This document shows positions 1 to 64,000 of a DNA stretch of 64,000 nt, piece by piece. The first letter of the stretch is position 1. Each line of letters begins with the position of its first letter. Where the stretch lies: assembly GCF_000470775.1 (NCBI RefSeq), contig NC_022438.1, forward strand, positions 2,170,001 to 2,234,000. Reading direction: 5' to 3'. The notes below the pieces were generated by a model. That model saw nothing but the letters and a program-made list of their open reading frames with translations. It ran no database searches and was not told where the DNA came from. Origin of the DNA: Leifsonia xyli subsp. cynodontis DSM 46306 (GTDB taxonomy: Bacteria; Actinomycetota; Actinomycetes; Actinomycetales; Microbacteriaceae). The position numbers were made by a program, and so were the translations under genes.

Positions 1-344
1 GTGCGCCGTTCACGTTCCCGGCGACGTGTGAGATGTCCTTGTCCCACGTCACCGTCTGGACGTACTCCCAACCGTCTCGATGAGGAGAAGTGGACGGTGG
101 CCCAACCGAGTTCAGTGTTCCAGAACCACAGAGTAGTGGCCGGCTTCGCGGCTCGATCCCAGGCGGTCACGTGTGGGCGGTACCAGTCCACAAGGCCCTC
201 AGCGCCCGTCGTATCTCCGTGGAAACCACGCACGCCGTACGCGCCATCGCTAATGATCGTGTCGGGCGCTTCCCAGTCCTTGTAGGCGCGGAGGACGTTC
301 CCCCGGTGCAACGTGTAGGGAGGGCGGATGGATATGACGGGCAT
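1..344 (-). pseudogene. DNA methyltransferase, N-terminal part, frameshifted and cut by window edge
   Basis: Reading from an ATG at 344, the minus strand encodes a start like that of N4/N6 DNA methyltransferases: MPVISIRPPYTLHRGN, then DTIISDGAYGVRGFHGDTTG. After LWFWNTELGWATVH the frame is lost near 75-95. It resumes in another frame as DGWEYVQTVTWDKDISHV and runs off the left edge. The order GAYGVRGF, then LWFWNT, then GWEYVQTVTWDK is what I expect of a stand-alone methyltransferase, probably from a restriction or phage module. No clear ribosome binding site precedes the ATG. The target base and partner nuclease cannot be seen. A sequencing error could mimic the frameshift, but other genes here are also broken. 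Position at the end of an integrated element suggests it is cargo. Confidence 0.6.
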
Positions 345-671
345 ACGATCACACTAGCCCCGGGAACCGACCCTCACTCAGAGACAAGCCGGGCACCACC
401 CGAACACCAACAGGATCGATCTCCTCGCCGATGACAGCATGAGCATGAGCATGAGCACATTCCACCAAATGCCACACCACAAACTGTGGTGACCGGCGGG
501 CGGGCACCCCTCAGCGCAACACGCCGAATAGTTCCGTGAATATTTGACAGGGACAATTTTATAGTCCAGTCCCACAACCACCAACAAACCCCCACCCCAC
601 CCCACCCCACATTTTGCCCACAAACACCCCGAAACCAACCAGCCCCAAACGTATGTACTGGCATGCAATCT
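345..671. other. Intergenic region, low-complexity and comparatively A+T-rich
   Basis: I see no credible gene in this stretch. Short open frames on both strands have biased, low-complexity translations. It contains three tandem GCATGA units (437-454), four tandem CCCCA units (590-609) and an A+T-rich patch around 538-565 with TTGACA and TATAGT only 10 bases apart, too close for a normal promoter. Composition differs from the surrounding genome, as expected inside an acquired element. Confidence 0.5.
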
Positions 672-1193
672 CTACGGCACATAGTGGTAGACCTCTCCAC
701 CAAGGGATGCGACGGCAGCCCGCGCGACATTCTGCTCCACGGACAAATTCACCGGCCCGGCCGTGTGCCCAGCGAACGCGGCCTGGAGCAACTTATCGGC
801 CTGGTTCGTGAACTGATACTGGAGGATCGGATCATCACCCAGGGTCACCGTCCAGGAGTCGCCGCGGGCATAGTAGGTCTCGCGTGCGTCGCCAGCGAGG
901 ACCGGTTCGATGTTCGAGTCACGCCCACTCGCCCACGAGTTGACGTTGATGGTATGCCCGTAAAGCATGCACGTCGCCGTCGACAGCAGGGCCGGGGCAC
1001 CGCCCGCGATGTCACCGACACGAACGTCCTCGCAGCCCTTGATACGGATCGCGATCACCCCAGCATCTTCCCCGATTGAAACCGCAGCGGGCGTGGAAGT
1101 CGTCTTATGCGCGGGCTTCGCAGCGGGCGTCGTCGAGCACCCGGCCAGAGCGAGCACCCCCACGAGCGCGAGAGCGAGGACTGACTTGTTCAT
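672..1193 (-). CDS. Putative lipoprotein of the integrated element
   Basis: A 173-residue protein with a textbook lipoprotein signal: MNKS, a hydrophobic stretch, and the lipobox LAGC with the acylated cysteine at residue 19. After a Thr/Pro/Ala linker comes a globular region with paired cysteines (IKGCEDV and TATCMLYG). It should be exported and anchored to the outer face of the membrane. I do not recognise the family. Small lipoproteins with this layout are common beside integrases in actinobacterial prophages and integrative elements, where some act in superinfection exclusion; applying that here is only a guess. The ATG at 1193 is the only start giving an intact signal peptide. Confidence 0.75.
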   Translation of the reverse strand: MNKSVLALALVGVLALAGCSTTPAAKPAHKTTSTPAAVSIGEDAGVIAIRIKGCEDVRVGDIAGGAPALLSTATCMLYGHTINVNSWASGRDSNIEPVLAGDARETYYARGDSWTVTLGDDPILQYQFTNQADKLLQAAFAGHTAGPVNLSVEQNVARAAVASLGGEVYHYVP

Positions 1194-1243
1194 GGCGCTG
1201 ATCGTACATCCACCGACAGCCGAACCGTTACACCTTCAAAGGG

Positions 1244-1316
1244 TGCCCCCGCTCGGGCTCGAACCGAGGACCCAGTGATTAAAAGTCACTTGCTCTGCCA
1301 ACTGAGCTACAGGGGC
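1244..1316 (-). tRNA. tRNA-Lys (anticodon TTT)
   Basis: The minus strand folds as a 73-nt tRNA: acceptor GCCCCTG pairs with the 3' CGGGGGC (one T-G pair), the D-arm has GCTCAGTTGGCAGAGC, the anticodon loop is CTTTTAA (TTT, Lys) and the T-arm contains GGTTCGAGCCC. The discriminator is A and the next two bases are CC, so a partial CCA is encoded. Its first base directly follows the stop codon of the integrase, leaving no room for its own promoter unless that lies inside the integrase gene. Confidence 0.95.
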
Positions 1317-2240
1317 TTACCCAACCATCTTGTCAGATTCGGGAATGGTGCGCATGCGAGCCGAGCTGCGTCGCTGCGCGATCGGCGGAAGGGTGGCGAC
1401 TCCGGCGCGCATGTCGTCCTGGTCGACCTCGGTATAGAGCTGCGTCGTCGCCAGCGAAGCATGGCCGAGGAGTTCCTGCACCACTCGGATGTTGACGCCC
1501 TGCTTCAGGAGAGTGGTGGCGTAAAAGTGGCGGAGGCTGTGCCCGGTGAGGTTCCGGTCCGTGATGCCCGCGTTGCGGATCGCCTTCGAGACGCGGGCGG
1601 AGGCCGACTTCATGAGGATGTGGCCGCTGCCGTTCGGGAACTGCTCATTGCGGTGCGGCGATGGGAACCACCATCCTGTGCGCGGGTAGCTCCGCGCGAG
1701 GTCGATGAGAATAGGGTGGAGGGCTATCACGTGGGCCAAGTTGCCCTTGCGGAGTGAACAGAGAACGCCGCCGTCGAGGTCGACGTCCTCACCTCGGATC
1801 TTGACAATCTCACCGATACGTAGGCCCGAAAGGGCGGCGATGGTAATGATGTCGCGGGTGCGCTTGTACGCGCCGGAGTCCAGCATGGCGTCGACCTGCT
1901 GGATGCGCAGCGGTCGCGGCTTCCGGCGCGGGATCTTGATCTTGGGGAGTCCGGCGGAAGGGTTGTCGGGCCGGTGCCCTTTGACCTGCATCCACGTGAA
2001 GAACGTCTGGTAGTAGGACCGCTCGGACTGCTTGGTCCCGGCCGCGAGCGGGCAACCGGTGCGCGGATTGAATCGGGAAAGCATATTGAGCAGATCCTCT
2101 TCACACACGTCGAGGGGCCCAATCCCGCAAAGACGTGCGATGAGTATGAGGCTTTCTTCTCGGTTCACAATGGTCTTCTCTGACAGACCAGCGGCGCGCT
2201 GGTAACGTGCGAATCCGGCGAGGGCGGACGTCCAATCCAT
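1317..2240 (-). CDS. Tyrosine recombinase / integrase
   Basis: A 307-residue site-specific recombinase of the XerC/D-phage integrase family. The N-terminal SAM-like core-binding domain covers about residues 1-100 and the catalytic domain about 115-285. The catalytic set is complete: Arg in ALSGLRIGEI (about 141), Lys in LRKGN (about 165), HSLRH (about 234-238), His in LLGHAS (about 260) and the nucleophile Tyr in QLYTEV (about 269). I chose the ATG at 2240 because GAGAGG lies nine bases upstream; an upstream start in frame at 2273 lacks this. A tRNA 3' fragment at 2429-2470 lies just beyond its 5' end, so this enzyme probably catalysed integration there. Its stop codon abuts tRNA-Lys. Confidence 0.9.
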   Translation of the reverse strand: MDWTSALAGFARYQRAAGLSEKTIVNREESLILIARLCGIGPLDVCEEDLLNMLSRFNPRTGCPLAAGTKQSERSYYQTFFTWMQVKGHRPDNPSAGLPKIKIPRRKPRPLRIQQVDAMLDSGAYKRTRDIITIAALSGLRIGEIVKIRGEDVDLDGGVLCSLRKGNLAHVIALHPILIDLARSYPRTGWWFPSPHRNEQFPNGSGHILMKSASARVSKAIRNAGITDRNLTGHSLRHFYATTLLKQGVNIRVVQELLGHASLATTQLYTEVDQDDMRAGVATLPPIAQRRSSARMRTIPESDKMVG

Positions 2241-2428
2241 GTGCTCAATCCTCTCAAGAGTGCTGCCTGACATGGCGCAACAAAGGCTATAGAGCGGGGC
2301 ACTGTGCGGTATTGGGCTACTGTGATTTGCGATACGTCAGGCAGCGCGACCCCTGGGGTGACGCTGGTCGAGGCGTAGGCCGGGCCGCTGACGGGGCGAA
2401 TGATTCTGGAGCGGCATAAAAACGCCCC

Positions 2429-2470
2429 CATAATCCGCGGGTCGTGGGTTCGAGCCCCACGGGGCCCACC
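2429..2470 (+). repeat. tRNA 3'-half remnant (CAT anticodon), probable attachment site
   Basis: From the anticodon CAT to the 3' end this matches a tRNA: anticodon-stem half TCCGC, variable loop, a perfect T-arm (GTGGG, loop TTCGAGC, CCCAC), acceptor half GGGGCCC, discriminator A and CC. There is no D-arm or 5' acceptor upstream, and position 33 is C instead of T. So only the 3' half is present, with homology starting near the anticodon. This is the typical outcome of integration at a tRNA. The complete tRNA-Met or tRNA-Ile2 should lie to the left of the window at the other end of the element. Confidence 0.75.
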
Positions 2471-2477
2471 TCAACGG

Positions 2478-2515
2478 CCGGTCGAGGGCCACAGGATGCT
2501 GTGGCCCTCGACCGG
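2478..2515 (+). terminator. 17-bp hairpin after the tRNA remnant
   Basis: A perfect 17-bp inverted repeat (2478-2494 with 2499-2515) around the loop GATG. It lies eight bases after the tRNA 3' end, where the terminator of the original tRNA gene would be. It has no T-run, as is common in high-GC actinobacteria. Its presence supports the view that DNA right of 2470 is the undisturbed chromosome. Confidence 0.7.
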
Positions 2516-2668
2516 TGCGGCCGAACGAGCCGTCCGGGATAGTGGGGCGCTTGAGAGAAGTCCAGAATCGAGAGAAGTCCTGTGTCTCCGGTGAGCAGCG
2601 CGCCCGAGCTCCCGGCGAAACCCAGCCGTCTCTCCCCATCCGAGTCCGATCCCGGGTTGAATAGACTC

Positions 2669-2947
2669 ATGCCTCGCAACACCTGGTGGTCTCTCCTGGG
2701 ACTGGCCCTCATCCTCGCCCTGGTCTCCCTGGGACTGTTCCTCGCGCCCGGGCTCGATCAGGGCGTCGCCACGCGAGCGGTCGGCCACCACGACGCTCTC
2801 ACCCGACGGCAGTGGATCGACCTGGCCGTGGCGGTCGTGGGGTTCGCGACGGCGGTCTGTGCCGGGACGGCGCTGTTCGTCACACGGAAGCGAACGGAGG
2901 AGGGAGTTCAGGCGACGCCGGTCACGCGACGCCGCTCCCACACGTAG
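2669..2947 (+). CDS. Small hypothetical membrane protein
   Basis: A 92-residue protein starting at the ATG MPRNTWWSLLGLALIL. Two hydrophobic stretches (about 7-28 and 50-70) are separated by a polar loop, and the end is basic (VTRRRSHT), suggesting an inner-membrane protein with two spans. I do not recognise the family. A GTG at 2582 would add 29 polar residues but has no better ribosome binding site. Its 3' end overlaps the end of the convergent ClC gene by 40 bp, so one of the two may be mis-ended. Regular hydrophobic segments argue for a real gene. Confidence 0.5.
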   Translation: MPRNTWWSLLGLALILALVSLGLFLAPGLDQGVATRAVGHHDALTRRQWIDLAVAVVGFATAVCAGTALFVTRKRTEEGVQATPVTRRRSHT

Positions 2948-4185
2948 CCGACCGCGACCGCTCCGGCGACGCACAGCATCACCGGGGTCAGCAGCTGCGG
3001 GCCCTGGTGTGTGAACTCCATCACCAGCAGCAGGGCGGTGACCGGGGCGCGCATGGTCGCAGCGAGGAACGCCGCGGCCCCGATCAGCGCGAACCCGGCG
3101 AGCGGGACGCCGGGCCAGAGCGCGTCCCAGACGGAGCCGAGACCGAGACCGAGGCCCGCGCCGATCGCGAGAGACGGGGTCAGCGTGCCGCCCGCTGCGC
3201 CCGCCCCAATGGTGCCGACGGTCGCGACGGTCTTCACCAGAGTGATCGCCAAGAGCAGCAGCACCGGCACAGTCGCCGACAGCGCGAGCTGGCCGAGTGC
3301 GTGACCGTTGCCGAGGATGGCCGGCATGCCGAGGGACACGACGCCCACCGCAGCGAAGGTGAGCGGCATCGCGATCAGGATGCCCCAGGAGCGCGGCCGA
3401 CGGGCTTGCGCGAACGAGGCGAGGCGGACGAAGCCGACAGCGGCGACGCCGAGCAGCGGCCCCGCCAGCAGTGCCCAGACCACGAGCTGCGGACTGAGCG
3501 GCACCTGCTGCACGGTGTAGAGCGGGTTGGCCGGGACGACGGAGCTGGCGACGAGGGCGGCGACGCCGGAGACCGCGAAGGCGGGGAGGACCGTGGCGAA
3601 GCTGATCTCGGCCAGGAGGATTTCGAGGGCGAAGACGGCCCCGCCGAAGGGGACGCTGTAGACCGCAGCGAGGCCGGCCCCGGCCCCGCAGGCGACGAGG
3701 ATGCGGCGCTCACGGGCCGTGACGCCGGCGCGCTCGGAGAGCCAGGACGCCCAGAGCGCTCCGATTTCGCGCGGTGCGACCTCTCGCCCGATGGACGCGC
3801 CCAGACCGACGATGACGACCTGCAGGGCGGCATTGGCGAGGGTGACCAGCACCGGCATCCGCTGGCCGTCGACGGCGGCCTGGACGGCGACGACGGCGTG
3901 ATCGGCGCGGCGGCGGCCCCAGCCGCGCAGCAGCCACCAGCCGACGGCGCCGATGACGCCCGCAACCGCCAGCGCCACCACCCGGTCTGCGGGAGGCGAC
4001 TCTTGCAGACCGTCGAGGAAGGTGCCTTCGGAGTACCCGAACGCGAGGTGCTGGAGAGCGTGCAGGGCGAGCGCCACCGCCCCTCCGCCGACACCCGCGC
4101 CGACCCCGACCAGCACGGTGACGACGACGAGGCGGATCAGCCAGGCGGGTGTGCCGCGACCGGAGACGGGAGAGGCGAGGGGCAC
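2908..4185 (-). CDS. ClC-family chloride channel / Cl-/H+ antiporter
   Basis: A 425-residue polytopic protein moving anions across the cytoplasmic membrane. Family signatures seen: GLGASIGREVAPREIGA, with the gating Glu in GRE; the Phe-rich PFGGAVFALEILL helix; GNGHALGQLA; and the late MRAPVTALLLVMEFT segment. The usual GSGIP motif before the gating helix is not recognisable, so anion selectivity is uncertain. Open frame extends upstream to 4347, but that would overlap the next gene by more than 140 bp and adds polar sequence. GTG at 4185 begins VPLASPVSGRGTPAWLIRL just before the first membrane helix. It may share a transcript with the lipoprotein gene ending 20 bases upstream. Confidence 0.88.
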   Translation of the reverse strand: MPLASPVSGRGTPAWLIRLVVVTVLVGVGAGVGGGAVALALHALQHLAFGYSEGTFLDGLQESPPADRVVALAVAGVIGAVGWWLLRGWGRRRADHAVVAVQAAVDGQRMPVLVTLANAALQVVIVGLGASIGREVAPREIGALWASWLSERAGVTARERRILVACGAGAGLAAVYSVPFGGAVFALEILLAEISFATVLPAFAVSGVAALVASSVVPANPLYTVQQVPLSPQLVVWALLAGPLLGVAAVGFVRLASFAQARRPRSWGILIAMPLTFAAVGVVSLGMPAILGNGHALGQLALSATVPVLLLLAITLVKTVATVGTIGAGAAGGTLTPSLAIGAGLGLGLGSVWDALWPGVPLAGFALIGAAAFLAATMRAPVTALLLVMEFTHQGPQLLTPVMLCVAGAVAVGYVWERRRVTGVA

Positions 4186-4205
4186 GGTTCCAGCGTAATC
4201 TCGGA

Positions 4206-4829
4206 TCAGCCGCCGACGAGCGCGCCGACCGTCAGCAGAGAGACGCTGGCGCTGGTACACGCGGTGAAAGCACCGTCCTTCACGAACAGAGCGGTGGTCG
4301 AACCAGGCGGATAGACGCGGAAGCCGTCGGCTTTCTGCGGCTGGCACTCCGATTGGTCGTAGTTGAGCGCCTGTGCGATCTTGAGCGGCGCGTGCGCGGT
4401 GCCACCGGGGGCGAGTCGCACGGTGGGATGCGGCGCGCTGCGGTCGAACTCAGCCGGCTGGCCGAGCTGGACGCCGTTGCCGTCGCCGACGAAGGAGACA
4501 CCCGGCCAGCCTTGCAGCGCGCACGGCTCGGACCCCCCGTTGGTCAGGACGAGGGTGACCTCGACGCTGCCGGCCGCTCCCCCGCCTCCCGCGGCGATGG
4601 AACCGTTCAGCTTCGCGGTGTCGCACTGGTCGTCGATCGGAACGGCCGTGCTGCTGCTGCTCGGCCGCGGCGTCGGAGAGCCGGTGGCGGTCCGGTTCGG
4701 GGTGGAGGACGCCGTCGGGCCCGCGCCGGGAGAGCAGGCGGAGAGAGCCGCCGTCAGAGCGGCGGTGACGGCGAACGCCGCGAGAGCGCGCCGGGATGCG
4801 GAGGACGGGATGCGCGTACGATCGGCCAT
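4206..4829 (-). CDS. DUF4232-type lipoprotein
   Basis: A 207-residue exported lipoprotein: basic N-terminus, hydrophobic core and lipobox LSAC with Cys at residue 32. A Ser/Thr/Pro-rich linker (about 33-62) leads to a beta-rich domain with LVLTNGGSEPCALQGWPGV, characteristic of the actinobacterial DUF4232 family. Cysteines in DQCDTAKL, SEPCALQG, SECQPQ and TACTSAS may form two disulphides. The molecular role of the domain is unknown; related proteins sit on the cell surface. It precedes the ClC gene in the same direction with a 20-bp gap. Confidence 0.82.
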   Translation of the reverse strand: MADRTRIPSSASRRALAAFAVTAALTAALSACSPGAGPTASSTPNRTATGSPTPRPSSSSTAVPIDDQCDTAKLNGSIAAGGGGAAGSVEVTLVLTNGGSEPCALQGWPGVSFVGDGNGVQLGQPAEFDRSAPHPTVRLAPGGTAHAPLKIAQALNYDQSECQPQKADGFRVYPPGSTTALFVKDGAFTACTSASVSLLTVGALVGG

Positions 4830-4895
4830 GCATCCACCTCAGCATTCATGCATGTGACTATGGGGGAAGACGCGCCGCACTGACAGGATGGGACT

Positions 4896-5990
4896 ATGAA
4901 AGCGCTCGGAACCTGGCTCATCCGCTTCTGGGCGATCGGCGTCCCCGTGATCGGCCTCGTCCTGCTCGTGGGGTTCTGGACGGTGCCGCTCGGAGCGTTC
5001 TCGATCACGCTGATCGGCGTCTTCCTCGCGGGCACCGTGCTCGCGGCCGTTCAGCACGCGGAGGTCGTCGCCCACCGGGTCGGGGAGCCGTTCGGGTCGC
5101 TGGTGCTCGCCGTGGCGGTCACCGTGATCGAGGTGGCGCTGATCGTGACCCTGATGACAACAAGCAAAGACTCCGAGACCCTCGCGCGGGACACCGTCTT
5201 CTCGGCCGTGATGATCACGATGAACGGTATCGTCGGCCTCAGCCTGTTGCTGGCGGCCTCCCGCCGCGAGACCACGTCCTTCAACGCGCAGGGCAGCGGC
5301 TCGGCCCTGGGCACCGTGACAGCGCTCGCGGCGCTGACGATGGTGCTCCCGGCGTTCACAGAGACACCAGGCCCGCAGTTCTCCCCGAGCCAGCTGTGGT
5401 TCGCGGCGATCGCCTCGGTGCTCCTCTATGCGATGTTCGTGTTCACGCAGACCGTCGCCCACCGGGACTTCTTCCTCCCGGTCTCCACCAAGGAACGGCC
5501 GATCGCCGAGGACAGCCACGCCGATGCGCCCTCCAACCGCACCGCGCTCATCAGCCTCGGGATGCTGTTGATCGCCCTCGTTGCCGTCGTCGGCCTGGCC
5601 AAGCTCGAGTCCACCCCGATCGAGCGCGCTGTCACCGCGGCCGGTCTGCCGCAGTCGTTCGTCGGAGTGGTCATCGCGCTGCTCGTGCTGCTCCCCGAAG
5701 GCATCGCAGCGGCGAAAGCGGCGCGCCGGAACCGGATGCAGACCAGCCTCAACCTGGCGCTCGGCTCCGCCATCGCGAGCATCGGCCTCACCATCCCGTC
5801 CATCGCGATCGCGTCGATCTGGCTGCCGGGGGCGCTGCACCTGGGCCTCGGGGCGAGCCAGATCGTGCTGCTGGCCCTCACGGTGGGAGTCAGCATCCTG
5901 ACGATCGTGCAGGGGCGCGCGGCACGGATGCAGGGAACCATCCACCTGATCATCTTCGCCGCGTTCATCTTCCTCTCGATCGTGCCCTAG
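4896..5990 (+). CDS. Calcium/proton (cation/H+) antiporter, ChaA/CaCA type
   Basis: A 364-residue membrane protein of the cation/Ca2+ exchanger superfamily, likely exporting Ca2+ or Na+ against protons. The two homologous ion-binding repeats are visible: GEPFGSLVLAVAVTVIEVAL near residue 63-83 and VVIALLVLLPEGIAAAKAA near 260-278, each with the conserved acidic residue in a helix. About eleven hydrophobic segments are present, with a polar loop at about 190-215. The ATG follows AGGATGGGACT. The stop codon TAG is part of the CTAG duplicated by the neighbouring IS element, so the gene kept its native end. Confidence 0.87.
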   Translation: MKALGTWLIRFWAIGVPVIGLVLLVGFWTVPLGAFSITLIGVFLAGTVLAAVQHAEVVAHRVGEPFGSLVLAVAVTVIEVALIVTLMTTSKDSETLARDTVFSAVMITMNGIVGLSLLLAASRRETTSFNAQGSGSALGTVTALAALTMVLPAFTETPGPQFSPSQLWFAAIASVLLYAMFVFTQTVAHRDFFLPVSTKERPIAEDSHADAPSNRTALISLGMLLIALVAVVGLAKLESTPIERAVTAAGLPQSFVGVVIALLVLLPEGIAAAKAARRNRMQTSLNLALGSAIASIGLTIPSIAIASIWLPGALHLGLGASQIVLLALTVGVSILTIVQGRAARMQGTIHLIIFAAFIFLSIVP

Positions 5991-6991
5991 GTGTGTGTGT
6001 GTTGCCCAGGGACGGTGGTCAATCTGCTGATGGGTGGCTGGCTGCCGATGGCGGTGTGGGGCCTGTGGTGATTGTAGGAGTGCAGCCAGGCCGGGAGTGC
6101 GTTGCGGCGGGCTGATTCGGAGTTGTAGTGCCGGGCGTATGCCCAGCCGTCGGCGAGGGTGCGGTGGAAGCGTTCGATCTTGCCGTTCGTCTGCGGATGG
6201 TAGGGCCGGGTGCGTTTCGGTTGGATGCTGAGCTCGGCGCAAGCGTCGCGCCAGGCGTATGAGCGGTATGCGGAGCCGTTGTCGGAGAGCACCTGTTCGA
6301 CGGTGACGCCACGGCTGGCGAACCAGCCGACCGCTCGACGCAGAACAGCGATTGCAGTGGCGGCGGTTTCGTCGTCGTGGATCTCGGCGTAAGCGACACG
6401 GGAGTGATCGTCGATGACGGTATGAACGAACGCTGTGCCGGTGATCATGTCGCCGGTGATCCCGTGTTTCCCGGTCCGCTTCGCGGTGATGGCCTTGTTC
6501 CGCTCTCCCTGGAGACGTCCGACGTAGCGCCAGCCGCCACCGTCGGGGATGTTGCCGAGTTTCTTGATGTCGACGTGGATCATCGATCCGGGATGCTCGT
6601 GCTCGTAGCGGCGGGCGGGTTCGCCGGTGCGGACGTCGACGTGGCTGGGCCGATTGATCCGGCACCGGGAGAGGACCGTGTGAACGGTCGAGGCGGGCAT
6701 GCCGAGCTGGGCGCCGATACCGACTGGTCCCAGCCGCTTCTTCCACCGCAGATGCACGACCTTGCGGACCAGTCTTCGCGGGGTCTTGTTCGGGCTGTGA
6801 TGCGGCCGTGACGAACGGTCCAGCATTCCCGCCTCGCCCATCTCCACGTAACGACGAGCCCATCGGTCCGCGGTGCGTCAGGACACTCGGAAGTAGGTCG
6901 CCGCCGCAGCAACGGACCAGCCGTCGTCGACGACTTGGCGGGCCAGGCGGAGGCATTCGCGAGGAGTCAAAGCAGCATTAGCGTGGGTCAC
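5987..6991 (-). pseudogene. IS481-family transposase with in-frame TGA
   Basis: A GTG at 6991 preceded by a perfect AGGAGG starts a 334-codon transposase frame. A TGA interrupts it at codon 38 (FRVS, stop, RTADRWARRYVEMG), in the helix-turn-helix where a Trp is expected. Downstream the catalytic rve domain is intact: Asp in MIHVDIKKLG, Asp in VLSDNGSAYRS, Glu in QTNGKIERFHRTL. An internal start (MEMGEAGMLD) would give a 286-residue product without the complete DNA-binding domain, so activity in cis is doubtful. The frame ends HTHT and uses the TAG of the target-site CTAG as its stop codon. Confidence 0.85.
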
Positions 6992-7102
6992 GAGGACCTC
7001 CTAAGTCATCGAGTGCAGGGAAACTAGACAGCCCCACTCTCGACCGGGAGGTCCTCACCCATCTATCGCGTCACACCTCAACCAACGTCCCTGAGCAGCA
7101 CA
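5991..7102. mobile_element. IS481-family insertion sequence, about 1.1 kb
   Basis: Ends are imperfect inverted repeats: TGTGTTGCCCAGGGACGG (from 5998, preceded by extra GT units) and, inward from 7102, TGTGCTGCTCAGGGACGT. Both sides are flanked by CCTAG (5986-5990 and 7103-7107), consistent with the known CTAG target preference and duplication of IS481. The left end carries a GT-repeat expansion of about seven bases compared with the right. The insertion lies between two convergent genes, and neither loses coding sequence. Confidence 0.85.
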
Positions 7103-7103
7103 C

Positions 7104-8465
7104 CTAGCCCACGAGCCGCTCGCGGACCACATCCGCGAGTTCGTTCGCCATCCGCACGGCCGTGTCCTGATCGGCCGCCTCCACCATGACCCGCACCAGG
7201 GGCTCGGTTCCCGACGGACGCAGCAGCACCCGGCCGCTGTCGCCGAGCGTCGCCTCCACGGCTTCGACGGCCGACCGCAGCGACTCGTCGCTGTGGACCG
7301 AGTGGTGATCGACCCCCCGCACATTGACCATCACCTGCGGGTACACCGTCATCGCCTGTGCGAGCTCGGCGAGGCTCTTGCGCTGGCGTGCCATCTCGCT
7401 GAGCAGGTGCAGGCCGGTGAGGATGCCGTCGCCCGTGGTGGCGAAATCGCTCATGATGACGTGGCCAGACTGCTCGCCGCCCAGCGAGTAGCCGTGCCCG
7501 TTCATCTCCTCCAAGACATAGCGGTCGCCGACGGCGGTCTCGACCACCCGGACACCGGCCTCGCGCATAGCGAGCTTGAGTCCGAGGTTGCTCATCACCG
7601 TCGCCACGAGCGTGTCGTCTTTGAGTTTGCCGCGCTCCTTCATCCCGAGAGCGAGGATAGCCATGATCTGATCGCCGTCGACGATGCGGCCATCGGCATC
7701 GATCGCCAGGCAGCGATCGGCGTCGCCGTCGTGAGCGATGCCGACATCGGCGCCGGCCGCCAGCACGGCCTCCGCCAGCCTGTCGAGGTGCGTCGAGCCG
7801 ACGCCGTCGTTGATGTTCATACCGTCCGGCGCATCGCCGATGACGGTCACCCGGGCGCCGGCATCGGTGAAGACCTCCGGCGAGATCCCCGCGGCGGCTC
7901 CGTGCGCGCAGTCGAGGACGACATGGATGCCGTCCAGGCGGTGTGGCAGACTCGCCAGAAGATGCAGGACGTAGCGGTCTTCGGCATCCGCGAAACGCCG
8001 GATGCGCCCGACCTCGGCGCCGGTCGGTGTGAGCTTCTCCAGGTGGAGGTGCTCCTCGATCCTGTCCTCCACGACATCGGGGAGCTTGGTGCCGCCACGG
8101 GCGAAGATCTTGATGCCGTTGTCCGGAGCGGGGTTGTGCGAGGCCGAGACCATCACACCGAAGTCGGCTTCGACATCGGCGATGAGGAAGGCCGCAGCGG
8201 GGGTCGGGATGACACCGGCGTCATAGACGTCGATTCCCGAGCTGGCCAGACCGGCCGCGACGGCGGCCGACAGGAACTCACCGGAGACACGCGGGTCGCG
8301 GGCGACGATGGCCAGCGGGCGCTTGCCCGCGGCGCGGCGCGCCTCCGCGCTGCGGCCTCGCGTCAGGACAGCGGCGGCTGCCTGGGCGAGGCCGAGCGCG
8401 AGGTCGGCGGTGAGCGTACCGTTCGCGAGTCCGCGGACTCCGTCGGTTCCGAAAAGACGGGGCAT
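7104..8465 (-). CDS. glmM: Phosphoglucosamine mutase
   Basis: A 453-residue cytoplasmic enzyme converting glucosamine-6-phosphate to glucosamine-1-phosphate for UDP-GlcNAc and peptidoglycan synthesis. N-terminal [12 protein letters not shown] is diagnostic. The phosphoserine loop MVSASHNP (Ser at about 109), the Mg2+ loop DGDADRC (about 246-252) and the C-terminal phosphate-binding RPSGTEP are all present. It follows rpsI by 27 bp and probably belongs to the rplM-rpsI-glmM transcript, an arrangement common in actinobacteria. Its TAG stop lies in the CTAG duplicated by the IS481 element, so it is intact. Confidence 0.96.
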
Positions 8466-8492
8466 AAACCGAAGCCTAAGCGCTGCGAAGCG

Positions 8493-8999
8493 TCAACGCT
8501 TGGAGAACTGCGATGCCTTGCGGGCCTTCTTGAGACCGGCCTTCTTGCGCTCGGTGACGCGAGCGTCGCGGGTGAGGAAGCCCGCCTTCTTCAGGGTCGG
8601 CCGGTTGTTCTCGCGGTCGATCTCGTTGAGGGCCCGGGCGATGGCGAGGCGGAACGCCCCGGCCTGACCCGACGGGCCGCCACCGGTGATGCGCGCGATC
8701 ACATCGTAGGAGCCGACGAGGTCGAGGACCTTGAAGGGGTCGGTGATCAGCTGCTGGTGCAGTTTGTTCGGGAAGTAGTCCGCGAACGCACGGCCGTTGA
8801 CCGTGATGGTGCCGGCGCCGGGGACCAGACGCACGCGCGCGATGGCCTCCTTGCGGCGACCGACGGCCGCGCCGGGAACGGAGAGGACGGGACGGGGAGC
8901 GGCCGGGGCGGCGCTCTCCGGGGTCTCGGTCGAGTAGGACTCGACGTTCTCAACGGTGTCGACCTGGGCCGAGTCGATGCTGTCTGCGATCTTCGCCAC
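8493..8999 (-). CDS. rpsI: 30S ribosomal protein S9
   Basis: A 168-residue S9 starting at GTG 8999. The core begins at about residue 45 with [15 protein letters not shown] and ends with the characteristic [12 protein letters not shown] tail that reaches the P-site tRNA. The preceding 45 residues (Ser/Thr/Glu/Pro-rich) are an acidic extension of the kind seen in actinobacterial S9. It is 49 bp downstream of rplM; the two are a conserved pair assembled into different subunits. Confidence 0.97.
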
Positions 9000-9048
9000 G
9001 ATGGTGATAATCCTTTTTCTTAGTCAGTCGTGAAGGTCGTGGGATCGC

Positions 9049-9495
9049 CTACTGGGCGACCTGGCCGAGGGCGTAGGCCTTGGGCTGCTGGGCGGCGTGC
9101 GGGTGCTCGCTTCCGGTGTAGACCTTCAGCTTGCGGAGCTGGGCCCGGCCGATGGAGTTCTTCGGCAGCATCCCGCGCACAGCCTTCTCGACGGCGCGAA
9201 CCGGATTCTTCTCGAGGAGCTCGGCGTAGGTGACGGCTTTGAGGCCGCCCGGGTAGCCGGAGTGGCGGTAGGCCTTCTTCTGGGCGGCTTTCTGGCCGGT
9301 GAGGGCCACCTTGTCCGCATTGACGATGATGACGAAGTCGCCTGTGTCCAGGTGAGGGGCGAAGGTCGCCTTGTGCTTGCCGCGCAGGAGGGCGGCGGTG
9401 TGGCTGGCGAGACGGCCGAGCACGACATCGGTCGCGTCGATGACGACCCAGTCGCGCCGGATCTCGTCTGCCTTCGGGGAGTAAGTGCGCGTCAC
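9049..9495 (-). CDS. rplM: 50S ribosomal protein L13
   Basis: L13, 148 residues from GTG 9495 ([20 protein letters not shown]). This start was chosen because it matches the family N-terminus; the frame stays open upstream to 9636, but that part is unrelated and spans a leader hairpin. Core motifs are [19 protein letters not shown] and the conserved [13 protein letters not shown]13 binds 23S rRNA early in 50S assembly. The leader upstream contains a hairpin that may be a regulatory element. Confidence 0.96.
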
Positions 9496-9552
9496 AGTAG
9501 TGGCTGCTTTCTTGTGTCGAACGGAGGAGTTCGTGAATCCCACTCCGATGGG

Positions 9553-9579
9553 GGTTCCTCTCCCGAGGGGAGGGGAACC
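9553..9579 (-). promoter_or_regulatory. Hairpin in rplM leader
   Basis: An inverted repeat, GGTTCC at 9553-9558 and GGAACC at 9574-9579, with G/C-rich inner pairing, lies 58-84 bases upstream of the rplM start. Structured rplM leaders are known as autoregulatory sites for L13 in Gram-positive bacteria. Whether this one belongs to a described class cannot be told by eye. Confidence 0.4.
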
Positions 9580-9680
9580 GAAGCCGGTGGAGGGCTCACG
9601 TTCGCGGTGCGCGCCGCAGTGAGGCGTAGACACCAAGGGTCAATCCTACGCGACACGCCCGGGAACGGTCAAACCGGACG

Positions 9681-10547
9681 TCAGAGCGTGCGCAGACCGC
9701 GGGTCCGCTCGGCGCGCCGGCCGAGTTCGGCATCGTCGGGGTAGCCGACCTCCCGCAGCGTCAGACCGCGCGCGGGCATCACCCTGAAGGCGCTCGTACG
9801 CCGCCGCTCGTCGCGCAGCTCGACAAGGGCGCCGGGCCGGAGCGTGCCTTCGCCCACCTCGACGCACGCGCCGACGAGCGCCCGGACCATGCTGTGGCAG
9901 AAGGCGTCGGCGACGACCTCGCCGAGCAAGACGCCGTCGTCGTCGCGCCGCCAGGAGAACGCCTGCAGAGTGCGGATCGTCGTCGCGCCCTCGCGCGCCT
10001 TGCAGAAGCTCGCGAAGTCGTGGAGGCCGAGCATCCCGCGTGCGCCCCGGTCCATCGCGTCGGCGTCGAGCGTCGAGGGAACCCAAAAAGTGCGGTGCCG
10101 CTGCAACGGGTCGCGGAACGCGACGCGATCGGCCACGCGGTACTCGTAGCGGCGCCACAGTGCGGAGAACCGCGCGTCGAAGCCGGGCGGCGCTTCGGAG
10201 GCCCGGACGATCACGACATCCGGGAGGGGCCCCAGCACACCGTTCACCCGCCGCCGCAGCGCCTCGTGCGCAGCCCGGGGCTCGCGCTTGCCGTGCGGCT
10301 TGCGCAAGAGCGCCACCTGCTCGGGCGAGAGATCGACGTGCGCGACCTGGCCGGTGGCGTGGACGCCGGCATCCGTCCGCCCGGCGACGGTCAGCGCCGG
10401 CGGCTCCCCCGTGCGGCGGAAGATCGTCGCGAGCGCGGCCTCCAGCGTCCCCTGGACGGTCCGGAACTCCGGCTGACGGCCCCAGCCGGCGAAGTCGGTG
10501 CCCTGGTAGGCGATGTCGAGCCGGAATCGCGTCGCCTGGTCGGTCAT
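9681..10547 (-). CDS. truA: tRNA pseudouridine synthase A
   Basis: A 288-residue enzyme forming pseudouridine at positions 38-40 of the tRNA anticodon arm. The start MTDQATRFRLDIAYQGTDFAGWGRQP is typical, and the catalytic aspartate lies in VAGRTDAGVHATGQ (Asp59). Late motifs FCHSMVRALVGACVEVG are also family features. It lies between the rplQ terminator and the rplM leader in the same direction. A linked truA near rplQ and rplM is common in Gram-positive genomes. Confidence 0.96.
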   Translation of the reverse strand: MTDQATRFRLDIAYQGTDFAGWGRQPEFRTVQGTLEAALATIFRRTGEPPALTVAGRTDAGVHATGQVAHVDLSPEQVALLRKPHGKREPRAAHEALRRRVNGVLGPLPDVVIVRASEAPPGFDARFSALWRRYEYRVADRVAFRDPLQRHRTFWVPSTLDADAMDRGARGMLGLHDFASFCKAREGATTIRTLQAFSWRRDDDGVLLGEVVADAFCHSMVRALVGACVEVGEGTLRPGALVELRDERRRTSAFRVMPARGLTLREVGYPDDAELGRRAERTRGLRTL

Positions 10548-10658
10548 CCCTCGATTCTAGGAGCCAGGATGCCGCACACGCGGGCTGTGGCCGATCTTCT
10601 GCCGGCGACGAAGCCATCGGGGTGCGCGGCCACACGCTCGCGCCGCCGGTCGAAGCGA

Positions 10659-10690
10659 ACGTCCCGCACCCCCGAGGGGATGCGGGACGT
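10659..10690 (-). terminator. rplQ terminator hairpin
   Basis: A 10-bp perfect stem (ACGTCCCGCA at 10659-10668 with TGCGGGACGT at 10681-10690) is extended inwards by CCCC/GGGG pairs. It lies 18 bases beyond the rplQ stop codon. It is the only strong structure between rplQ and truA and probably ends the alpha-operon transcript. Confidence 0.75.
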
Positions 10691-10708
10691 CACGCTGCGA
10701 TGAGAAGG

Positions 10709-11272
10709 TCAGGCCTTCTCGGCCTCCGCCTTGGCGGTGGTCTCCTTCTCGGCCTCGCCGGTGGCCTCTTCGACGACCTCGGCCTCGGTCGCGACGGTCT
10801 CCTCCGAAGCGGACTCCGCGGGAGCCTCCTCGGCGGGGGTCTCCTCGACCGGCTCCTCCGCCTTCGGGGCCGCCTTCGCGGCGCTCGGCTTCGCGCGCTT
10901 CGCCTTCGCGGTCAGCGGCTCGAGCACGAGCTCGATCTGCGCCATCGGGGCGTTGTCGCCCTTGCGGAAACCCAGCTTCGTGATGCGGGTGTAGCCACCC
11001 TCGCGCTCGGCCAGCAGCGGCGCGATCTCGGTGAAGAGTTCGTGGACGACGGTCTTGTCGCCGATGACGGCGAGGACACGACGACGGGCGTGCAGGTCGC
11101 CGCGCTTCGCGAACGTGATGAGGCGCTCGGCGTAGGGGCGCAGGCGCTTGGCCTTGGTCTCAGTCGTCTTGATGCTCTTGTGGGTGAACAGCGCGGCGGC
11201 CAGGTTGGCGAGCATCAGGCGCTCGTGCGCGGGGCCACCCCCGAGGCGGGGGCCCTTGGTGGGCTTAGGCAT
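10709..11272 (-). CDS. rplQ: 50S ribosomal protein L17
   Basis: L17 with the standard N-terminus [20 protein letters not shown] and core ending at about residue 120 ([11 protein letters not shown]). The remaining 65 residues are a low-complexity tail of Ala, Glu, Thr, Lys and Pro ([20 protein letters not shown]), making the protein 187 residues against about 120-130 in most bacteria. Acidic tails on L17 are frequent in actinobacteria. It is the last gene of the alpha operon, 48 bp after rpoA. Confidence 0.96.
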
Positions 11273-11320
11273 GATCGGTTATCTCCAGTGTTGAAAGCGG
11301 AAGGCGGAAGGGAGGCGGCC

Positions 11321-12316
11321 TCAGATGGTGGACTCGTCCTCTTCGTACCCGCTGTAGAAGTGGGCGCCGTCGAAGCCGGGGACGGAGTCTTTGAGCGAGA
11401 GCCCCATCTCCGTCAGCTTGTCCTTGACCTCATCCACCGACTTCTGGCCGAAGTTGCGGATGTTCATGAGCTGCGTCTCCGACAGCGAGACGAGTTCGCT
11501 GACGGTGTTGATGCCCTCGCGCTTGAGGCAGTTGTACGACCGGACCGACAGGTCGAGGTCCTCGATCGGCATCGAGAGCTCGGAGCTGAGGACCTGGTCG
11601 ACCGGCGCGGGGCCGATCTCGATGCCCTCGGCCGCACTATTGAGCTCGCGCGCCAGTCCGAACAGCTCGACCAGCGTGCGGCCGGCGGACGCGATGGCGT
11701 CGCGCGGGCTGATCGCCGGCTTGGTCTCGACATCGACCACGAGGCGGTCGAAGTCGGTGCGCTCACCGGCACGGGTGGCCTCGACGCGGTACGTGACCTT
11801 CAGGACCGGGGAGTAGATCGAGTCGATCGGGATCTGACCCGCCTCGCTGTACTCGTTGCGGTTCTGCTGGGCGGACACGTAGCCGCGGCCACGTTCGATG
11901 GTCAGCTCGACCTCGAACTTCGCCTTGTCGTTGAGGGTCGCGATGACCAGCTCGGGGTTGTGGATCTCCACGCCCGCGGGGGCCGAGATGTCCGCGGCGG
12001 TGACCTGGCCGGCGCCGGTCTTGCGCAGATAGGCGGTGATCGGCTCGTCGTGCTCGCTCGAGACCACCAGACCCTTGATGTTCAGGATGATCTCGGTGAC
12101 ATCCTCCTTGACACCCGGAACGGTGCTGAACTCGTGCAGCACGCCGTCGATGCGGATGCTGGTCACAGCCGCGCCGGGAATGGAGGAGAGGAGAGTGCGG
12201 CGCAGGGAGTTGCCGAGCGTGTAGCCGAAGCCCGGCTCGAGCGGCTCGATGACGAACCGCGATCGGAACTCCGAGATGTTCTCTTCGGTGAGCGTAGGAC
12301 GCTGTGCAATGAGCAC
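11321..12316 (-). CDS. rpoA: RNA polymerase subunit alpha
   Basis: A 331-residue alpha subunit that nucleates RNA polymerase assembly. The N-terminal dimerisation domain (about 1-230) contains [21 protein letters not shown] linker leads to the C-terminal domain (about 250-315) with [19 protein letters not shown] and [15 protein letters not shown], which contacts DNA and activators. The end is acidic ([11 protein letters not shown]). The usual actinobacterial neighbour rpsD is not between rpsK and rpoA; instead a 112-bp gap holds a strong hairpin. Confidence 0.98.
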
Positions 12317-12367
12317 TTTTTGTTTTCCTTTCGGCTAAGTGTCCGCTATATGACACTCGCATCGGGC

Positions 12368-12406
12368 GCGAGGGGGTGACGCGGCGAAGCCGTGCCACCC
12401 CCTCGC
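12368..12406 (-). promoter_or_regulatory. Hairpin in rpsK-rpoA gap
   Basis: GCGAGGGGGTG (12368-12378) and CACCCCCTCGC (12396-12406) form an 11-bp perfect stem with a small inner stem. It fills the gap between rpsK and rpoA. It could be a partial terminator, an RNase processing site or an attenuator that sets rpoA output separately from ribosomal proteins. Confidence 0.5.
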
Positions 12407-12428
12407 TTGCTCGAAAATTTACACAGAA

Positions 12429-12827
12429 TTAGACGCGGCGACGCTTCGGCGGGCGGCAGCCGTTGTGCGCCTGCGGAGTGACGTCGTTGATCGAGCCCAC
12501 CTCGAGGCCGGCGGCCTGGAGGGAGCGGATCGCCGTCTCACGACCCGAACCCGGGCCCTTCACGAAGACGTCGACCTTTTTCATACCGTGCTCCTGCGCC
12601 TGACGGGCGGCCGACTCGGCGGCCAGCTGGGCGGCGTACGGAGTCGATTTGCGGGAGCCCTTGAACCCGACGCCGCCGGAGGAAGCCCAGCTGATGACCG
12701 CACCGGTGGTGTCGGTGATCGAGACGATCGTGTTGTTGAACGTGCTCTTGATGTGGGCCTGGCCCACAGCGATGTTCTTCTTTTCTTTCTTGCGCGGCTT
12801 GCGAGCGGCCGACTTGGGTGCTGCCAT
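12429..12827 (-). CDS. rpsK: 30S ribosomal protein S11
   Basis: S11, 132 residues, with a basic N-terminus ([17 protein letters not shown]), the core [20 protein letters not shown] and the invariant C-terminus [13 protein letters not shown]. It forms part of the platform near the mRNA exit site. It is 29 bp after rpsM in the alpha operon. The following gene is rpoA rather than rpsD. Confidence 0.97.
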
Positions 12828-12856
12828 TTTCTTATCTCCTTGAGTCCGTTGTCGGC

Positions 12857-13231
12857 CTAGCGAGCCTTCTTCTTACCGGCGACGGTGCGCTTCGGCCCCT
12901 TGCGGGTGCGCGCGTTCGTCTTGGTTCGCTGGCCGCGGACCGGAAGGCCCTTGCGGTGGCGGATTCCCTCGTAGCTGCCGATCTCGACCTTGCGGCGGAT
13001 GTCGGCGGCGACCTCGCGGCGGAGGTCGCCCTCGACCTTGAAGTTTCCTTCGATGTAGTCGCGGAGCGAGACGAGCTGCTCGTCCGTGAGGTCTTTGACG
13101 CGAATATCGCCCGAGATATCGGTCTCGCGAAGGGTCTGCAGCGCGCGGGTGCGCCCGACGCCGTAGATGTAGGTGAGTGCGACCTCCACGCGCTTGTCGC
13201 GCGGGATGTCGACGCCTGCTAGACGTGCCAT
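12857..13231 (-). CDS. rpsM: 30S ribosomal protein S13
   Basis: S13, 124 residues: [26 protein letters not shown] at the start, a helix-rich middle, and a basic tail with [20 protein letters not shown] reaching the P-site tRNA and the intersubunit bridge. Full length, no lesions. It follows rpmJ by 149 bp, with a GC-rich gap containing CCCCGG/CCGGGG pairing near 13275-13292. Confidence 0.97.
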
Positions 13232-13380
13232 TTTTGGCTTCTCCTGTGATGAGCGGAGGTCTGCGGCGGCCCCGGTGCCCCGGCCTCCTCCGGGGGTGTC
13301 CCCCGCCTCCTGAGTCAGGACGCGGGTTCTGGGATCGCCTCGTTATTCAGTTGAGTCTTGCGCGGTGAGCCCCGGCCGGA

Positions 13381-13494
13381 TCAGCCCTGGCGCTGCTTGT
13401 GGCGCGGGTTCTCGCAGATGACCATGACCCGGCCGTTGCGACGGATGACCTTGCACTTGTCGCAGATCTTCTTGACGGAGGGGTTGACCTTCAT
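13381..13494 (-). CDS. rpmJ: 50S ribosomal protein L36
   Basis: A 37-residue protein, [20 protein letters not shown] followed by [17 protein letters not shown]. The zinc ribbon is complete: Cys11, Cys14, Cys27 and His32. It is the zinc-binding (C+) form of L36. It lies between infA and rpsM, its usual actinobacterial position. Confidence 0.96.
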
Positions 13495-13526
13495 AAGTTT
13501 CTCTAACCTTTGTTCGCTGTCCTCGT

Positions 13527-13557
13527 GCCCCACCCGGGGCTACCCGGTGAGTGGGGC
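13527..13557 (-). promoter_or_regulatory. Hairpin in infA-rpmJ gap
   Basis: GCCCCAC (13527-13533) pairs with GTGGGGC (13551-13557), and the inner CCGGG pairs with CCCGG. The structure lies between the infA stop and the rpmJ start. Like similar hairpins elsewhere in this ribosomal block, it may modulate read-through or mRNA processing. Confidence 0.45.
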
Positions 13558-13575
13558 CGTTACTTACAGCAGCTC

Positions 13576-13797
13576 TTACTTGTAGCGGTAGACGATCCGG
13601 CCGCGGGTCAGATCGTAGGGGCTCAGCTCCACGATCACGCGGTCCTCGGGGAGGATGCGGATGTAGTGCTGACGCATCTTGCCGGAGATGTGGGCAAGAA
13701 CCTTGTGACCATTGGTGAGCTCCACGCGAAACATCGCGTTGGGGAGCGCCTCGATCACAGATCCTTCGATCTCGATGACACCGTCTTTTTTGGCCAT
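13576..13797 (-). CDS. infA: Translation initiation factor IF-1
   Basis: A 73-residue OB-fold protein ([20 protein letters not shown], later GRIVYRYK) that binds the ribosomal A-site during initiation. Start at ATG 13797, preceded by GTGAGG; the frame is open upstream to 13887, but that region is the leader. It opens a new transcription unit: a good promoter lies about 90 bases upstream, separating infA-rpmJ-rpsM-rpsK-rpoA-rplQ from secY-adk-map. Confidence 0.97.
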
Positions 13798-13886
13798 AGC
13801 CTCACTGTCGCTAAAAATAGGGGTTGCTGGTCGTGCGTTGACCGGTGACGGGCACGCCGGAAGCGAGCCCAAGACACCGAGGATCA

Positions 13887-13916
13887 ATCTTATGGGATAT
13901 CCGCATGTTTCGCCAA
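13887..13916 (-). promoter_or_regulatory. Probable promoter of the infA-rpoA operon
   Basis: On the minus strand, -35 TTGGCG (13916-13911) and -10 TAAGAT (13892-13887) are separated by 18 bases in the gap between map and infA. Transcription would start near 13880, giving a leader of about 80 nt before infA. This is the best sigma-70-like match in this gap. Confidence 0.5.
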
Positions 13917-13935
13917 TTCCCGCTATACTCCCGGT

Positions 13936-14766
13936 TCACGGAATCGGACTCGGGGTGAGGCCGAACGGCGCGAGCCCGGCCGCCCCGCCGTCATCCGCCG
14001 TCAGCACCCAGATGCCGTCCGCATGCACGGCGACGCTGTGCTCCCAGTGCGCGGCAGCGGTCCCGTCCTCGGTCGCGACGGTCCAGCCGTCGTCTTTCAC
14101 ATAGGTGTCCTGGTCTCCCAGCACGACCATCGGCTCGATCGCAACCACGAGTCCCGGCTTCACCTCCGGGCCTTTGGCGCGCACCCGGTAGTTGAACACC
14201 GGCGGCTCCTCGTGCATCCGGCGGCCGATCCCGTGCCCGATGTAGTCGGTCAGGATGCCGTACTCTCCCCGCGAGAGGATGTAGTCCTCGATCGCCTCAC
14301 CGACCTCGTTGAGGTGCCTCGCCCGGGCGAGGCGAGCGATCCCGTGCCAGAGCGACTGCTCCGTCACCTCGGAGAGCGTCTGCCGCTCGGCCACGAGATC
14401 GGGACGCGCGGGGTCGGGCAGCACGAATGTACGCGCCGCGTCCCCATTCCAGCCATCGAGGATGGCGCCGGAGTCCACCGAGAGGATGTCGCCGGGTTGC
14501 AGGAGGCGCGGGCCAGGGATGCCATGCACGACCTCATCGTTCACCGACGCGCAGATCGTGTGGTGGTAGCCCGCCTCCAGCTTGAAGTTCGGCTTGCCGC
14601 CGGCCGCCTCGACGGCACGCTCGGCGATGGCGTCCAGCTCGAGCGTCGTGGTCCCGGCCGCGATGGCCCGAGCGACGGCGTCGAGAGAGGCCGCCGTGGC
14701 GCGCCCCGGCGCCACCATCGCACGCAGCTGCGCGGGCGTCTTGTAGAGCGAACGTTTGAAGACCAT
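13936..14766 (-). CDS. map: Methionine aminopeptidase, type I
   Basis: A 276-residue enzyme removing the initiator methionine from nascent proteins. Metal ligands are recognisable: Asp in LSVDSGAILDGWNGDAARTF (two), His in DYIGHGIGRRMHEEP, Glu in VVAIEPMVV and Glu in AAAHWEHSVAV. It starts at MVFKRSLYKTPAQL, nine bases after adk, and completes the secY-adk-map trio typical of Gram-positive spc operons. The end has a short extra tail (GLTPSPIP). Confidence 0.96.
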   Translation of the reverse strand: MVFKRSLYKTPAQLRAMVAPGRATAASLDAVARAIAAGTTTLELDAIAERAVEAAGGKPNFKLEAGYHHTICASVNDEVVHGIPGPRLLQPGDILSVDSGAILDGWNGDAARTFVLPDPARPDLVAERQTLSEVTEQSLWHGIARLARARHLNEVGEAIEDYILSRGEYGILTDYIGHGIGRRMHEEPPVFNYRVRAKGPEVKPGLVVAIEPMVVLGDQDTYVKDDGWTVATEDGTAAAHWEHSVAVHADGIWVLTADDGGAAGLAPFGLTPSPIP

Positions 14767-14775
14767 CGAGGACGG

Positions 14776-15372
14776 CTAGGCGGCGCTCGTGAGGGGCAGG
14801 ATGCCGCGCTCGGCGAGCGCCGCGCGAATGCGATCGGCCACCTCGCCGACGGAGCCGAGTCCATCCACCTCCACGAGCAGCCCGCGCTCGCGGTAGACCT
14901 CGATCAGGGGGGAGGTCTCACGCAGATAGACCTCCTGGCGGTGCCGGATGGCCCCCTCGGAGTCGTCGGCGCGGCCCTGTTCCAGTGCCCGCTTGGTCAG
15001 CCGGGCGACGATCTCTTCACGGTCGGCGACGAGCTGGATCACAGCGTCCAGCTTCCCGCCATCCGAGGCCAGCAGTTCGTCCAGGTACTTCACCTGCTCG
15101 AGCGTGCGCGGATAGCCGTCCAGCAGGAAGCCGCCCTTGGCGTCGTCCTCGGCCAGCCGGCCGGTGACGAGTTCGTTGGTCAGGCTGTCCGGAACATAGT
15201 CCCCCGCGTCCACGATGGCCTTGACCTGCTTGCCGAGCTCTGTCTCGTTCTTGATGTTGGCCCGGAAGATGTCGCCGGTGGAGATGTCGGGAATTCCGTA
15301 TCCGCTGGTGATGAGGGAGGCCTGGGTGCCTTTCCCCGATCCCGGAGGTCCGACGATGAGCATGCGGGTCAA
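14776..15372 (-). CDS. adk: Adenylate kinase
   Basis: A 198-residue kinase interconverting ATP + AMP and 2 ADP. The P-loop is GPPGSGKGT (residues 8-16) and the NMP-binding part is [13 protein letters not shown]. The LID is of the short type ([18 protein letters not shown]), with no zinc Cys cluster. The TTG at 15372 overlaps the secY stop in TTGA, implying translational coupling; an ATG three codons downstream is the alternative. C-terminal end [11 protein letters not shown]. Confidence 0.95.
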
Positions 15373-16691
15373 CGCAGCAGCCCTTCGTAGTGCCGCTGCT
15401 GGAGCTGCGAGTCGATCTGCTTGACCGTCTCGAGGCCGACACCGACGATGATTAGGATGGACGTGCCGCCGAACATGAAGTTCTGGCTAGCTCCGAGCAG
15501 AGCGAAGGCGACCAGAGGGATCAGCGCGATCACCCCGAGGTAGATGGAGCCGGGCAGCGTCACACGGGTCAGCACGTAGTCGAGGTACTCGGCGGTGGGG
15601 CGTCCCGCGCGGATGCCGGGGATGAAGCCGCCGTACTTCTTCATGTTGTCGGCGACCTCCTCCGGGTTGAACGTGATGGCCACGTAGAAATAGGTGAAGC
15701 CGACGATCAGCAGGAAGTAGAGCAGCATGTAAAGCGGGTGGTCGCCCTTGGTCAGGTAGTTCGTGATCCAGGTGACCCAGGCGGCCGGCGCCTTGCCCGC
15801 GGCAGGCTGGTTGAACTGCGCGATCAGCGCCGGCAGGTACAGCAGAGACGAGGCGAAGATGACCGGCACGACACCGGCCATGTTGACCTTGATCGGGATG
15901 TACGTGTTGTTCCCGCCGTAGGTCCGCCGGCCGACCATGCGCTTGGCGTACTGCACGGGGATGCGGCGCTGCGACTGCTCGACGAACACGACCGCCGCGA
16001 CGATCAGCAGCCCGATCGCGATCACCACGAGCATGATCTCGATGCTCTGCGACTGCCCGATGGTCCACAGGGAACTCGGGAACTGGGCGGCGATCGAGGT
16101 GAAGATGAGCAGCGACATGCCGTTGCCGATGCCACGCTCGGTGACCAGCTCGCCCATCCACATGATGAGGCCGGTGCCGGCGGTCATGGTGACGACCATG
16201 AGCATGATCGCGTACCAGGAGTCGTCCGTGATGAGCTGCGTGCATTGCGACACGGCCGTCGTGCCGAAGAGCGCACCGGAGCGAGCGACGGTGATCAGCG
16301 TGGTCGACTGGAGGACGCCGAGCGCGATCGTGAGGTAGCGCGTGTACTGCGTGAGCTTGGCCTGCCCGGCCTGACCCTCCTTGTAGAGGGTCTCGAAGCG
16401 TGGGATGACCACGCGCAGCAGCTGCACGATGATCGACGCGGTGATGTACGGCATGATGCCGAGCGCGAAGATCGAAAGCTTGAGGAGCGCGCCGCCCGAG
16501 AACAGGTTCACGAGCGAGTAGAGGCCCGAGGTGTCCTGGTTGGCGTTGAGACAGGTCTGCACGTTGCCGAAATCGACGAACGGCGCGGGGATGAAGGACC
16601 CCAGCCGGAACAGGGCGATGATACCCAGCGTGAAGAATATCTTCCGGCGGAGATCCGGAGTGCGGAAAATCCGCGCGACGGCGCTAAACAA
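15369..16691 (-). CDS. secY: Protein translocase subunit SecY
   Basis: A 440-residue channel subunit of the Sec translocon with ten membrane helices. Signatures: [20 protein letters not shown] at helix 1, the plug region with [20 protein letters not shown], and [20 protein letters not shown] late in the protein. The end, [10 protein letters not shown], is typical of actinobacterial SecY. It is separated from rplO by an 80-bp gap containing a 15-bp perfect hairpin, and its stop overlaps the adk start. Confidence 0.97.
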
Positions 16692-16719
16692 AAGTGCGTC
16701 CTGCTTTCCTGTCGGAAGT

Positions 16720-16756
16720 CAGTCGGGTGGCCGGTGGAGTTCCGGCCACCCGACTG
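16720..16756 (-). promoter_or_regulatory. 15-bp hairpin in rplO-secY gap
   Basis: CAGTCGGGTGGCCGG (16720-16734) and CCGGCCACCCGACTG (16742-16756) are perfect inverted repeats around a 7-base loop. The hairpin starts 15 bases after the rplO stop. It looks like an intrinsic terminator without T-run, yet secY follows in the same direction, so it is likely a partial terminator or a processing/stability element. Confidence 0.55.
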
Positions 16757-16771
16757 CGCTGCTGAGGGAGG

Positions 16772-17416
16772 CTACTGGCTGACAGAGCCGCCAGCGGCGA
16801 CGATCTTCTGCTGAGCGGAGCCGGAGACCTTATCGACCGCAACGTTCAGCTTAACCGCAATGTCCCCGTTACCGAGAACCTTGACTTTCTCGTTCTTGCG
16901 AACGGCGCCCTTGGCGACGAGATCGGCGACGGTGACGTCGCCGCCGGCCGGGTAGAGCTCGGCGAGCTTCTCCAGGTTGACCACCTGGTACTCGACGCGG
17001 AACGGGTTCTTGAACCCGCGCAGCTTCGGCGTCCGCATGTGGAACGGAAGCTGACCTCCCTGGAAGCCGGGGCGCACCTGATAGCGGGCCTTGGTTCCCT
17101 TGGTGCCGCGACCGGCCGTTTTGCCCTTGGAGCCCTCGCCGCGTCCGACGCGGGTCTTCTCCTTCTTGGCGCCGGCGGCGGGTCGCAGGTGGTGAACCTT
17201 CAGAACCTGCTCGCGCGGGGCGGCGACGTCCTTCTTGGCCGAGGCCTTCGCCGGCTTGGCGGCGACCGCCTCGTCCTTGGCGGCGGGAGCGGCCTTCGCC
17301 GGAGCCTTCTTGGCCGGAGCCGCAGCCGTCGCTTTCTCGGCGGCCGGCTTGGCGGCGGGCTTCTTGGCGGCGGCCGGCTTCGCGGCAGCCTCGTTCGTGG
17401 GCTTGTCGTCAGCCAT
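16772..17416 (-). CDS. rplO: 50S ribosomal protein L15 with Ala/Lys-rich N-terminal extension
   Basis: The L15 core begins at about residue 73 with [20 protein letters not shown] and includes [13 protein letters not shown] and [20 protein letters not shown]. In front lies a 65-70-residue histone-H1-like extension of Ala, Lys and Pro ([15 protein letters not shown]), making 214 residues against about 145-150 usually. The ATG at 17416 overlaps the rpmD stop (TAATG), which supports the long start. The extension is flexible and basic; a role in rRNA or DNA binding is only speculation. Confidence 0.95.
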
Positions 17417-17598
17417 TAGTCAATCTCCTCGACCTTCACCAGGTGGGCGACGGTCTTGACGTACCCGCGGTTCTGCGCGGTGTCCTCGCGGACGGTCACG
17501 TCGCCGATGCGCTTCAGTCCCAGGCTGCGCAGCGTGTCGCGCTGGTACTGCTTCTCGCTCACTTTCGACTTGATCTGTGTGATCTTCAGACGGGCCAT
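17416..17598 (-). CDS. rpmD: 50S ribosomal protein L30
   Basis: A 60-residue L30 ([20 protein letters not shown] to [11 protein letters not shown]). The frame is open far upstream, but this ATG matches the family and overlaps the rpsE stop codon by one base (TGATG). Its own stop overlaps the rplO start (TAATG). The tight packing of rpsE, rpmD and rplO indicates coupled translation. Confidence 0.96.
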
Positions 17599-18326
17599 CA
17601 GGCACCCACCTTCTCTGCGCCGGCCTTCTTCGCGGCAGCGGCGGCCTCGGCCGCGCGGGCCTCGATCTGCAACAGCTTCTCCGGCGCGACACGGTCGTAG
17701 TCCAGACCACGACGGGCGGCGACGGCACGCGGCTCTTCGAGCTGCTTGAGCGCCTCCACGGTGGCGTGGACGATGTTGATCGTGTTGGACGAACCGAGCG
17801 ACTTGCTCAGCACGTCGTGGATGCCGGCGCACTCCAGGACGGCGCGCACGGGACCACCCGCGATGACACCGGTACCGGCAGCGGCCGGGCGGAGGAGGAC
17901 AACGCCAGCGGCGGCCTCACCCTGCACCGGGTGCGGGATGGTGTTGGCGACGCGGGGGACGCGGAAGAAGTTCTTCTTCGCCTCCTCGACGCCCTTCGAG
18001 ATCGCGAGCGGCACCTCGCGGGCTTTGCCGTAGCCAACGCCCACCAGGCCGTTGCCGTCGCCGACGACCACGAGAGCGGTGAAGCTGAAGCGACGACCGC
18101 CCTTCACGACCTTCGAGACGCGGTTGATGGTGACGACGCGCTCCAGGAACTGGCTCTTGTCGGCGTCCCGGCTGCCACGGTCGCGGTTGGGGTTGCGCTC
18201 CCGGCCACCGCGGCGCGGCTCACGCTGCTCACGGTTGTTGTCGGTCGACGCAGCGGTCTCGACCGGCTGCGCGGTCTCCGTTACCTCAGCGGCCACGGTC
18301 TGCTCCTTGTTGTTCGTCTCGCTCAC
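17598..18326 (-). CDS. rpsE: 30S ribosomal protein S5, N-terminally extended
   Basis: S5, 242 residues from GTG 18326, which overlaps the rplR stop in GTGA. The first 60 residues are polar and rich in Asn, Arg and Glu ([20 protein letters not shown]), an extension common in actinobacteria. The double-stranded RNA-binding domain starts at [20 protein letters not shown], and the second domain contains [19 protein letters not shown]5 acts in decoding fidelity and the mRNA entry channel. Confidence 0.96.
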
Positions 18327-18694
18327 AGGTTCAGCCCGCCTTCGCGTGCGCCCTCGGCGACGGCGACCACACGGCCGGCGTACTGGCTGCCGCCGCGGTC
18401 GAAGACCACGGCCTCGACACCGGCGCTCTTCGCGCGCTCGGCGACGAGCTCACCCACCTTGCGGGCTTTGGCGGTCTTGTCGCCGTCGAAGCCTCGGAGG
18501 TCCGCTTCCATCGTGGATGCGGAGGCCAGTGTGCGGCCCTGGGCGTCGTCCACGACCTGCACGAAGACGTGGCGGGCCGAACGGGTGACCACCAGGCGCG
18601 GACGCAGCTCGGTGCCGACGATCTTCTTGCGCAGGCGGGTGTGACGACGGCCGCGAGCGGCCGCCTTGCTCTTTCCTCTGGTACCCAGAGCCAT
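18323..18694 (-). CDS. rplR: 50S ribosomal protein L18
   Basis: L18, 123 residues, a 5S rRNA-binding protein. It begins [20 protein letters not shown] and contains [20 protein letters not shown] and the C-terminal [20 protein letters not shown]. The stop codon overlaps the GTG of rpsE. Two bases separate it from rplF. Confidence 0.97.
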
Positions 18695-18696
18695 GA

Positions 18697-19233
18697 TTAT
18701 TTACCAGCCTTTCCGGCCTTGCGACGGACGACCTCGCCGGCGTAGCGCACGCCCTTGCCCTTGTACGGCTCGGGTTTACGGATCTTGCGGATGTTCGCGG
18801 CGATCTCGCCCACGGCCTGCTTGTCGATGCCGGCCACGGTGAGCTTGTTGTTGCCCTCGACCGTGAAAGTGATGCCGGCCGGCGGCTCGACGGTGACCGG
18901 GTGCGAGAAGCCGAGCGCGAACTCGACGGCCGCGCCCTTCTGGGCCACCCGATAACCGGTGCCGACGATCTCCAGGCCCTTGGAGTAGCCCTCGGTCACG
19001 CCGATGATTTTGTTGTTGAGGAGGGTGCGGGTGAGGCCGTGCAGCGAACGCGACTCGCGCTCGTCGTCCGGACGGGTGACCAGGACCTGGCCCTCCGAGA
19101 GTGTGACCTCGATCGGGCTCGCGACGGTGAGGCTGAGCTCGCCCTTCGGGCCTTTGACGGTGACGGCCTGGCCGTCGATCTTCACATCGACCCCGGCGGG
19201 GACGTCGATGGGCAGTCTTCCAATACGCGACAT
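18697..19233 (-). CDS. rplF: 50S ribosomal protein L6
   Basis: L6, 178 residues with its two repeated domains: [20 protein letters not shown] at the start, and the second domain with [19 protein letters not shown] and [18 protein letters not shown], the conserved RNA-contact loop. It lies near the factor-binding site at the base of the L7/L12 stalk. It is six bases after rpsH. Confidence 0.97.
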
Positions 19234-19239
19234 GGCGGG

Positions 19240-19638
19240 TTACCACACGTAGGCGAGGACTTCCCCACCCACGCCCTTCTTCTCAGCCTGGCGGTCCGTG
19301 AGGAGCCCCGAGGAGGTGGACAGGATGGCGACGCCGAGCCCGCCGAGCACCTTGGGGAGCTCCGTGGACTTCGCGTAGACGCGGAGGCCGGGCTTGGAGA
19401 CGCGCTTGATACCGGCGATGGAACGCTCGCGGTTCGGACCGAACTTGAGGCTCAGCGTCAGGGTCTGGCCGACGCGCGCGTCGGCGACCTCCCACCCGGA
19501 GATGTAGCCCTCGGTGGTGAGGATCTCGGCGATGTGCGCTTTGAGCTTCGAGTGCGGCATCGACACGGTGTCGTGGTGGGCCGAGTTCGCGTTGCGTAAT
19601 CTGGTCAGCATGTCTGCGACCGGATCTGTCATTGTCAT
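19240..19638 (-). CDS. rpsH: 30S ribosomal protein S8
   Basis: S8, 132 residues: [20 protein letters not shown] and the conserved C-terminal block [21 protein letters not shown]8 binds 16S helix 21 and, in many bacteria, represses the spc operon. Here the gene follows a 118-bp gap after rplE with a strong hairpin in place of rpsN. An alternative start at the second Met (MTDPV) is possible. Confidence 0.96.
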
Positions 19639-19704
19639 GTGCGGTTTTTCCTTCGTACACCAGGTTTCGTGCAGCCGTTACACGACTGACGACCTGTGGT
19701 GGGA

Positions 19705-19731
19705 GTGGGCCGGCCGGACCGGCCGGCCCAC
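19705..19731 (-). promoter_or_regulatory. 12-bp hairpin in rplE-rpsH gap
   Basis: GTGGGCCGGCCG (19705-19716) and CGGCCGGCCCAC (19720-19731) form a perfect 12-bp stem around GAC. It lies 25 bases after the rplE stop in the slot where rpsN usually sits. It may be a partial terminator, a processing site, or an S8/L5 regulatory structure. Confidence 0.5.
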
Positions 19732-19756
19732 AAGTAGACAAGGCTACTAGGTTTCC

Positions 19757-20359
19757 CTAGTTCGCCGCCTCCACGGAACGGAAGGGGAAGCCGAGCTGCT
19801 TGAGCAGCGCGCGGCCCTCCTCGTCGTTCTTGGCGGTGGTCACGACCGTAATGTCCATACCGCGGACGCGGTCGATCCTGTCCTGGTTGATCTCGTGGAA
19901 CATCGACTGCTCCGTGAGACCGAACGTGTAGTTGCCGGTGCCGTCGAACTGCTTGTCGCTCAGGCCGCGGAAGTCCCGGATGCGGGGCAGGGCGAGCGAG
20001 AGCAGCCGGTCGAGGAACTCCCACATCCGGTCGCCGCGCAGCGTGACGTGCGCGCCGATCGGCTGACCTTCGCGCAGCTTGAACTGCGCGATGGACTTGC
20101 GGGCCTTGGTGACCTGCGGCTTCTGGCCTGTGATCAGGGTGAGGTCGCTGATCGCGCCGTCGATGACCTTGCCGTCGCGAGCCGCCTCGCCGACGCCCAT
20201 GTTGACGACAATCTTCACCAGACCGGGCACCTGATGCACGTTGGTGAAGCCGAAGTCGCCCTGGAGCTGCTTGGCGATCTCGTTCTTGTACTTCTGCTTC
20301 AGGCGCGGCTGGCTAGCTTTGACAGACGCCGCGCCAGCGGCGGTTGCAGTGTCAGTCAT
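19757..20359 (-). CDS. rplE: 50S ribosomal protein L5
   Basis: L5, 200 residues, binding 5S rRNA and the P-site tRNA loop. Motifs include [40 protein letters not shown] and [20 protein letters not shown]. The N-terminus carries about 18 extra residues ([20 protein letters not shown]), compatible with actinobacterial L5. It follows rplX by two bases and is the last gene before the hairpin-containing gap. Confidence 0.96.
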
Positions 20360-20361
20360 TT

Positions 20362-20721
20362 TTACAGGTCCTTACCAGACTTCTTGGCGTAACGAACGCG
20401 GACCGTCTTGGTGACGCCGTCCTTCGTAACGGTCTCGGTGCGGAAGCCGACGCGGGTCGGCTTCTTGGTCTCGGGGTCGACCAGGGCCACGTTGGAGACG
20501 TGGATCGAGGCCTCGTGGGTCTCGATGCCGCCGGTCTTCGTGCCACGCTGCGTCTGGCCGACGCGGACGTGCTTGGTGACGAAGTTGACGCCCTCGACGA
20601 TCACACGGTTCTTCTCCACGAGGACCTCGATGACGCGCCCCTGCTTGCCGCGGTCACCGCCACGGGCCTGCGAGCGGCCCGTGATGACCTCGACGAGGTC
20701 GCCCTTCTTGATGTTCGCCAT
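20362..20721 (-). CDS. rplX: 50S ribosomal protein L24
   Basis: L24, 119 residues, an assembly initiator near the exit tunnel. It begins [20 protein letters not shown] with the KOW motif [20 protein letters not shown], and ends [13 protein letters not shown]. Packed between rplN (3-bp gap) and rplE (2-bp gap). Confidence 0.97.
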
Positions 20722-20724
20722 GGC

Positions 20725-21093
20725 TTACAGCACCTCCGGAGCGAGCGAGATGATCTTCATGAACTTCTTGTCGCGGAGCTCACGGCCGACCGGGCCGAAG
20801 ATACGGGTGCCACGGGGGTCACCGTCGTTCTTCAGGATCACGGCGGCGTTCTCGTCGAACTTGATGTAGGAGCCGTCCGTGCGCCGGGTGTTCTTCCGAG
20901 TGCGCACGATGACGGCCTTGACGACATCGCCCTTCTTGACGTTTCCGCCGGGGATGGCGTCCTTGACCGTGGCGACGATGACGTCGCCCAGCCCCGCGTA
21001 CCGACGGCCGGAGCCGCCGAGCACGCGAATGGTCAGGAGTTCCTTGGCGCCCGTGTTGTCGGCGACCTTGAGTCGGGATTCCTGCTGAATCAC
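20725..21093 (-). CDS. rplN: 50S ribosomal protein L14
   Basis: L14, 122 residues, with the near-invariant start [20 protein letters not shown] and the end [11 protein letters not shown]. It forms part of the intersubunit bridge with 16S rRNA. GTG at 21093 overlaps the rpsQ stop (GTGA), indicating coupling. Confidence 0.97.
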
Positions 21094-21395
21094 TTGGCCT
21101 TCTCCAGAATCTCAACCAGGCGCCAGCGCTTGCTGGCGCTCAGGGGGCGGGTCTCGTTGATGAGGACGAGGTCGCCGATGCCGGCGGTGTTGTTCTCATC
21201 GTGCGCCTTCACCTTGGAGGTGCGGCGCAGGACCTTGCCGTACAGCGGGTGCTTCACACGGTCTTCGACCTCGACGACGATGGTCTTGTCCATCTTGTCG
21301 CTGACGACGTAGCCGCGACGGGCCTTCCGGTAGCCACGGACGAGGGCCTCATCGGCCGCCGGCTCCACAGCCGTGGCCTTGGTGGTCTCAGCCAT
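21090..21395 (-). CDS. rpsQ: 30S ribosomal protein S17
   Basis: S17, 101 residues. The core starts at about residue 22 with [20 protein letters not shown] and ends with [14 protein letters not shown]. The first 20 residues ([16 protein letters not shown]) are an Ala/Glu extension. The start overlaps the rpmC stop by one base. An OB-fold protein that binds 16S rRNA early in assembly. Confidence 0.96.
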
Positions 21396-21739
21396 TACTT
21401 GGCCTCCTCAGTCTCGGTCTCGGCGATCTCGGCGGCCGCGGGGGCCTCCGTCTCCGCCTTGGACTTCGCTGCCTTCTTGGCAGGCTTCTTGGCGGGCTCA
21501 GCCTCGACCGGAGCCGGGGTGGCCCGGATCCCGAGCTCGCGCTCGCGGATCACGGTGTAGATGCGAGCGATGTCGCGCTTCACGGCGCGCAGGCGGCCGT
21601 GGCTCTCGAGCTGGCCGGTGGCCGACTGGAAGCGCAGGTTGAACAGCTCTTCCTTGGCCTTCTTCAGCTCGTCGATGAGACGCTCGTCTTCAAAGGTGTC
21701 GAGCTCGCTGGGGGCGAGCTCCTTGGTGCCGATCGCCAT
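21395..21739 (-). CDS. rpmC: 50S ribosomal protein L29 with low-complexity tail
   Basis: L29 core ([20 protein letters not shown] to [20 protein letters not shown]) occupies about residues 1-80 and contains the helical hairpin with [14 protein letters not shown]. It is followed by about 35 residues of Ala, Lys, Pro and Glu ([20 protein letters not shown]), so 114 residues against the usual 60-80. The start at 21739 overlaps the rplP stop. L29 lies at the tunnel exit, where trigger factor and SRP dock; the tail may protrude there. Confidence 0.94.
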
Positions 21740-22158
21740 TACGCGTCGCCCTCCTCGCGCTTGATGATGCGTGCCTTGAGGGGCAGCTTGTGGATTGCAC
21801 GGGTCATCGCCTCGCGAGCGAGGTCCTCGGAGACGCCCGAGACCTCGAAGAGGACGCGACCCGGCTTGACGTTGGCGACCCACCACTCCGGCGAGCCCTT
21901 ACCGGAACCCATGCGGGTCTCGGCCGGCTTCTTGGTGAGCGGACGGTCGGGGTAGATGTTGATCCACACCTTGCCGCCACGCTTGATGTGACGCGTCATG
22001 GCGATACGAGCGGACTCGATCTGACGGTTGGTCACATAAGCGGGGGTCAGGGCCTGGATGCCGAACTCACCGAAGGAGACCTTGGTGCCACCAGTGGCCT
22101 GGCCGGAACGGCCAGGGTGGTGCTGCTTGCGGTGCTTGACTCTGCGTGGGATCAACAT
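21739..22158 (-). CDS. rplP: 50S ribosomal protein L16
   Basis: L16, 139 residues: [20 protein letters not shown], then [20 protein letters not shown], the conserved loop approaching the A-site tRNA elbow. Two bases after rpsC; its stop overlaps the rpmC start. No unusual features. Confidence 0.97.
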
Positions 22159-22160
22159 GG

Positions 22161-22931
22161 TTATGCCTCAACTCCTGCTGCGGCCGGCGCGGCCTGGGCT
22201 TCGGGCGCGTTGCTCCCCCGGCCACCGCGGCGCGGACGGTCGTTGCGCTCGCGCGACGGCTTGACGTTCGCCTGCTCGCGAGCCAGTTCCTTGTTCGTGA
22301 TGTCGCCCTTGTAGATCCACACCTTGACACCGATGCGACAGAAGGTGGTCTTGGCCTCGTAAAAGCCGTAGTCGATGTTGGCGCGGAGGGTGTGCAGCGG
22401 CACACGGCCTTCGCGGTAGAACTCGGAGCGGCTCATCTCGGCCCCGCCGAGACGGCCCGACACCTGGATGCGGACGCCCTTGGCGCCGGCGCGCTGCGCG
22501 CCCTGGAGGCCCTTGCGCATCGCGCGGCGGAACGCCACGCGGGCGGCGAGCTGCTCCGCGATGCCCTGCGCGACGAGCTGGGCGTCGGCCTCGGGGTTCT
22601 TGACCTCGAGAATGTTCAGCTGGATCTGCTTGCCCGAGAGCTTCTCGAGATCGGCGCGGATGCGCTCGGCCTCGGCGCCGCGGCGACCGATCACGATGCC
22701 CGGACGGGCCGTGTGGATGTCGACGCGGACGCGGTCGCGAGTGCGCTCGATCTCGATGCGCGAGACACCCGCGCGGTCGAGCGAGGTCTTCAGCAGTGTG
22801 CGGATCTTGACGTCCTCGGCCAGGTAGTCGCTGTAGCGCTGACCCTTCTTCGTGCTGTCGGAGAACCACCGCGACACATGGTCGGTGGTGATGCCCAGAC
22901 GGAAGCCATACGGGTTGACTTTCTGACCCAT
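22161..22931 (-). CDS. rpsC: 30S ribosomal protein S3
   Basis: S3, 256 residues: [20 protein letters not shown] at the start, a KH domain with [19 protein letters not shown], and a C-terminal domain with [12 protein letters not shown] further 45 residues form an Arg/Gly- and Ala-rich tail ([18 protein letters not shown]). S3 lines the mRNA entry tunnel. The start overlaps the rplV stop by one base. Confidence 0.97.
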
Positions 22932-23341
22932 TAGTTGCTCGCCTTCTTCACAGTGCTGGCCTTCTTAGCTGGCTGGGCGACCTCAGCCTCATCCGGCGTC
23001 GCGAGGACGACGGTGATGTGGCTGGTGCGCTTGTTGATGCGGAAGGCACGGCCCTGAGCGCGCGGCTGGAACCGCTTCAGGGTGGTCCCTTCGTCCACGA
23101 AGGCACGGCTCACGTAGAGGTCCTGCTCATCCAGGTAGGTGTTGGTCTGGTCGGCCTTGACGCGCGCATTGGCGATGGCCGACGCGACCAGCTTGTACAC
23201 CGGCTCGCTCGCGCCCTGCGGGGCGAACCTCAGGATGGCCAGGGCCTCCTGGGCCTGCTTGCCGCGGATCAGGTTGACGACGCGACGGGCCTTCATGGGG
23301 GTGACGCGGATGTGTCGCACACGTGCGATCGACTCCACCAT
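22931..23341 (-). CDS. rplV: 50S ribosomal protein L22
   Basis: L22, 136 residues: [20 protein letters not shown] near the start and the tunnel-lining hairpin with [20 protein letters not shown], ending with a short Ala/Lys tail. It reaches into the peptide exit tunnel, where macrolide-resistance changes occur in other bacteria. The gap to rpsS is 26 bp. Confidence 0.97.
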
Positions 23342-23356
23342 TTCTCTCCTCCTTTT

Positions 23357-23379
23357 CGTCGCCGCGATTAGCGGCGACG
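23357..23379 (-). promoter_or_regulatory. Hairpin straddling the rpsS stop codon
   Basis: CGTCGCCGC (23357-23365) and GCGGCGACG (23371-23379) are perfect 9-bp inverted repeats with a 5-base loop containing most of the rpsS stop codon. It precedes the rplV ribosome binding site and could affect translation termination or coupling. Confidence 0.35.
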
Positions 23380-23649
23380 ACCCTTCTTGTCGTCCTTCAC
23401 GTGACCGCGGAAGGTGCGCGTCGGCGCGAACTCGCCGAGCTTGTGACCGACCATGGTCTCGGTGACGAACACCGGGATGTGCTTGCGACCGTCATGCACC
23501 GCGATCGTGTGGCCGAGCATGGCCGGGACGATCATCGAGCGGCGCGACCAGGTCTTGATCACGTTCTTGCTGTTGGCCTCGTTCGCGGCGACCACCTTGC
23601 GAAACAGGTGCTCGTCGACGAAGGGGCCCTTCTTGAGACTGCGTGGCAT
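23368..23649 (-). CDS. rpsS: 30S ribosomal protein S19
   Basis: S19, 93 residues: [20 protein letters not shown], then [20 protein letters not shown] and the end [12 protein letters not shown]. It sits in the 30S head with S13. It follows rplB by 12 bp. A hairpin overlaps its stop codon. Confidence 0.97.
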
Positions 23650-23661
23650 CTTCTCGAACTC

Positions 23662-24501
23662 CTACTTGCGCTTCTTGCCGGCGTTGCGGCGGCGAACGAT
23701 GAGCTTGTCGCTCTCCTTGTTGGGGTGGCGCGTGCGGCCTTCCTTCTGGCCCCACGGGCTGACCGGGTGACGACCACCGGAGGTCTTGCCCTCACCGCCA
23801 CCGTGCGGGTGGTCGATCGGGTTCATCGCGACACCGCGGACGGTCGGGCGCACGCCCTTCCAGCGCATGCGGCCGGCCTTGCCCCAGTTGATGTTCGACT
23901 GCTCGGCGTTGCCGACCTCGCCGATCGTGGCGCGGCAGCGCGCGTCGACGTTGCGGACCTCGCCCGAGGGGAGGCGCAGCTGGGCGTAAGGGCCGTCCTT
24001 CGCGACGAGACGCACCGAGGAGCCAGCGGAGCGGGCCAGCTTGGCGCCACCGCCCGGCTTGAGCTCGATCGCGTGGACGACGGTGCCGGTCGGGATGTTG
24101 CGCAGCGGCAGGTTGTTGCCCGGCTTAATGTCCGCGCCAGCGCCCGACTCGACGATGTCGCCCTGCTTGAGACCGGCGGGCGCCAGGATGTAGCGCTTGG
24201 TGCCGTCCAGGAAGTGCAGGAGCGCGATACGAGCTGTGCGGTTCGGGTCGTACTCGATGTGGGCGACCTTGGCGTTCACGCCGTCCTTGTCATTGCGACG
24301 GAAGTCGATGACGCGGTACTGGCGCTTGTGGCCACCACCGATGTGACGGGTCGTGATGCGGCCCTGGTTGTTGCGGCCACCACTCTTCGACAGCGGCCGG
24401 AGAAGGGACTTCTCCGGCGTCGAGCGGGTGATCTCGGCGAAGTCAGCGACCGAGGAGCCGCGACGACCGGGGGTCGTGGGCTTGTAGTTACGAATAGCCA
24501 T
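23662..24501 (-). CDS. rplB: 50S ribosomal protein L2
   Basis: L2, 279 residues, essential for peptidyl-transferase assembly. The N-terminal RNA-binding part includes [20 protein letters not shown], and the C-terminal loop [20 protein letters not shown] contains the conserved His near the active centre. Ends [11 protein letters not shown]. 24 bp after rplW. Confidence 0.98.
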
Positions 24502-24525
24502 GTCTGTCTTCCTCTAATCCTTCGC

Positions 24526-24825
24526 TCAGCCGACGGCCGTGAAGATGTCGATGGAACCGGACTTCAGCGTGACGATGGCACGCTTGGTGTCCTTGCGCTT
24601 GCCGAGGCCGAACTTGGTGCGGCGGGTCTTGCCCTGACGGTTCAGGGTGTTCACCGATGCGACCTCGACCTTGAAGATCGACTCGATGGCGAGCTTGATC
24701 TCGGCCTTGTTGGAACGCGGGTCGACGAGGAAGGTGTACTTGCCCTCGTCGATCAGGCCGTAGCTCTTCTCGGAGACGACCGGGGCGATGATGACGTCGC
24801 GCGGGTCCTTGTTGACGGCGGCCAT
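24526..24825 (-). CDS. rplW: 50S ribosomal protein L23
   Basis: L23, 99 residues ([20 protein letters not shown] to [13 protein letters not shown]), with the extended loop [20 protein letters not shown] entering the rRNA. Located at the tunnel exit, it is a docking point for trigger factor and SRP. The start overlaps the rplD stop (TGATG). Confidence 0.97.
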
Positions 24826-25490
24826 CAGGCGTTCACCTCTTCCTTCTTGGTCGCAGCGCTGGTGGACTTGGCTGCGATGAAGCCCTCGAGCGCGGCCTGG
24901 GTGAAGACGATGTCGTCGCTCACCAGCACGTCGTAGGCGTTCAGCTGGTCGTAGGTCAGCGCATGCACGGACGCGATGTTGCGCACGCTCTTGAAAGCGA
25001 GTTCGTCGTCGCGCTCCAGCACGACGAGGACGTGCTTCGAGGTGGCGACGCCGCTCAGCAGCTCCACGACGGCCTTGGTCGAGGGGGCTTCACCGGCGGT
25101 GAAGGCCTGGACGGCGTGGATGCGGCTGCCGCGAGCGCGGTCCGAGAGAGCGCCGAGCAGAGCGGCGGCGATCATCCTCTTGGGGGTGCGCTGCGAGTAG
25201 TCGCGCGGCGTCGGTCCGTGGACGATGCCACCACCGGTCATCTGGGGAGCGCGGATCGAGCCCTGACGAGCACGGCCGGTGCCCTTCTGCTTGAACGGCT
25301 TGCGGCCGGCGCCGGAGACCTCGCCACGACCCTTGGTCTTGTGCGTGCCCTGGCGAGCCGCGGCGAGCTGCGCCGTGACGACCTGGTGGATCAGCGGGAT
25401 GTTGGTCTGAACGTCGAACAGGGAGTCGGGAAGCTCGACGGAGCCGGCCTTCTTGCCCTTGAGGTCGACGACGTCAATCGAGGTAGCCAT
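24825..25490 (-). CDS. rplD: 50S ribosomal protein L4
   Basis: L4, 221 residues. The long internal loop [20 protein letters not shown] and [18 protein letters not shown] reaches the exit tunnel; the globular part surrounds it. In enterobacteria L4 also regulates the S10 operon; whether it does here is unknown. Starts four bases after the rplC stop. The C-terminus has a short polar tail ([12 protein letters not shown]). Confidence 0.97.
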
Positions 25491-25494
25491 GAGC

Positions 25495-26154
25495 TTAGGC
25501 CCCCTTCACTGCGTTGCGGACGAAAACGATGCGGCCGCGCGCACCGGGAACGGCGCCCTTGACCAGCAGCAGGCCCTTCTCGGCGTCGATGGCCTGCACC
25601 GTGAGGTTCAGGACGGTGACGCGCTCGCCGCCCATGCGACCGGCCATGCGCATGCCCTTGAAGACACGGCTGGGGGTCGAGGAGGCGCCGATGGAGCCCG
25701 GCTTGCGGTGGTTGCGGTGCGCACCGTGCGAGGCGGAGACGCCCTGGAAGTTGTGGCGCTTCATGACGCCGGCGAAGCCCTTGCCCTTCGAGGTGCCGAC
25801 GACATCGACCAGCTGGCCGGCCTCGAAGGTGCTGTCGACGGTGAGCTCCTGGCCGGCCGAGTACTCGGCGGCGTCGGCGGTGCGGACCTCGGTCAGGTGA
25901 CGGCGCGGCGTGACGCCGGCCTTGTCGAAGTGGCCGGCGGAGGGCTTGTTGACCTTGCGCGGGTCGATCTGGCCGTAGGCGATCTGGACGGCATTGTAGC
26001 CGTCGGCCTCGGGGGTGCGGACCTGGGTCACGACGTTCGGCGTGATCTCGATGACGGTCACGGGGATGAGCTTGTTGTTCTCGTCCCAGACCTGGGTCAT
26101 GCCGAGCTTCTTGCCGAGGAGGCCACGGGAGGTCTTGGTGTCGATGGTGGACAT
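25495..26154 (-). CDS. rplC: 50S ribosomal protein L3
   Basis: L3, 219 residues from ATG 26154 ([20 protein letters not shown]). The frame is open 59 codons further upstream, but that overlaps rpsJ and is unrelated. Conserved parts are [20 protein letters not shown] and [20 protein letters not shown], the loop approaching the peptidyl transferase centre. Fourteen bases after rpsJ. Confidence 0.97.
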
Positions 26155-26168
26155 AGCGGCACTCCCCC

Positions 26169-26477
26169 TTAGAGCTTGATCTCGATGTTGACGTCGGCCG
26201 GCAGGTCGAGACGCATGAGCGAGTCGACGGCCTTCGGCGTCGGGTCGATGATGTCGATCAGCCGCTTGTGCGTGCGCATCTCGAAGTGCTCGCGGCTGTC
26301 CTTGTACTTGTGGGGCGAACGGATGACGCACACCACGTTCTTCTCGGTGGGAAGCGGCACCGGCCCGACGACGGTCGCGCCGGCACGGGTCACCGTGTCG
26401 ACGATCTTGCGCGCCGAGGTGTCGAGACCAGCGTGGTCGTACGATTTAAGCCGAATGCGGATCTTCTGTCCCGCCAT
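26169..26477 (-). CDS. rpsJ: 30S ribosomal protein S10
   Basis: S10, 102 residues from ATG 26477 ([20 protein letters not shown]), with the assembly loop [20 protein letters not shown] and end DVNIEIKL. It heads the S10 operon, and also doubles as a transcription antitermination factor in other bacteria. The next gene upstream lies 369 bases away, leaving a long leader. Confidence 0.97.
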
Positions 26478-26846
26478 GTTGCGACTCTCTCTCTTGTTAT
26501 GGCGTCGTACGAAGAACTCTCCTCGGGGGGAGTGCTCTCGCATTGGACGCGGTGCGACGAACGCAGGGGAACGCCACTGTTTATCTGTCAACTCTCCGGC
26601 CTCGCCTCTGGGAGTTTCTCCCGGCCGGAAGACAGGGATGAACCGTGTTCTCCGAGGTAGCCGATGTGAGCGTGTCCTGCTGCCTGCGGCCTAACCATCC
26701 GTCCGCGGGTCCGGAGACTCTCGCGCTGGGCTATGCACAACCTGGCAGTGATCCGTTCGGAGCGCGCACTCGCACACTCGTTCCGAAATGTTCAACCCGT
26801 CAAGTTTGCCAGATTCCGGCCAGTGCTGCAACCCGGGCGTGTCGCG
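26478..26846 (-). promoter_or_regulatory. Leader/promoter region of the S10 operon
   Basis: There is no gene in this 369-base gap. On the minus strand it holds a TTGACA at 26591-26586 without a convincing -10 at the right distance, and nested inverted repeats around 26597-26628 (CCGGCC with GGCCGG, and GGGAG with CTCCC around TTT). These fit a structured 5' leader. An exact transcription start cannot be read from the sequence. Confidence 0.4.
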
Positions 26847-27939
26847 CTACCGGGATCCGGCGAGTTCCGTCAGTTTCACGCCGAATCGAGCGTACTCGGA
26901 GGCGACGTACGCCTCGAGCGCCCCGGCTGCGTCGCCCGCGGCATCCGAGCCGGGCTCACCGATCGAGCACAGAGCCGCGGCGAGGGCGCGGACCAGTTCT
27001 GCGTGGGAGGAACCGTCGACCTGGACGAGACTCTCCCCCACCGCGCCGGCCACTTCCTCCAGCGCCGGCGAGCTGCGCGTGACGACCGTCTTCCCGGCGG
27101 CCAGGCCCTGCCAGACCTTGTTGGCGATGACGCTCCGCGCCTTCGGGGAGTCCCCGAAGATGCCGAGCACCACATCCGCGGCGGCCAGGTGATCGGCCAG
27201 CTCGATCGCGGGGACCGGCTCGAGGAATCGGCACTGCTCGGCGATCCCGAGCTCAACGGCCCGCGCGCGGACGCTCGCCCGCGGCGTACCGTCGCCGATG
27301 AACGTGGCCTCGAACGACGTGGCCGCTCCGAGCGCGGCGAGCGCCTCCAGAATGACCGGCAGGCCGTGCAACGGAATGTAGTTGCCGTAGTAGAGGACAC
27401 GGAGGGGCTCGTCCGCTGCGCGCCGGCGATCGGCGGCCGCCGCCCCGGTCGCCGGGCGCGCCCACCCGGGAGCGCCCACCGGGAGGGAGAGGACATCGGT
27501 TCCGGGATGCGCGGCAGCCAGCTGTTGCGCCCGGACCCTGGTGTCGATCAGGACGAGGTCGGCCAGCGCGCAGGCCATCGCGTCCACCAGTGCGTACCAT
27601 CGCGCCCGCAGCGAGCCCGGCCGTGCTTTCTTGCAGTCTTCGACCATCGTCTCGTACTGCCCGACGAATCCGTCGGCCACGAGCACGCCCCGGTTGAGGC
27701 GCGCGACCGCCCACACGACGGCGATGTACGGGAGCGAGAACTCCGACAGGATGTAGACCCGCCGCCCGTGGACGGTGAACAGGAGCGCTCGGAGATCGTG
27801 CAGCATCCGCCCGCCAGCGGGACCCTTCCCGACGTCGCGTGATCGTGATCTCGGCGCCTAGGTGCTCCTCGAGGAAAGCGCGAATCCGTGCGTTGCGCGG
27901 ATATTCGGTGTCCCAGACACGGCAGTAGGCGACCTTCAC
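26847..27939 (-). pseudogene. Glycosyltransferase family 4, frameshifted
   Basis: The N-terminus reads from GTG 27939 as VKVAYCRVWDTEYPRNARIR and AFLEEHLGAEITITR. Near 27835-27845 the frame shifts by one base, and the rest continues in another frame from MLHDLRALLFTVHGRRVYIL to the stop at 26847. The C-terminal GT-B domain is intact, with LRVLYYGNYIPLHGLPVILE and GIFGDSPKARSVIANKVWQG. Such enzymes transfer a sugar from a nucleotide donor to cell-surface glycans. A second start at 27806 could give only a 319-residue product lacking the acceptor-binding N-terminus. The GTG overlaps the stop of the upstream GT2 gene, so the two formed an operon. Confidence 0.78.
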
Positions 27940-28713
27940 GCGGCGGGCCTCCCCATCCGAACCCGGTTGCTGAGCGCGCGGAACGTTGTGACGCAGAAGT
28001 AGGCCCAAGCGCCGTACCCGAGCCGTCCGCCGCGGAGAGCCGCGCCCAGGCACGCGAGCAGGCCGCTCCCGCTCGCCGCCCGTCCCGCGCGGTCGGCGGG
28101 CAGCGTCAGGAAGAAGTCGCCGCGGATACGCCGACTGGTCGCTGTGAGGTACCGTTTGCCCCACTCGAGGCTCGCGCGCCAGTTCGGGTCCGTGGTCAGA
28201 GAGTCGGCATGACTGACGGGGCGGCACACGAGCGGTTCTGGGACGCACAGCATGCGGGTTCCCCGTTCGCGCTCCAGCCAGATCAGCCACTCCCAGTCTT
28301 GGTGGAGCCGCACGGCGGTGTCCCACGGCTCGGACAGCGCCAGAGCCTGGGGGAACAGCATGGTGGAAGAAGCGAATTGTGGCGAGACGGAACGGAGGCG
28401 GGGTCTTTCCAGCAGGTACTCGGTGATGCTCGGAACGTCTCGGACGGGCTCGGTGGGGACCACGCGCTCGCCGCCGGTGCTCAGGTCTTTTTCGAGAATC
28501 GCACAGCTCACCACCCAGTTGCCGCCCGAGACTCCGGCCGATTCGAGCGCGTCCAGCTGGGCTCGGAGCTTCGTCGCCTCCCAGGTGTCGTCGTCGTCGA
28601 GCGGCGCGACGGTCTCGTGCCGCGCCGCGCGGATGCCGGCCATGCGTGCGCCGTTCCCGCGCAGTTCCGGTTCGGAACGCACGACATGCACCCGGGGGTC
28701 CTGGAAAACCGGC
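27936..28713 (-). pseudogene. Glycosyltransferase family 2, N-terminus missing at IS30 end
   Basis: In frame from the IS30 boundary, the sequence reads NPPVFQDPRVHVVRSEPELR, then MAGIRAARHETVAPLDDDDT, with the DDDD metal/nucleotide-binding motif, and EWLIWLERERGTRMLC. The first roughly 70 residues, which hold the Rossmann start and the first donor-binding Asp, are absent; a TAG stands directly before the junction. Only 30 bp lie between the other IS end and tRNA-Thr, so the missing part was deleted and not merely displaced. A GTG at 28691 opens a frame, but the product would be inactive. The 3' end is coupled (GTGA) to the GT4 gene. Confidence 0.75.
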
Positions 28714-30218
28714 GGATTCTAGTGGTCGTTGCAACACGACGATTAGCTGGTAGGTAGTTTAGCGAGGCGCTGGGCTGGGGTTTCCCAGCCGAGCGTTTTG
28801 CGTGGGCGGGTGTTGAGTTCGTGTGCGACTCGGGCAAGGTCCGCGGGCGAGTGCTGTGAGAGGTCGGTGCCCTTCGGGAAGTACTGCCTCAGCAACCCGT
28901 TCGTGTTCTCGTTAGAACCGCGCTGCCAGGGCGAGGCTGGGTCGCAGAAGTAGACGTCCATGTCGGTGGCGATCGTGAACGTCTTGTGGGCGGCCATCTC
29001 CGCACCCTGGTCCCAGGTCAGCGACTTCTTCAGTTCGGCCGGCAGGCCGCTCATCGTCCGAATGAGGCCATCGCGGACGGTCTCGGCAGCGTGGTCGGTC
29101 GGGAGGTGGACGAGCATCACGAACCTGGTGGTTCGCTCGACGAGGGTGCCGATCGCGCTGGCGTGGTCAGCGCCGATGATGAGATCGCCTTCCCAATGCC
29201 CTGGAACAGCACGATCAGCGACCTCAGCGGGGCGCTCGGAGATCATGAGCATCGGGTCGACGAACCGCGAACGACGTGCGTTGGTTCCCCGGTTCGGTCG
29301 GCGACGTGCGCGCCCGGTACGCAGCGCTGTCGCGAGATCACGGCGCAGCTGGCCGCGTCCTTGGAGATAGAGCGTCTGGTAGATCGTCTCGGTCGCCACT
29401 CGCATCCCAACGTCGTCCGGGAACTGACGGATCAGGGCTCGAGTGATCTGCTCGGGAGACCACCGCAACGCCAGCTTCGACTCAACGAAAGCACGCAACC
29501 GCAGCTCTGTCACCAGTCTTCGCGGCTTTGGCCGTGGGCGACGCTTCGCCGAGTAGCGATGTGCTGCGAAGGGGTGATAGATCCCGGTCGAGGACCGGTT
29601 CCGGGAGATTTCCCGACTGATCGTGGATGGCGACCGCCGCAGCTGGGCGGCGATGCTCCGCAGTGACAACCCATCGCGGAGGAGATCCCGGATCTGCTCA
29701 CGTTCCTCCAGCGAAAGGAACCGCGGATCGAGCTTCCTCTCCAGCTGAAAGATCGCCGCCGGCGAGATTGTCTCGGTGCCGTCAAGAAACGTCGTCATAC
29801 CTGTTTTGTAATCGACGACCCGACCATCTGGGTAATAGCGGCGATGAGCGGTCTTCCGGACACCGTTATCCCAATCCCGTGCCGTGCGGATGTTCACCCC
29901 GACGGCAGCCGCTGCTTCGCGACGCGAGATGCCATCGCGTCGCAACTGGAAGTAGCGTTCCTTTCCTGGATGCGGACCAGTCCCGGTTTTCCCCTGGCTG
30001 CGCAGGCCGGCCTTCCATACCCACGTCCCGCAGGTCGCCGGGTTGAACCCCAACTCACGCGCCGCGATCGTGATGCTCCCACACGCCTCGAACAACGCGA
30101 AGAACGCGTCCTTATCAGCCTGCGTGAAACAGCGTCGATCCCTCGAATAGCTCCTTAAACGGGCCACGGTCGTTACAACTCCCAGAAAGTCCAGGTGTTG
30201 CAACGACCGTTAGAACCC
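28714..30218. mobile_element. IS30-family insertion sequence, about 1.5 kb
   Basis: Ends are inverted repeats of about 24 bp with three mismatches: GGATTCTAGTGGTCGTTGCA from 28714 and, inward from 30218, GGGTTCTAACGGTCGTTGCA, each followed by ACAC. They enclose one transposase gene on the minus strand. No clear target duplication is visible, and the interrupted glycosyltransferase does not resume on the far side. This implies a deletion adjacent to the element after insertion. Confidence 0.8.
28743..30203 (-). CDS. IS30-family transposase
   Basis: A transposase of up to 486 residues with no internal lesion. It has N-terminal helix-turn-helix motifs (SITIAARELGFNP and REAAAAVGVNIRTARDW), a second HTH (LSLRSIAAQLRRSPSTISRE) and a DDE domain: Asp in VPGHWEGDLIIG, Asp in LTWDQGAEMA and Glu in WQRGSNENTNGLLRQYFP. 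The true start may be one of several internal codons near 30160, since the first residues overlap the inverted repeat. An intact DDE set suggests the element could still move. Confidence 0.88.
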   Translation of the reverse strand: MQHLDFLGVVTTVARLRSYSRDRRCFTQADKDAFFALFEACGSITIAARELGFNPATCGTWVWKAGLRSQGKTGTGPHPGKERYFQLRRDGISRREAAAAVGVNIRTARDWDNGVRKTAHRRYYPDGRVVDYKTGMTTFLDGTETISPAAIFQLERKLDPRFLSLEEREQIRDLLRDGLSLRSIAAQLRRSPSTISREISRNRSSTGIYHPFAAHRYSAKRRPRPKPRRLVTELRLRAFVESKLALRWSPEQITRALIRQFPDDVGMRVATETIYQTLYLQGRGQLRRDLATALRTGRARRRPNRGTNARRSRFVDPMLMISERPAEVADRAVPGHWEGDLIIGADHASAIGTLVERTTRFVMLVHLPTDHAAETVRDGLIRTMSGLPAELKKSLTWDQGAEMAAHKTFTIATDMDVYFCDPASPWQRGSNENTNGLLRQYFPKGTDLSQHSPADLARVAHELNTRPRKTLGWETPAQRLAKLPTS

Positions 30219-30248
30219 AAGAATAGCGCGGGGCCTTGTTTTTGCTGG

Positions 30249-30321
30249 AGCCGCCCGAGGGAATCGAACCCTCGACCTTCTCATTACGAGTGAGATGCTC
30301 TGCCGACTGAGCTAGGGCGGC
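30249..30321 (-). tRNA. tRNA-Thr (anticodon CGT)
   Basis: A 73-nt cloverleaf on the minus strand: acceptor GCCGCCC with GGGCGGC, D-arm GCTCAGTCGGCAGAGC, anticodon loop CTCGTAA (CGT, Thr, reads ACG), T-arm GAGGGTTCGATTCCCTC, discriminator T and an encoded CC. It lies 30 bp from the IS30 end; the element and the decayed glycosyltransferases are directly downstream. Confidence 0.95.
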
Positions 30322-30407
30322 GTGGCCGGAATGCAGTGCCGGATACAATGAGACAGCTTACCCGATCTCGAGAGGCTCTCTCGACAACGAATGCGGCGTT
30401 CGGGGGG

Positions 30408-31097
30408 TCAGCGGGGCTTCGTCCCGAGCGCCTGCACCTGCTCGAAGGAGCTGCGGAGCCGGGCGCTGAGCGGTTCGCCGCCGCCGAGGTCGACCCAGCA
30501 CGACCAGGCGTGCCGCATACCGGCGAACGCGACGTACGTCACGAGACGCGCTCGCTGGTGCAGGGCCTCGGGGTCGGCGGCGAGGGCGGGGTCGTCGCGG
30601 GAGAGACGCTGCTGCACGACCGCACTGAGCGCGTCCTCGAATTGATGCATCCTGGCCAGGCGCTGAGCGAACAACTCGGGGTTGTCCTTCAGGAGGGCGC
30701 GGCGCCGGATATGCAGCTCCTGCACGCTCGCGGACATCGCGCCCGGGAACGCGGGATCGCCCAGCTCGCCGGTGGCGATCGCCGCGATCAGCAGCTGGCC
30801 GATGCTGTCCAGAAGGGGCTCCTCCGGCCCGGCGGCGACGAACCGATCGATACTCGCCTCGTCAGGGAGTTCGGGGAGCTCGCCGACGATCGCGGACTCC
30901 TTCGACGGGAAATAGTTGAAGAAGGTGCGTGGGGAGACGTTCGCCGCGTGGCTGATCTCATCCACGGTCACACGGTCGAACCCTCGTTCGCCCGCGAGTT
31001 GGAGGGCGGCGAGCTGGATGGCGCGGCGTGTGGCGATGCGCTTGCGCTCGCGGAGGCCGAGCTCACCCTCCACTGCGGGTTCGCAGGCGACAGTCAC
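30408..31097 (-). CDS. TetR-family transcriptional regulator
   Basis: A 229-residue regulator. The N-terminal HTH covers about residues 20-65: RRAIQLAALQLAGERGFDRV then TVDEISHAANVSPRTFFNYF and PSKES. The C-terminal ligand domain is of the type with ELHIRRRALLKDNPELFAQR seen in many actinobacterial drug-responsive TetR proteins. No transporter is adjacent; the closest gene upstream is a secreted hydrolase on the same strand. A 12-bp palindrome just upstream is a plausible operator for autoregulation. Start GTG or ATG: the frame begins at 31097 (MTVACEP), and the exact start is uncertain by a few codons. Confidence 0.88.
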   Translation of the reverse strand: MTVACEPAVEGELGLRERKRIATRRAIQLAALQLAGERGFDRVTVDEISHAANVSPRTFFNYFPSKESAIVGELPELPDEASIDRFVAAGPEEPLLDSIGQLLIAAIATGELGDPAFPGAMSASVQELHIRRRALLKDNPELFAQRLARMHQFEDALSAVVQQRLSRDDPALAADPEALHQRARLVTYVAFAGMRHAWSCWVDLGGGEPLSARLRSSFEQVQALGTKPR

Positions 31098-31118
31098 AGA
31101 GATGATTATTTCATTCTC

Positions 31119-31130
31119 TGCAAAATTGCA
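31119..31130. promoter_or_regulatory. Palindromic operator candidate upstream of tetR
   Basis: TGCAAAATTGCA is an inverted repeat (TGCAA and TTGCA around AA) 22 bases before the TetR start, in an A+T-rich patch that would also hold the promoter. Its position and symmetry suit an autoregulatory TetR operator. This rests on symmetry alone. Confidence 0.4.
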
Positions 31131-31160
31131 CCACTCACTTTAAGTCGCATGAAGCATGCC

Positions 31161-32717
31161 TCAGCAGGTCTTACCGTCGGCGGGCAGCACGCCATTCACG
31201 AGGTAGGAGTCCACGGTGTCGTTCACACAGGAGTTGGACTTGTTGTAGGCCGTGTGGCCCTCGCCCTTGTACCTCAGCAGGCGCCCGTTCTCCAACTGGC
31301 CGGCGAGGCTCTTCGCCCAGACATACGGGGTGGCCGGGTCGTTGGTGGTGCCGACGACCAGGATGGGAGCCGAGCCTTTCGCGGCGATCGGGCCGCGCTC
31401 GACAGCCGACTTGTACGGCCAGTTCGCGCACCCGATCTCGCCGTACGACATGTAGGGGCCGATGACCGGCGCCGCCCGTGTGAGCTCCGCGGCTTGCGCA
31501 CGCATTCTGACGGGATCGGCGTCGTGGGAGTAGTCCAGGCAGTTGATCGCCGAGAACGCCTCGGTGGAATTGCCGTTCTCAGTGCCGTCTTTGCTCCGGC
31601 TGTTGTAGGCGTCGGCCAGGGTGAACGCGGCCGCCGCGCTGCCCTTCATCACCGACTCGAACATCTTACTCAAGTACGACCACGCGGTCGCGTCGTAGAG
31701 CGGGTAGATGATCGCGGTCACCAGGGTGTCGGCGCCGAGCATGCGTCCGTCGCTGTTGCGGATCGGACTCTTCTCGACAGAGGCCAGCAGGTCGGAGACG
31801 GTCCGCATCCCCTCCTCCACCGTGCCGGCGAACGGGCAGCCCTTCTGCGGCAGGCAGTCTTTGAGATAGGCGCTCAGCGCACTCTCGAAGCCCTCGGCCT
31901 GCGCCTTCGTCACATCGAAGTACGAGACCGCAGGGTCGAGCGCTCCGTCGAACACGAGCCGGCCGGTCTTGCCCGGATAGAGACCGGCGTAGACCGCGCC
32001 CAGGTAGGTGCCATACGAATAGCCGAGATAGTTGAGCTTCTTGTCGCCCAGGGCGGCGCGCAGCAGATCTAGATCGCGTGCGGCGCTGACCGTGTCCACA
32101 TGGTCGAGCAGCGCGCCCGTGTTCTTCTCGCACGCCGCACCGAAGTTCTTCGAGACAGCAGTGTTCTCCGCGATCCACTGGTCCGAACCGCGCGTGCCGG
32201 GCGTGATGCCATAGAGGTAATCGTCCATCTGGCCGGCGCCGTAGCACCTGACCGCCGACGACCGGCCAACGCCGCGGGGATCGAAGCCCACCACATCGAA
32301 ATGGTCCTGCAGAGTGGAGTCGGTCGCGCGGTCCACCGAATCCTTCACGAAATCGTAGCCGGAGCCACCGGGTCCACCCGGGTTGACCAGCAACGAGCCC
32401 TGCTTCGCGCCCTTCGCGGGCTGCCGGATGAGCGCGAGCTCGATCTCGCCCGCGCCCGGATCGTTCCAGTTCAGCGGCGCCTTGGCCGTCGAGCACTGCA
32501 TCCCGCTCGCGCAGTCCGACCAGGTCAGGCGCTGGCTGTAGAAGGGCTGCAACGCAGCGGGAACGCTCTCTGTCGCCGGCGTGGACGTCCGCGGCGCTCT
32601 CGCCGGCAGGAACCAGGTGACGCAGCCGCTCAGCGTGAGCGCGACGACCGCTGCGATGGCGATGAAGACGGTACGGGCGGCTCCCCGGCAGGACGGGCGT
32701 CCTGATCGCGTGGTCAT
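31161..32717 (-). CDS. Secreted alpha/beta-hydrolase, tripeptidyl-aminopeptidase-like lipoprotein
   Basis: A 518-residue exported enzyme. Signal peptide with lipobox LSGC (Cys32), then an alpha/beta-hydrolase fold with oxyanion region LLVNPGGPGGSGYDF. The nucleophile is in LGYSYGTYLG (Ser234), the acid in GTTNDPATPY (Asp460) and His488 is in KGEGHTAY. The C-terminal cap ends PADGKTC, as in Streptomyces tripeptidyl aminopeptidases (SlpD/SlpE-like). It probably trims N-terminal tripeptides from extracellular peptides at the membrane. The ATG at 32717 overlaps the holB stop (ATGA); the frame continues upstream, but those codons belong to holB in another frame. Confidence 0.9.
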   Translation of the reverse strand: MTTRSGRPSCRGAARTVFIAIAAVVALTLSGCVTWFLPARAPRTSTPATESVPAALQPFYSQRLTWSDCASGMQCSTAKAPLNWNDPGAGEIELALIRQPAKGAKQGSLLVNPGGPGGSGYDFVKDSVDRATDSTLQDHFDVVGFDPRGVGRSSAVRCYGAGQMDDYLYGITPGTRGSDQWIAENTAVSKNFGAACEKNTGALLDHVDTVSAARDLDLLRAALGDKKLNYLGYSYGTYLGAVYAGLYPGKTGRLVFDGALDPAVSYFDVTKAQAEGFESALSAYLKDCLPQKGCPFAGTVEEGMRTVSDLLASVEKSPIRNSDGRMLGADTLVTAIIYPLYDATAWSYLSKMFESVMKGSAAAAFTLADAYNSRSKDGTENGNSTEAFSAINCLDYSHDADPVRMRAQAAELTRAAPVIGPYMSYGEIGCANWPYKSAVERGPIAAKGSAPILVVGTTNDPATPYVWAKSLAGQLENGRLLRYKGEGHTAYNKSNSCVNDTVDSYLVNGVLPADGKTC

Positions 32718-33904
32718 TGGTCGGTCCCTTTTCGCGCGGCTTCGCCACGGAGAACAGCGGTGAGCATGGCCTCGAGGGCCAGCGCGGGCGCGACGTTCGC
32801 GTCGATGCGCTGACGGGCGGTGGCGACCGCGTCCATGGCCGCGAGCGTAGCGGCCGGAGTCGTACGGGCGCTGAGTGCGCCGAGCTCGCCACTCAGCTCG
32901 GTGTTCACGAGACCGATCCCGCCGTCGAGCTGGACCATCATCACGTCGCGGTACAGCGAGAGCAGATCGGTCAGGATGCGGTCGATCCCGTCGCGCAGAC
33001 TGCGCGTAGCACGGCGCTTCTGGTCCTCTTCGAGCTGGCGCAGTTGCACACGCAGCGCCGGGGGGATGGCCGCGCCGGGTTCGAGGCCGAGCGAGCGCAG
33101 AGCGTGTTCTCGCTCCTGCGCGTCGCGCTCCTCCGTGATCGCTTTGGCGTCCGCGCCGGCGATCTCCAGCAGTTCCGCTGCGGCGAGCACCGCGCCGGAG
33201 ACCGAGCGGACCCCGAGGGCGAGTTGCAGCGTCCGCTCGCGCCGTCGCCGGGCTTCCCCGTTCGTCGCGAGCCGGTGCGCCATCCCGATGTGGCTCTGAG
33301 CGTGACGGGCCGCGCGCTCGGCGGTCTCGGCGTCCACCCCGTCGCGCCGTTGGATGAGCCCGGCAACGTCCGCCACGCCGGGCACCTTCAGCCGCACCGT
33401 GCGCACGCGGGAGCGGATCGTCGGCAGCAGGTCGGCCTCGCTCGGCGCGCACAGTATCCAGACCGTGCGCTCCGGAGGCTCCTCCAGCGCCTTCAGCAGC
33501 ACATTCGAGGTGCGCTCGGTCATCCGGTCGGCGTCCTCGATGACCATCACGCGAAACCGCCCGGCCGAGGGCGCGAACTGCGAGCTGGAGACGAGCGAGC
33601 GCACCTCGTCGATCGAGATGATCACCCGCTCGGTGCTCAGGACGGTGAGATCGGGATGCGTCCTCGCCTCGACCTGCCGGCGCGCTGCCCGGTCTCCCTC
33701 CGGGGTCCCGGGGCTCAGCAGCGCGGTCGCGAAAGCGAACGCGAGATTCGACCGGCCCGAGCCGGGCGGACCGGTGATCAGCCACGAGTGCGTCATGCCG
33801 CGGGCCGCCTGCTCGACGGGCCCGGGGGCGGTGGCGGTCTCCGCGGCGGCACGGACGACGGCGATGGCGTCGTCCTGCCCCGTGAGTTCGTCCCAGACCG
33901 CCAT
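32714..33904 (-). CDS. holB: DNA polymerase III subunit delta'
   Basis: A 396-residue clamp-loader subunit starting MAVWDELTGQDDAIAVVRAA. The AAA+ fold shows a modified Walker A, GPPGSGRSN, with Arg in place of the catalytic Lys, as expected for the non-hydrolysing delta'. It also has VMVIEDADRMTERTSNVLLK and the sensor region ILCAPSEADLLPTIRSR. It supports loading of the sliding clamp with gamma/tau and delta. The gene sits 41 bp after tmk in the conserved topA-tmk-holB order. Frames open upstream of 33904 are antisense-like extensions through tmk and were not used. Confidence 0.93.
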   Translation of the reverse strand: MAVWDELTGQDDAIAVVRAAAETATAPGPVEQAARGMTHSWLITGPPGSGRSNLAFAFATALLSPGTPEGDRAARRQVEARTHPDLTVLSTERVIISIDEVRSLVSSSQFAPSAGRFRVMVIEDADRMTERTSNVLLKALEEPPERTVWILCAPSEADLLPTIRSRVRTVRLKVPGVADVAGLIQRRDGVDAETAERAARHAQSHIGMAHRLATNGEARRRRERTLQLALGVRSVSGAVLAAAELLEIAGADAKAITEERDAQEREHALRSLGLEPGAAIPPALRVQLRQLEEDQKRRATRSLRDGIDRILTDLLSLYRDVMMVQLDGGIGLVNTELSGELGALSARTTPAATLAAMDAVATARQRIDANVAPALALEAMLTAVLRGEAARKGTDQ

Positions 33905-33945
33905 AGCCTCCAGGCTAGCGGCCACCGCGGACACTCGCTCCGCCC

Positions 33946-34581
33946 TCAGACCCGGCCGTCGAGGCGGCGGCGGATCTCCGCGGCGATCTCCTCGACCGGA
34001 CACGAAGCGTCCACGACCAGGAACCGCCCCGGCTCGGCGGCGGCGAGCGCCAGATAGGCCGCCCGCACCCGCGCGTGGAACTCGGACCGTTCCGCCTCCA
34101 GCCGGTCGTACCGTGTCCGGGCACTGTCGAGGCGCACCCGCGCGGTCGTCTCGTCGAGGTCGAGCAGAATGGTCAGATCCGGCAGCAGCCCCTCGGCGGC
34201 CCACAGCGACAGCCCGCGGACCTCCCCCGCGTCCAGCACCCGTCCGGCGCCCTGGTAGGCGACGGAGGAGTCGAGGTAACGGTCCTGCAACACCACCTCC
34301 CCGCGCTCCAGGGCCGGACGCACGACCGTCGCGACATGGTGCGCGCGGTCCGCGGCGTACAGCAGCGCCTCGGCGCGCGGAGCGATGTCCCCGCGGCGGT
34401 GCAGAACGATCTCCCGGATCTCGACTCCGACGTCCGTGCCGCCGGGCTCGCGAGTGCGGACGACCGTGCGGCCGAGCCCGAGCAGCCACCGCTCGAGCAG
34501 GGCGGCCTGGGTGGACTTCCCGACACCGTCCCCGCCCTCGAGCGTGATGAACAGCCCGGGGCGGGAGGTGGGGACGCTCAC
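33946..34581 (-). CDS. tmk: Thymidylate kinase
   Basis: A 211-residue enzyme phosphorylating dTMP to dTDP. P-loop in FITLEGGDGVGKSTQAALLE, the DR(Y/H) motif in VVLQDRYLDSSVAYQGAGR, and the TREPGGTDVG segment near the N-terminus. The basic LID residues of the class with Arg in the LID are not clear by eye. Starts with GTG at 34581, overlapping the topA stop, so topA-tmk translation is coupled. Confidence 0.95.
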   Translation of the reverse strand: MSVPTSRPGLFITLEGGDGVGKSTQAALLERWLLGLGRTVVRTREPGGTDVGVEIREIVLHRRGDIAPRAEALLYAADRAHHVATVVRPALERGEVVLQDRYLDSSVAYQGAGRVLDAGEVRGLSLWAAEGLLPDLTILLDLDETTARVRLDSARTRYDRLEAERSEFHARVRAAYLALAAAEPGRFLVVDASCPVEEIAAEIRRRLDGRV

Positions 34582-37493
34582 TCCGCGTCCGCAGCGGTCG
34601 GCTCGACGGCGGTGGATGCGGTGGTCTTGACGGCGGCGGCCTTCTTCGCCGCCGCGGTCTTCGCCGCGCTCGACGTGGCCGCTGCGCTCGTGGTCGCGGC
34701 CGTCTTCTTCGCGGCGGCCGGCTTCGCGGGCGTCTTCTTCGCGGGCGTCTTCTTCGCGGGCGTCTTCTTCGCGGGCGTCTTCTTCGCGGGCGTCTTCTTC
34801 GCGGCGCTCGCGCGCGACGTGGCCTTCCTCGCCGCGCCCTTCTTGGCCGGACCCTTGGCACGTTTATCGGCCAGGAGTTGCACGGCCCGCTCGAAGTCGA
34901 CCTCGTCGACGGTCTCGCCACGCGGGATGGTCGCGTTCGTCTCGCCGTCGGTGACGTAGGGACCGAACCGGCCGTCCTTCAGCCTGATCGGTTTGCCGCT
35001 GACCGGGTCCGCATCGAATTCCTTGAGCGCGCTCGAGGCACGCCGGTTGCCATACTTCGGCTGGGCGAACAGATCCAGCGCCCCTGCGAGGTCGACGGCG
35101 AAGATATCGTCCTCTCCCGGCAGCGAGCGGGTGTCGGTCCCCTTCTTCAGGTACGGCCCGTAGCGGCCGTTCTGCGCCTGGATCTCGTCCCCGCTCTCCG
35201 GGTCCACACCGACGACACGTGGCAGATCGAGCAACCGGAGCGCGGTGTCGAGGTCGACGCTCGCCAGGTCCATCGATTTGAAGAGGGACGCCGTGCGCTG
35301 CTTCGGCGCCGCGCCCTTCTTCGCGGGCTTCCTGGCCTCGATCACCTCGCCGGTCTGCTGGTCGGCCTCGGGCTCTTCCGGGTCGGCTTCGGTCACGTAG
35401 GGACCGAAGCGGCCGTCTTTCGCGAGCACCAGCTTCCCGTTCGCCGGGTTGGTGCCCAGCACACGGTCGGTCTGGACCGGCGCCTCGATCAGCTCGCGCG
35501 CCTTGGCCGGGGTCAGCTCGTCCGGGGCCAGCTCCGGCGGGATGCTGACCCGGCGCGGCGAGGCGTCCTCCGCCGCACCCGGTTCGGCGAGCTCGAGGTA
35601 AGGACCGTACTTGCCGATGCGAAGCGTCACGCCGTCGTCGATCGCGATCGAGTTGATGCTGCGCGCGTCGATCTCACCGAGATTGTCGATGACCCGGCGC
35701 AGCCCCGTGTGCTTGTCACTGCCGAAGTAGAAGCTGTTCAGCCAGTCCACGCGCGCCGCCAAACCGCCGGCAATGCGGTCGAGGTCGTCTTCCATCTCGG
35801 CCGTGAAGTCGTACTGCACGAGGTCGCCGAAGTAGTCCTCCAACAGGCGGACGACCGAGAACGCCACCCAGCTGGGCACGAGCGCCTGACCGCGCTGGGT
35901 GACATAGCCGCGGTCGATGATCGTGGAGATGATGCTCGCGAACGTCGACGGACGCCCGATCCCGAGCTCCTCCAGCGATTTGACGAGGCTCGCCTCGGTG
36001 TAGCGCGGCGGCGGGGTGGTCTCGTGCCCGTCCGCTGCGACCTCCTGGACGGACAGCGCCTGCCCGGCGGTCAACGGCGGGAGCTTGGACTCACCGGTGT
36101 CGGAGGCGTTGCGCTCCTCGTCCCGGCCCTCTTCGTAGGCGCCCAGGAACCCGCGGAAAGTGATCACGGTGCCGCTCGCGGTGAACTCCGCGACCGTCCC
36201 CGAGAGCTGCCCCTCCGCGATGGCGGCCTCGACGGTGACCGAAGCGGTCTGTCCCTTGGCGTCGGCCATCTGCGAGGCGACCGTGCGCTTCCAGATCAGG
36301 TCGTAGAGCCGCAGCTCCGGCCCGCGCAACGACTTCTCCAGCTCGGCCGGAGTCCGGAACGTCTCACCCGAGGGACGGATCGCCTCGTGGGCCTCCTGTG
36401 CGTTCTTGCTCTTGGAGGTGTAGACGCGTGGCTTCTCCGGCACCGTCTCGGGACCGTAGAGCTTCGCCGCTTGTGCCCGTGCCGCGTTCGTCGCCTGCTG
36501 CGACAGCGAGGCGGAGTCGGTGCGCATATAGGTGATGTAGCCGTTCTCGTAGAGCGACTGCGCGACACTCATCGTCTGACGTGCCGAGAACCGCAGCTTC
36601 CGGGCGGCCTCCTGCTGCATCGTCGAGGTGGTGAACGGCGCTGCCGGACGCCGCGAATACGGCTTCGAGTCGACCTTCGCGACCGACACGACCGTGCTCG
36701 GCTTCCGGATCGCCTCGGCGAGCGCCTGCGCGGCGGCCTCGTCGAGGGTCCGCGCCCCGGAGGTCAACCGACCGTGGTCGTCGAAGTCGCGACCGGTCGC
36801 GATCCGGTCGCCATCGACCCGTGCGAGCCGGGCCCCGAAGGAAGGGGCCTCTTCCGGCGCAAGCTCGGCCGTCAGTCCCCAGTAGCTCGCCGCGACGAAC
36901 GCCAGCCGCTCCCGTTCGCGGTCCACGACGAGCCGCGTCGCCGCGGACTGGACGCGACCGGCCGACAGCCCGGGACCAACCTTCCGCCAGAGCACCGGCG
37001 ACACCTCGTAGCCGTACAGGCGGTCCAGGATGCGCCGGGTCTCCTGAGCGTCGACGAGGGCCGTGTCGATCTGGCGGGTGTTGTCGCGCGCCTTCTCGAT
37101 CGCCTCACGGGTGATCTCGTGGAACACCATCCGCTTGACGGGCACCTTCGGTTTGAGCACCTCGACCAGATGCCAGGCGATGGCTTCCCCCTCGCGGTCC
37201 TCATCCGTGGCGAGCAGGAGCTCGTCGGCGTCCTTCAGCGCCCGCTTCAGGTCGGCGACCGTCTTCTTCTTCTGATCGGACACGACGTAGTAGGGCTCGA
37301 ACTCGTTCTCGACATCCACCGAGAACTTGCCGAGCGAGCCCTTCTTCAGTTCCGGCGGCAGGTTCTTGGGCTCGATGAGGTCGCGGATGTGCCCGACTGA
37401 GGCCATGACCTCGTAGCCGTCGCCCAGATACTGCGCGATAGACTTCATCTTGTTCGGAGACTCGACGATGACGAGTTTCTTCGTGGCGGGCAC
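34578..37493 (-). CDS. topA: DNA topoisomerase I with Lys/Pro/Ala repeat tail
   Basis: A 971-residue type IA topoisomerase relaxing negative supercoils. GTG 37493 (VPATKKLVIVESPNKMKSIA) follows an AGGAG; the frame open to 37613 is not needed. The TOPRIM domain holds ATDEDREGEAIAWHL, and the catalytic Tyr is in ENGYITYMRTDSASLS. Several C-terminal repeat domains (DGRFGPYVT occurs repeatedly) take the place of zinc fingers, as in mycobacterial TopA. The end is a Lys-rich tail with five exact copies of KKTPA plus further Ala/Lys units. Such tails aid processivity and DNA binding in actinobacterial enzymes. Confidence 0.96.
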   Translation of the reverse strand: MPATKKLVIVESPNKMKSIAQYLGDGYEVMASVGHIRDLIEPKNLPPELKKGSLGKFSVDVENEFEPYYVVSDQKKKTVADLKRALKDADELLLATDEDREGEAIAWHLVEVLKPKVPVKRMVFHEITREAIEKARDNTRQIDTALVDAQETRRILDRLYGYEVSPVLWRKVGPGLSAGRVQSAATRLVVDRERERLAFVAASYWGLTAELAPEEAPSFGARLARVDGDRIATGRDFDDHGRLTSGARTLDEAAAQALAEAIRKPSTVVSVAKVDSKPYSRRPAAPFTTSTMQQEAARKLRFSARQTMSVAQSLYENGYITYMRTDSASLSQQATNAARAQAAKLYGPETVPEKPRVYTSKSKNAQEAHEAIRPSGETFRTPAELEKSLRGPELRLYDLIWKRTVASQMADAKGQTASVTVEAAIAEGQLSGTVAEFTASGTVITFRGFLGAYEEGRDEERNASDTGESKLPPLTAGQALSVQEVAADGHETTPPPRYTEASLVKSLEELGIGRPSTFASIISTIIDRGYVTQRGQALVPSWVAFSVVRLLEDYFGDLVQYDFTAEMEDDLDRIAGGLAARVDWLNSFYFGSDKHTGLRRVIDNLGEIDARSINSIAIDDGVTLRIGKYGPYLELAEPGAAEDASPRRVSIPPELAPDELTPAKARELIEAPVQTDRVLGTNPANGKLVLAKDGRFGPYVTEADPEEPEADQQTGEVIEARKPAKKGAAPKQRTASLFKSMDLASVDLDTALRLLDLPRVVGVDPESGDEIQAQNGRYGPYLKKGTDTRSLPGEDDIFAVDLAGALDLFAQPKYGNRRASSALKEFDADPVSGKPIRLKDGRFGPYVTDGETNATIPRGETVDEVDFERAVQLLADKRAKGPAKKGAARKATSRASAAKKTPAKKTPAKKTPAKKTPAKKTPAKPAAAKKTAATTSAAATSSAAKTAAAKKAAAVKTTASTAVEPTAADAE
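34726..34800. repeat. Five tandem 15-bp repeats inside topA
   Basis: GCGGGCGTCTTCTTC is repeated five times without a mismatch, encoding KKTPA units in the TopA tail on the minus strand. Perfect identity at the DNA level indicates recent expansion or ongoing slippage. The period is a multiple of three, so copy-number changes keep the frame and only alter tail length. Confidence 0.9.
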
Positions 37494-37720
37494 CTGACTC
37501 CTCGTTATATCTGTACGCACGATCGTTTCGACGAACGTGCGGTTTCGCTCCCCCAAGCGCCGCTCCGATGGCGGCGAGCGCGGCCCACACGGCCCAACAC
37601 GCAAACCATACACACCTCAGCCGCCAGTGTGCCTAATCCTCTCGACGGACGTTCGCCCTGGGCGCATCGCCCGAACCGCACCGCTCTTGCGGTCGCGCAG
37701 CGAACGCGGACAATAAGGGT

Positions 37721-37972
37721 ATGGCACCGACTTCAATGACGACGTACACCGCCAAGCTGATCGACGGCCCCCTCGAGGGCAAGACCATCGCCACGGCTTT
37801 CCTCGACGAGGACGGACTCCGCCCCCGTCTGGAACTCCCTTCCACCACCGCAGGCAAGCGCTTCGTCTACATCCGTGCCGCCGGGGCAGAGGTCGAGTTC
37901 GCGCCCGGCGACGACCGTGCGCCGCTTCCGAGCGCGGCGGCGTATCGCTATTTGGAGACAGTGTTCGACTGA
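37721..37972 (+). CDS. Small conserved hypothetical protein
   Basis: An 83-residue acidic protein (MAPTSMTTYTAKLIDGPLEG to AAAYRYLETVFD). The start is supported by AAGGG five bases upstream. It has no membrane segment or signal peptide and an even, structured-looking composition with KRFVYIRAAGAEVEFAPGDD. I do not recognise a domain. It stands alone between topA (divergent) and the tad cluster (convergent). Confidence 0.7.
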   Translation: MAPTSMTTYTAKLIDGPLEGKTIATAFLDEDGLRPRLELPSTTAGKRFVYIRAAGAEVEFAPGDDRAPLPSAAAYRYLETVFD

Positions 37973-38022
37973 GCAGTGCTCGGCCTGTGCGGCCCGCGCA
38001 TCGACTTATGGTGTGCCTGCCC

Positions 38023-38493
38023 TCATGGTGTGCCCGCCGGCCCGGCTCGAGCGGATGCGGAGGCCACGAGCCCGGCGTAACCCACCTGCACGGTGACAAC
38101 GGCGACCGCCTCGGTCACCGCACACGCGCTCACCACCGCGCCGTTCGCCCTCGCGATATTCCGGGCAACCTCACACGGTTCGCCCGGCAGCCGTCCGATG
38201 GCGATGTCCGCCGCCGCGAGCGCTGCCAGGTCCGCCGCGACGCCCGCCCGTCGTTGAGCCGCCAGCGCACCGCAGACCGCCATCACGAGCAGCCCGACCA
38301 CGACGACGACCGCCACGATCAGCACGGCAAGGACGGTGCCCGCTCCGCGATCTGAGGAGAGCGGGACAGCTACGCCACGCGCCGGCGACAAACCTGAACG
38401 CACACCACACCAAGCACGCGCACCACACCCCGAAGCCGCTGCCGTCTCCGCGCCACGACTCGCACGCTCACCGCTACCGGACACGAACCTCAT
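38023..38493 (-). CDS. TadE-like secretion-neighbourhood protein (Rv3654c type)
   Basis: A 156-residue protein in the last position of the tad cluster. It has a basic N-terminal part, then DRGAGTVLAVLIVAVVVVVG forming one membrane helix, and AALAAQRRAGVAADLAALAA, the signature of the helicase/secretion-neighbourhood TadE-like family. Unlike TadE it lacks the Glu five residues after the processing Gly. The ATG at 38493 is the likely start; a later start nearer the helix is possible because the first 55 residues are low in conservation. Probably a minor pseudopilin or assembly factor. Confidence 0.75.
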   Translation of the reverse strand: MRFVSGSGERASRGAETAAASGCGARAWCGVRSGLSPARGVAVPLSSDRGAGTVLAVLIVAVVVVVGLLVMAVCGALAAQRRAGVAADLAALAAADIAIGRLPGEPCEVARNIARANGAVVSACAVTEAVAVVTVQVGYAGLVASASARAGPAGTP

Positions 38494-38519
38494 GCGTGAG
38501 CCCGGTGTCACCGATGCCG

Positions 38520-38867
38520 TCACGGTCCCTCGACCGCCGACTCGTCCAGCGCGCACGCCCGGGCGCTCACAGCGAGCCCGAAGCTGCCGAGTCCGATCGC
38601 CGCGACCGGGGCGGACATCCGCACGCACACCATCCCTTTCTCCCTCTCGGTCGCGCTCGTCTGTCCACCCGGCGGATCGGGAGGAACATCCCCGCGCCCG
38701 AGCAGCCAGGCCATCACGGCGGCCCGATCGGTCAGCACCGCCTGCTGTGCCGCGGCCTGGACACCGGCGATGCACAGCCCGAGCCCGACGATGACGGCGG
38801 GGAGCGCGGCTGCGAACTCTGCGGCCACGCTGCCGCGCTCGGCGCTAACCGGCCACCGTGAGCGCAC
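38520..38867 (-). CDS. TadE family minor pseudopilin
   Basis: A 115-residue TadE-like protein from GTG 38867. The prepilin-type signal is visible: SAERG followed by SVAAEFAAALPAVIVGLGL, with Glu at +5 of the cleavage site and a single hydrophobic helix. The remainder is periplasm-equivalent. It overlaps the pilin gene upstream by 23 bp, and the TadE-like gene follows by 26 bp, so all are one transcript. Required for Flp pilus assembly in other systems. Confidence 0.8.
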   Translation of the reverse strand: MRSRWPVSAERGSVAAEFAAALPAVIVGLGLCIAGVQAAAQQAVLTDRAAVMAWLLGRGDVPPDPPGGQTSATEREKGMVCVRMSAPVAAIGLGSFGLAVSARACALDESAVEGP

Positions 38868-39021
38868 GTCTCACCAGTTCGCTCAGGATGCCGCGGACCT
38901 CGTCGCCCCGGAGCAACACCAGCAGCCCGGCGAAGCCCACCGCCGCCATGGTGGTGACCGCGTATTCGGCCGTGCTCGCGCCGCGTTCTTCGATGATCAG
39001 TCTGTTCGTGAACTCCCGCAT
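38845..39021 (-). CDS. Flp-pilin-like small protein (DUF4244)
   Basis: A 58-residue protein, MREFTNRLIIEERGASTAEY then AVTTMAAVGFAGLLVLLRGD. The motif ERG|ASTAEYAV matches a Flp prepilin site: cleavage after Gly, Glu at +5, Tyr at +6, then a hydrophobic helix that packs the pilus. It is therefore the best candidate for the major pilin. It lies 81 bp after the TadB-TadC-like gene. Too short to be noticed by length-based gene finding. Confidence 0.8.
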   Translation of the reverse strand: MREFTNRLIIEERGASTAEYAVTTMAAVGFAGLLVLLRGDEVRGILSELVRRALTVAG

Positions 39022-39102
39022 GGGTCCTCCTTCGTTGTCGATGATTCGATCCTCGCGGCGAAGGCTCAGGCGTGGTTCGAGTCGGGCGAATCTGTTGATA
39101 AG

Positions 39103-40026
39103 TCATCGGAGACCGGTCACTGTGGAGGAGACCATCGCGAGGATGACCGGTGCGACGCCAAGAACGAGAAACGCGGGGAGCACACAGACACCCAGCGGGA
39201 GCAACAGCCGCACAGCCAGCGTCGCCGCCCGCGCTCGTCCCTCGATGCGGGCGGAGCGCCGTTCCTGCCGAGACGCGGACGCCAGGAGATCGGCCACCGG
39301 CGCTCCCGCGCGTTCCGCGATACGGAGCACACGGTCGAGCACATGATCGTCGCCGGTGTCCAGCCCCGAACGCTCCCGCACCTCGCCGATGAGCCGTCGC
39401 GCACCCGGCACGGAGAGACCGCCCGCAAGGGCCGCGCCCATCAGGTCCAGTCCGACGCCGGCGACGGGGCCCCTCGTCGTCGCGGACCGGACCAACCGGG
39501 ACATCCAGGCCCGCCCCGCGAACGTCAGCCCGACACCGGCGACGAGGAGCCCCCAGCCGATCAGCGAACCGGTGAGCGCACCGAGGACGTCGATCCCGAG
39601 CCCGGCCGCCATGAGCAGCCCCACCAGGGGAAGGACCGTCATCAGCCGTGAGGTCGCCCGGGGACCGCTCAGTGCCGCTTCCACTTCACGCGCCGTCTCC
39701 GCGCGGTCGCGGAGCGAGGCTCCGGCGCCGCGCAACACGGGCGAGAGCACGGCTCCGGCGGCCTCGGCGACCTGCCAGGCTGCCGCGACCGTCCGAACGG
39801 CTGGGCCCGCCCGGACCGAGACGAGCACGAGCGCATCCCCCGGCCGCTCCCCCGCCGAGACCGCTCGCGCCACGCGGCCGATCGCGGGATGCGATGAGTC
39901 CTCCGCGAGATAGCCCCAAGCCGATTCCGGAGCCACCCCCGCCTCCAGCAGCACGCCCAGCGCCTCGACGGCCTCGGCGAGCGCGTCTTCCTCGAAACCG
40001 GGCCGCCTCCGGCCGCGCTCAGTCAT
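39103..40026 (-). CDS. Tad inner-membrane platform protein, apparent TadB-TadC fusion
   Basis: A 307-residue polytopic protein starting at ATG 40026 (MTERGRRRPGFEEDALAEAV), which overlaps the ATPase stop by eight bases. It has two GspF-like units. Residues about 10-180 (ALGVLLEAGVAPESAWGYLA, then helices LMTVLPLVGLLMAAGLGIDV) resemble TadB. Residues about 190-307 (GVGLDLMGAALAGGLSVPGA, final helices LLPLGVCVLPAFLVLGVAP) resemble TadC. Mycobacteria have these as two genes. No stop or frameshift is seen between the halves. It should anchor the ATPase to the membrane. Confidence 0.8.
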   Translation of the reverse strand: MTERGRRRPGFEEDALAEAVEALGVLLEAGVAPESAWGYLAEDSSHPAIGRVARAVSAGERPGDALVLVSVRAGPAVRTVAAAWQVAEAAGAVLSPVLRGAGASLRDRAETAREVEAALSGPRATSRLMTVLPLVGLLMAAGLGIDVLGALTGSLIGWGLLVAGVGLTFAGRAWMSRLVRSATTRGPVAGVGLDLMGAALAGGLSVPGARRLIGEVRERSGLDTGDDHVLDRVLRIAERAGAPVADLLASASRQERRSARIEGRARAATLAVRLLLPLGVCVLPAFLVLGVAPVILAMVSSTVTGLR

Positions 40027-41272
40027 CCCGCACCACCCGCAGACGGCCGTCGCCGCCGAGCGCGAGCCGGCCGAACCCCGCCACTCGGCGGCGCCCACCC
40101 GAGCGTTCGACGTGGACGATCATCCCGATAGCGCTGACCGCCTGACGCGCCACGGCTCGATCGTGCAGCCCCGCGAGCGCCCCGAGCGCCTCGAGCCGGG
40201 CCGGGACGTCCTCGATAGAGTTGGCATGCAGGGTGCCAGCTCCGCCGTCGTGTCCGGTGTTGAGCGCCGACAGGAGATCGCTGATCTCGGCGCCGCGGCA
40301 CTCCCCCAGGACGAGCCGGTCCGGTCGCATCCGGAGTGCCTCGCGGACGAGGCGGCGCAGGTCTACCCCACCCGCACCCTCCAGATTCGGCTGTCGCGCC
40401 TGAAGACCGACGACGTGCGGGTGCGGAATGCGGAGTTCGGCGACATCCTCGATCACGACGAGGCGTTCGGTGGGCGGCACGTGGGCGAGCATCGCCGCGA
40501 GGAGGGTCGTCTTCCCCGCGCCGCCAGCCCCCGTCACGAGGAGGTTGACCCTGCCTGCGACGGCGGCGAGCAGGATCGCACGCTGGGCGGCCGTGAGCGT
40601 TCCGCTCTCGACCAGATCCGGGATGCGCGGCTGCACGCGCGCGGGGATGCGGACGGAGAGCAGGGTGCCCTCGGTGGAGACGGGCGGCAGCACTGCGTGG
40701 ACGCGCACGCCGCCCGGGAGCCGGACGTCGATGAAAGGCGTCGCCTCGTCGATGTGCCGTCCGCCGTGCGCGATCAGGCGGACGGCGAGTCGTCTGACCG
40801 CGGTTTCCTCCGCGTTCCAGCCGTCCTGCCGTCGGAGGCCGCTGCGGGCGTCGTCCGTCCAGAGTTCGCCGGAACCGGTGACGAAGAGGTCGGTGATGCC
40901 CTCGCGCATGAGATAGAGGGTGAGCGGACCGTACGTGTACCAGAGGCCGGCCGGTGGCGGGGTCTGGAGACGGACCGATGAGGCGTCCGGACGCGGGGAG
41001 AGCACGGGCGGTTTCGACGCCACGCGGGACGAGACGGCCGCCAAGCCCCCTTCCGGGCTCCCGGCTAGCGTCGGTGTCTCCGGCGCAATCGCCGGCGACC
41101 CCCGCGATGCCGTCGCGTCATCCAGCGCAACATGAGCGGCCGGGAGCACCCGGCCGCCGCCCGGCGGCTCGTACCGTTCGGCCGGTCCTGCGGCAGCCTC
41201 CATCGCCCGGTGACGGGACGGCTCCCGTGGGCTCTCCCGCGGCTTCGCCCGCGCCCGTGTTCGTCTTCGCAT
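40019..41272 (-). CDS. tadA: Flp pilus assembly ATPase, TadA/CpaF family
   Basis: A secretion ATPase of up to 417 residues. Walker A is TGAGGAGKTTLLAAM, Walker B LVVIEDVAELRIPHPH, and the His box is GTLHANSIEDVPARLEALG, with MRPDRLVLGECRGAE between. The first 100 residues are Ala/Pro-rich and poorly conserved, so the real start may be downstream of the ATG at 41272. It powers pilus assembly. The septum-site protein gene (ssd) that precedes it in mycobacteria is absent; the region upstream instead contains the 6C RNA. Confidence 0.88.
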   Translation of the reverse strand: MRRRTRARAKPRESPREPSRHRAMEAAAGPAERYEPPGGGRVLPAAHVALDDATASRGSPAIAPETPTLAGSPEGGLAAVSSRVASKPPVLSPRPDASSVRLQTPPPAGLWYTYGPLTLYLMREGITDLFVTGSGELWTDDARSGLRRQDGWNAEETAVRRLAVRLIAHGGRHIDEATPFIDVRLPGGVRVHAVLPPVSTEGTLLSVRIPARVQPRIPDLVESGTLTAAQRAILLAAVAGRVNLLVTGAGGAGKTTLLAAMLAHVPPTERLVVIEDVAELRIPHPHVVGLQARQPNLEGAGGVDLRRLVREALRMRPDRLVLGECRGAEISDLLSALNTGHDGGAGTLHANSIEDVPARLEALGALAGLHDRAVARQAVSAIGMIVHVERSGGRRRVAGFGRLALGGDGRLRVVRDD

Positions 41273-41389
41273 CCCCTGACGCTACGGACATCCCGCGTCT
41301 GCGCGCCGGGGTCGCAGAATCCGTGGACAACTCGGCCGCGCCGCCGTGCTGTGGAGAACTCGATCGCGAACAGGAGACCCGTGTTAAAC

Positions 41390-41470
41390 AAAGGGGGGCC
41401 GCACCTATTGGGGGGAACAGGTGCGGCCACTGCGGCGCAGGATTGGGGGGAATCGTATTGCGCCGCACGC
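41390..41470 (-). ncRNA. 6C-type small RNA (twin C-loop hairpins)
   Basis: On the minus strand two perfect hairpins follow each other. The first is a 9-bp stem (41459-41467 with 41431-41439) whose loop contains ATTCCCCCCAAT. The second is a 10-bp stem (41419-41428 with 41397-41406) whose loop is GTTCCCCCCAAT. Two stems each displaying six C residues in the loop define the actinobacterial 6C RNA motif. Stem two is followed by CCCCCTTTGTTTAAC, which could act as terminator. In mycobacteria the 6C RNA (B11/ncRv13660) lies next to this same tad locus. It acts there by pairing its C-loops with G-rich mRNA sites. A promoter candidate is TTGCGT-16-TAGACT near 41525-41497. Confidence 0.9.
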
Positions 41471-41622
41471 CAGAATATTAACAATTCGGCCACGGACTAG
41501 TCTACGCAGAATCAATGCAAACGCAAGTCTGTTCGGGGTCCTCTTCTACAGGTTGTAGAGTCGGGCAGTATCGTGCCACGACTCATCCCATCCGGCATCG
41601 CAAAGGAGCGAACAGACTCGCC

Positions 41623-43587
<1,965 letters not shown>

Positions 43588-43659
43588 CTGTACAGCTAGA
43601 CGATCGGCGCAGCGCAGATCCAGACAGCGCGGACCAGAGCAGCACCGCTGCCGAACAGA

Positions 43660-43696
43660 GGAAGCGGCGCGAACCGGGCCGGTTCGCGCCGCTTCC
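43660..43696. terminator. Bidirectional terminator between acs and ridA
   Basis: GGAAGCGGCGCGAACC (43660-43675) pairs perfectly with GGTTCGCGCCGCTTCC (43681-43696) around GGGCC. It lies between two convergent genes and is symmetrical, so it can serve both. A separate 22-bp perfect palindrome at 43581-43602 spans the acs stop codon. Confidence 0.8.
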
Positions 43697-43708
43697 CGGG
43701 CTCACGGC

Positions 43709-44179
43709 CTAGTCGAACGCGACGATGAGCTCGACCTCGACAGGAGCGTCGAGCGGGAGCACAGCGACACCGACCGCGGAGCGAGCGTGGACGCCGGCGT
43801 CGCCGAAGACCTCGCCGAGAACCTCGGAGGCGCCGTTGACGACACCGGGCTGGCCGGTGAACGCGGGGTCCGAGGCGACGAAGCCGACGACCTTGACCAC
43901 ACGAGTGACGCGATCGAGGGAGCCGATCACGCTTTTGACCGCAGCGAGCGCGTTCAAAGCACAGATCCTGGCGTACTCCTTGGCGTCAGCGGCGGGGACG
44001 AGGCCGTGCCCCTCCCCCACTCTGCCTGTCGCAGGCAGAGCGCCCGCGACCATGGGCAGCTGACCGGAGGTGTACACGTGGCCGCCGTCGACCACCGCGG
44101 GAGTGTAGGCGGCGACGGGCGGGACAACCTCCGGCAGGTCGATCCCGAGTTCGGCGAGCCTCGCCTCGACGCCCGCCAT
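43709..44179 (-). CDS. RidA-family protein (YjgF/YER057c/UK114)
   Basis: A 156-residue protein of the actinobacterial RidA-like group: VAAYTPAVVDGGHVYTSGQL, then YARICALNALAAVKSVIGSL and the C-terminal VEVELIVAFD. Family members hydrolyse reactive enamine/imine intermediates; the Arg needed for that activity is in the usual region (ARSAVGVAVLP), where Arg precedes SAVG. The start overlaps the stop of the DUF4177 gene by one base. This pair beside a class A PBP gene is conserved in actinobacteria. Confidence 0.9.
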   Translation of the reverse strand: MAGVEARLAELGIDLPEVVPPVAAYTPAVVDGGHVYTSGQLPMVAGALPATGRVGEGHGLVPAADAKEYARICALNALAAVKSVIGSLDRVTRVVKVVGFVASDPAFTGQPGVVNGASEVLGEVFGDAGVHARSAVGVAVLPLDAPVEVELIVAFD

Positions 44180-44346
44180 TAGGTGTCCGCCCCGTCCCGC
44201 GCCGGACGCTTCAGGTAGGCGACCAGACCGCCTTCCGATCCGATGACCACCTGCACCAGCTCCCAGCCGTCAGACCCCCAGTTGTTGAGGATGGCGGCGG
44301 TGTTGTGGACGATCAGAGGGGTGGTCATGTATTCCCAGCGCAGCAT
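44179..44346 (-). CDS. DUF4177 small protein
   Basis: A 55-residue protein, MLRWEYMTTPLIVHNTAAIL followed by NNWGSDGWELVQVVIGSEGG. The NxxGxxGWELV block is the signature of DUF4177 proteins, of unknown function. Start at ATG 44346, with GAAAGG upstream; the longer frame to 44388 is not supported. Coupled to ridA by a one-base stop/start overlap. Confidence 0.85.
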   Translation of the reverse strand: MLRWEYMTTPLIVHNTAAILNNWGSDGWELVQVVIGSEGGLVAYLKRPARDGADT

Positions 44347-44417
44347 TCTGCCCTTTCCGGTTGCAGGGGTCGGGCCGTTCGGTCCCACCTATCAGGTTTA
44401 TCGCTTAGCCTGATCCT

Positions 44418-46994
44418 ATGTCTGCGAAAAAACCACAGGCTAGAGGTGGGCTCGGAGCCGTCGGCGCGTTCGTCGGCATGAGCGCCGTGGTCGGTCTTCT
44501 GGTCACCGCCGCCGTCACACCCGCCATCGCAGTGACAGGCATGGCCGCCAACAACAGCATCGGCATTTTCGAGGGGCTGCCCGAGTACCTCCAGATCGGC
44601 CAGCTCGCCCAGCCGACCACGATCTACGCGAAGAACGCCGACGGTTCCGACGTCGCGCTGGCCACTTTCTACTCCCAGAACCGGTTGCCGGTCGCCTTCG
44701 ACCAGATCTCGCAGTCGGCGAAGGATGCCGCGATCGCCGGCGAGGACCCGCGCTTCTACACGCACGGCGGCGTCGACATCCAGGGCACCATGCGCGGTGT
44801 CCTCTCGACGGTCTCCGGTGGCGGCGTGCAGGGCGGCTCCTCGATCACGCAGCAGTACGTGAAGAACGTGCTGCTCCAGAAGTGCGAGGCGATGCCGGTC
44901 AAGACGAAGGATCAGAAGGCCAAGTACCAAGACTGCGTCGACGACTCCACGGGCATCACGCCAGACCGCAAGATCAAGGAGATGAAGTACGCCATCGGCC
45001 TGGAGAAGAAGTACCCCAAAGACGAGATCCTGGTCGGCTATCTGAACATCGCCGGCTTTGGCGGTTCCGTCTACGGAATCGAAGCCGCAGCCCGCTACTA
45101 CTACAACACGACCGCGGCAGCGCTGACGCCCGCGCAGGCGGCCAGCCTCATCGCGATCGTCAACGAGCCGAGCGGACTGAAGCTCGACAACCCCGACTCC
45201 GCATCGAACGGGGCCGCCAACGGCTACGCCAAGAACAAGGAGCGCCGCGACTACATCCTCGGCAAGATGTACGAGTACAAGAAACTCACCAAAGCGCAGT
45301 ACGACGAAGCGGTCGAGACGCCGATCCAGCCGGTGATCACGCCGTCCAGCCGCGGCTGCCAAACGGCCGGCGGGGCGGCGTACTTCTGCGACTACGTGCA
45401 GAGGATCATCCTGAACGAAACCACCTTCGGCAAAGACGAGGATTCCCGCGCAGCGAACTTCAACCGCGGCGGCTACAAGATCTACACCTCTCTCGATGTC
45501 GACCTGCAGCGGACCGCGGAGGAGACGCTCGCTTCCTATGTGCCACAGACGTACTCGTTCGACATCGGCGGCGTACTTGTGGGTGTCCAGCCGGGGACAG
45601 GGCGTATCCTCTACATGGCCCAGAACAAGCAGTACTCACAAGATCCGGATGTGCTCGCGTCGGGCGATCAATACTCATCGGTCAACTATGCGACTGACTA
45701 CGACTACGGCGGCTCCAACGGTTTCCAGGTCGGATCCACCTACAAGACGTTCACGCTCGCCGAATGGCTCGAAGAAGGCCACACGCTGAACGAGACAGTC
45801 AATGCCAACGTCAGGACCTACGCCACGGGCACGTTCAAGGGGTATTGCTTCCCCAACGGCTCCTACGGCTCCACCCCGAACCGCTGGCCGACGAACGACA
45901 GCTCGGGCGAAGAAGGCGTTCGCAGCGCGATTCAGGCGACGCAGCTCTCCATCAACACAGCGTTCGTCTCCATGGCATCCCAGCTCGATCTCTGCAAGAT
46001 CCGGGACACGGCAAAAGCCTTCGGAGTACACACCGCCACGGGCACTGAGCTGGCCGCGAACCCGGCCAGCGTCCTGGGGACGAACACCATCGCACCGCTG
46101 ACGATGGCAACCGCGTTCGCGGGAATCGCCAATGGCGGAGTCACCTGTTCCCCGATCGCGATCGACAAGATCATCGGAGCCGACGGCAAAGAGGTGTCCG
46201 CTCCGACATCGAAGTGCGAGCAATCGGTCGACCCGTCGATCGCCGCAGCGATGTCCGCGGCCATGCAGAGAGTGCTCGTCAGCCCAGGCACGGCCGCCGG
46301 CATGAATACGACCGGCAAGGACATGATTGCGAAGACCGGGACCACAGACGGAAACGAGCAGCTCTGGCTTGTGGCTTCCACCACGGGAGTGGCGGGTGCG
46401 TACTGGGTGGGCAATGTCACCGGTCACCAAGACATGCGGCGGACCACCCCGACTCACGGCACATCCCCGGCCAGCGCCCGCACATCGGTCATGCGAGCCA
46501 TGATGTCCGCCGCCGTCGCGAAGTACGGGGGCGAGCCTTTCGCCAAGGCATCGGACAAACTCGTGCGCGGCGCACAGGTGACCGTCCCCGACCTCACCGG
46601 CAAGACCCCCGCGGAAGCGAAGTCCATCCTGATCGGCATCGGCCTCGACTCCGTCGACGGCGGCCCGCAGGACTCGGCACTGCCAGCGGGCACGGTTTCC
46701 GCAACCGATCCTGCGGCAGGGGCCTCGGTCGAGAAAGGCACGCAGGTGACCGTCTACACGAGCAACGGCGCGCTGGTGACGATCCCCAACGTCGTCGGGA
46801 TGAAGGTGTCCGATGCGCAGAAGGCGCTGGCCGACGCCGGTTTCGCCATCAGACTCACCGGTGAGGGCAGCCCGGACGCCATCGTGCAGGCCGAGGAACC
46901 CGGGGCGGGGAGCAGAGCCAGACCGGGAACCCAGGTGGCCCTGACCGCGCAGAAAGCGACCCAGCCGACTCCGACGCCCGGCGCCGGCGGATGA
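44418..46994 (+). CDS. Class A penicillin-binding protein with PASTA domains
   Basis: An 858-residue bifunctional peptidoglycan synthase. Membrane anchor at about residues 15-40. The glycosyltransferase (GT51) domain includes AIAGEDPRFYTHGGVDIQG, with the catalytic Glu, and GGSSITQQYVKNVL. The transpeptidase domain has STYK (440-443), SIN (511-513) and KTG (639-641). Two PASTA repeats fill about 715-848 (VTVPDLTGKTPAEAKSILIG and VTIPNVVGMKVSDAQKALAD). The end is Pro/Thr-rich. PonA-type enzyme for side-wall or septal growth. ATGA overlap with the next gene. Confidence 0.95.
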   Translation: MSAKKPQARGGLGAVGAFVGMSAVVGLLVTAAVTPAIAVTGMAANNSIGIFEGLPEYLQIGQLAQPTTIYAKNADGSDVALATFYSQNRLPVAFDQISQSAKDAAIAGEDPRFYTHGGVDIQGTMRGVLSTVSGGGVQGGSSITQQYVKNVLLQKCEAMPVKTKDQKAKYQDCVDDSTGITPDRKIKEMKYAIGLEKKYPKDEILVGYLNIAGFGGSVYGIEAAARYYYNTTAAALTPAQAASLIAIVNEPSGLKLDNPDSASNGAANGYAKNKERRDYILGKMYEYKKLTKAQYDEAVETPIQPVITPSSRGCQTAGGAAYFCDYVQRIILNETTFGKDEDSRAANFNRGGYKIYTSLDVDLQRTAEETLASYVPQTYSFDIGGVLVGVQPGTGRILYMAQNKQYSQDPDVLASGDQYSSVNYATDYDYGGSNGFQVGSTYKTFTLAEWLEEGHTLNETVNANVRTYATGTFKGYCFPNGSYGSTPNRWPTNDSSGEEGVRSAIQATQLSINTAFVSMASQLDLCKIRDTAKAFGVHTATGTELAANPASVLGTNTIAPLTMATAFAGIANGGVTCSPIAIDKIIGADGKEVSAPTSKCEQSVDPSIAAAMSAAMQRVLVSPGTAAGMNTTGKDMIAKTGTTDGNEQLWLVASTTGVAGAYWVGNVTGHQDMRRTTPTHGTSPASARTSVMRAMMSAAVAKYGGEPFAKASDKLVRGAQVTVPDLTGKTPAEAKSILIGIGLDSVDGGPQDSALPAGTVSATDPAAGASVEKGTQVTVYTSNGALVTIPNVVGMKVSDAQKALADAGFAIRLTGEGSPDAIVQAEEPGAGSRARPGTQVALTAQKATQPTPTPGAGG

Positions 46995-47971
46995 GCGCGC
47001 GCTCGCTTCGAGCGGCGGGCGCCGCGCTGACGGCGCTCGCCGCTGGCGGCGCGACCGCATTCGCCTACGGGTCGCTCGTCGAACGCCGAGCGTTCACTCT
47101 GCGCGAAGTGACGGTTCCGGTGCTGCCGACCGGATCGGACTCCATCCGGGTGCTGCACCTCTCCGATCTGCACATGGCTCCGTGGCAGCACGACAAGCAG
47201 CAATGGATACGTTCCCTGGCGCGCTTCGAGCCCGATCTGATCGTGGACACCGGCGACAATCTGAGCCACCAGGACGGCCTCAGCGGCATCCGCGCGGCGC
47301 TCGATGTCTTCCGAGGCGTACCCGGCGTCTTCGTACACGGCTCGAACGACTACTTCGGCCCCCAGCTGAAGAACCCGTTCAAATACTTCACCGGCCCGTC
47401 CAAGAAGCGCGGCTCCACCTCGCCCCGGCTCGACACCGCCGCTTTGACGGAATACTTGAGCGGCCTCGGCTGGCTCGACCTCAACAACGCTACCGGGGCT
47501 CTGGAGGTACGTGGCACGCACCTCGAGCTGTTCGGTGTCGACGACCCGCACATCCGCTACGACCGCGTGGCAGCGATCCCGGGAGCGCTGGACGAACTGC
47601 GCGAGAACGACCCGTACTCCGACGACACGGCCTGGCCTGGCGACGGCGCGCGACCGGAACGCCCGACGGTGACACTCGGCGTCGTCCACGCGCCCTACCG
47701 TCGTGTGCTTGACTCGTTCGTGACCTATGGCGCTGCGATGATCTTCGCCGGGCACACGCACGGGGGCCAGGTGTGTGTGCCCGGCTACGGCGCGCTGGTG
47801 ACGAACTGCGACATCTCCCGCAAGCAGGCAAAGGGCCTGAGCCTGTGGCGGCACGCCTTCCGCACGGCTTACCTGAACGTGTCGGCCGGGCTCGGAACGT
47901 CGATCTACGCACCGGTGCGGTTCGCGTGCCGGCCGGAGGCGACGCTCGTCACGCTGACGGCGGCAGAGTGA
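46991..47971 (+). CDS. Metallophosphoesterase, membrane-associated
   Basis: A 326-residue calcineurin-like phosphoesterase. An N-terminal hydrophobic segment (ALTALAAGGATAFAYGSLV) may anchor it. Metal-binding motifs are complete: VLHLSDLHM (DxH), LIVDTGDNLS (GDN), FVHGSNDY (GNxx equivalent), GVVHAPYRR and FAGHTHGGQVC (GHTHGG). The substrate is unknown; homologues next to PBP genes are widespread in actinobacteria, suggesting a cell-envelope role. Coupled by ATGA to the PBP gene. Confidence 0.9.
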   Translation: MSARSLRAAGAALTALAAGGATAFAYGSLVERRAFTLREVTVPVLPTGSDSIRVLHLSDLHMAPWQHDKQQWIRSLARFEPDLIVDTGDNLSHQDGLSGIRAALDVFRGVPGVFVHGSNDYFGPQLKNPFKYFTGPSKKRGSTSPRLDTAALTEYLSGLGWLDLNNATGALEVRGTHLELFGVDDPHIRYDRVAAIPGALDELRENDPYSDDTAWPGDGARPERPTVTLGVVHAPYRRVLDSFVTYGAAMIFAGHTHGGQVCVPGYGALVTNCDISRKQAKGLSLWRHAFRTAYLNVSAGLGTSIYAPVRFACRPEATLVTLTAAE

Positions 47972-48085
47972 ACGGAGTCGGCCTTTTCTCCTGCACGAAC
48001 TCCTCTGGCGTCTTCCCCGTCGATCGGCAGGAGTGGTCATCGCCGCCCCGGCGCTCATGTATCCTAGACAAGGCCTTCGGGCCAT

Positions 48086-48159
<74 letters not shown>

Positions 48160-48335
48160 CTCTGTCAAATAGGCTGTGAGACACGGCTGCCGATGCTTTC
48201 GCGAGTGTGCGCTTCAGCGGGCTGCCGCCTTCGTGCAGAGGCAAGGGGTCTGGCGAATCACAACCGCCGCGATTCTTTCACAGCACCCCTCACCGGGGAG
48301 CTTTCCATGACGCGTCTCGCCCCTCGTTCCGCGAG

Positions 48336-48929
48336 TCAGAACGCATCCGGCCGCGCGAACTCCGCCCCCGTGTATCGTGCGTCCGGGTCGGCCCGCGAGC
48401 GCACCAGTGGCAGCGTCCGCGTCACGGCGGTGGCGATCCGCTCGCGCAGGTCGTCCGAGGCGATGGCGTAGTCCTCGAAGTCCGCCTCGCTCGCGTAGAT
48501 GCCGAGGGGCAGGGTGATCGACTGGAAGAACCCGAACAAGGGGCGCATCTGGTGCTCGACGAGCAGGGCATGGCGGTCGCTTCCGCCCGTGGCCGTGAGC
48601 ACGACAGGTTTGTCCACGAGGGCGTACTGGCCGATGTGGTCGAAGAAGAGCTTGAAGAGGCCGGTGTAGGTCGCCCGGTAGGCGGGTGAGCCGACCACGA
48701 TGATGTCAGCCGACTCCACCGCTTCGAGGGCGGCGAGGACACGCGGGCTGAGGTGGCTGCAGAACGGCCCGGCGCCCAGGTCGCCGAGCAGCGGTGCGAG
48801 TCCGATGACGTTCGGGGTGCCGCCGGTCGCGTCGGCGAAGGCAGGGGTCACCTCGTCGACGAGGACGGTCGTGCGCGACGGCGTCGTGAGGCTGCCGCTG
48901 ACGCCGACGACGGTGGGTGCGTGTGCCAT
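48336..48929 (-). CDS. NADPH-dependent FMN reductase
   Basis: A 197-residue flavodoxin-fold reductase of the SsuE/MsuE type. The FMN phosphate loop is VVGVSGSLTTPSRTTVLVDE, followed by ADIIVVGSPAYRATYTGLFK, the family signature. Start ATG 48929 (MAHAPTVVGV); upstream open frame is not conserved-looking. It lies 91 bp downstream of a luciferase-like monooxygenase on the same strand, so it probably supplies reduced FMN to that enzyme. Confidence 0.9.
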   Translation of the reverse strand: MAHAPTVVGVSGSLTTPSRTTVLVDEVTPAFADATGGTPNVIGLAPLLGDLGAGPFCSHLSPRVLAALEAVESADIIVVGSPAYRATYTGLFKLFFDHIGQYALVDKPVVLTATGGSDRHALLVEHQMRPLFGFFQSITLPLGIYASEADFEDYAIASDDLRERIATAVTRTLPLVRSRADPDARYTGAEFARPDAF

Positions 48930-49020
48930 GCGGGACCGCCTTCGCTGCTGACAAAGCTGGGAAACGCGGCCAACGCTACCCGGGCAGTCCGGATGCCGCT
49001 CCATGCCGTGTCACGGACCG

Positions 49021-50040
49021 TCATGCGGCGGGGTAGAGCTGCGCGACGATCTCCAGCGAGCGGATGCGACCCTCGATGGTGGCGGCGCCGGAGGAGACCA
49101 TGAGCTCGTCCGCCTCGGTGGAGGCGAGAAGGGCATCCAGCCGGGCCTTGACCTCGTCGGGGACGCCGATCGCCTGGCGGGCATTGCGAGCGGCGATGAA
49201 CTCCTCCTCCAGCGGGGTGAAGTCGTGCGCGAGCGCTTCCTCGACGCTGACGGGCTCGGGTTTCAGCCCCTGACGCAGACGGAGGAAAGAGAGCTGTCCA
49301 GGGAGGCTGAGCGCCCGCACGGTGTCGGGGTCCTCGTCCGAGACGACGGTGACCGCGATCATGGTCCGGGGTTCGCTCTGGGTGTCGCTGGGCTTGAACC
49401 GGGAGCGGTACACCTCGAGCGCAGCCTCGGTGTTCTCGCCGGCGAAGTGGTGGGCGAAAGCGAACGGGAGTCCGAGAGCCGCCGCGACCTGTGCGCTGTA
49501 GCCGCTGGAACCGAGAAGCCAGATCTGCGGGACGTCGCCGAGGCCGGGGACGGCGGTGATGCTGCGCAGGGGGTTGTCATCGTCCATGCCGCCGTGGAAG
49601 AAGCCGAAGAGGTCGAGGAGCTGCTGCGGGAAGTCATCGACGCCGAGGCCCTGCTCGCTGCGGCGGAGAGCCATCGCCGTCGCACCGTCGGTGCCCGGTG
49701 CGCGGCCGATGCCGAGGTCGATGCGGTCGCCATAGAGGGCGCGGAGGGTGCCGAACTGCTCGGCGACGACGAGCGGCGCGTGGTTCGGCAGCATGACACC
49801 GCCGGACCCGACGCGGATGCGCTCGGTCGCTGCGGCGATTCCCGCGATGAGGACGGCGGGAGCGCTGGAGGCGATGGCCGGCATCCCGTGGTGCTCGGCG
49901 ACCCAGAACCGGCCGTAGCCGAGGCGTTCGGCAGCCTGCGCGAGCCGGACGCTGCCGGCGAGCGCGTCGGCGTTGGTGCCGCCGGCGGGGCGGCTCGCCA
50001 GGTCGAGGACGGTGAGGGGGATGCTGCTGGACGCGTTCAC
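49021..50040 (-). CDS. LLM-class flavin-dependent monooxygenase
   Basis: A 339-residue bacterial-luciferase-like protein (MsnO8-like) from GTG 50040 ([20 protein letters not shown]). It has [20 protein letters not shown], the flavin-binding barrel region [20 protein letters not shown], and [19 protein letters not shown]. The substrate cannot be inferred. Paired with the FMN reductase that follows, it makes a likely two-component monooxygenase. The open frame extends to 50691, but the extra part lies antisense to nothing recognisable and overlaps the surface-protein pseudogene. Confidence 0.88.
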
Positions 50041-50105
50041 CCTGAGTCCAACCGCGCCCGGACGCCTGCGATTCCCGGCGCCCGGACGTCTCCCGCGGGA
50101 GCTGC

Positions 50106-50660
50106 TCAGTCGGCGCGCAGGCGACGCGCCCAGCTGGCGACCAGGAGCGCCAGGAGACCCGCCGCCAGCAGCCCGCCCGTCAGCCAACCGGCCCAGCCGG
50201 CGACGACCGCTCCGGTGTCGGCGAGACCGCTGCCCGGCTCGCTCACTGAGGCCGGGTGGTCGAGCGGGGTGACCGTGAGGGAGGCCGCGCAGACGTGGCC
50301 GCTCGTCTCGCCGTGTCCCACGATCGAGTAGAGCCCGGTGGCGTCGAACAGAACCGTCACTGTGAGGACATCGCTGCCGTCCGCGTTGACGCGCTTCTCG
50401 AAGTGCATGGTGCTCGGGGCGGCCGTCGAGACGAGGCGGACGCTGATGCCGTCCTCGCCTGTCACCGTTCAGTCGACGAGCTCGGAGGCCGACCAGGTCC
50501 CCGGGACGCAGATGAGCGTGGCGGTTCCACCGGCTTGCGAGCTCAGCAGATCGAAGCGGCAGGGAGCGCCTTTCGTGTACTGGTCCGCGTTCGCGGCCGT
50601 GGGCGCGGCCAGCATCAGGGTCGCGGCGATCGTCAGCGCGGCCAGAGTCTTTCTCATCAT
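50106..50660 (-). pseudogene. Sortase-anchored surface protein interrupted by TGA
   Basis: Two pieces in the same frame make one 184-codon gene. Piece one, from 50660, is a signal peptide ([20 protein letters not shown], then AANADQY) and the start of a domain ending ASELVD. A TGA at 50471-50469 follows, and the frame then continues [18 protein letters not shown] to a cell-wall sorting signal: LADTG, a hydrophobic helix ([17 protein letters not shown]) and a basic end (SWARRLRAD). LAxTG is the class E sortase motif of high-GC Gram-positives. With TGG (Trp) in place of TGA the protein would be whole. Read-through cannot be excluded. Confidence 0.78.
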
Positions 50661-50710
50661 CAGCCTTGCCTCCTCTCGGCCCGACGCACATCGAGCTTAG
50701 TGATTAATTC

Positions 50711-52573
50711 TCACTTTATGCCGGTGGCGCATGGAACGACAAGGGCGGCAGCGGTGCGCCTGGCCCCCACAACAGGGGTGGACCCGTCGCCCGGAAGAGT
50801 CGGCGCGACCGTCACATCGAGCGCTGTCCCGGTCTGCCCGACCTCCAGGAACTCGACCTGGACGGTCTTCGCCTCCCCCGGCGCGAGCAGGACCTCCGTC
50901 ACCGCCACCGGCCGCGCCCGATCCGTGCCCGAGACCGCCGAATGCCTCGCGCCGCCGCTGGTCACACCCAGCAGCAAACCGTCCGCGGGACGGTACACGA
51001 CGACCCGCGTGAGGATGGACCCCACCGGGACCCCGGACTTCCCTGCGCCGGTGACGTAAGCGGGCAGCCCCGGAACGCTCGCCGCCGCCACGGTGTTCGT
51101 CAACGTCACCCGAATGTGCGCCGTCGGTTTGCCGTCCGCACGGCACACCGTCGCACCGGCGGCGACCTCGGACTTCAGGTAGTAGCTCATCTTCGATCCG
51201 GTCGCGTCGTTGAAGTACACCCCGAAACCGCCGGTCTCAGCCGTGGAGGTCGGCAGAGCGCCAGCGAGAGTCGTCGACGCGAGCACGCGCTGTTCGGCGG
51301 GGTGCGCGCTCCAGATCAGGATGCGACGGCTCGTTCCCGAGTCCGCCAGCGCCGCGATGAGCACCCTTCCGTCGAGCCCGCCCGCGGTCACCCGGCCGAA
51401 GACCGCGCTGGCAGCCGACGCGAAGAAGGAGTCCTGTGTACTCGGATCGCCGTATCGCTGATACACACCGCTCAGGAGCAGCCGCACGGCGTTGCCAGCG
51501 CTCAGCGTGTCCCCGCCCGGCAGCGCGATCGGTCCGGTCGCTCGGAGGACCGCGGCGAGAACGACCGGGTCCATCGTCACCACGCCATCCACAGCCGTCC
51601 CGGTGCTCGACGCCCACATCGCCGCGACCGTGCTCGCCGCGAGCGGGAAGTCGGGGGTGAGGTTCGCATCCTGGAGGAACCGTCCGACGAGCGGACCGTA
51701 GAGCCCCTGCGTGGCCGCGGGGACGCTGACGACCGGCGAACGCCAGGGCCCGATCGTGGAACCGGCCTTCTGCGAAGCGAGCGACACGGCGCCTTTGTCC
51801 GCATGGATGACCGCGACCGAGCCGATGAGTCCGCCGGTAGCCCGCAGTTCGGCCGGATTCTGGGCGACGAGGAGGTAAGTGCGCGGTCCGTCGGCGCCGA
51901 GCATGCCGGGCAGCAGACGCGCGGCGTTGCCGGCCACGTCGATCGTCGGCGCGGTCTGCGCGAAAAAGGTGCGCATCCGGTCGACAGCGGTACCGACAGG
52001 CGAGAGAAGGCCACCGGAGGGCAGCGCTTCCACACTCGCCTCGGCCCTGCGGAAAGCCGTCTGCGCGCCCTCGACCGGGGCCTGGGCGGCGGCCAGCCGG
52101 GCCAGATCGACGCGGCCGCCAGAGAGGTCAAGACGACGGGTGTCCACCTCCGTCGCGACGCCGATGAGCAGTCTGACGACCTCCGAGGCGACCGTCTCGC
52201 TCACGGTCGCGACGGTCCGCACCGCGGTGAGGTTGGCTCCGATCCACGGAATGCCCTCCGCTACCCGCCAGACCGGATCTGAGGTGAGCGATACCGCCGC
52301 CTTGGCGTGGCGTTCGAGATCGGCGGAGGCGGCCCGCGCGCGTGCGAGGCCCCCGCTCTCGACGGCCTTCCGCACGGCGGCGATGTCGGGCATCGCCGCC
52401 GTCAGCTCCTGCCGTGCGAGTACGCCGCGCAGAACGATCCAGCCCGCCACAGCGGCGATCAGCACCACGGCGAGCGCCACCACGGCGACGAGGACGGGAC
52501 GCCGCCGGCGCGGCTCGCGAGGAGGCTCCGCCGGATGCGGCGACGACTCCTTCTGCGAGAGACCGATCACCAT
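50711..52573 (-). CDS. DUF4012 domain protein
   Basis: A 620-residue protein with a short cytoplasmic basic N-terminus (REPRRRRPVL), one membrane helix (VAVVALAVVLIAAVAGWIVL) and a long extracellular region. The DUF4012 domain contains YLLVAQNPAELRATGGLIGS, its hallmark, and GAVSLASQKAGSTIGPW. This domain is related to the LytR-CpsA-Psr superfamily and is found near polysaccharide genes; its activity is unknown. The adjacent UDP-glucose dehydrogenase supports an envelope polysaccharide link. The C-terminus (ALVVPCATGIK) shows no anchor signal. Confidence 0.88.
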   Translation of the reverse strand: MVIGLSQKESSPHPAEPPREPRRRRPVLVAVVALAVVLIAAVAGWIVLRGVLARQELTAAMPDIAAVRKAVESGGLARARAASADLERHAKAAVSLTSDPVWRVAEGIPWIGANLTAVRTVATVSETVASEVVRLLIGVATEVDTRRLDLSGGRVDLARLAAAQAPVEGAQTAFRRAEASVEALPSGGLLSPVGTAVDRMRTFFAQTAPTIDVAGNAARLLPGMLGADGPRTYLLVAQNPAELRATGGLIGSVAVIHADKGAVSLASQKAGSTIGPWRSPVVSVPAATQGLYGPLVGRFLQDANLTPDFPLAASTVAAMWASSTGTAVDGVVTMDPVVLAAVLRATGPIALPGGDTLSAGNAVRLLLSGVYQRYGDPSTQDSFFASAASAVFGRVTAGGLDGRVLIAALADSGTSRRILIWSAHPAEQRVLASTTLAGALPTSTAETGGFGVYFNDATGSKMSYYLKSEVAAGATVCRADGKPTAHIRVTLTNTVAAASVPGLPAYVTGAGKSGVPVGSILTRVVVYRPADGLLLGVTSGGARHSAVSGTDRARPVAVTEVLLAPGEAKTVQVEFLEVGQTGTALDVTVAPTLPGDGSTPVVGARRTAAALVVPCATGIK

Positions 52574-52902
52574 GAGGACAAAGGTAACAAATCCTCAGTT
52601 TTGTGGGCTGCCCCCAAACGGGGCTGCCGAGGAAGGCGGCGCCGCTTGCCCGTCGCTCCGCAGAGGTCCTCCCCTCCCGAAGTCTCACCTCTTTCCCGGC
52701 ATCCAGCCCCCACACCCCGGAACCCCTCCTTTGCCGCCGCCCGTCGGAAAAGGAGGGGATTGCAGCCGGTAACGAGGCAAACGCAGGAAACGGAGGAGAG
52801 AACAGGCCCCAACGGCCAGATCTCTTCCGCTTCCGACGGGACGGAGCGGGTGGCAGGCGGACGGAGCGCCTCGCCGTTCAGCGCCTCACGGGGAAGTCGC
52901 AG
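52574..52902. other. Intergenic region with a 10-bp inverted repeat
   Basis: I see no gene in these 329 bases. The only notable structure is CCCCTCCTTT (52723-52732) with AAAGGAGGGG (52749-52758), separated by 16 bases; it could be a terminator for the upstream ugd gene or a regulator site. The DUF4012 promoter should lie in the right-hand neighbourhood of 52574-52650, which contains A+T-rich TTTGTTACCTTTG on the minus strand. Confidence 0.45.
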
Positions 52903-54210
52903 CTAGCGCCCGAGCCCGCGGTACTCCCAGCCGGCAGCGCGCCACGCGACGGGATCGAGGGCGTTCCTGCCGTCGATTACGCGCCGGTGCGCGACCAGCT
53001 CACCGAGTTCGGCGGGGTCGAGCCCGGTGAACTCCGGCCACTCTGTGATGAGGACGACGACGTCGGCCCCGGCGACCGCCTCGTGCGCGTTCGCAGCGAA
53101 AGCCAGCTGCGGAGCCCGGAGACTCGCATTCGGAACAGCCTCGGGGTCCGTCGCGGTCACAATCGCTCCCCGGGCGGCGAGCCGGGTCGCCACGTCCAGT
53201 GCGGGTGAGTCGCGGATATCGTCCGAGTGCGGCTTGAAAGCGAGCCCCAGCATACCGACGCGGACACCCTCCACTGCCCCGGCGACCTCCGCGACGAGAT
53301 CGACCACACGGGCGCGGCGGCGCAGATTGATCTTGTCCACCTCGTCGAGGAAGCGCACGGCATCGCCCTGTCCGAGCTCCCGCGCGCGCGCGCTGAAAGC
53401 GCGGATGTCCTTCGGCAGGCAGCCGCCGCCGAAGCCGACGCCGGCGTTGAGGAAGCGTCGGCCGATGCGTGCGTCGTGCCCGATCGCGTCGGCCAGCCGG
53501 GTCACATCCGCTCCGGCCGCCTCGGCGATCTCGGCCATAGCGTTGATGAAGGAGATCTTGGTCGCGAGAAAAGCGTTGGCCGAGACTTTCACGAGCTCGG
53601 CGGTAGCGTAGTCGGTCACGATGACCGGTGTTCCAGCGCCGACGGCACGGGCGTAGACCTCGTCCAGGATGCGCGCGGCGCGCTCTCCGGCTTCGCCCGA
53701 CGGGACGCCGTACACGAGACGGTCCGGGCTGACGGTGTCTTTGACAGCGAACCCTTCGCGGAGGAACTCGGGGTTCCAGGCGAGCGTGACCTCCGACGCG
53801 CGCTGCGCGACCAGCTCGGCCAGCCGGGCGGCCGTGCCCACCGGGACCGTGCTCTTGCCGACGATCAGATCCCCCGGTTTGACGTGCTCCAGCAACGAGG
53901 CGAACGCGGCGTCGACGAAGCGCATATCGGCCGCGTCTCCCTCGGCCGACTGCGGGGTGCCCACGCCGACGAAATGCACCTCGGCCTCGGCGACGGCCGA
54001 GAAGTCCGTGGTGAACCGGAGGCGTCCGCTGGCGGTCGCGGAGGCGAGCACCTCGGGCAGCCCCGGCTCGAAGAACGGCGCGCGCGCCTCGGACAGGGCC
54101 GTCACTTTGGCCTCATCGACATCGACGCCGATGACAGTGTGGCCCAGGTCAGCCATCGCAGCAACGTGGACCGCTCCCAGATAGCCGCAGCCGATCACGG
54201 AGATTCTCAT
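52903..54210 (-). CDS. UDP-glucose 6-dehydrogenase
   Basis: A 435-residue NAD-dependent enzyme oxidising UDP-glucose to UDP-glucuronate, a precursor of acidic polysaccharides. Rossmann start MRISVIGCGYLGAVHVAAMA, GKSTVPVGTA, the active-site Cys264 in NAGVGFGGGCLPKDIRAF, and the C-terminal UDP-binding part VGMLGLAFKPHSDDIRDSPA. ATG 54210 is the right start; upstream codons lack similarity. It reads towards the DUF4012 gene, separated by 330 bp. Confidence 0.94.
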   Translation of the reverse strand: MRISVIGCGYLGAVHVAAMADLGHTVIGVDVDEAKVTALSEARAPFFEPGLPEVLASATASGRLRFTTDFSAVAEAEVHFVGVGTPQSAEGDAADMRFVDAAFASLLEHVKPGDLIVGKSTVPVGTAARLAELVAQRASEVTLAWNPEFLREGFAVKDTVSPDRLVYGVPSGEAGERAARILDEVYARAVGAGTPVIVTDYATAELVKVSANAFLATKISFINAMAEIAEAAGADVTRLADAIGHDARIGRRFLNAGVGFGGGCLPKDIRAFSARARELGQGDAVRFLDEVDKINLRRRARVVDLVAEVAGAVEGVRVGMLGLAFKPHSDDIRDSPALDVATRLAARGAIVTATDPEAVPNASLRAPQLAFAANAHEAVAGADVVVLITEWPEFTGLDPAELGELVAHRRVIDGRNALDPVAWRAAGWEYRGLGR

Positions 54211-54238
54211 GCTGTTGATCTTTCGTTGCTGTGGGGGA

Positions 54239-54913
54239 TCAGGTGAAATCGGGGTCGGGTTCGCTATCGTAGGCTGTCGCGACATCGACAGGCCAGCGCC
54301 GGCGGCCATTGTTCAGCACACCGCGGCTCTCCTGCAGATAGCAGGCTCCACAGAGCGATTCGTAGCTCACCGAGGCGCCGTCGATGGCGACCTGATCGCC
54401 GTCGAAGACGAAGACGCTGTCGATTTTGCGCGCGTTGAAGATCGCCTTGCGCCCGCAGCGACAGATCGTTTTCAGCTCCTCGAGGCTGTGCGCGACCTCG
54501 AGAAGACGGCGGCTGCCCGGGAAAGCGACGGTCTGGAAATCGGTGCGGATGCCGTAGGCGAGAACCGGGACATCGTCCAGAAGCGCGATCCTGAGCAGAT
54601 CGTCGACCTGCGCCTCGGTGAGGAACTGCGCCTCGTCGACGAGCACGGCGCTGATATCGCGATCGAACCGTTTGCGGATGCGGTCGCGGTGCTGCTGAAA
54701 GACGCCGTACGCGTCCGTCCCCGGCGCGATCAGATAGTCCACCTGGCGGGTCACGCCCAGGCGCGACAGGATGCCTCTGTCGCCTTTGGTGTCGATCGAC
54801 GGCTTTGCCAGAAGCACGCGGTGTCCGCGCTCCTCGTAGTTGTATGCCGCCTGGAGCATGGCGGTGCTCTTGCCGCTGTTCATCGCGCCGTAGCGGAAAT
54901 ACAGTTTTGCCAC
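54239..54913 (-). CDS. tdk: Thymidine kinase
   Basis: A 224-residue type II thymidine kinase phosphorylating thymidine to dTMP in salvage. P-loop YGAMNSGKSTAML, Walker B AVLVDEAQFL, lasso/zinc region ICRCGRKAIF with the second Cys pair in SLCGACYLQE: the four Cys needed for structural zinc are present. Ends with an acidic tail (AYDSEPDPDFT). It may be co-transcribed with ugd, 28 bp downstream. Confidence 0.95.
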   Translation of the reverse strand: MAKLYFRYGAMNSGKSTAMLQAAYNYEERGHRVLLAKPSIDTKGDRGILSRLGVTRQVDYLIAPGTDAYGVFQQHRDRIRKRFDRDISAVLVDEAQFLTEAQVDDLLRIALLDDVPVLAYGIRTDFQTVAFPGSRRLLEVAHSLEELKTICRCGRKAIFNARKIDSVFVFDGDQVAIDGASVSYESLCGACYLQESRGVLNNGRRRWPVDVATAYDSEPDPDFT

Positions 54914-54964
54914 GTCCCGATCCTAGGCGGTCGAGGCTGACGCTCCTATGGGGGCGCCGGACGC

Positions 54965-55660
54965 TCAGGTCAGGTAGCCGTCTTCCGCCGCGCGGCGGAT
55001 GAGGTCAGCGCGCGAACTTGTCGGCCGGCCGGCCTTCCCGTACTTCTCTCGCACACGGCGCAGATACGTCTTAGCCGTCTCGTACTGCACGCTCATCGCC
55101 TGAGCGACCTCGGAGGTCGTTCGACCGTCGGCGTAGAGAAGCAGCGCCTGGCGCTCCCCGTCGCTCAGCCGGGGGCGCGCGGCTCCGAGCGCGGGCGAGG
55201 CCGGTCGCCAGGCCACCGACGCAGCCACGGACGAGCCGCCGCCCGAGGCCTCCCAGCCGACCGCGGACCGCGCAGCGGCAAGAAGGCCGCTCATCGGCTG
55301 AGATTTCGAGACATAGGCGATCGCGCCCGCGGCGAGCACCGCCGCGCGATCCTCCTGGGTGTCGACCGCGGTCAGGACGATCACTTTGGCGCCGGCGGCC
55401 CGGCAGGTGCGCACGCGCGCGCCGATGGAGATGGACTCGCGCAATTGCAGATCCATGATCACGAGGTCGGTGGGGAACGCGTCGCTATGCACCAGTTCCA
55501 GCCAGCTCCCAGCACGGAGCACGAGGTCGAACTCGGGAGCGTTCTTCTCGATCCAGGTGGAGAGGCTGTCGAGCAGGATCTCGTGATCGTCGAGGATGGC
55601 GAGCCGGACCGTCGGCGAGACGGGGGCGGCTAGGGGCGGGGGTGCGGGGATGGTGCTCAT
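54965..55660 (-). CDS. NarL/LuxR-type response regulator
   Basis: A 231-residue two-component regulator. Receiver domain: RLAILDDHEILLDSLSTWIE, phosphoacceptor Asp in TDLVIMDLQLRESISIG, Thr/Lys switch residues in VIVLTAVDTQED and AYVSKSQP. The C-terminal LuxR HTH (about 165-225) reads LSDGERQALLLYADGRTTSE, then VAQAMSVQYETAKTYLRRVR. An Ala/Ser-rich linker joins them. Its start overlaps the stop of the sensor-like gene by four bases; all three genes form one operon. Confidence 0.93.
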   Translation of the reverse strand: MSTIPAPPPLAAPVSPTVRLAILDDHEILLDSLSTWIEKNAPEFDLVLRAGSWLELVHSDAFPTDLVIMDLQLRESISIGARVRTCRAAGAKVIVLTAVDTQEDRAAVLAAGAIAYVSKSQPMSGLLAAARSAVGWEASGGGSSVAASVAWRPASPALGAARPRLSDGERQALLLYADGRTTSEVAQAMSVQYETAKTYLRRVREKYGKAGRPTSSRADLIRRAAEDGYLT

Positions 55661-56865
55661 CGTATCGGTGTCCCAGGATAGGCGATGCGGACGGTGAGCC
55701 CGTCATCGTCCGCCTGCATCGTGGCCGTCAGGCCGGCCGATCGCAGAACGCTCAGGATGGGAAGCAGCTCTCGCCTCAGCTCGCGGCGAGACTTCCGGAC
55801 GCGCGCCGTCAGCGTGAAGAGGGGACGCTCCGGCTCGGAGACGACGACCCTGACTCTCTCGGCGTCCAGTCCCGGCAGCCCCGCCAGGGTCGCGAGGAGC
55901 GCGCTGACGATCGCGCGTTGCTCGTCGCTGAGCACCCGATCGAGCCGGTCGGGGTCGTGGACGCGGGAGGCGGACCGCCCCGGAGCGGTGTCCCGGCCGC
56001 AGGACGCGAGGGCGAGGGCGAGGGTCTCGGCCAGCCAGGTGCGCTCGACGGCCGCGACAGCGGCGGCGCGCAACTCATCGGCGATCCGGCGCGCCCGCTC
56101 ACGATCCTCCGCGGTGACGCTCCCGCTAGCGACAAGCTCGGAGAGGAAGGGAACCGCCGCCGCGTTGAGAGCCGTCGCACGCTCCTGCAGGATCATCCGG
56201 GCGGCGGTCTGGCGCAGCTCGCCGTCCAGGCGGCCCTGCCCGGCGCGGGCCACCTCGCGCCAGCGCAACGTCTCGCCCGTCATCGTCCAGGCGTACCCCG
56301 CTCCGCCGCAGGCGAGCGCGAGGACGGGGGTCGCGGCCACCGTCGCGTAGACGAGCGGGTTGTTCTCGCCTGACGGGGCTTGCAGGGCGGCGAGGGCGCC
56401 GAGCACGGTCCCGCAGGCCGCCGCGACGCCGAGCGCCTCCCCGACAGGCCGGTACAGCGGCATCACGGCGACCAGAAGCGCGACCGCGATCTGCCCCGCA
56501 TCGTCCTGGATGCGATGGTTGCGTCCCCACACAGCCGCCGCGAACAGACACGCGGAGGCCAGAGCCATTCCAACGATCGCGAGGTGGGACCACAGCCCGA
56601 CCGGAGCGAGCCCGGGGTAGGTCCGGACGCCGGCCGTCACCACGGCGAGGACCAGCACGCCGAGCGCGACCGCCGCGAGCACGGGCGACCGCAGCTGGTT
56701 GTGGTGCAAGACAATGGAGAACGCAGCGTAGCCGATCGCGGTCACACCGAGCAGCGGCAGGAGGGGCCAAGCCGACTGCACACCCAGGGGGTCGAGCCGC
56801 TGCGGTGTGCGCTCGAGCGGCACGGAGCGAAACCGGACGATCGTCTCGGTGATCCGGTCGGTCAT
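55657..56865 (-). CDS. Membrane sensor-like protein, probable pseudokinase partner
   Basis: A 402-residue protein in the middle of the signalling operon. The first 190 residues contain about six membrane helices (WPLLPLLGVTAIGYAAFSIV, LAAVALGVLVLAVVTAGV). A helical cytoplasmic region follows (LRQTAARMILQERATALNAA), positioned like a kinase dimerisation domain but without a His. The C-terminal part (LLATLAGLPGLDAERVRVVV, then FTLTARVRKSRRELRREL) resembles an ATPase fold but shows no N, G1 or G2 box. I infer a degenerate kinase that pairs with the real kinase encoded just upstream (four-base overlap). Confidence 0.7.
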   Translation of the reverse strand: MTDRITETIVRFRSVPLERTPQRLDPLGVQSAWPLLPLLGVTAIGYAAFSIVLHHNQLRSPVLAAVALGVLVLAVVTAGVRTYPGLAPVGLWSHLAIVGMALASACLFAAAVWGRNHRIQDDAGQIAVALLVAVMPLYRPVGEALGVAAACGTVLGALAALQAPSGENNPLVYATVAATPVLALACGGAGYAWTMTGETLRWREVARAGQGRLDGELRQTAARMILQERATALNAAAVPFLSELVASGSVTAEDRERARRIADELRAAAVAAVERTWLAETLALALASCGRDTAPGRSASRVHDPDRLDRVLSDEQRAIVSALLATLAGLPGLDAERVRVVVSEPERPLFTLTARVRKSRRELRRELLPILSVLRSAGLTATMQADDDGLTVRIAYPGTPIR

Positions 56866-58055
56866 GCGGCCGTCTCCCGTGTCGGCAGGACCATGATGAC
56901 GGTGGTACCGACATCGGCGCTGGAATAGACGGTCACCGTCCCACCGAGCCGGCCGATGCGGTCATGCACCGACTGCCGGAAGCCGAGCCGATCGCTGGCG
57001 GTGGAGGCGGGCGCGAAGCCGCTGCCGGCGTCCACCACCATGACCGAGACCGCGTCGCCCCCGCCGGAGACCGCCACCTCCGCGGTGGCACTGCCCGAGT
57101 GCCGGAGCACATTGATCAGGCACTGACGCACAGCGAGCCCGAGCGCGCGCTCCGTATCGTCGTCGAGCCGCGCGAGGATGTCGCGGTCGCCGGAGAATTC
57201 CACCGAGAGCCCCTCGTCGCGGGCGTCCTCGATCGCATGCCGCAGTTCGCTGTCGTACCAGGGATCGCCTCCGGGCGCTGACTCATCACCGTCGTGCGGG
57301 GCGACAGGTCCCGTGATCCGCCACAGGTCGTCCTCGATCCGCTGGCGCAGCCGGAGCGACAGCTCGCCCGGCTCGGCGTTCGCGACGGCCGCAAGCTCGC
57401 TCAGCACCGTGTCGTGGACTTCGGCGGTCGAGCCGGCCAAGAGTTCGCGTCTCAGATCGACCAGACGCACATCCCGGACGGCGCGGTGGAGGGCGGACTG
57501 GGTCTTCGATCGCGCTCCCCGCGTGACCCCGTCGAACGCGAACACGCCGATCAGGAACAGGTAGACACCCAGCGAGGTCGCGTCCGGCTGGAACGTCCGC
57601 CCGGTCGCCGCAGTGCCGAGAACCATCGCGGCATCGGCGAGGGCGAAGCCCAGGGTCGCCCACAGGATGCCCGCGAGCGTGCCGGTGCCGGTGCCGCCGA
57701 CCAGCGTCATCGCCGCGACCGGCAGTCCGGCCACGAACAGACATGTGTCCCGGTAGACCGGCATGCCCGCGAAGAGGGCAACGATGTAGAAATATGTGCA
57801 GACCGTCCCCACCAGCAGGTACGCGACCGTGAGCAGTGTGGTCCGCCTGCGCGCGAGCAGAGCCAGCAGCACGGTCATCGGCACCAGCATCAGCAGCGTG
57901 ACCCCGGAGGAGGGGCTCATCCCGGCGTTGAGCCCCGAGAGCAGCACATTGGCCGCGGCCGCCGCAAGGCAAGCAAAACCCGCCCAGCGAGCGGCCGTTG
58001 CGAGCGCCCGCGAATTGGCCGCGCGAGCAAGATGACCGGGCAGCCCCAGGGACAA
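56862..58055 (-). CDS. Sensor histidine kinase, NarL partner type
   Basis: A 397-residue kinase. About six to eight membrane helices cover residues 20-190. The phosphoacceptor is probably the His in AEVHDTVLSELAAVANAE, which resembles the HDTVL motif of HisKA_3 kinases. The HATPase_c domain has an N box LAVRQCLINVLRHSGSATAE, G1 VVDAGSGFAP and G2 FRQSVHDRIGRLGGTVTVYS. The signal is unknown. First gene of the three-gene operon, with four-base overlaps to the next one. Confidence 0.88.
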   Translation of the reverse strand: MSLGLPGHLARAANSRALATAARWAGFACLAAAAANVLLSGLNAGMSPSSGVTLLMLVPMTVLLALLARRRTTLLTVAYLLVGTVCTYFYIVALFAGMPVYRDTCLFVAGLPVAAMTLVGGTGTGTLAGILWATLGFALADAAMVLGTAATGRTFQPDATSLGVYLFLIGVFAFDGVTRGARSKTQSALHRAVRDVRLVDLRRELLAGSTAEVHDTVLSELAAVANAEPGELSLRLRQRIEDDLWRITGPVAPHDGDESAPGGDPWYDSELRHAIEDARDEGLSVEFSGDRDILARLDDDTERALGLAVRQCLINVLRHSGSATAEVAVSGGGDAVSVMVVDAGSGFAPASTASDRLGFRQSVHDRIGRLGGTVTVYSSADVGTTVIMVLPTRETAA

Positions 58056-58180
58056 CCGCGCTCCTTCCCACGAGACCGGCCGAGCGACCAGCGGGCGCCT
58101 GCGGCGGCTCGACCTCCCGAGGGAGAGTATGGCAGGTCACCGCGTGGCTGTGTACCCTGAAGAAGGCGTTTTCTGCACGC

Positions 58181-58214
58181 GGATCAGGAACAGCGTCCGG
58201 ATCAGAACAGCGTC
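58181..58214. repeat. Short tandem duplication at the radical SAM stop
   Basis: GGATCAGGAACAGCGTC (58181-58197) is followed by GGATCAGAACAGCGTC (58199-58214), a near-identical copy lacking one G. The second copy contains the stop codon of the radical SAM gene. It looks like a small slippage duplication of the gene's 3' end. Confidence 0.6.
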
Positions 58215-59313
58215 GGCTGCACACCGAGCGTCACGAGCCCCGCGGCGCCGGGCACTTCGCCCGCCATCGCCGCCCCGGCGAACATGCGCCGCTCTCCCTC
58301 GCTGTCGCGCAGCGTCCGGAGCGCCGACGACCGGACCCCGCCGGTGAGCGGACTCTTCTCGCTGCGCTCCAGCCCGTGCGCGCGGAGTAACGGCTTGATC
58401 CGGGCGGCCAACCAGCGCCGGTACTCCTTCGGCGCATACGTGCCGCGCCCATACATCGCCCGGTACTGCGGCAGCAGTTCGGGATGCTCGCGCCCGAGCC
58501 AGAGGTAGTACCACTCCTTCACGCCCGGCTTCAGGTGGAGGGCTGAGTAGAGCACGCTCGTCGCGCCCGCGTCTCTGGCCTGCCGGAGTGCGCGGTCGAG
58601 GTGTACACGGGTATCGGTGAGGTACGGGAGGATCGGCATCAGGAACACAGCGCAGTCGAGGCCGCGCTCGCGCACGGCCGCGACCGTCGCGAGGCGAGCC
58701 GTGGTCGTGGGGGTCCCGGGCTCGACCGATTGCTGCAGTTCGTCGTCGTATACCGCGATCGACACTGCGAGGTCCACCGGCACCCGCGTCGCCGCGTCGG
58801 CGAGCCGGTCGAGGTCGCGGCGAAGCAACGATCCTTTCGTGAGGATGCTGAACGGAGTGCCGGAGCCGGCGAGCGCGTCGATGATGCCCGGCATGAGCGC
58901 ATAGCGCCCCTCCGCCCGCTGATACGGGTCGGTGTTCGTTCCGAGTGCGACCGGATGCCGCCCCAGCCCGGTCGTGCGAGCTCCTTGCGGAGGACCTCGG
59001 CGACGTTGACCTTGACGATGATCTCCTGGTCGAAATCCTTTCCCTGGTCGAGGTCGAGGTAGGAATGCGTCGGCCGAGCGAAACAGTAGACACAGGCGTG
59101 CGAGCAGCCCCGGTACGGGTTGACCGTCCACCCGGAGGGCATCGGGCCGCCTCCGCCCGTGACTCTGTTGAGCGCCGACTTGGCGAGAACCTCGTGAAAG
59201 GTGATGTTCGCGAACTCGGGAGTGCGCACCGACCGGACGAGGGCGCTCAGCCGGGCGAGCCCCGACAGCGCGGTCGGCGTCTCCGCCGTGAGTTCTTGGC
59301 CGCTCCATCTCAT
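58202..59313 (-). pseudogene. Rv2578c-type radical SAM protein, frameshifted
   Basis: The N-terminal part from ATG 59313 (MRWSGQELTAETPTALSGLA) carries the radical SAM cluster site NPYRGCSHACVYCFARPTHS with CxxxCxxC. After VLRKELARPGWG, near 58962-58970, the frame shifts; the rest continues as RHPVALGTNTDPYQRAEGRY through FSILTKGSLLRRDLDRLADA to VTLGVQPTLF. A single missing base in the G run after the Trp codon explains it. Relatives cleave SAM with a 4Fe-4S cluster; the substrate is not established, and some are annotated as spore photoproduct lyase-like. A perfect LexA box lies directly upstream. Confidence 0.85.
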
Positions 59314-59319
59314 GACACT

Positions 59320-59339
59320 ATTCGAACATATGTTCGAAT
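59320..59339. promoter_or_regulatory. LexA (SOS) box over the radical SAM promoter
   Basis: ATTCGAACATATGTTCGAAT is a perfect 20-bp palindrome that matches the Gram-positive/actinobacterial LexA consensus CGAAC-N4-GTTCG. It starts seven bases before the ATG at 59313. On the minus strand TTGACC (59348-59343) and TCGAAT (59325-59320) are 17 bases apart, so the box would cover the -10 and spacer; transcription would begin at or next to the ATG. LexA binding there would block RNA polymerase until DNA damage. Confidence 0.88.
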
Positions 59340-59361
59340 GATGGTCAAGTGTTGGGGTGGT

Positions 59362-59720
59362 TCAGACAGCGCCACAATCGACGCGGGAGGAGCGGGCGCT
59401 CGAACGGCAAGCGCCATCCGCGCCATACAGGGCCCCGCCTCGTCGGGATCGCTTCTGTGGCCGGTCGAGTTCGGCCGCGACGAGAGCCGAAGCTGCCTTC
59501 AGCGTCTCGTTCACCCGCCGCAACTCGGCATTCTCCGATTTGAGACGCTTGATCTCTCGACCTGTGCGTCGATCGTGACGCCGAGCCGGCCACTGGCATC
59601 AACCCGCTGTCGACGACTCCACATGCGAATCGTCTCCGGCGACCCGACCGAACGCCTGCGCGAGCGCGCCCACTGCCCGAAACCCGCAGAAACAGCGCGA
59701 GTTCGAGGGCGACCAGGCAC
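59362..59720 (-). pseudogene. IS3-family transposase OrfA remnant
   Basis: Two frames together resemble an IS3-family OrfA. One reads GSPETIRMWSRRQRVDASGR LGVTIDAQVE; near 59550-59560 the frame changes to REIKRLKSENAELRRVNETL and KAASALVAAELDRPQKR, ending at a TGA at 59364-59362. The leucine-zipper-like EIKRLKSENAELRR segment and AAELDRP are typical of OrfA C-termini. OrfB is not present, and the N-terminal HTH is poorly preserved. It is an old fragment between the LexA box and mqo. Confidence 0.65.
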
Positions 59721-59817
59721 GACTGCGCAAGGCCCACCCGCGACACGCGCTCTCCCCGGCCACCCGCGCCCGCGGAACCGCCGACGCGATCGGACGGCAT
59801 CGGGGCGGCCGAACGGC

Positions 59818-61293
59818 CTACCGCGCGAGCTTCAGCACAGCGGCGGTCTGCTCGAGCACGCGCTGAGCCTCTTCGGGCCGGTCGTTGAGCGTCGTGCCGA
59901 CGGTCGGGATGAGCTCTCTCAAGGCCGGCAGCCAGCCCTCGAACCGCCCCGGGAAGCAGCGCTTCAGCAAGTCGACCATGATCGGCACCGCGGTGGACGC
60001 GCCAGGCGAGGCGCCGAGCAGACCGGCGATCGAGCCATCCGCCGCCGCGATGACCTCCGTGCCGAACTGCAACACGCCCCCCCTCCTCTCGTCCTTCTTC
60101 ATCACCTGGACGCGCTGCCCTGCCGTGATGAGCTCCCAGTCCTCCGACTTCGCTGTGGGCATGAACTCGCGGAGGGCGGCCAGCTTCTTCTCGCGTCCGG
60201 CCATCAGCTCGCCGATGAGGTATTTCATGAGGTCGAGGTTGTCGCGCGCGACGGCGAGCATGGGGCCGATATTGCCCAGGCGGATCGAACCGGGGAGGTC
60301 CCACCAGCTGCCGCTCTTCAGGAATTTGGGGCTGAACCCGGCGTACGGGCCGAACAGCAGCGACGTCTCGCCATCCACGACGCGGGCGTCGAGGTGAGGC
60401 ACCGACATGGGCGGCGCGCCGACGGCCGCCTTGCCGTAGACCTTCGCCTTGTGCTGGGCGACGATCGCCGGGCTGGTGGTCCGCAGGAACTGCCCCGAGA
60501 TCGGAAAGCCGCCGAAGCCTTGGATCTCCGGGATGCCCGACTTCTGCAGCAGATGCAGAGCGCCGCCGCCCGCGCCCACGAACACGAACCGCGCGAGTGC
60601 CTCGCGCGGAGTGCGCCCGACCTCATGCCGGACGCGGATGCGCCACAGACCGTCCTTGGTGCGTTTGAGGGAGCGCACACGGTGGTTCACTGCGAGTTCT
60701 GCGCCGTTCGCGACCAGGTCGTCCATGAGGGCGCGGGTGAGCGCCCCGAAGTCCACGTCGGTGCCCGCCAGCTGGCGGGTCGCCGCGATGCGCTGCTTGC
60801 GGTTGCGCTTCTTCGTCAGCAACGGTGCCCACTCGCCGATGGTCTCGGCGTCCTCGCTGTACTCCATCCCGGCGAAGAGCGGCTGCTCCTTCAGCGCCTC
60901 GTAGCGGCGGCGGAGATACCGTATGTTCTCCCGACCGCGCACGAACGTCATGTGCGGCGTCGAGTTGATGAAGGTCTGCGGCTCCGGCAGGTCGCCGGCG
61001 GCGACCAGGCTGGCCCAGAACTGCCGGCTCAGCTGGAACTGCTCGTTGATGCTGATCGCCTTCGCGGGGTCGACTGTGCCGTCCGCCGCTTCGGGCATGT
61101 AGTTCAGTTCGCAGAGGGCGGCATGGCCCGTTCCCGCGTTGTTCCAGGGATTCGAGCTCTCCTGGGCGACCTCGCCGAGGGACTCGTAGATCCGGATGCT
61201 CCAGCCGGGCTGCACGCGCTGGATCATGGCACCCAGCGTCGCGCTCATGATGCCGCCGCCGATCAGGACGACGTCGATGGGATCGTTGCTCAC
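59818..61293 (-). CDS. mqo: Malate:quinone oxidoreductase
   Basis: A 491-residue FAD-dependent, membrane-peripheral enzyme oxidising malate to oxaloacetate and passing electrons to quinone. The dinucleotide-binding start is [20 protein letters not shown]; then [20 protein letters not shown] and [20 protein letters not shown], all family hallmarks. A further motif, [13 protein letters not shown], lies in the C-terminal FAD domain. Full length and intact; it stands alone with no co-directional close neighbour upstream. Confidence 0.95.
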
Positions 61294-61442
61294 CCGACAA
61301 TCCTACGGGGCGCGGGGAGCCCCCGCCCGTGCCGGCGGAGACCCTTTCGCTGCCGAGGTCATCGCAGCGCCGGGAAACCGGCCGCGACCGGCGCGGACGC
61401 GGCCTCGGCCCGGAGCCGCGACCGGCCCCGGGCACACAGAGG

Positions 61443-61468
61443 CGAGTGTGCCCAAGCCGTCACACTCG
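61443..61468 (-). terminator. Hairpin after asd
   Basis: CGAGTGTG (61443-61450) and CACACTCG (61461-61468) pair perfectly around a 10-base loop, about 30 bases beyond the asd stop codon. It is the only clear structure in the 206-base gap between asd and mqo, and likely ends the lysC-asd transcript. Confidence 0.5.
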
Positions 61469-61499
61469 ACGCACCGGGACCCCGCGCAGCGGCTCGGGG

Positions 61500-63930
<2,431 letters not shown>

Positions 63931-64000
63931 GGCACTCCAGAAGTCACGGGAGTTCCCATCCTACCGGCCGGGGGTATGCCTGGGCGTTCATGTGACGATG

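Follow-up and report, generated by a model that had tools for sequence, protein, structure and literature searches.

A probable 6C small RNA gene between tadA and acs in Leifsonia xyli subsp. cynodontis

Hairpins, promoter and terminator at the locus

The window, meaning the whole 64,000-nucleotide stretch of DNA analysed here, contains a set of tad pilus genes and a divergently oriented acs gene, separated by an intergenic region with two adjacent hairpins (Table 1). Each of them exposes six cytosines on the minus strand: loop 1, ATTCCCCCCAAT, has its Cs at 41445–41450, and loop 2, GTTCCCCCCAAT, at 41410–41415. These are the two near-identical loops from which the original prediction had proposed a 6C RNA, and both are present in the sequence at the place it quoted. 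A 6C RNA requires both hairpins, with about six Cs per loop, and the RNA of the window possesses both. The same prediction described the hairpins as perfect, which holds for the second one with its 13 pairs but is too strong for the first, because its 9 + 4 pairs are interrupted by a 4 × 1 internal loop. A third CCCCCC (41393–41398) spans the end of stem 2 and the terminator tail and does not form a loop.

Table 1. Features of the 6C locus and neighbouring genes in the window.
Feature	Position	Strand	Evidence
6C small RNA gene, predicted transcript of ~107 nt	41386..41492	-	R2 match 41386-41491; RF01066 match 41391-41467
-35 element TTGCGT	41521..41526	-	16-nt spacer to -10; AGACTTGCGTTTGCAT nearly invariant in 28 genus loci
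-10 element TAGACT	41499..41504	-	TA(A/G/C)ACT in 28 genus loci; TACACT common in family
5′ hairpin GCCGAAU..AUUC-U-GGC, beyond the Rfam model	41469..41490	-	Covariation; folding of family loci
Hairpin with C6 loop 1	41431..41467	-	RF01066 match; folding; covariation
Hairpin with C6 loop 2, terminator stem and likely main seed	41397..41428	-	RF01066 match; folding; terminator; covariation
Intrinsic terminator tail CCCCTTTGTTT	41386..41396	-	Sole terminator-like site in 41200-41700
tadA-family ATPase, codirectional with the RNA and downstream of it; actual start uncertain	40019..41272	-	TIGR03819, 394 bits over cut-off
T2SSF (TadB/TadC-like) protein	39103..40098	-	PF00482, two stretches
Rv3654c-family TadE-like protein	38023..38775	-	TIGR03816 over cut-off
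acs, acetate--CoA ligase, divergent from the RNA	41623..43587	+	TIGR02188 over cut-off

The fold of 41380–41480 is far more stable than expected (z = -6.0; none of 200 shuffles equally stable). Runs of CCCCCC/GGGGGG are strongly depleted in the window: dinucleotide shuffles predict about 63 on the two strands together, whereas 11 were counted, including an overlapping pair, and three of the 11 fall at this locus.

The predicted promoter, TTGCGT-16-TAGACT, lies about 8 nt ahead of the 5′ hairpin, within a block at 41499–41530 whose pattern, AGACTTGCGTTTGCAT.GATT..GCGTA.ACT, is nearly invariant over the 28 loci of the genus. Across the family, TTGCG (at least 4 of 5 positions) followed at the proper distance by TANNNT occurs in 42 of 65 loci, 32 of them perfect, compared with 0.7 expected from composition shuffles, the pattern having been picked after the loci had been looked at; it was not found in the other 23. 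The ends of the predicted transcript follow from this promoter, with +1 placed 7 nt past the -10 element, and from the T-tract. The only terminator-like structure around the locus is the second hairpin itself. The consensus folds at -40.6 kcal/mol versus -32.9 for its reverse complement, and its cells contain 46 G-U versus 2 A-C oppositions out of 696. The conserved promoter, the terminator and the G-U pairs thus all support the minus strand, as originally proposed.

Pairing is also conserved through covariation. In the sequence-based alignment A2, 20 of 30 pairs changed on both sides, a number matched by none of 500 shuffles, and 94.5% of cells pair versus 31–48% with the partners slid. The alignment A3, which was fitted to the structure and so leans towards it, gives 29 of 30 pairs and 95.3% versus 38–48%.

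A third hairpin, located 5′ of the Rfam domain, shares this behaviour: five of its six pairs changed on both sides in A2 (76% of cells paired), and all six in the model-fitted A3 (85%). The best hairpin at this place exceeds the mean stability of its own shuffles in 30 of 30 family loci (-8.0 vs -4.2 kcal/mol), and it is more stable than stretches 40–70 nt further upstream in 22–25 of the 30; taken locus by locus, 16 of 30 beat 95% of 60 shuffles. Outside the family, it is clear in all 13 loci of genus g96 (family f9), each with a TATAGT box ahead of it, and in locus L132; in the remaining six f9 loci it is seen by eye but falls below the 5% line, bringing the total passing to 14 of 30 loci. 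The gene is therefore larger than the interval first assigned to it, 41390–41470, which covers both C-loop hairpins but lacks the third covarying hairpin and the promoter; with these and the terminator tail, it measures about 107 nt.

Two genomes (G366 and G268, the latter carrying L132) possess a hairpin GCGGU-UGCACCCCCCGUG-ACCGC just 5′ of the Rfam 6C match, with a third C6 in its loop; 10% and 0% of shuffles, respectively, are equally stable. This lineage may have a 6C RNA with three C-loops.

Concerning regulation by DNA damage, no clear PafBC-type promoter is visible by eye here. In eight loci of the family, an inverted repeat TGTCC..N..GGACA was noticed by eye at a similar distance upstream of the 6C -35 element, and it was not seen at the window's copy; it could possibly be a regulator site. 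The 6C RNA of Corynebacterium glutamicum is reported to rise about two-fold with mitomycin C (PMC6789036).

Detection and spread of the RNA

A covariance search with the Rfam 6C family (RF01066), suggested along with the original prediction, yields a match covering all 75 model positions with 41.4 bits and an E-value of 2.6e-4 (321-base search). The lack of a covariance hit, part of what would have refuted the prediction, was thus not seen. The score is short of the gathering score of 47 bits, which explains why the default Rfam scan of the window returns three tRNAs only. The genome holds no other plausible copy, and the two runners-up, at 18.0 and 17.9 bits with E > 7, were rejected as noise. 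Within 150 genomes of the same family, 98 have an RF01066 match at E ≤ 1 and only 5 reach the cut-off. Since the shortfall is common to the family while gene order shows orthology, we read the low score as a limit of the Rfam model and not of the RNA. Anyone treating the cut-off as defining should name the window's RNA a divergent 6C.

We therefore used purpose-built covariance models, whose E-values are rough owing to short calibration. R1 includes the 5′ hairpin and derives from the window's copy and the 29 best-scoring family loci, 30 in all, one of which was excluded as odd, leaving 29 sequences. R2 is a family-level model built without the window's copy, because R1 contains it. Against the 64-kb window, R2 gives 93.8 bits (E 1.9e-19) as the sole match up to E 10. 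Together with the full-length RF01066 match, this supports the 6C identity claimed at the outset, though under Rfam's curated cut-off.

With R1 at E ≤ 1, all 28 genus genomes are positive, two that the Rfam scan had missed among them, and none has an E-value above 5e-18; of the 150 family genomes, 122 have a match at E ≤ 0.01. Nearly all positive genomes have a single strong match; one (G075) also has a weak second match. Outside the family, R1 proved too narrow (16 of 246 genomes at E ≤ 0.1), and RF01066 itself finds the RNA in 134 of 242 genomes of the class at E ≤ 0.01, 97 of them above cut-off. Three further matches in the family (25–32 bits), with tad and acs genes absent from the stretches compared, were treated as noise.

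In 28 of 150 family genomes no R1 match was found, and thus the RNA is dispensable in some lineages. All 20 re-examined genomes of this group have a TadA-family match, some of these perhaps paralogues. Three of them carry hairpins with C4–C7 loops upstream of tadA that resemble an altered 6C; in the others, a crude scan of about 900 nt upstream of the TadA match found no such hairpin, the stretch being too short in one genome. In twelve loci from small or divergent family genomes, the RNA is still beside tadA with one or both loops smaller or changed (C5, C4, UUUCCCCAAAU, ACCCCUAAC), and some genomes show none.

Gene order and competing readings

From 152 loci, 70 were scored with R1, and removing the three weak matches and two duplicates leaves 65. 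A codirectional tadA lies downstream in 60 of the 65, or in 60 of 68 if the weak matches are retained, as dropping them partly for missing tad and acs genes is circular. In the five loci without tadA, two stretches break off after 150–265 nt, and the other three extend for about 1.5 kb and contain no tadA. In most relatives the tadA match starts between residues 100 and 126. None of the 150 family genomes has ssd (TIGR03815) over cut-off, 47 of them having weaker, ParA-like matches; ssd was therefore probably lost in the family, which would have left the RNA adjacent to tadA. On the other side, acs is upstream and divergent in 59 of 65 loci, and in the window it starts about 130 nt from the RNA. 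Four of the six loci without acs have RidA and PBP genes in its place, as though acs had dropped out of the interval. A block near GTCGTGGCGCGACAATGCCTGACTCTACAAC, strongly conserved in the 28 genus loci on the acs side (41552–41582 in the window, whose copy is a variant), is probably an acs promoter or operator.

The association extends to the class. We selected 20 regions, none longer than 20 kb, out of the 134 genomes with a match. All 20 have a tadA gene no more than 10 kb away, which is codirectional and downstream in 19; acs is within reach in 11. The 2007 description of 6C reportedly already noted partitioning and pilus genes nearby, and the mycobacterial cluster Rv3654c–Rv3660c is the tad-like one. 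The conserved synteny with tad genes, for which mycobacteria had been invoked, is borne out and reaches further than was claimed. It looks like an old gene order and not like evidence that the RNA controls those genes.

We consider it most probable, at roughly 0.85, that the feature is the 6C small RNA gene of this bacterium, orthologous to mycobacterial B11 and acting in trans on leaders with G-runs. The proposed orthology rests on sequence, structure and gene order; transcription, pairing and repression would be as described for mycobacteria. A housekeeping-type promoter would produce an RNA of about 107 nt starting at about 41492, predicted to fold into the short 5′ hairpin and the two hairpins displaying CCCCCC. 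The second hairpin and its tail would terminate transcription, and the C-loops would base-pair in trans with runs of G located at ribosome-binding sites or close to them, lowering translation. Silencing of messages with G-runs near the start is thus the most likely role.

An extended version of this proposal, which we regard as unlikely, gives the family a form of its own, in which both loops have almost become fixed as UUCCCCCCAA, the 5′ hairpin covaries, and the RNA stands directly ahead of tadA after the loss of ssd. The small RNA and the tad operon would then share one promoter through read-through, combining action in trans on G-run leaders with an effect in cis on pilus expression. In this version, the shrinkage of a loop to C4–C5 in several divergent lineages, some with small genomes, would look as though the seed and the target set drifted together.

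A purely cis-acting leader, with the hairpins attenuating the tad operon from its 5′ UTR and pilus expression set by incomplete termination, is quite unlikely. Rfam does file 6C as Cis-reg, the RNA precedes tadA codirectionally in most family loci, and, with no ssd over cut-off, tadA is the next known gene there. However, the RNA and the tadA match are separated by anything between 33 and 1359 nt, and in the class regions tadA is usually 1–1.7 kb away. In the two class regions checked for ssd, one (L365) has ssd over the TIGR03815 cut-off between the RNA and tadA, with a HAD-IB hydrolase gene upstream, and the other (L376) has a shorter ssd-like frame with a match below cut-off; in a third region (G228), the tad genes lie on the other flank of the RNA and run in reverse orientation. 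Moreover, the C-loops belong to the most conserved parts, and an attenuator would not need them, and the mycobacterial RNA is reported as a free 93-nt small RNA (PMC12395582).

It is very unlikely that the site has no RNA function and is just a terminator, or an element acting at the DNA level between the two divergent genes, such as a buffer or a regulator's site for acs. This reading would account for the strong terminator-like hairpin, the closeness of the acs start and the conserved block on the acs side, but no minus-strand gene upstream needs a terminator, because acs runs away from the site, and it leaves unexplained the two near-identical C6 loops, the third covarying hairpin and the strand-specific G-U pairs. 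A chance look-alike non-homologous to 6C, to which only the score below the gathering threshold would point, can in our view be practically discarded given the full-length RF01066 match, the R2 match and a tad neighbourhood that the family shares with 6C RNAs scoring over the cut-off in other members of the class.

Candidate targets and relation to known 6C RNAs

Under the small RNA reading, G-runs are expected near start codons. In the 28 genus genomes, GGGGGG-N2-12-ATG occurs 1533 times versus 935 for the reversed control (1.64-fold), with an excess in 27 of 28. This fits the 6C mechanism, yet it is modest and inseparable from ordinary Shine-Dalgarno purines. The genome-wide search for such sites proposed with the original prediction thus delivered an excess of about 1.6-fold but no validated target. 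From 66 sites listed in the window's genome, 64 were extracted (two overlapping ones merged), and 25 pass a crude coding filter that spurious or internal frames pass too. A Pfam scan of ten downstream frames identified PMT, DEAD helicase, ABC transporter, zf-HC2, aldo/keto reductase, SAICAR synthetase and AICARFT families; a NIPA-like match was below its cut-off and two frames had no family. The best-looking candidate, the purC leader with G7, was rejected as unconserved: G6 is present in one of 28 genus genomes and G5 in one, and in most relatives purC apparently starts, judged by eye, at an upstream GTG. Within the window, no G6 run outside the RNA is at a convincing start, two lying just ahead of 77- and 85-codon frames. 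No specific target of the window's 6C RNA was found.

It had also been suggested that the RNA could affect either flanking gene. Pairing with acs or tadA is unsupported, since the plus strand on the acs leader side (41468–41640) has no G-run longer than 4, and the runs on the tadA side are neither enriched nor kept. In the window, the minus strand from the RNA to the conserved TadA core contains two GGGGG (starts 41103 and 41050), and so does that of one sibling genome (G174). Of 28 genus loci, 7 have a run of at least G5 in this interval, where shuffles predict 11.1, and of 25 family loci 8 do, where 14.0 would be expected; four further family loci were left out because their stretches have no TadA core. 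G6 occurs in none of these 28 and 25 loci.

The features described here can be compared with characterized RNAs. Relative to RF01066, the window's RNA shares the two hairpins, the six Cs in each loop and the tail over all 75 positions; it differs in scoring 41.4 instead of 47 bits, in having UUCCCCCCAA in both loops, in other stem sequences and in the added 5′ hairpin. In 13 mycobacteria-like loci with a TATAGT -10 box, the 5′ hairpin is the same as in the window. B11 is a mycobacterial small RNA from the Rv3660–Rv3661 intergenic region, and structure probing in Mycobacterium marinum gave three stem-loops (PMC12395582); the 6C RNA of M. mucogenicum was folded with three helices, P1–P3 (PMC6582537). 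The window's RNA likewise has three stem-loops, two of them C-rich and the third being the terminator, whereas M. marinum B11 has 6 and 9 Cs in place of 6 and 6 (PMC12395582). The neighbourhood differs from that of the B11 group as represented by L365, where ssd separates the RNA from tadA; the window has no ssd there and has acs directly upstream. The C. glutamicum 6C (cgb_03605) resembles the window's RNA in its pair of C-loops and in extending 27 nt further 5′ than the Rfam model, but each of its loops has eight Cs (PMC4046766). Because three stem-loops or helices and a 5′ extension are already published for 6C/B11 RNAs, the 5′ hairpin is not new and is merely outside the Rfam model.

In M. 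marinum, the seed was demonstrated in the terminator loop, whose Cs pair with G-tracts close to start sites; alterations in loop 2 had no effect, and compensatory changes partly restored repression (PMC12395582). In M. abscessus, reporter swaps indicate that either C-loop suffices (PMC10470900). By analogy, either loop of the window's RNA could serve as the seed, since both are UUCCCCCCAA.

The locus thus represents a known kind of small RNA in a new place, and the original prediction correctly identified the RNA together with its family, strand and conserved neighbours. Our literature search found no report of a 6C RNA in Microbacteriaceae, Leifsonia or Clavibacter; paywalled work lay outside this search, and earlier reports are possible. 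What is corrected is the extent of the 6C gene and the manner of its detection with Rfam: the cut-off hides 6C in nearly all sampled members of the family, and a three-hairpin model recovers it. A well-studied mycobacterial small RNA is hereby extended to a family with plant-associated bacteria. The deep association with tad genes, combined with losses in some lineages, means that this RNA can serve to study what keeps a trans-acting small RNA next to the same pilus genes.
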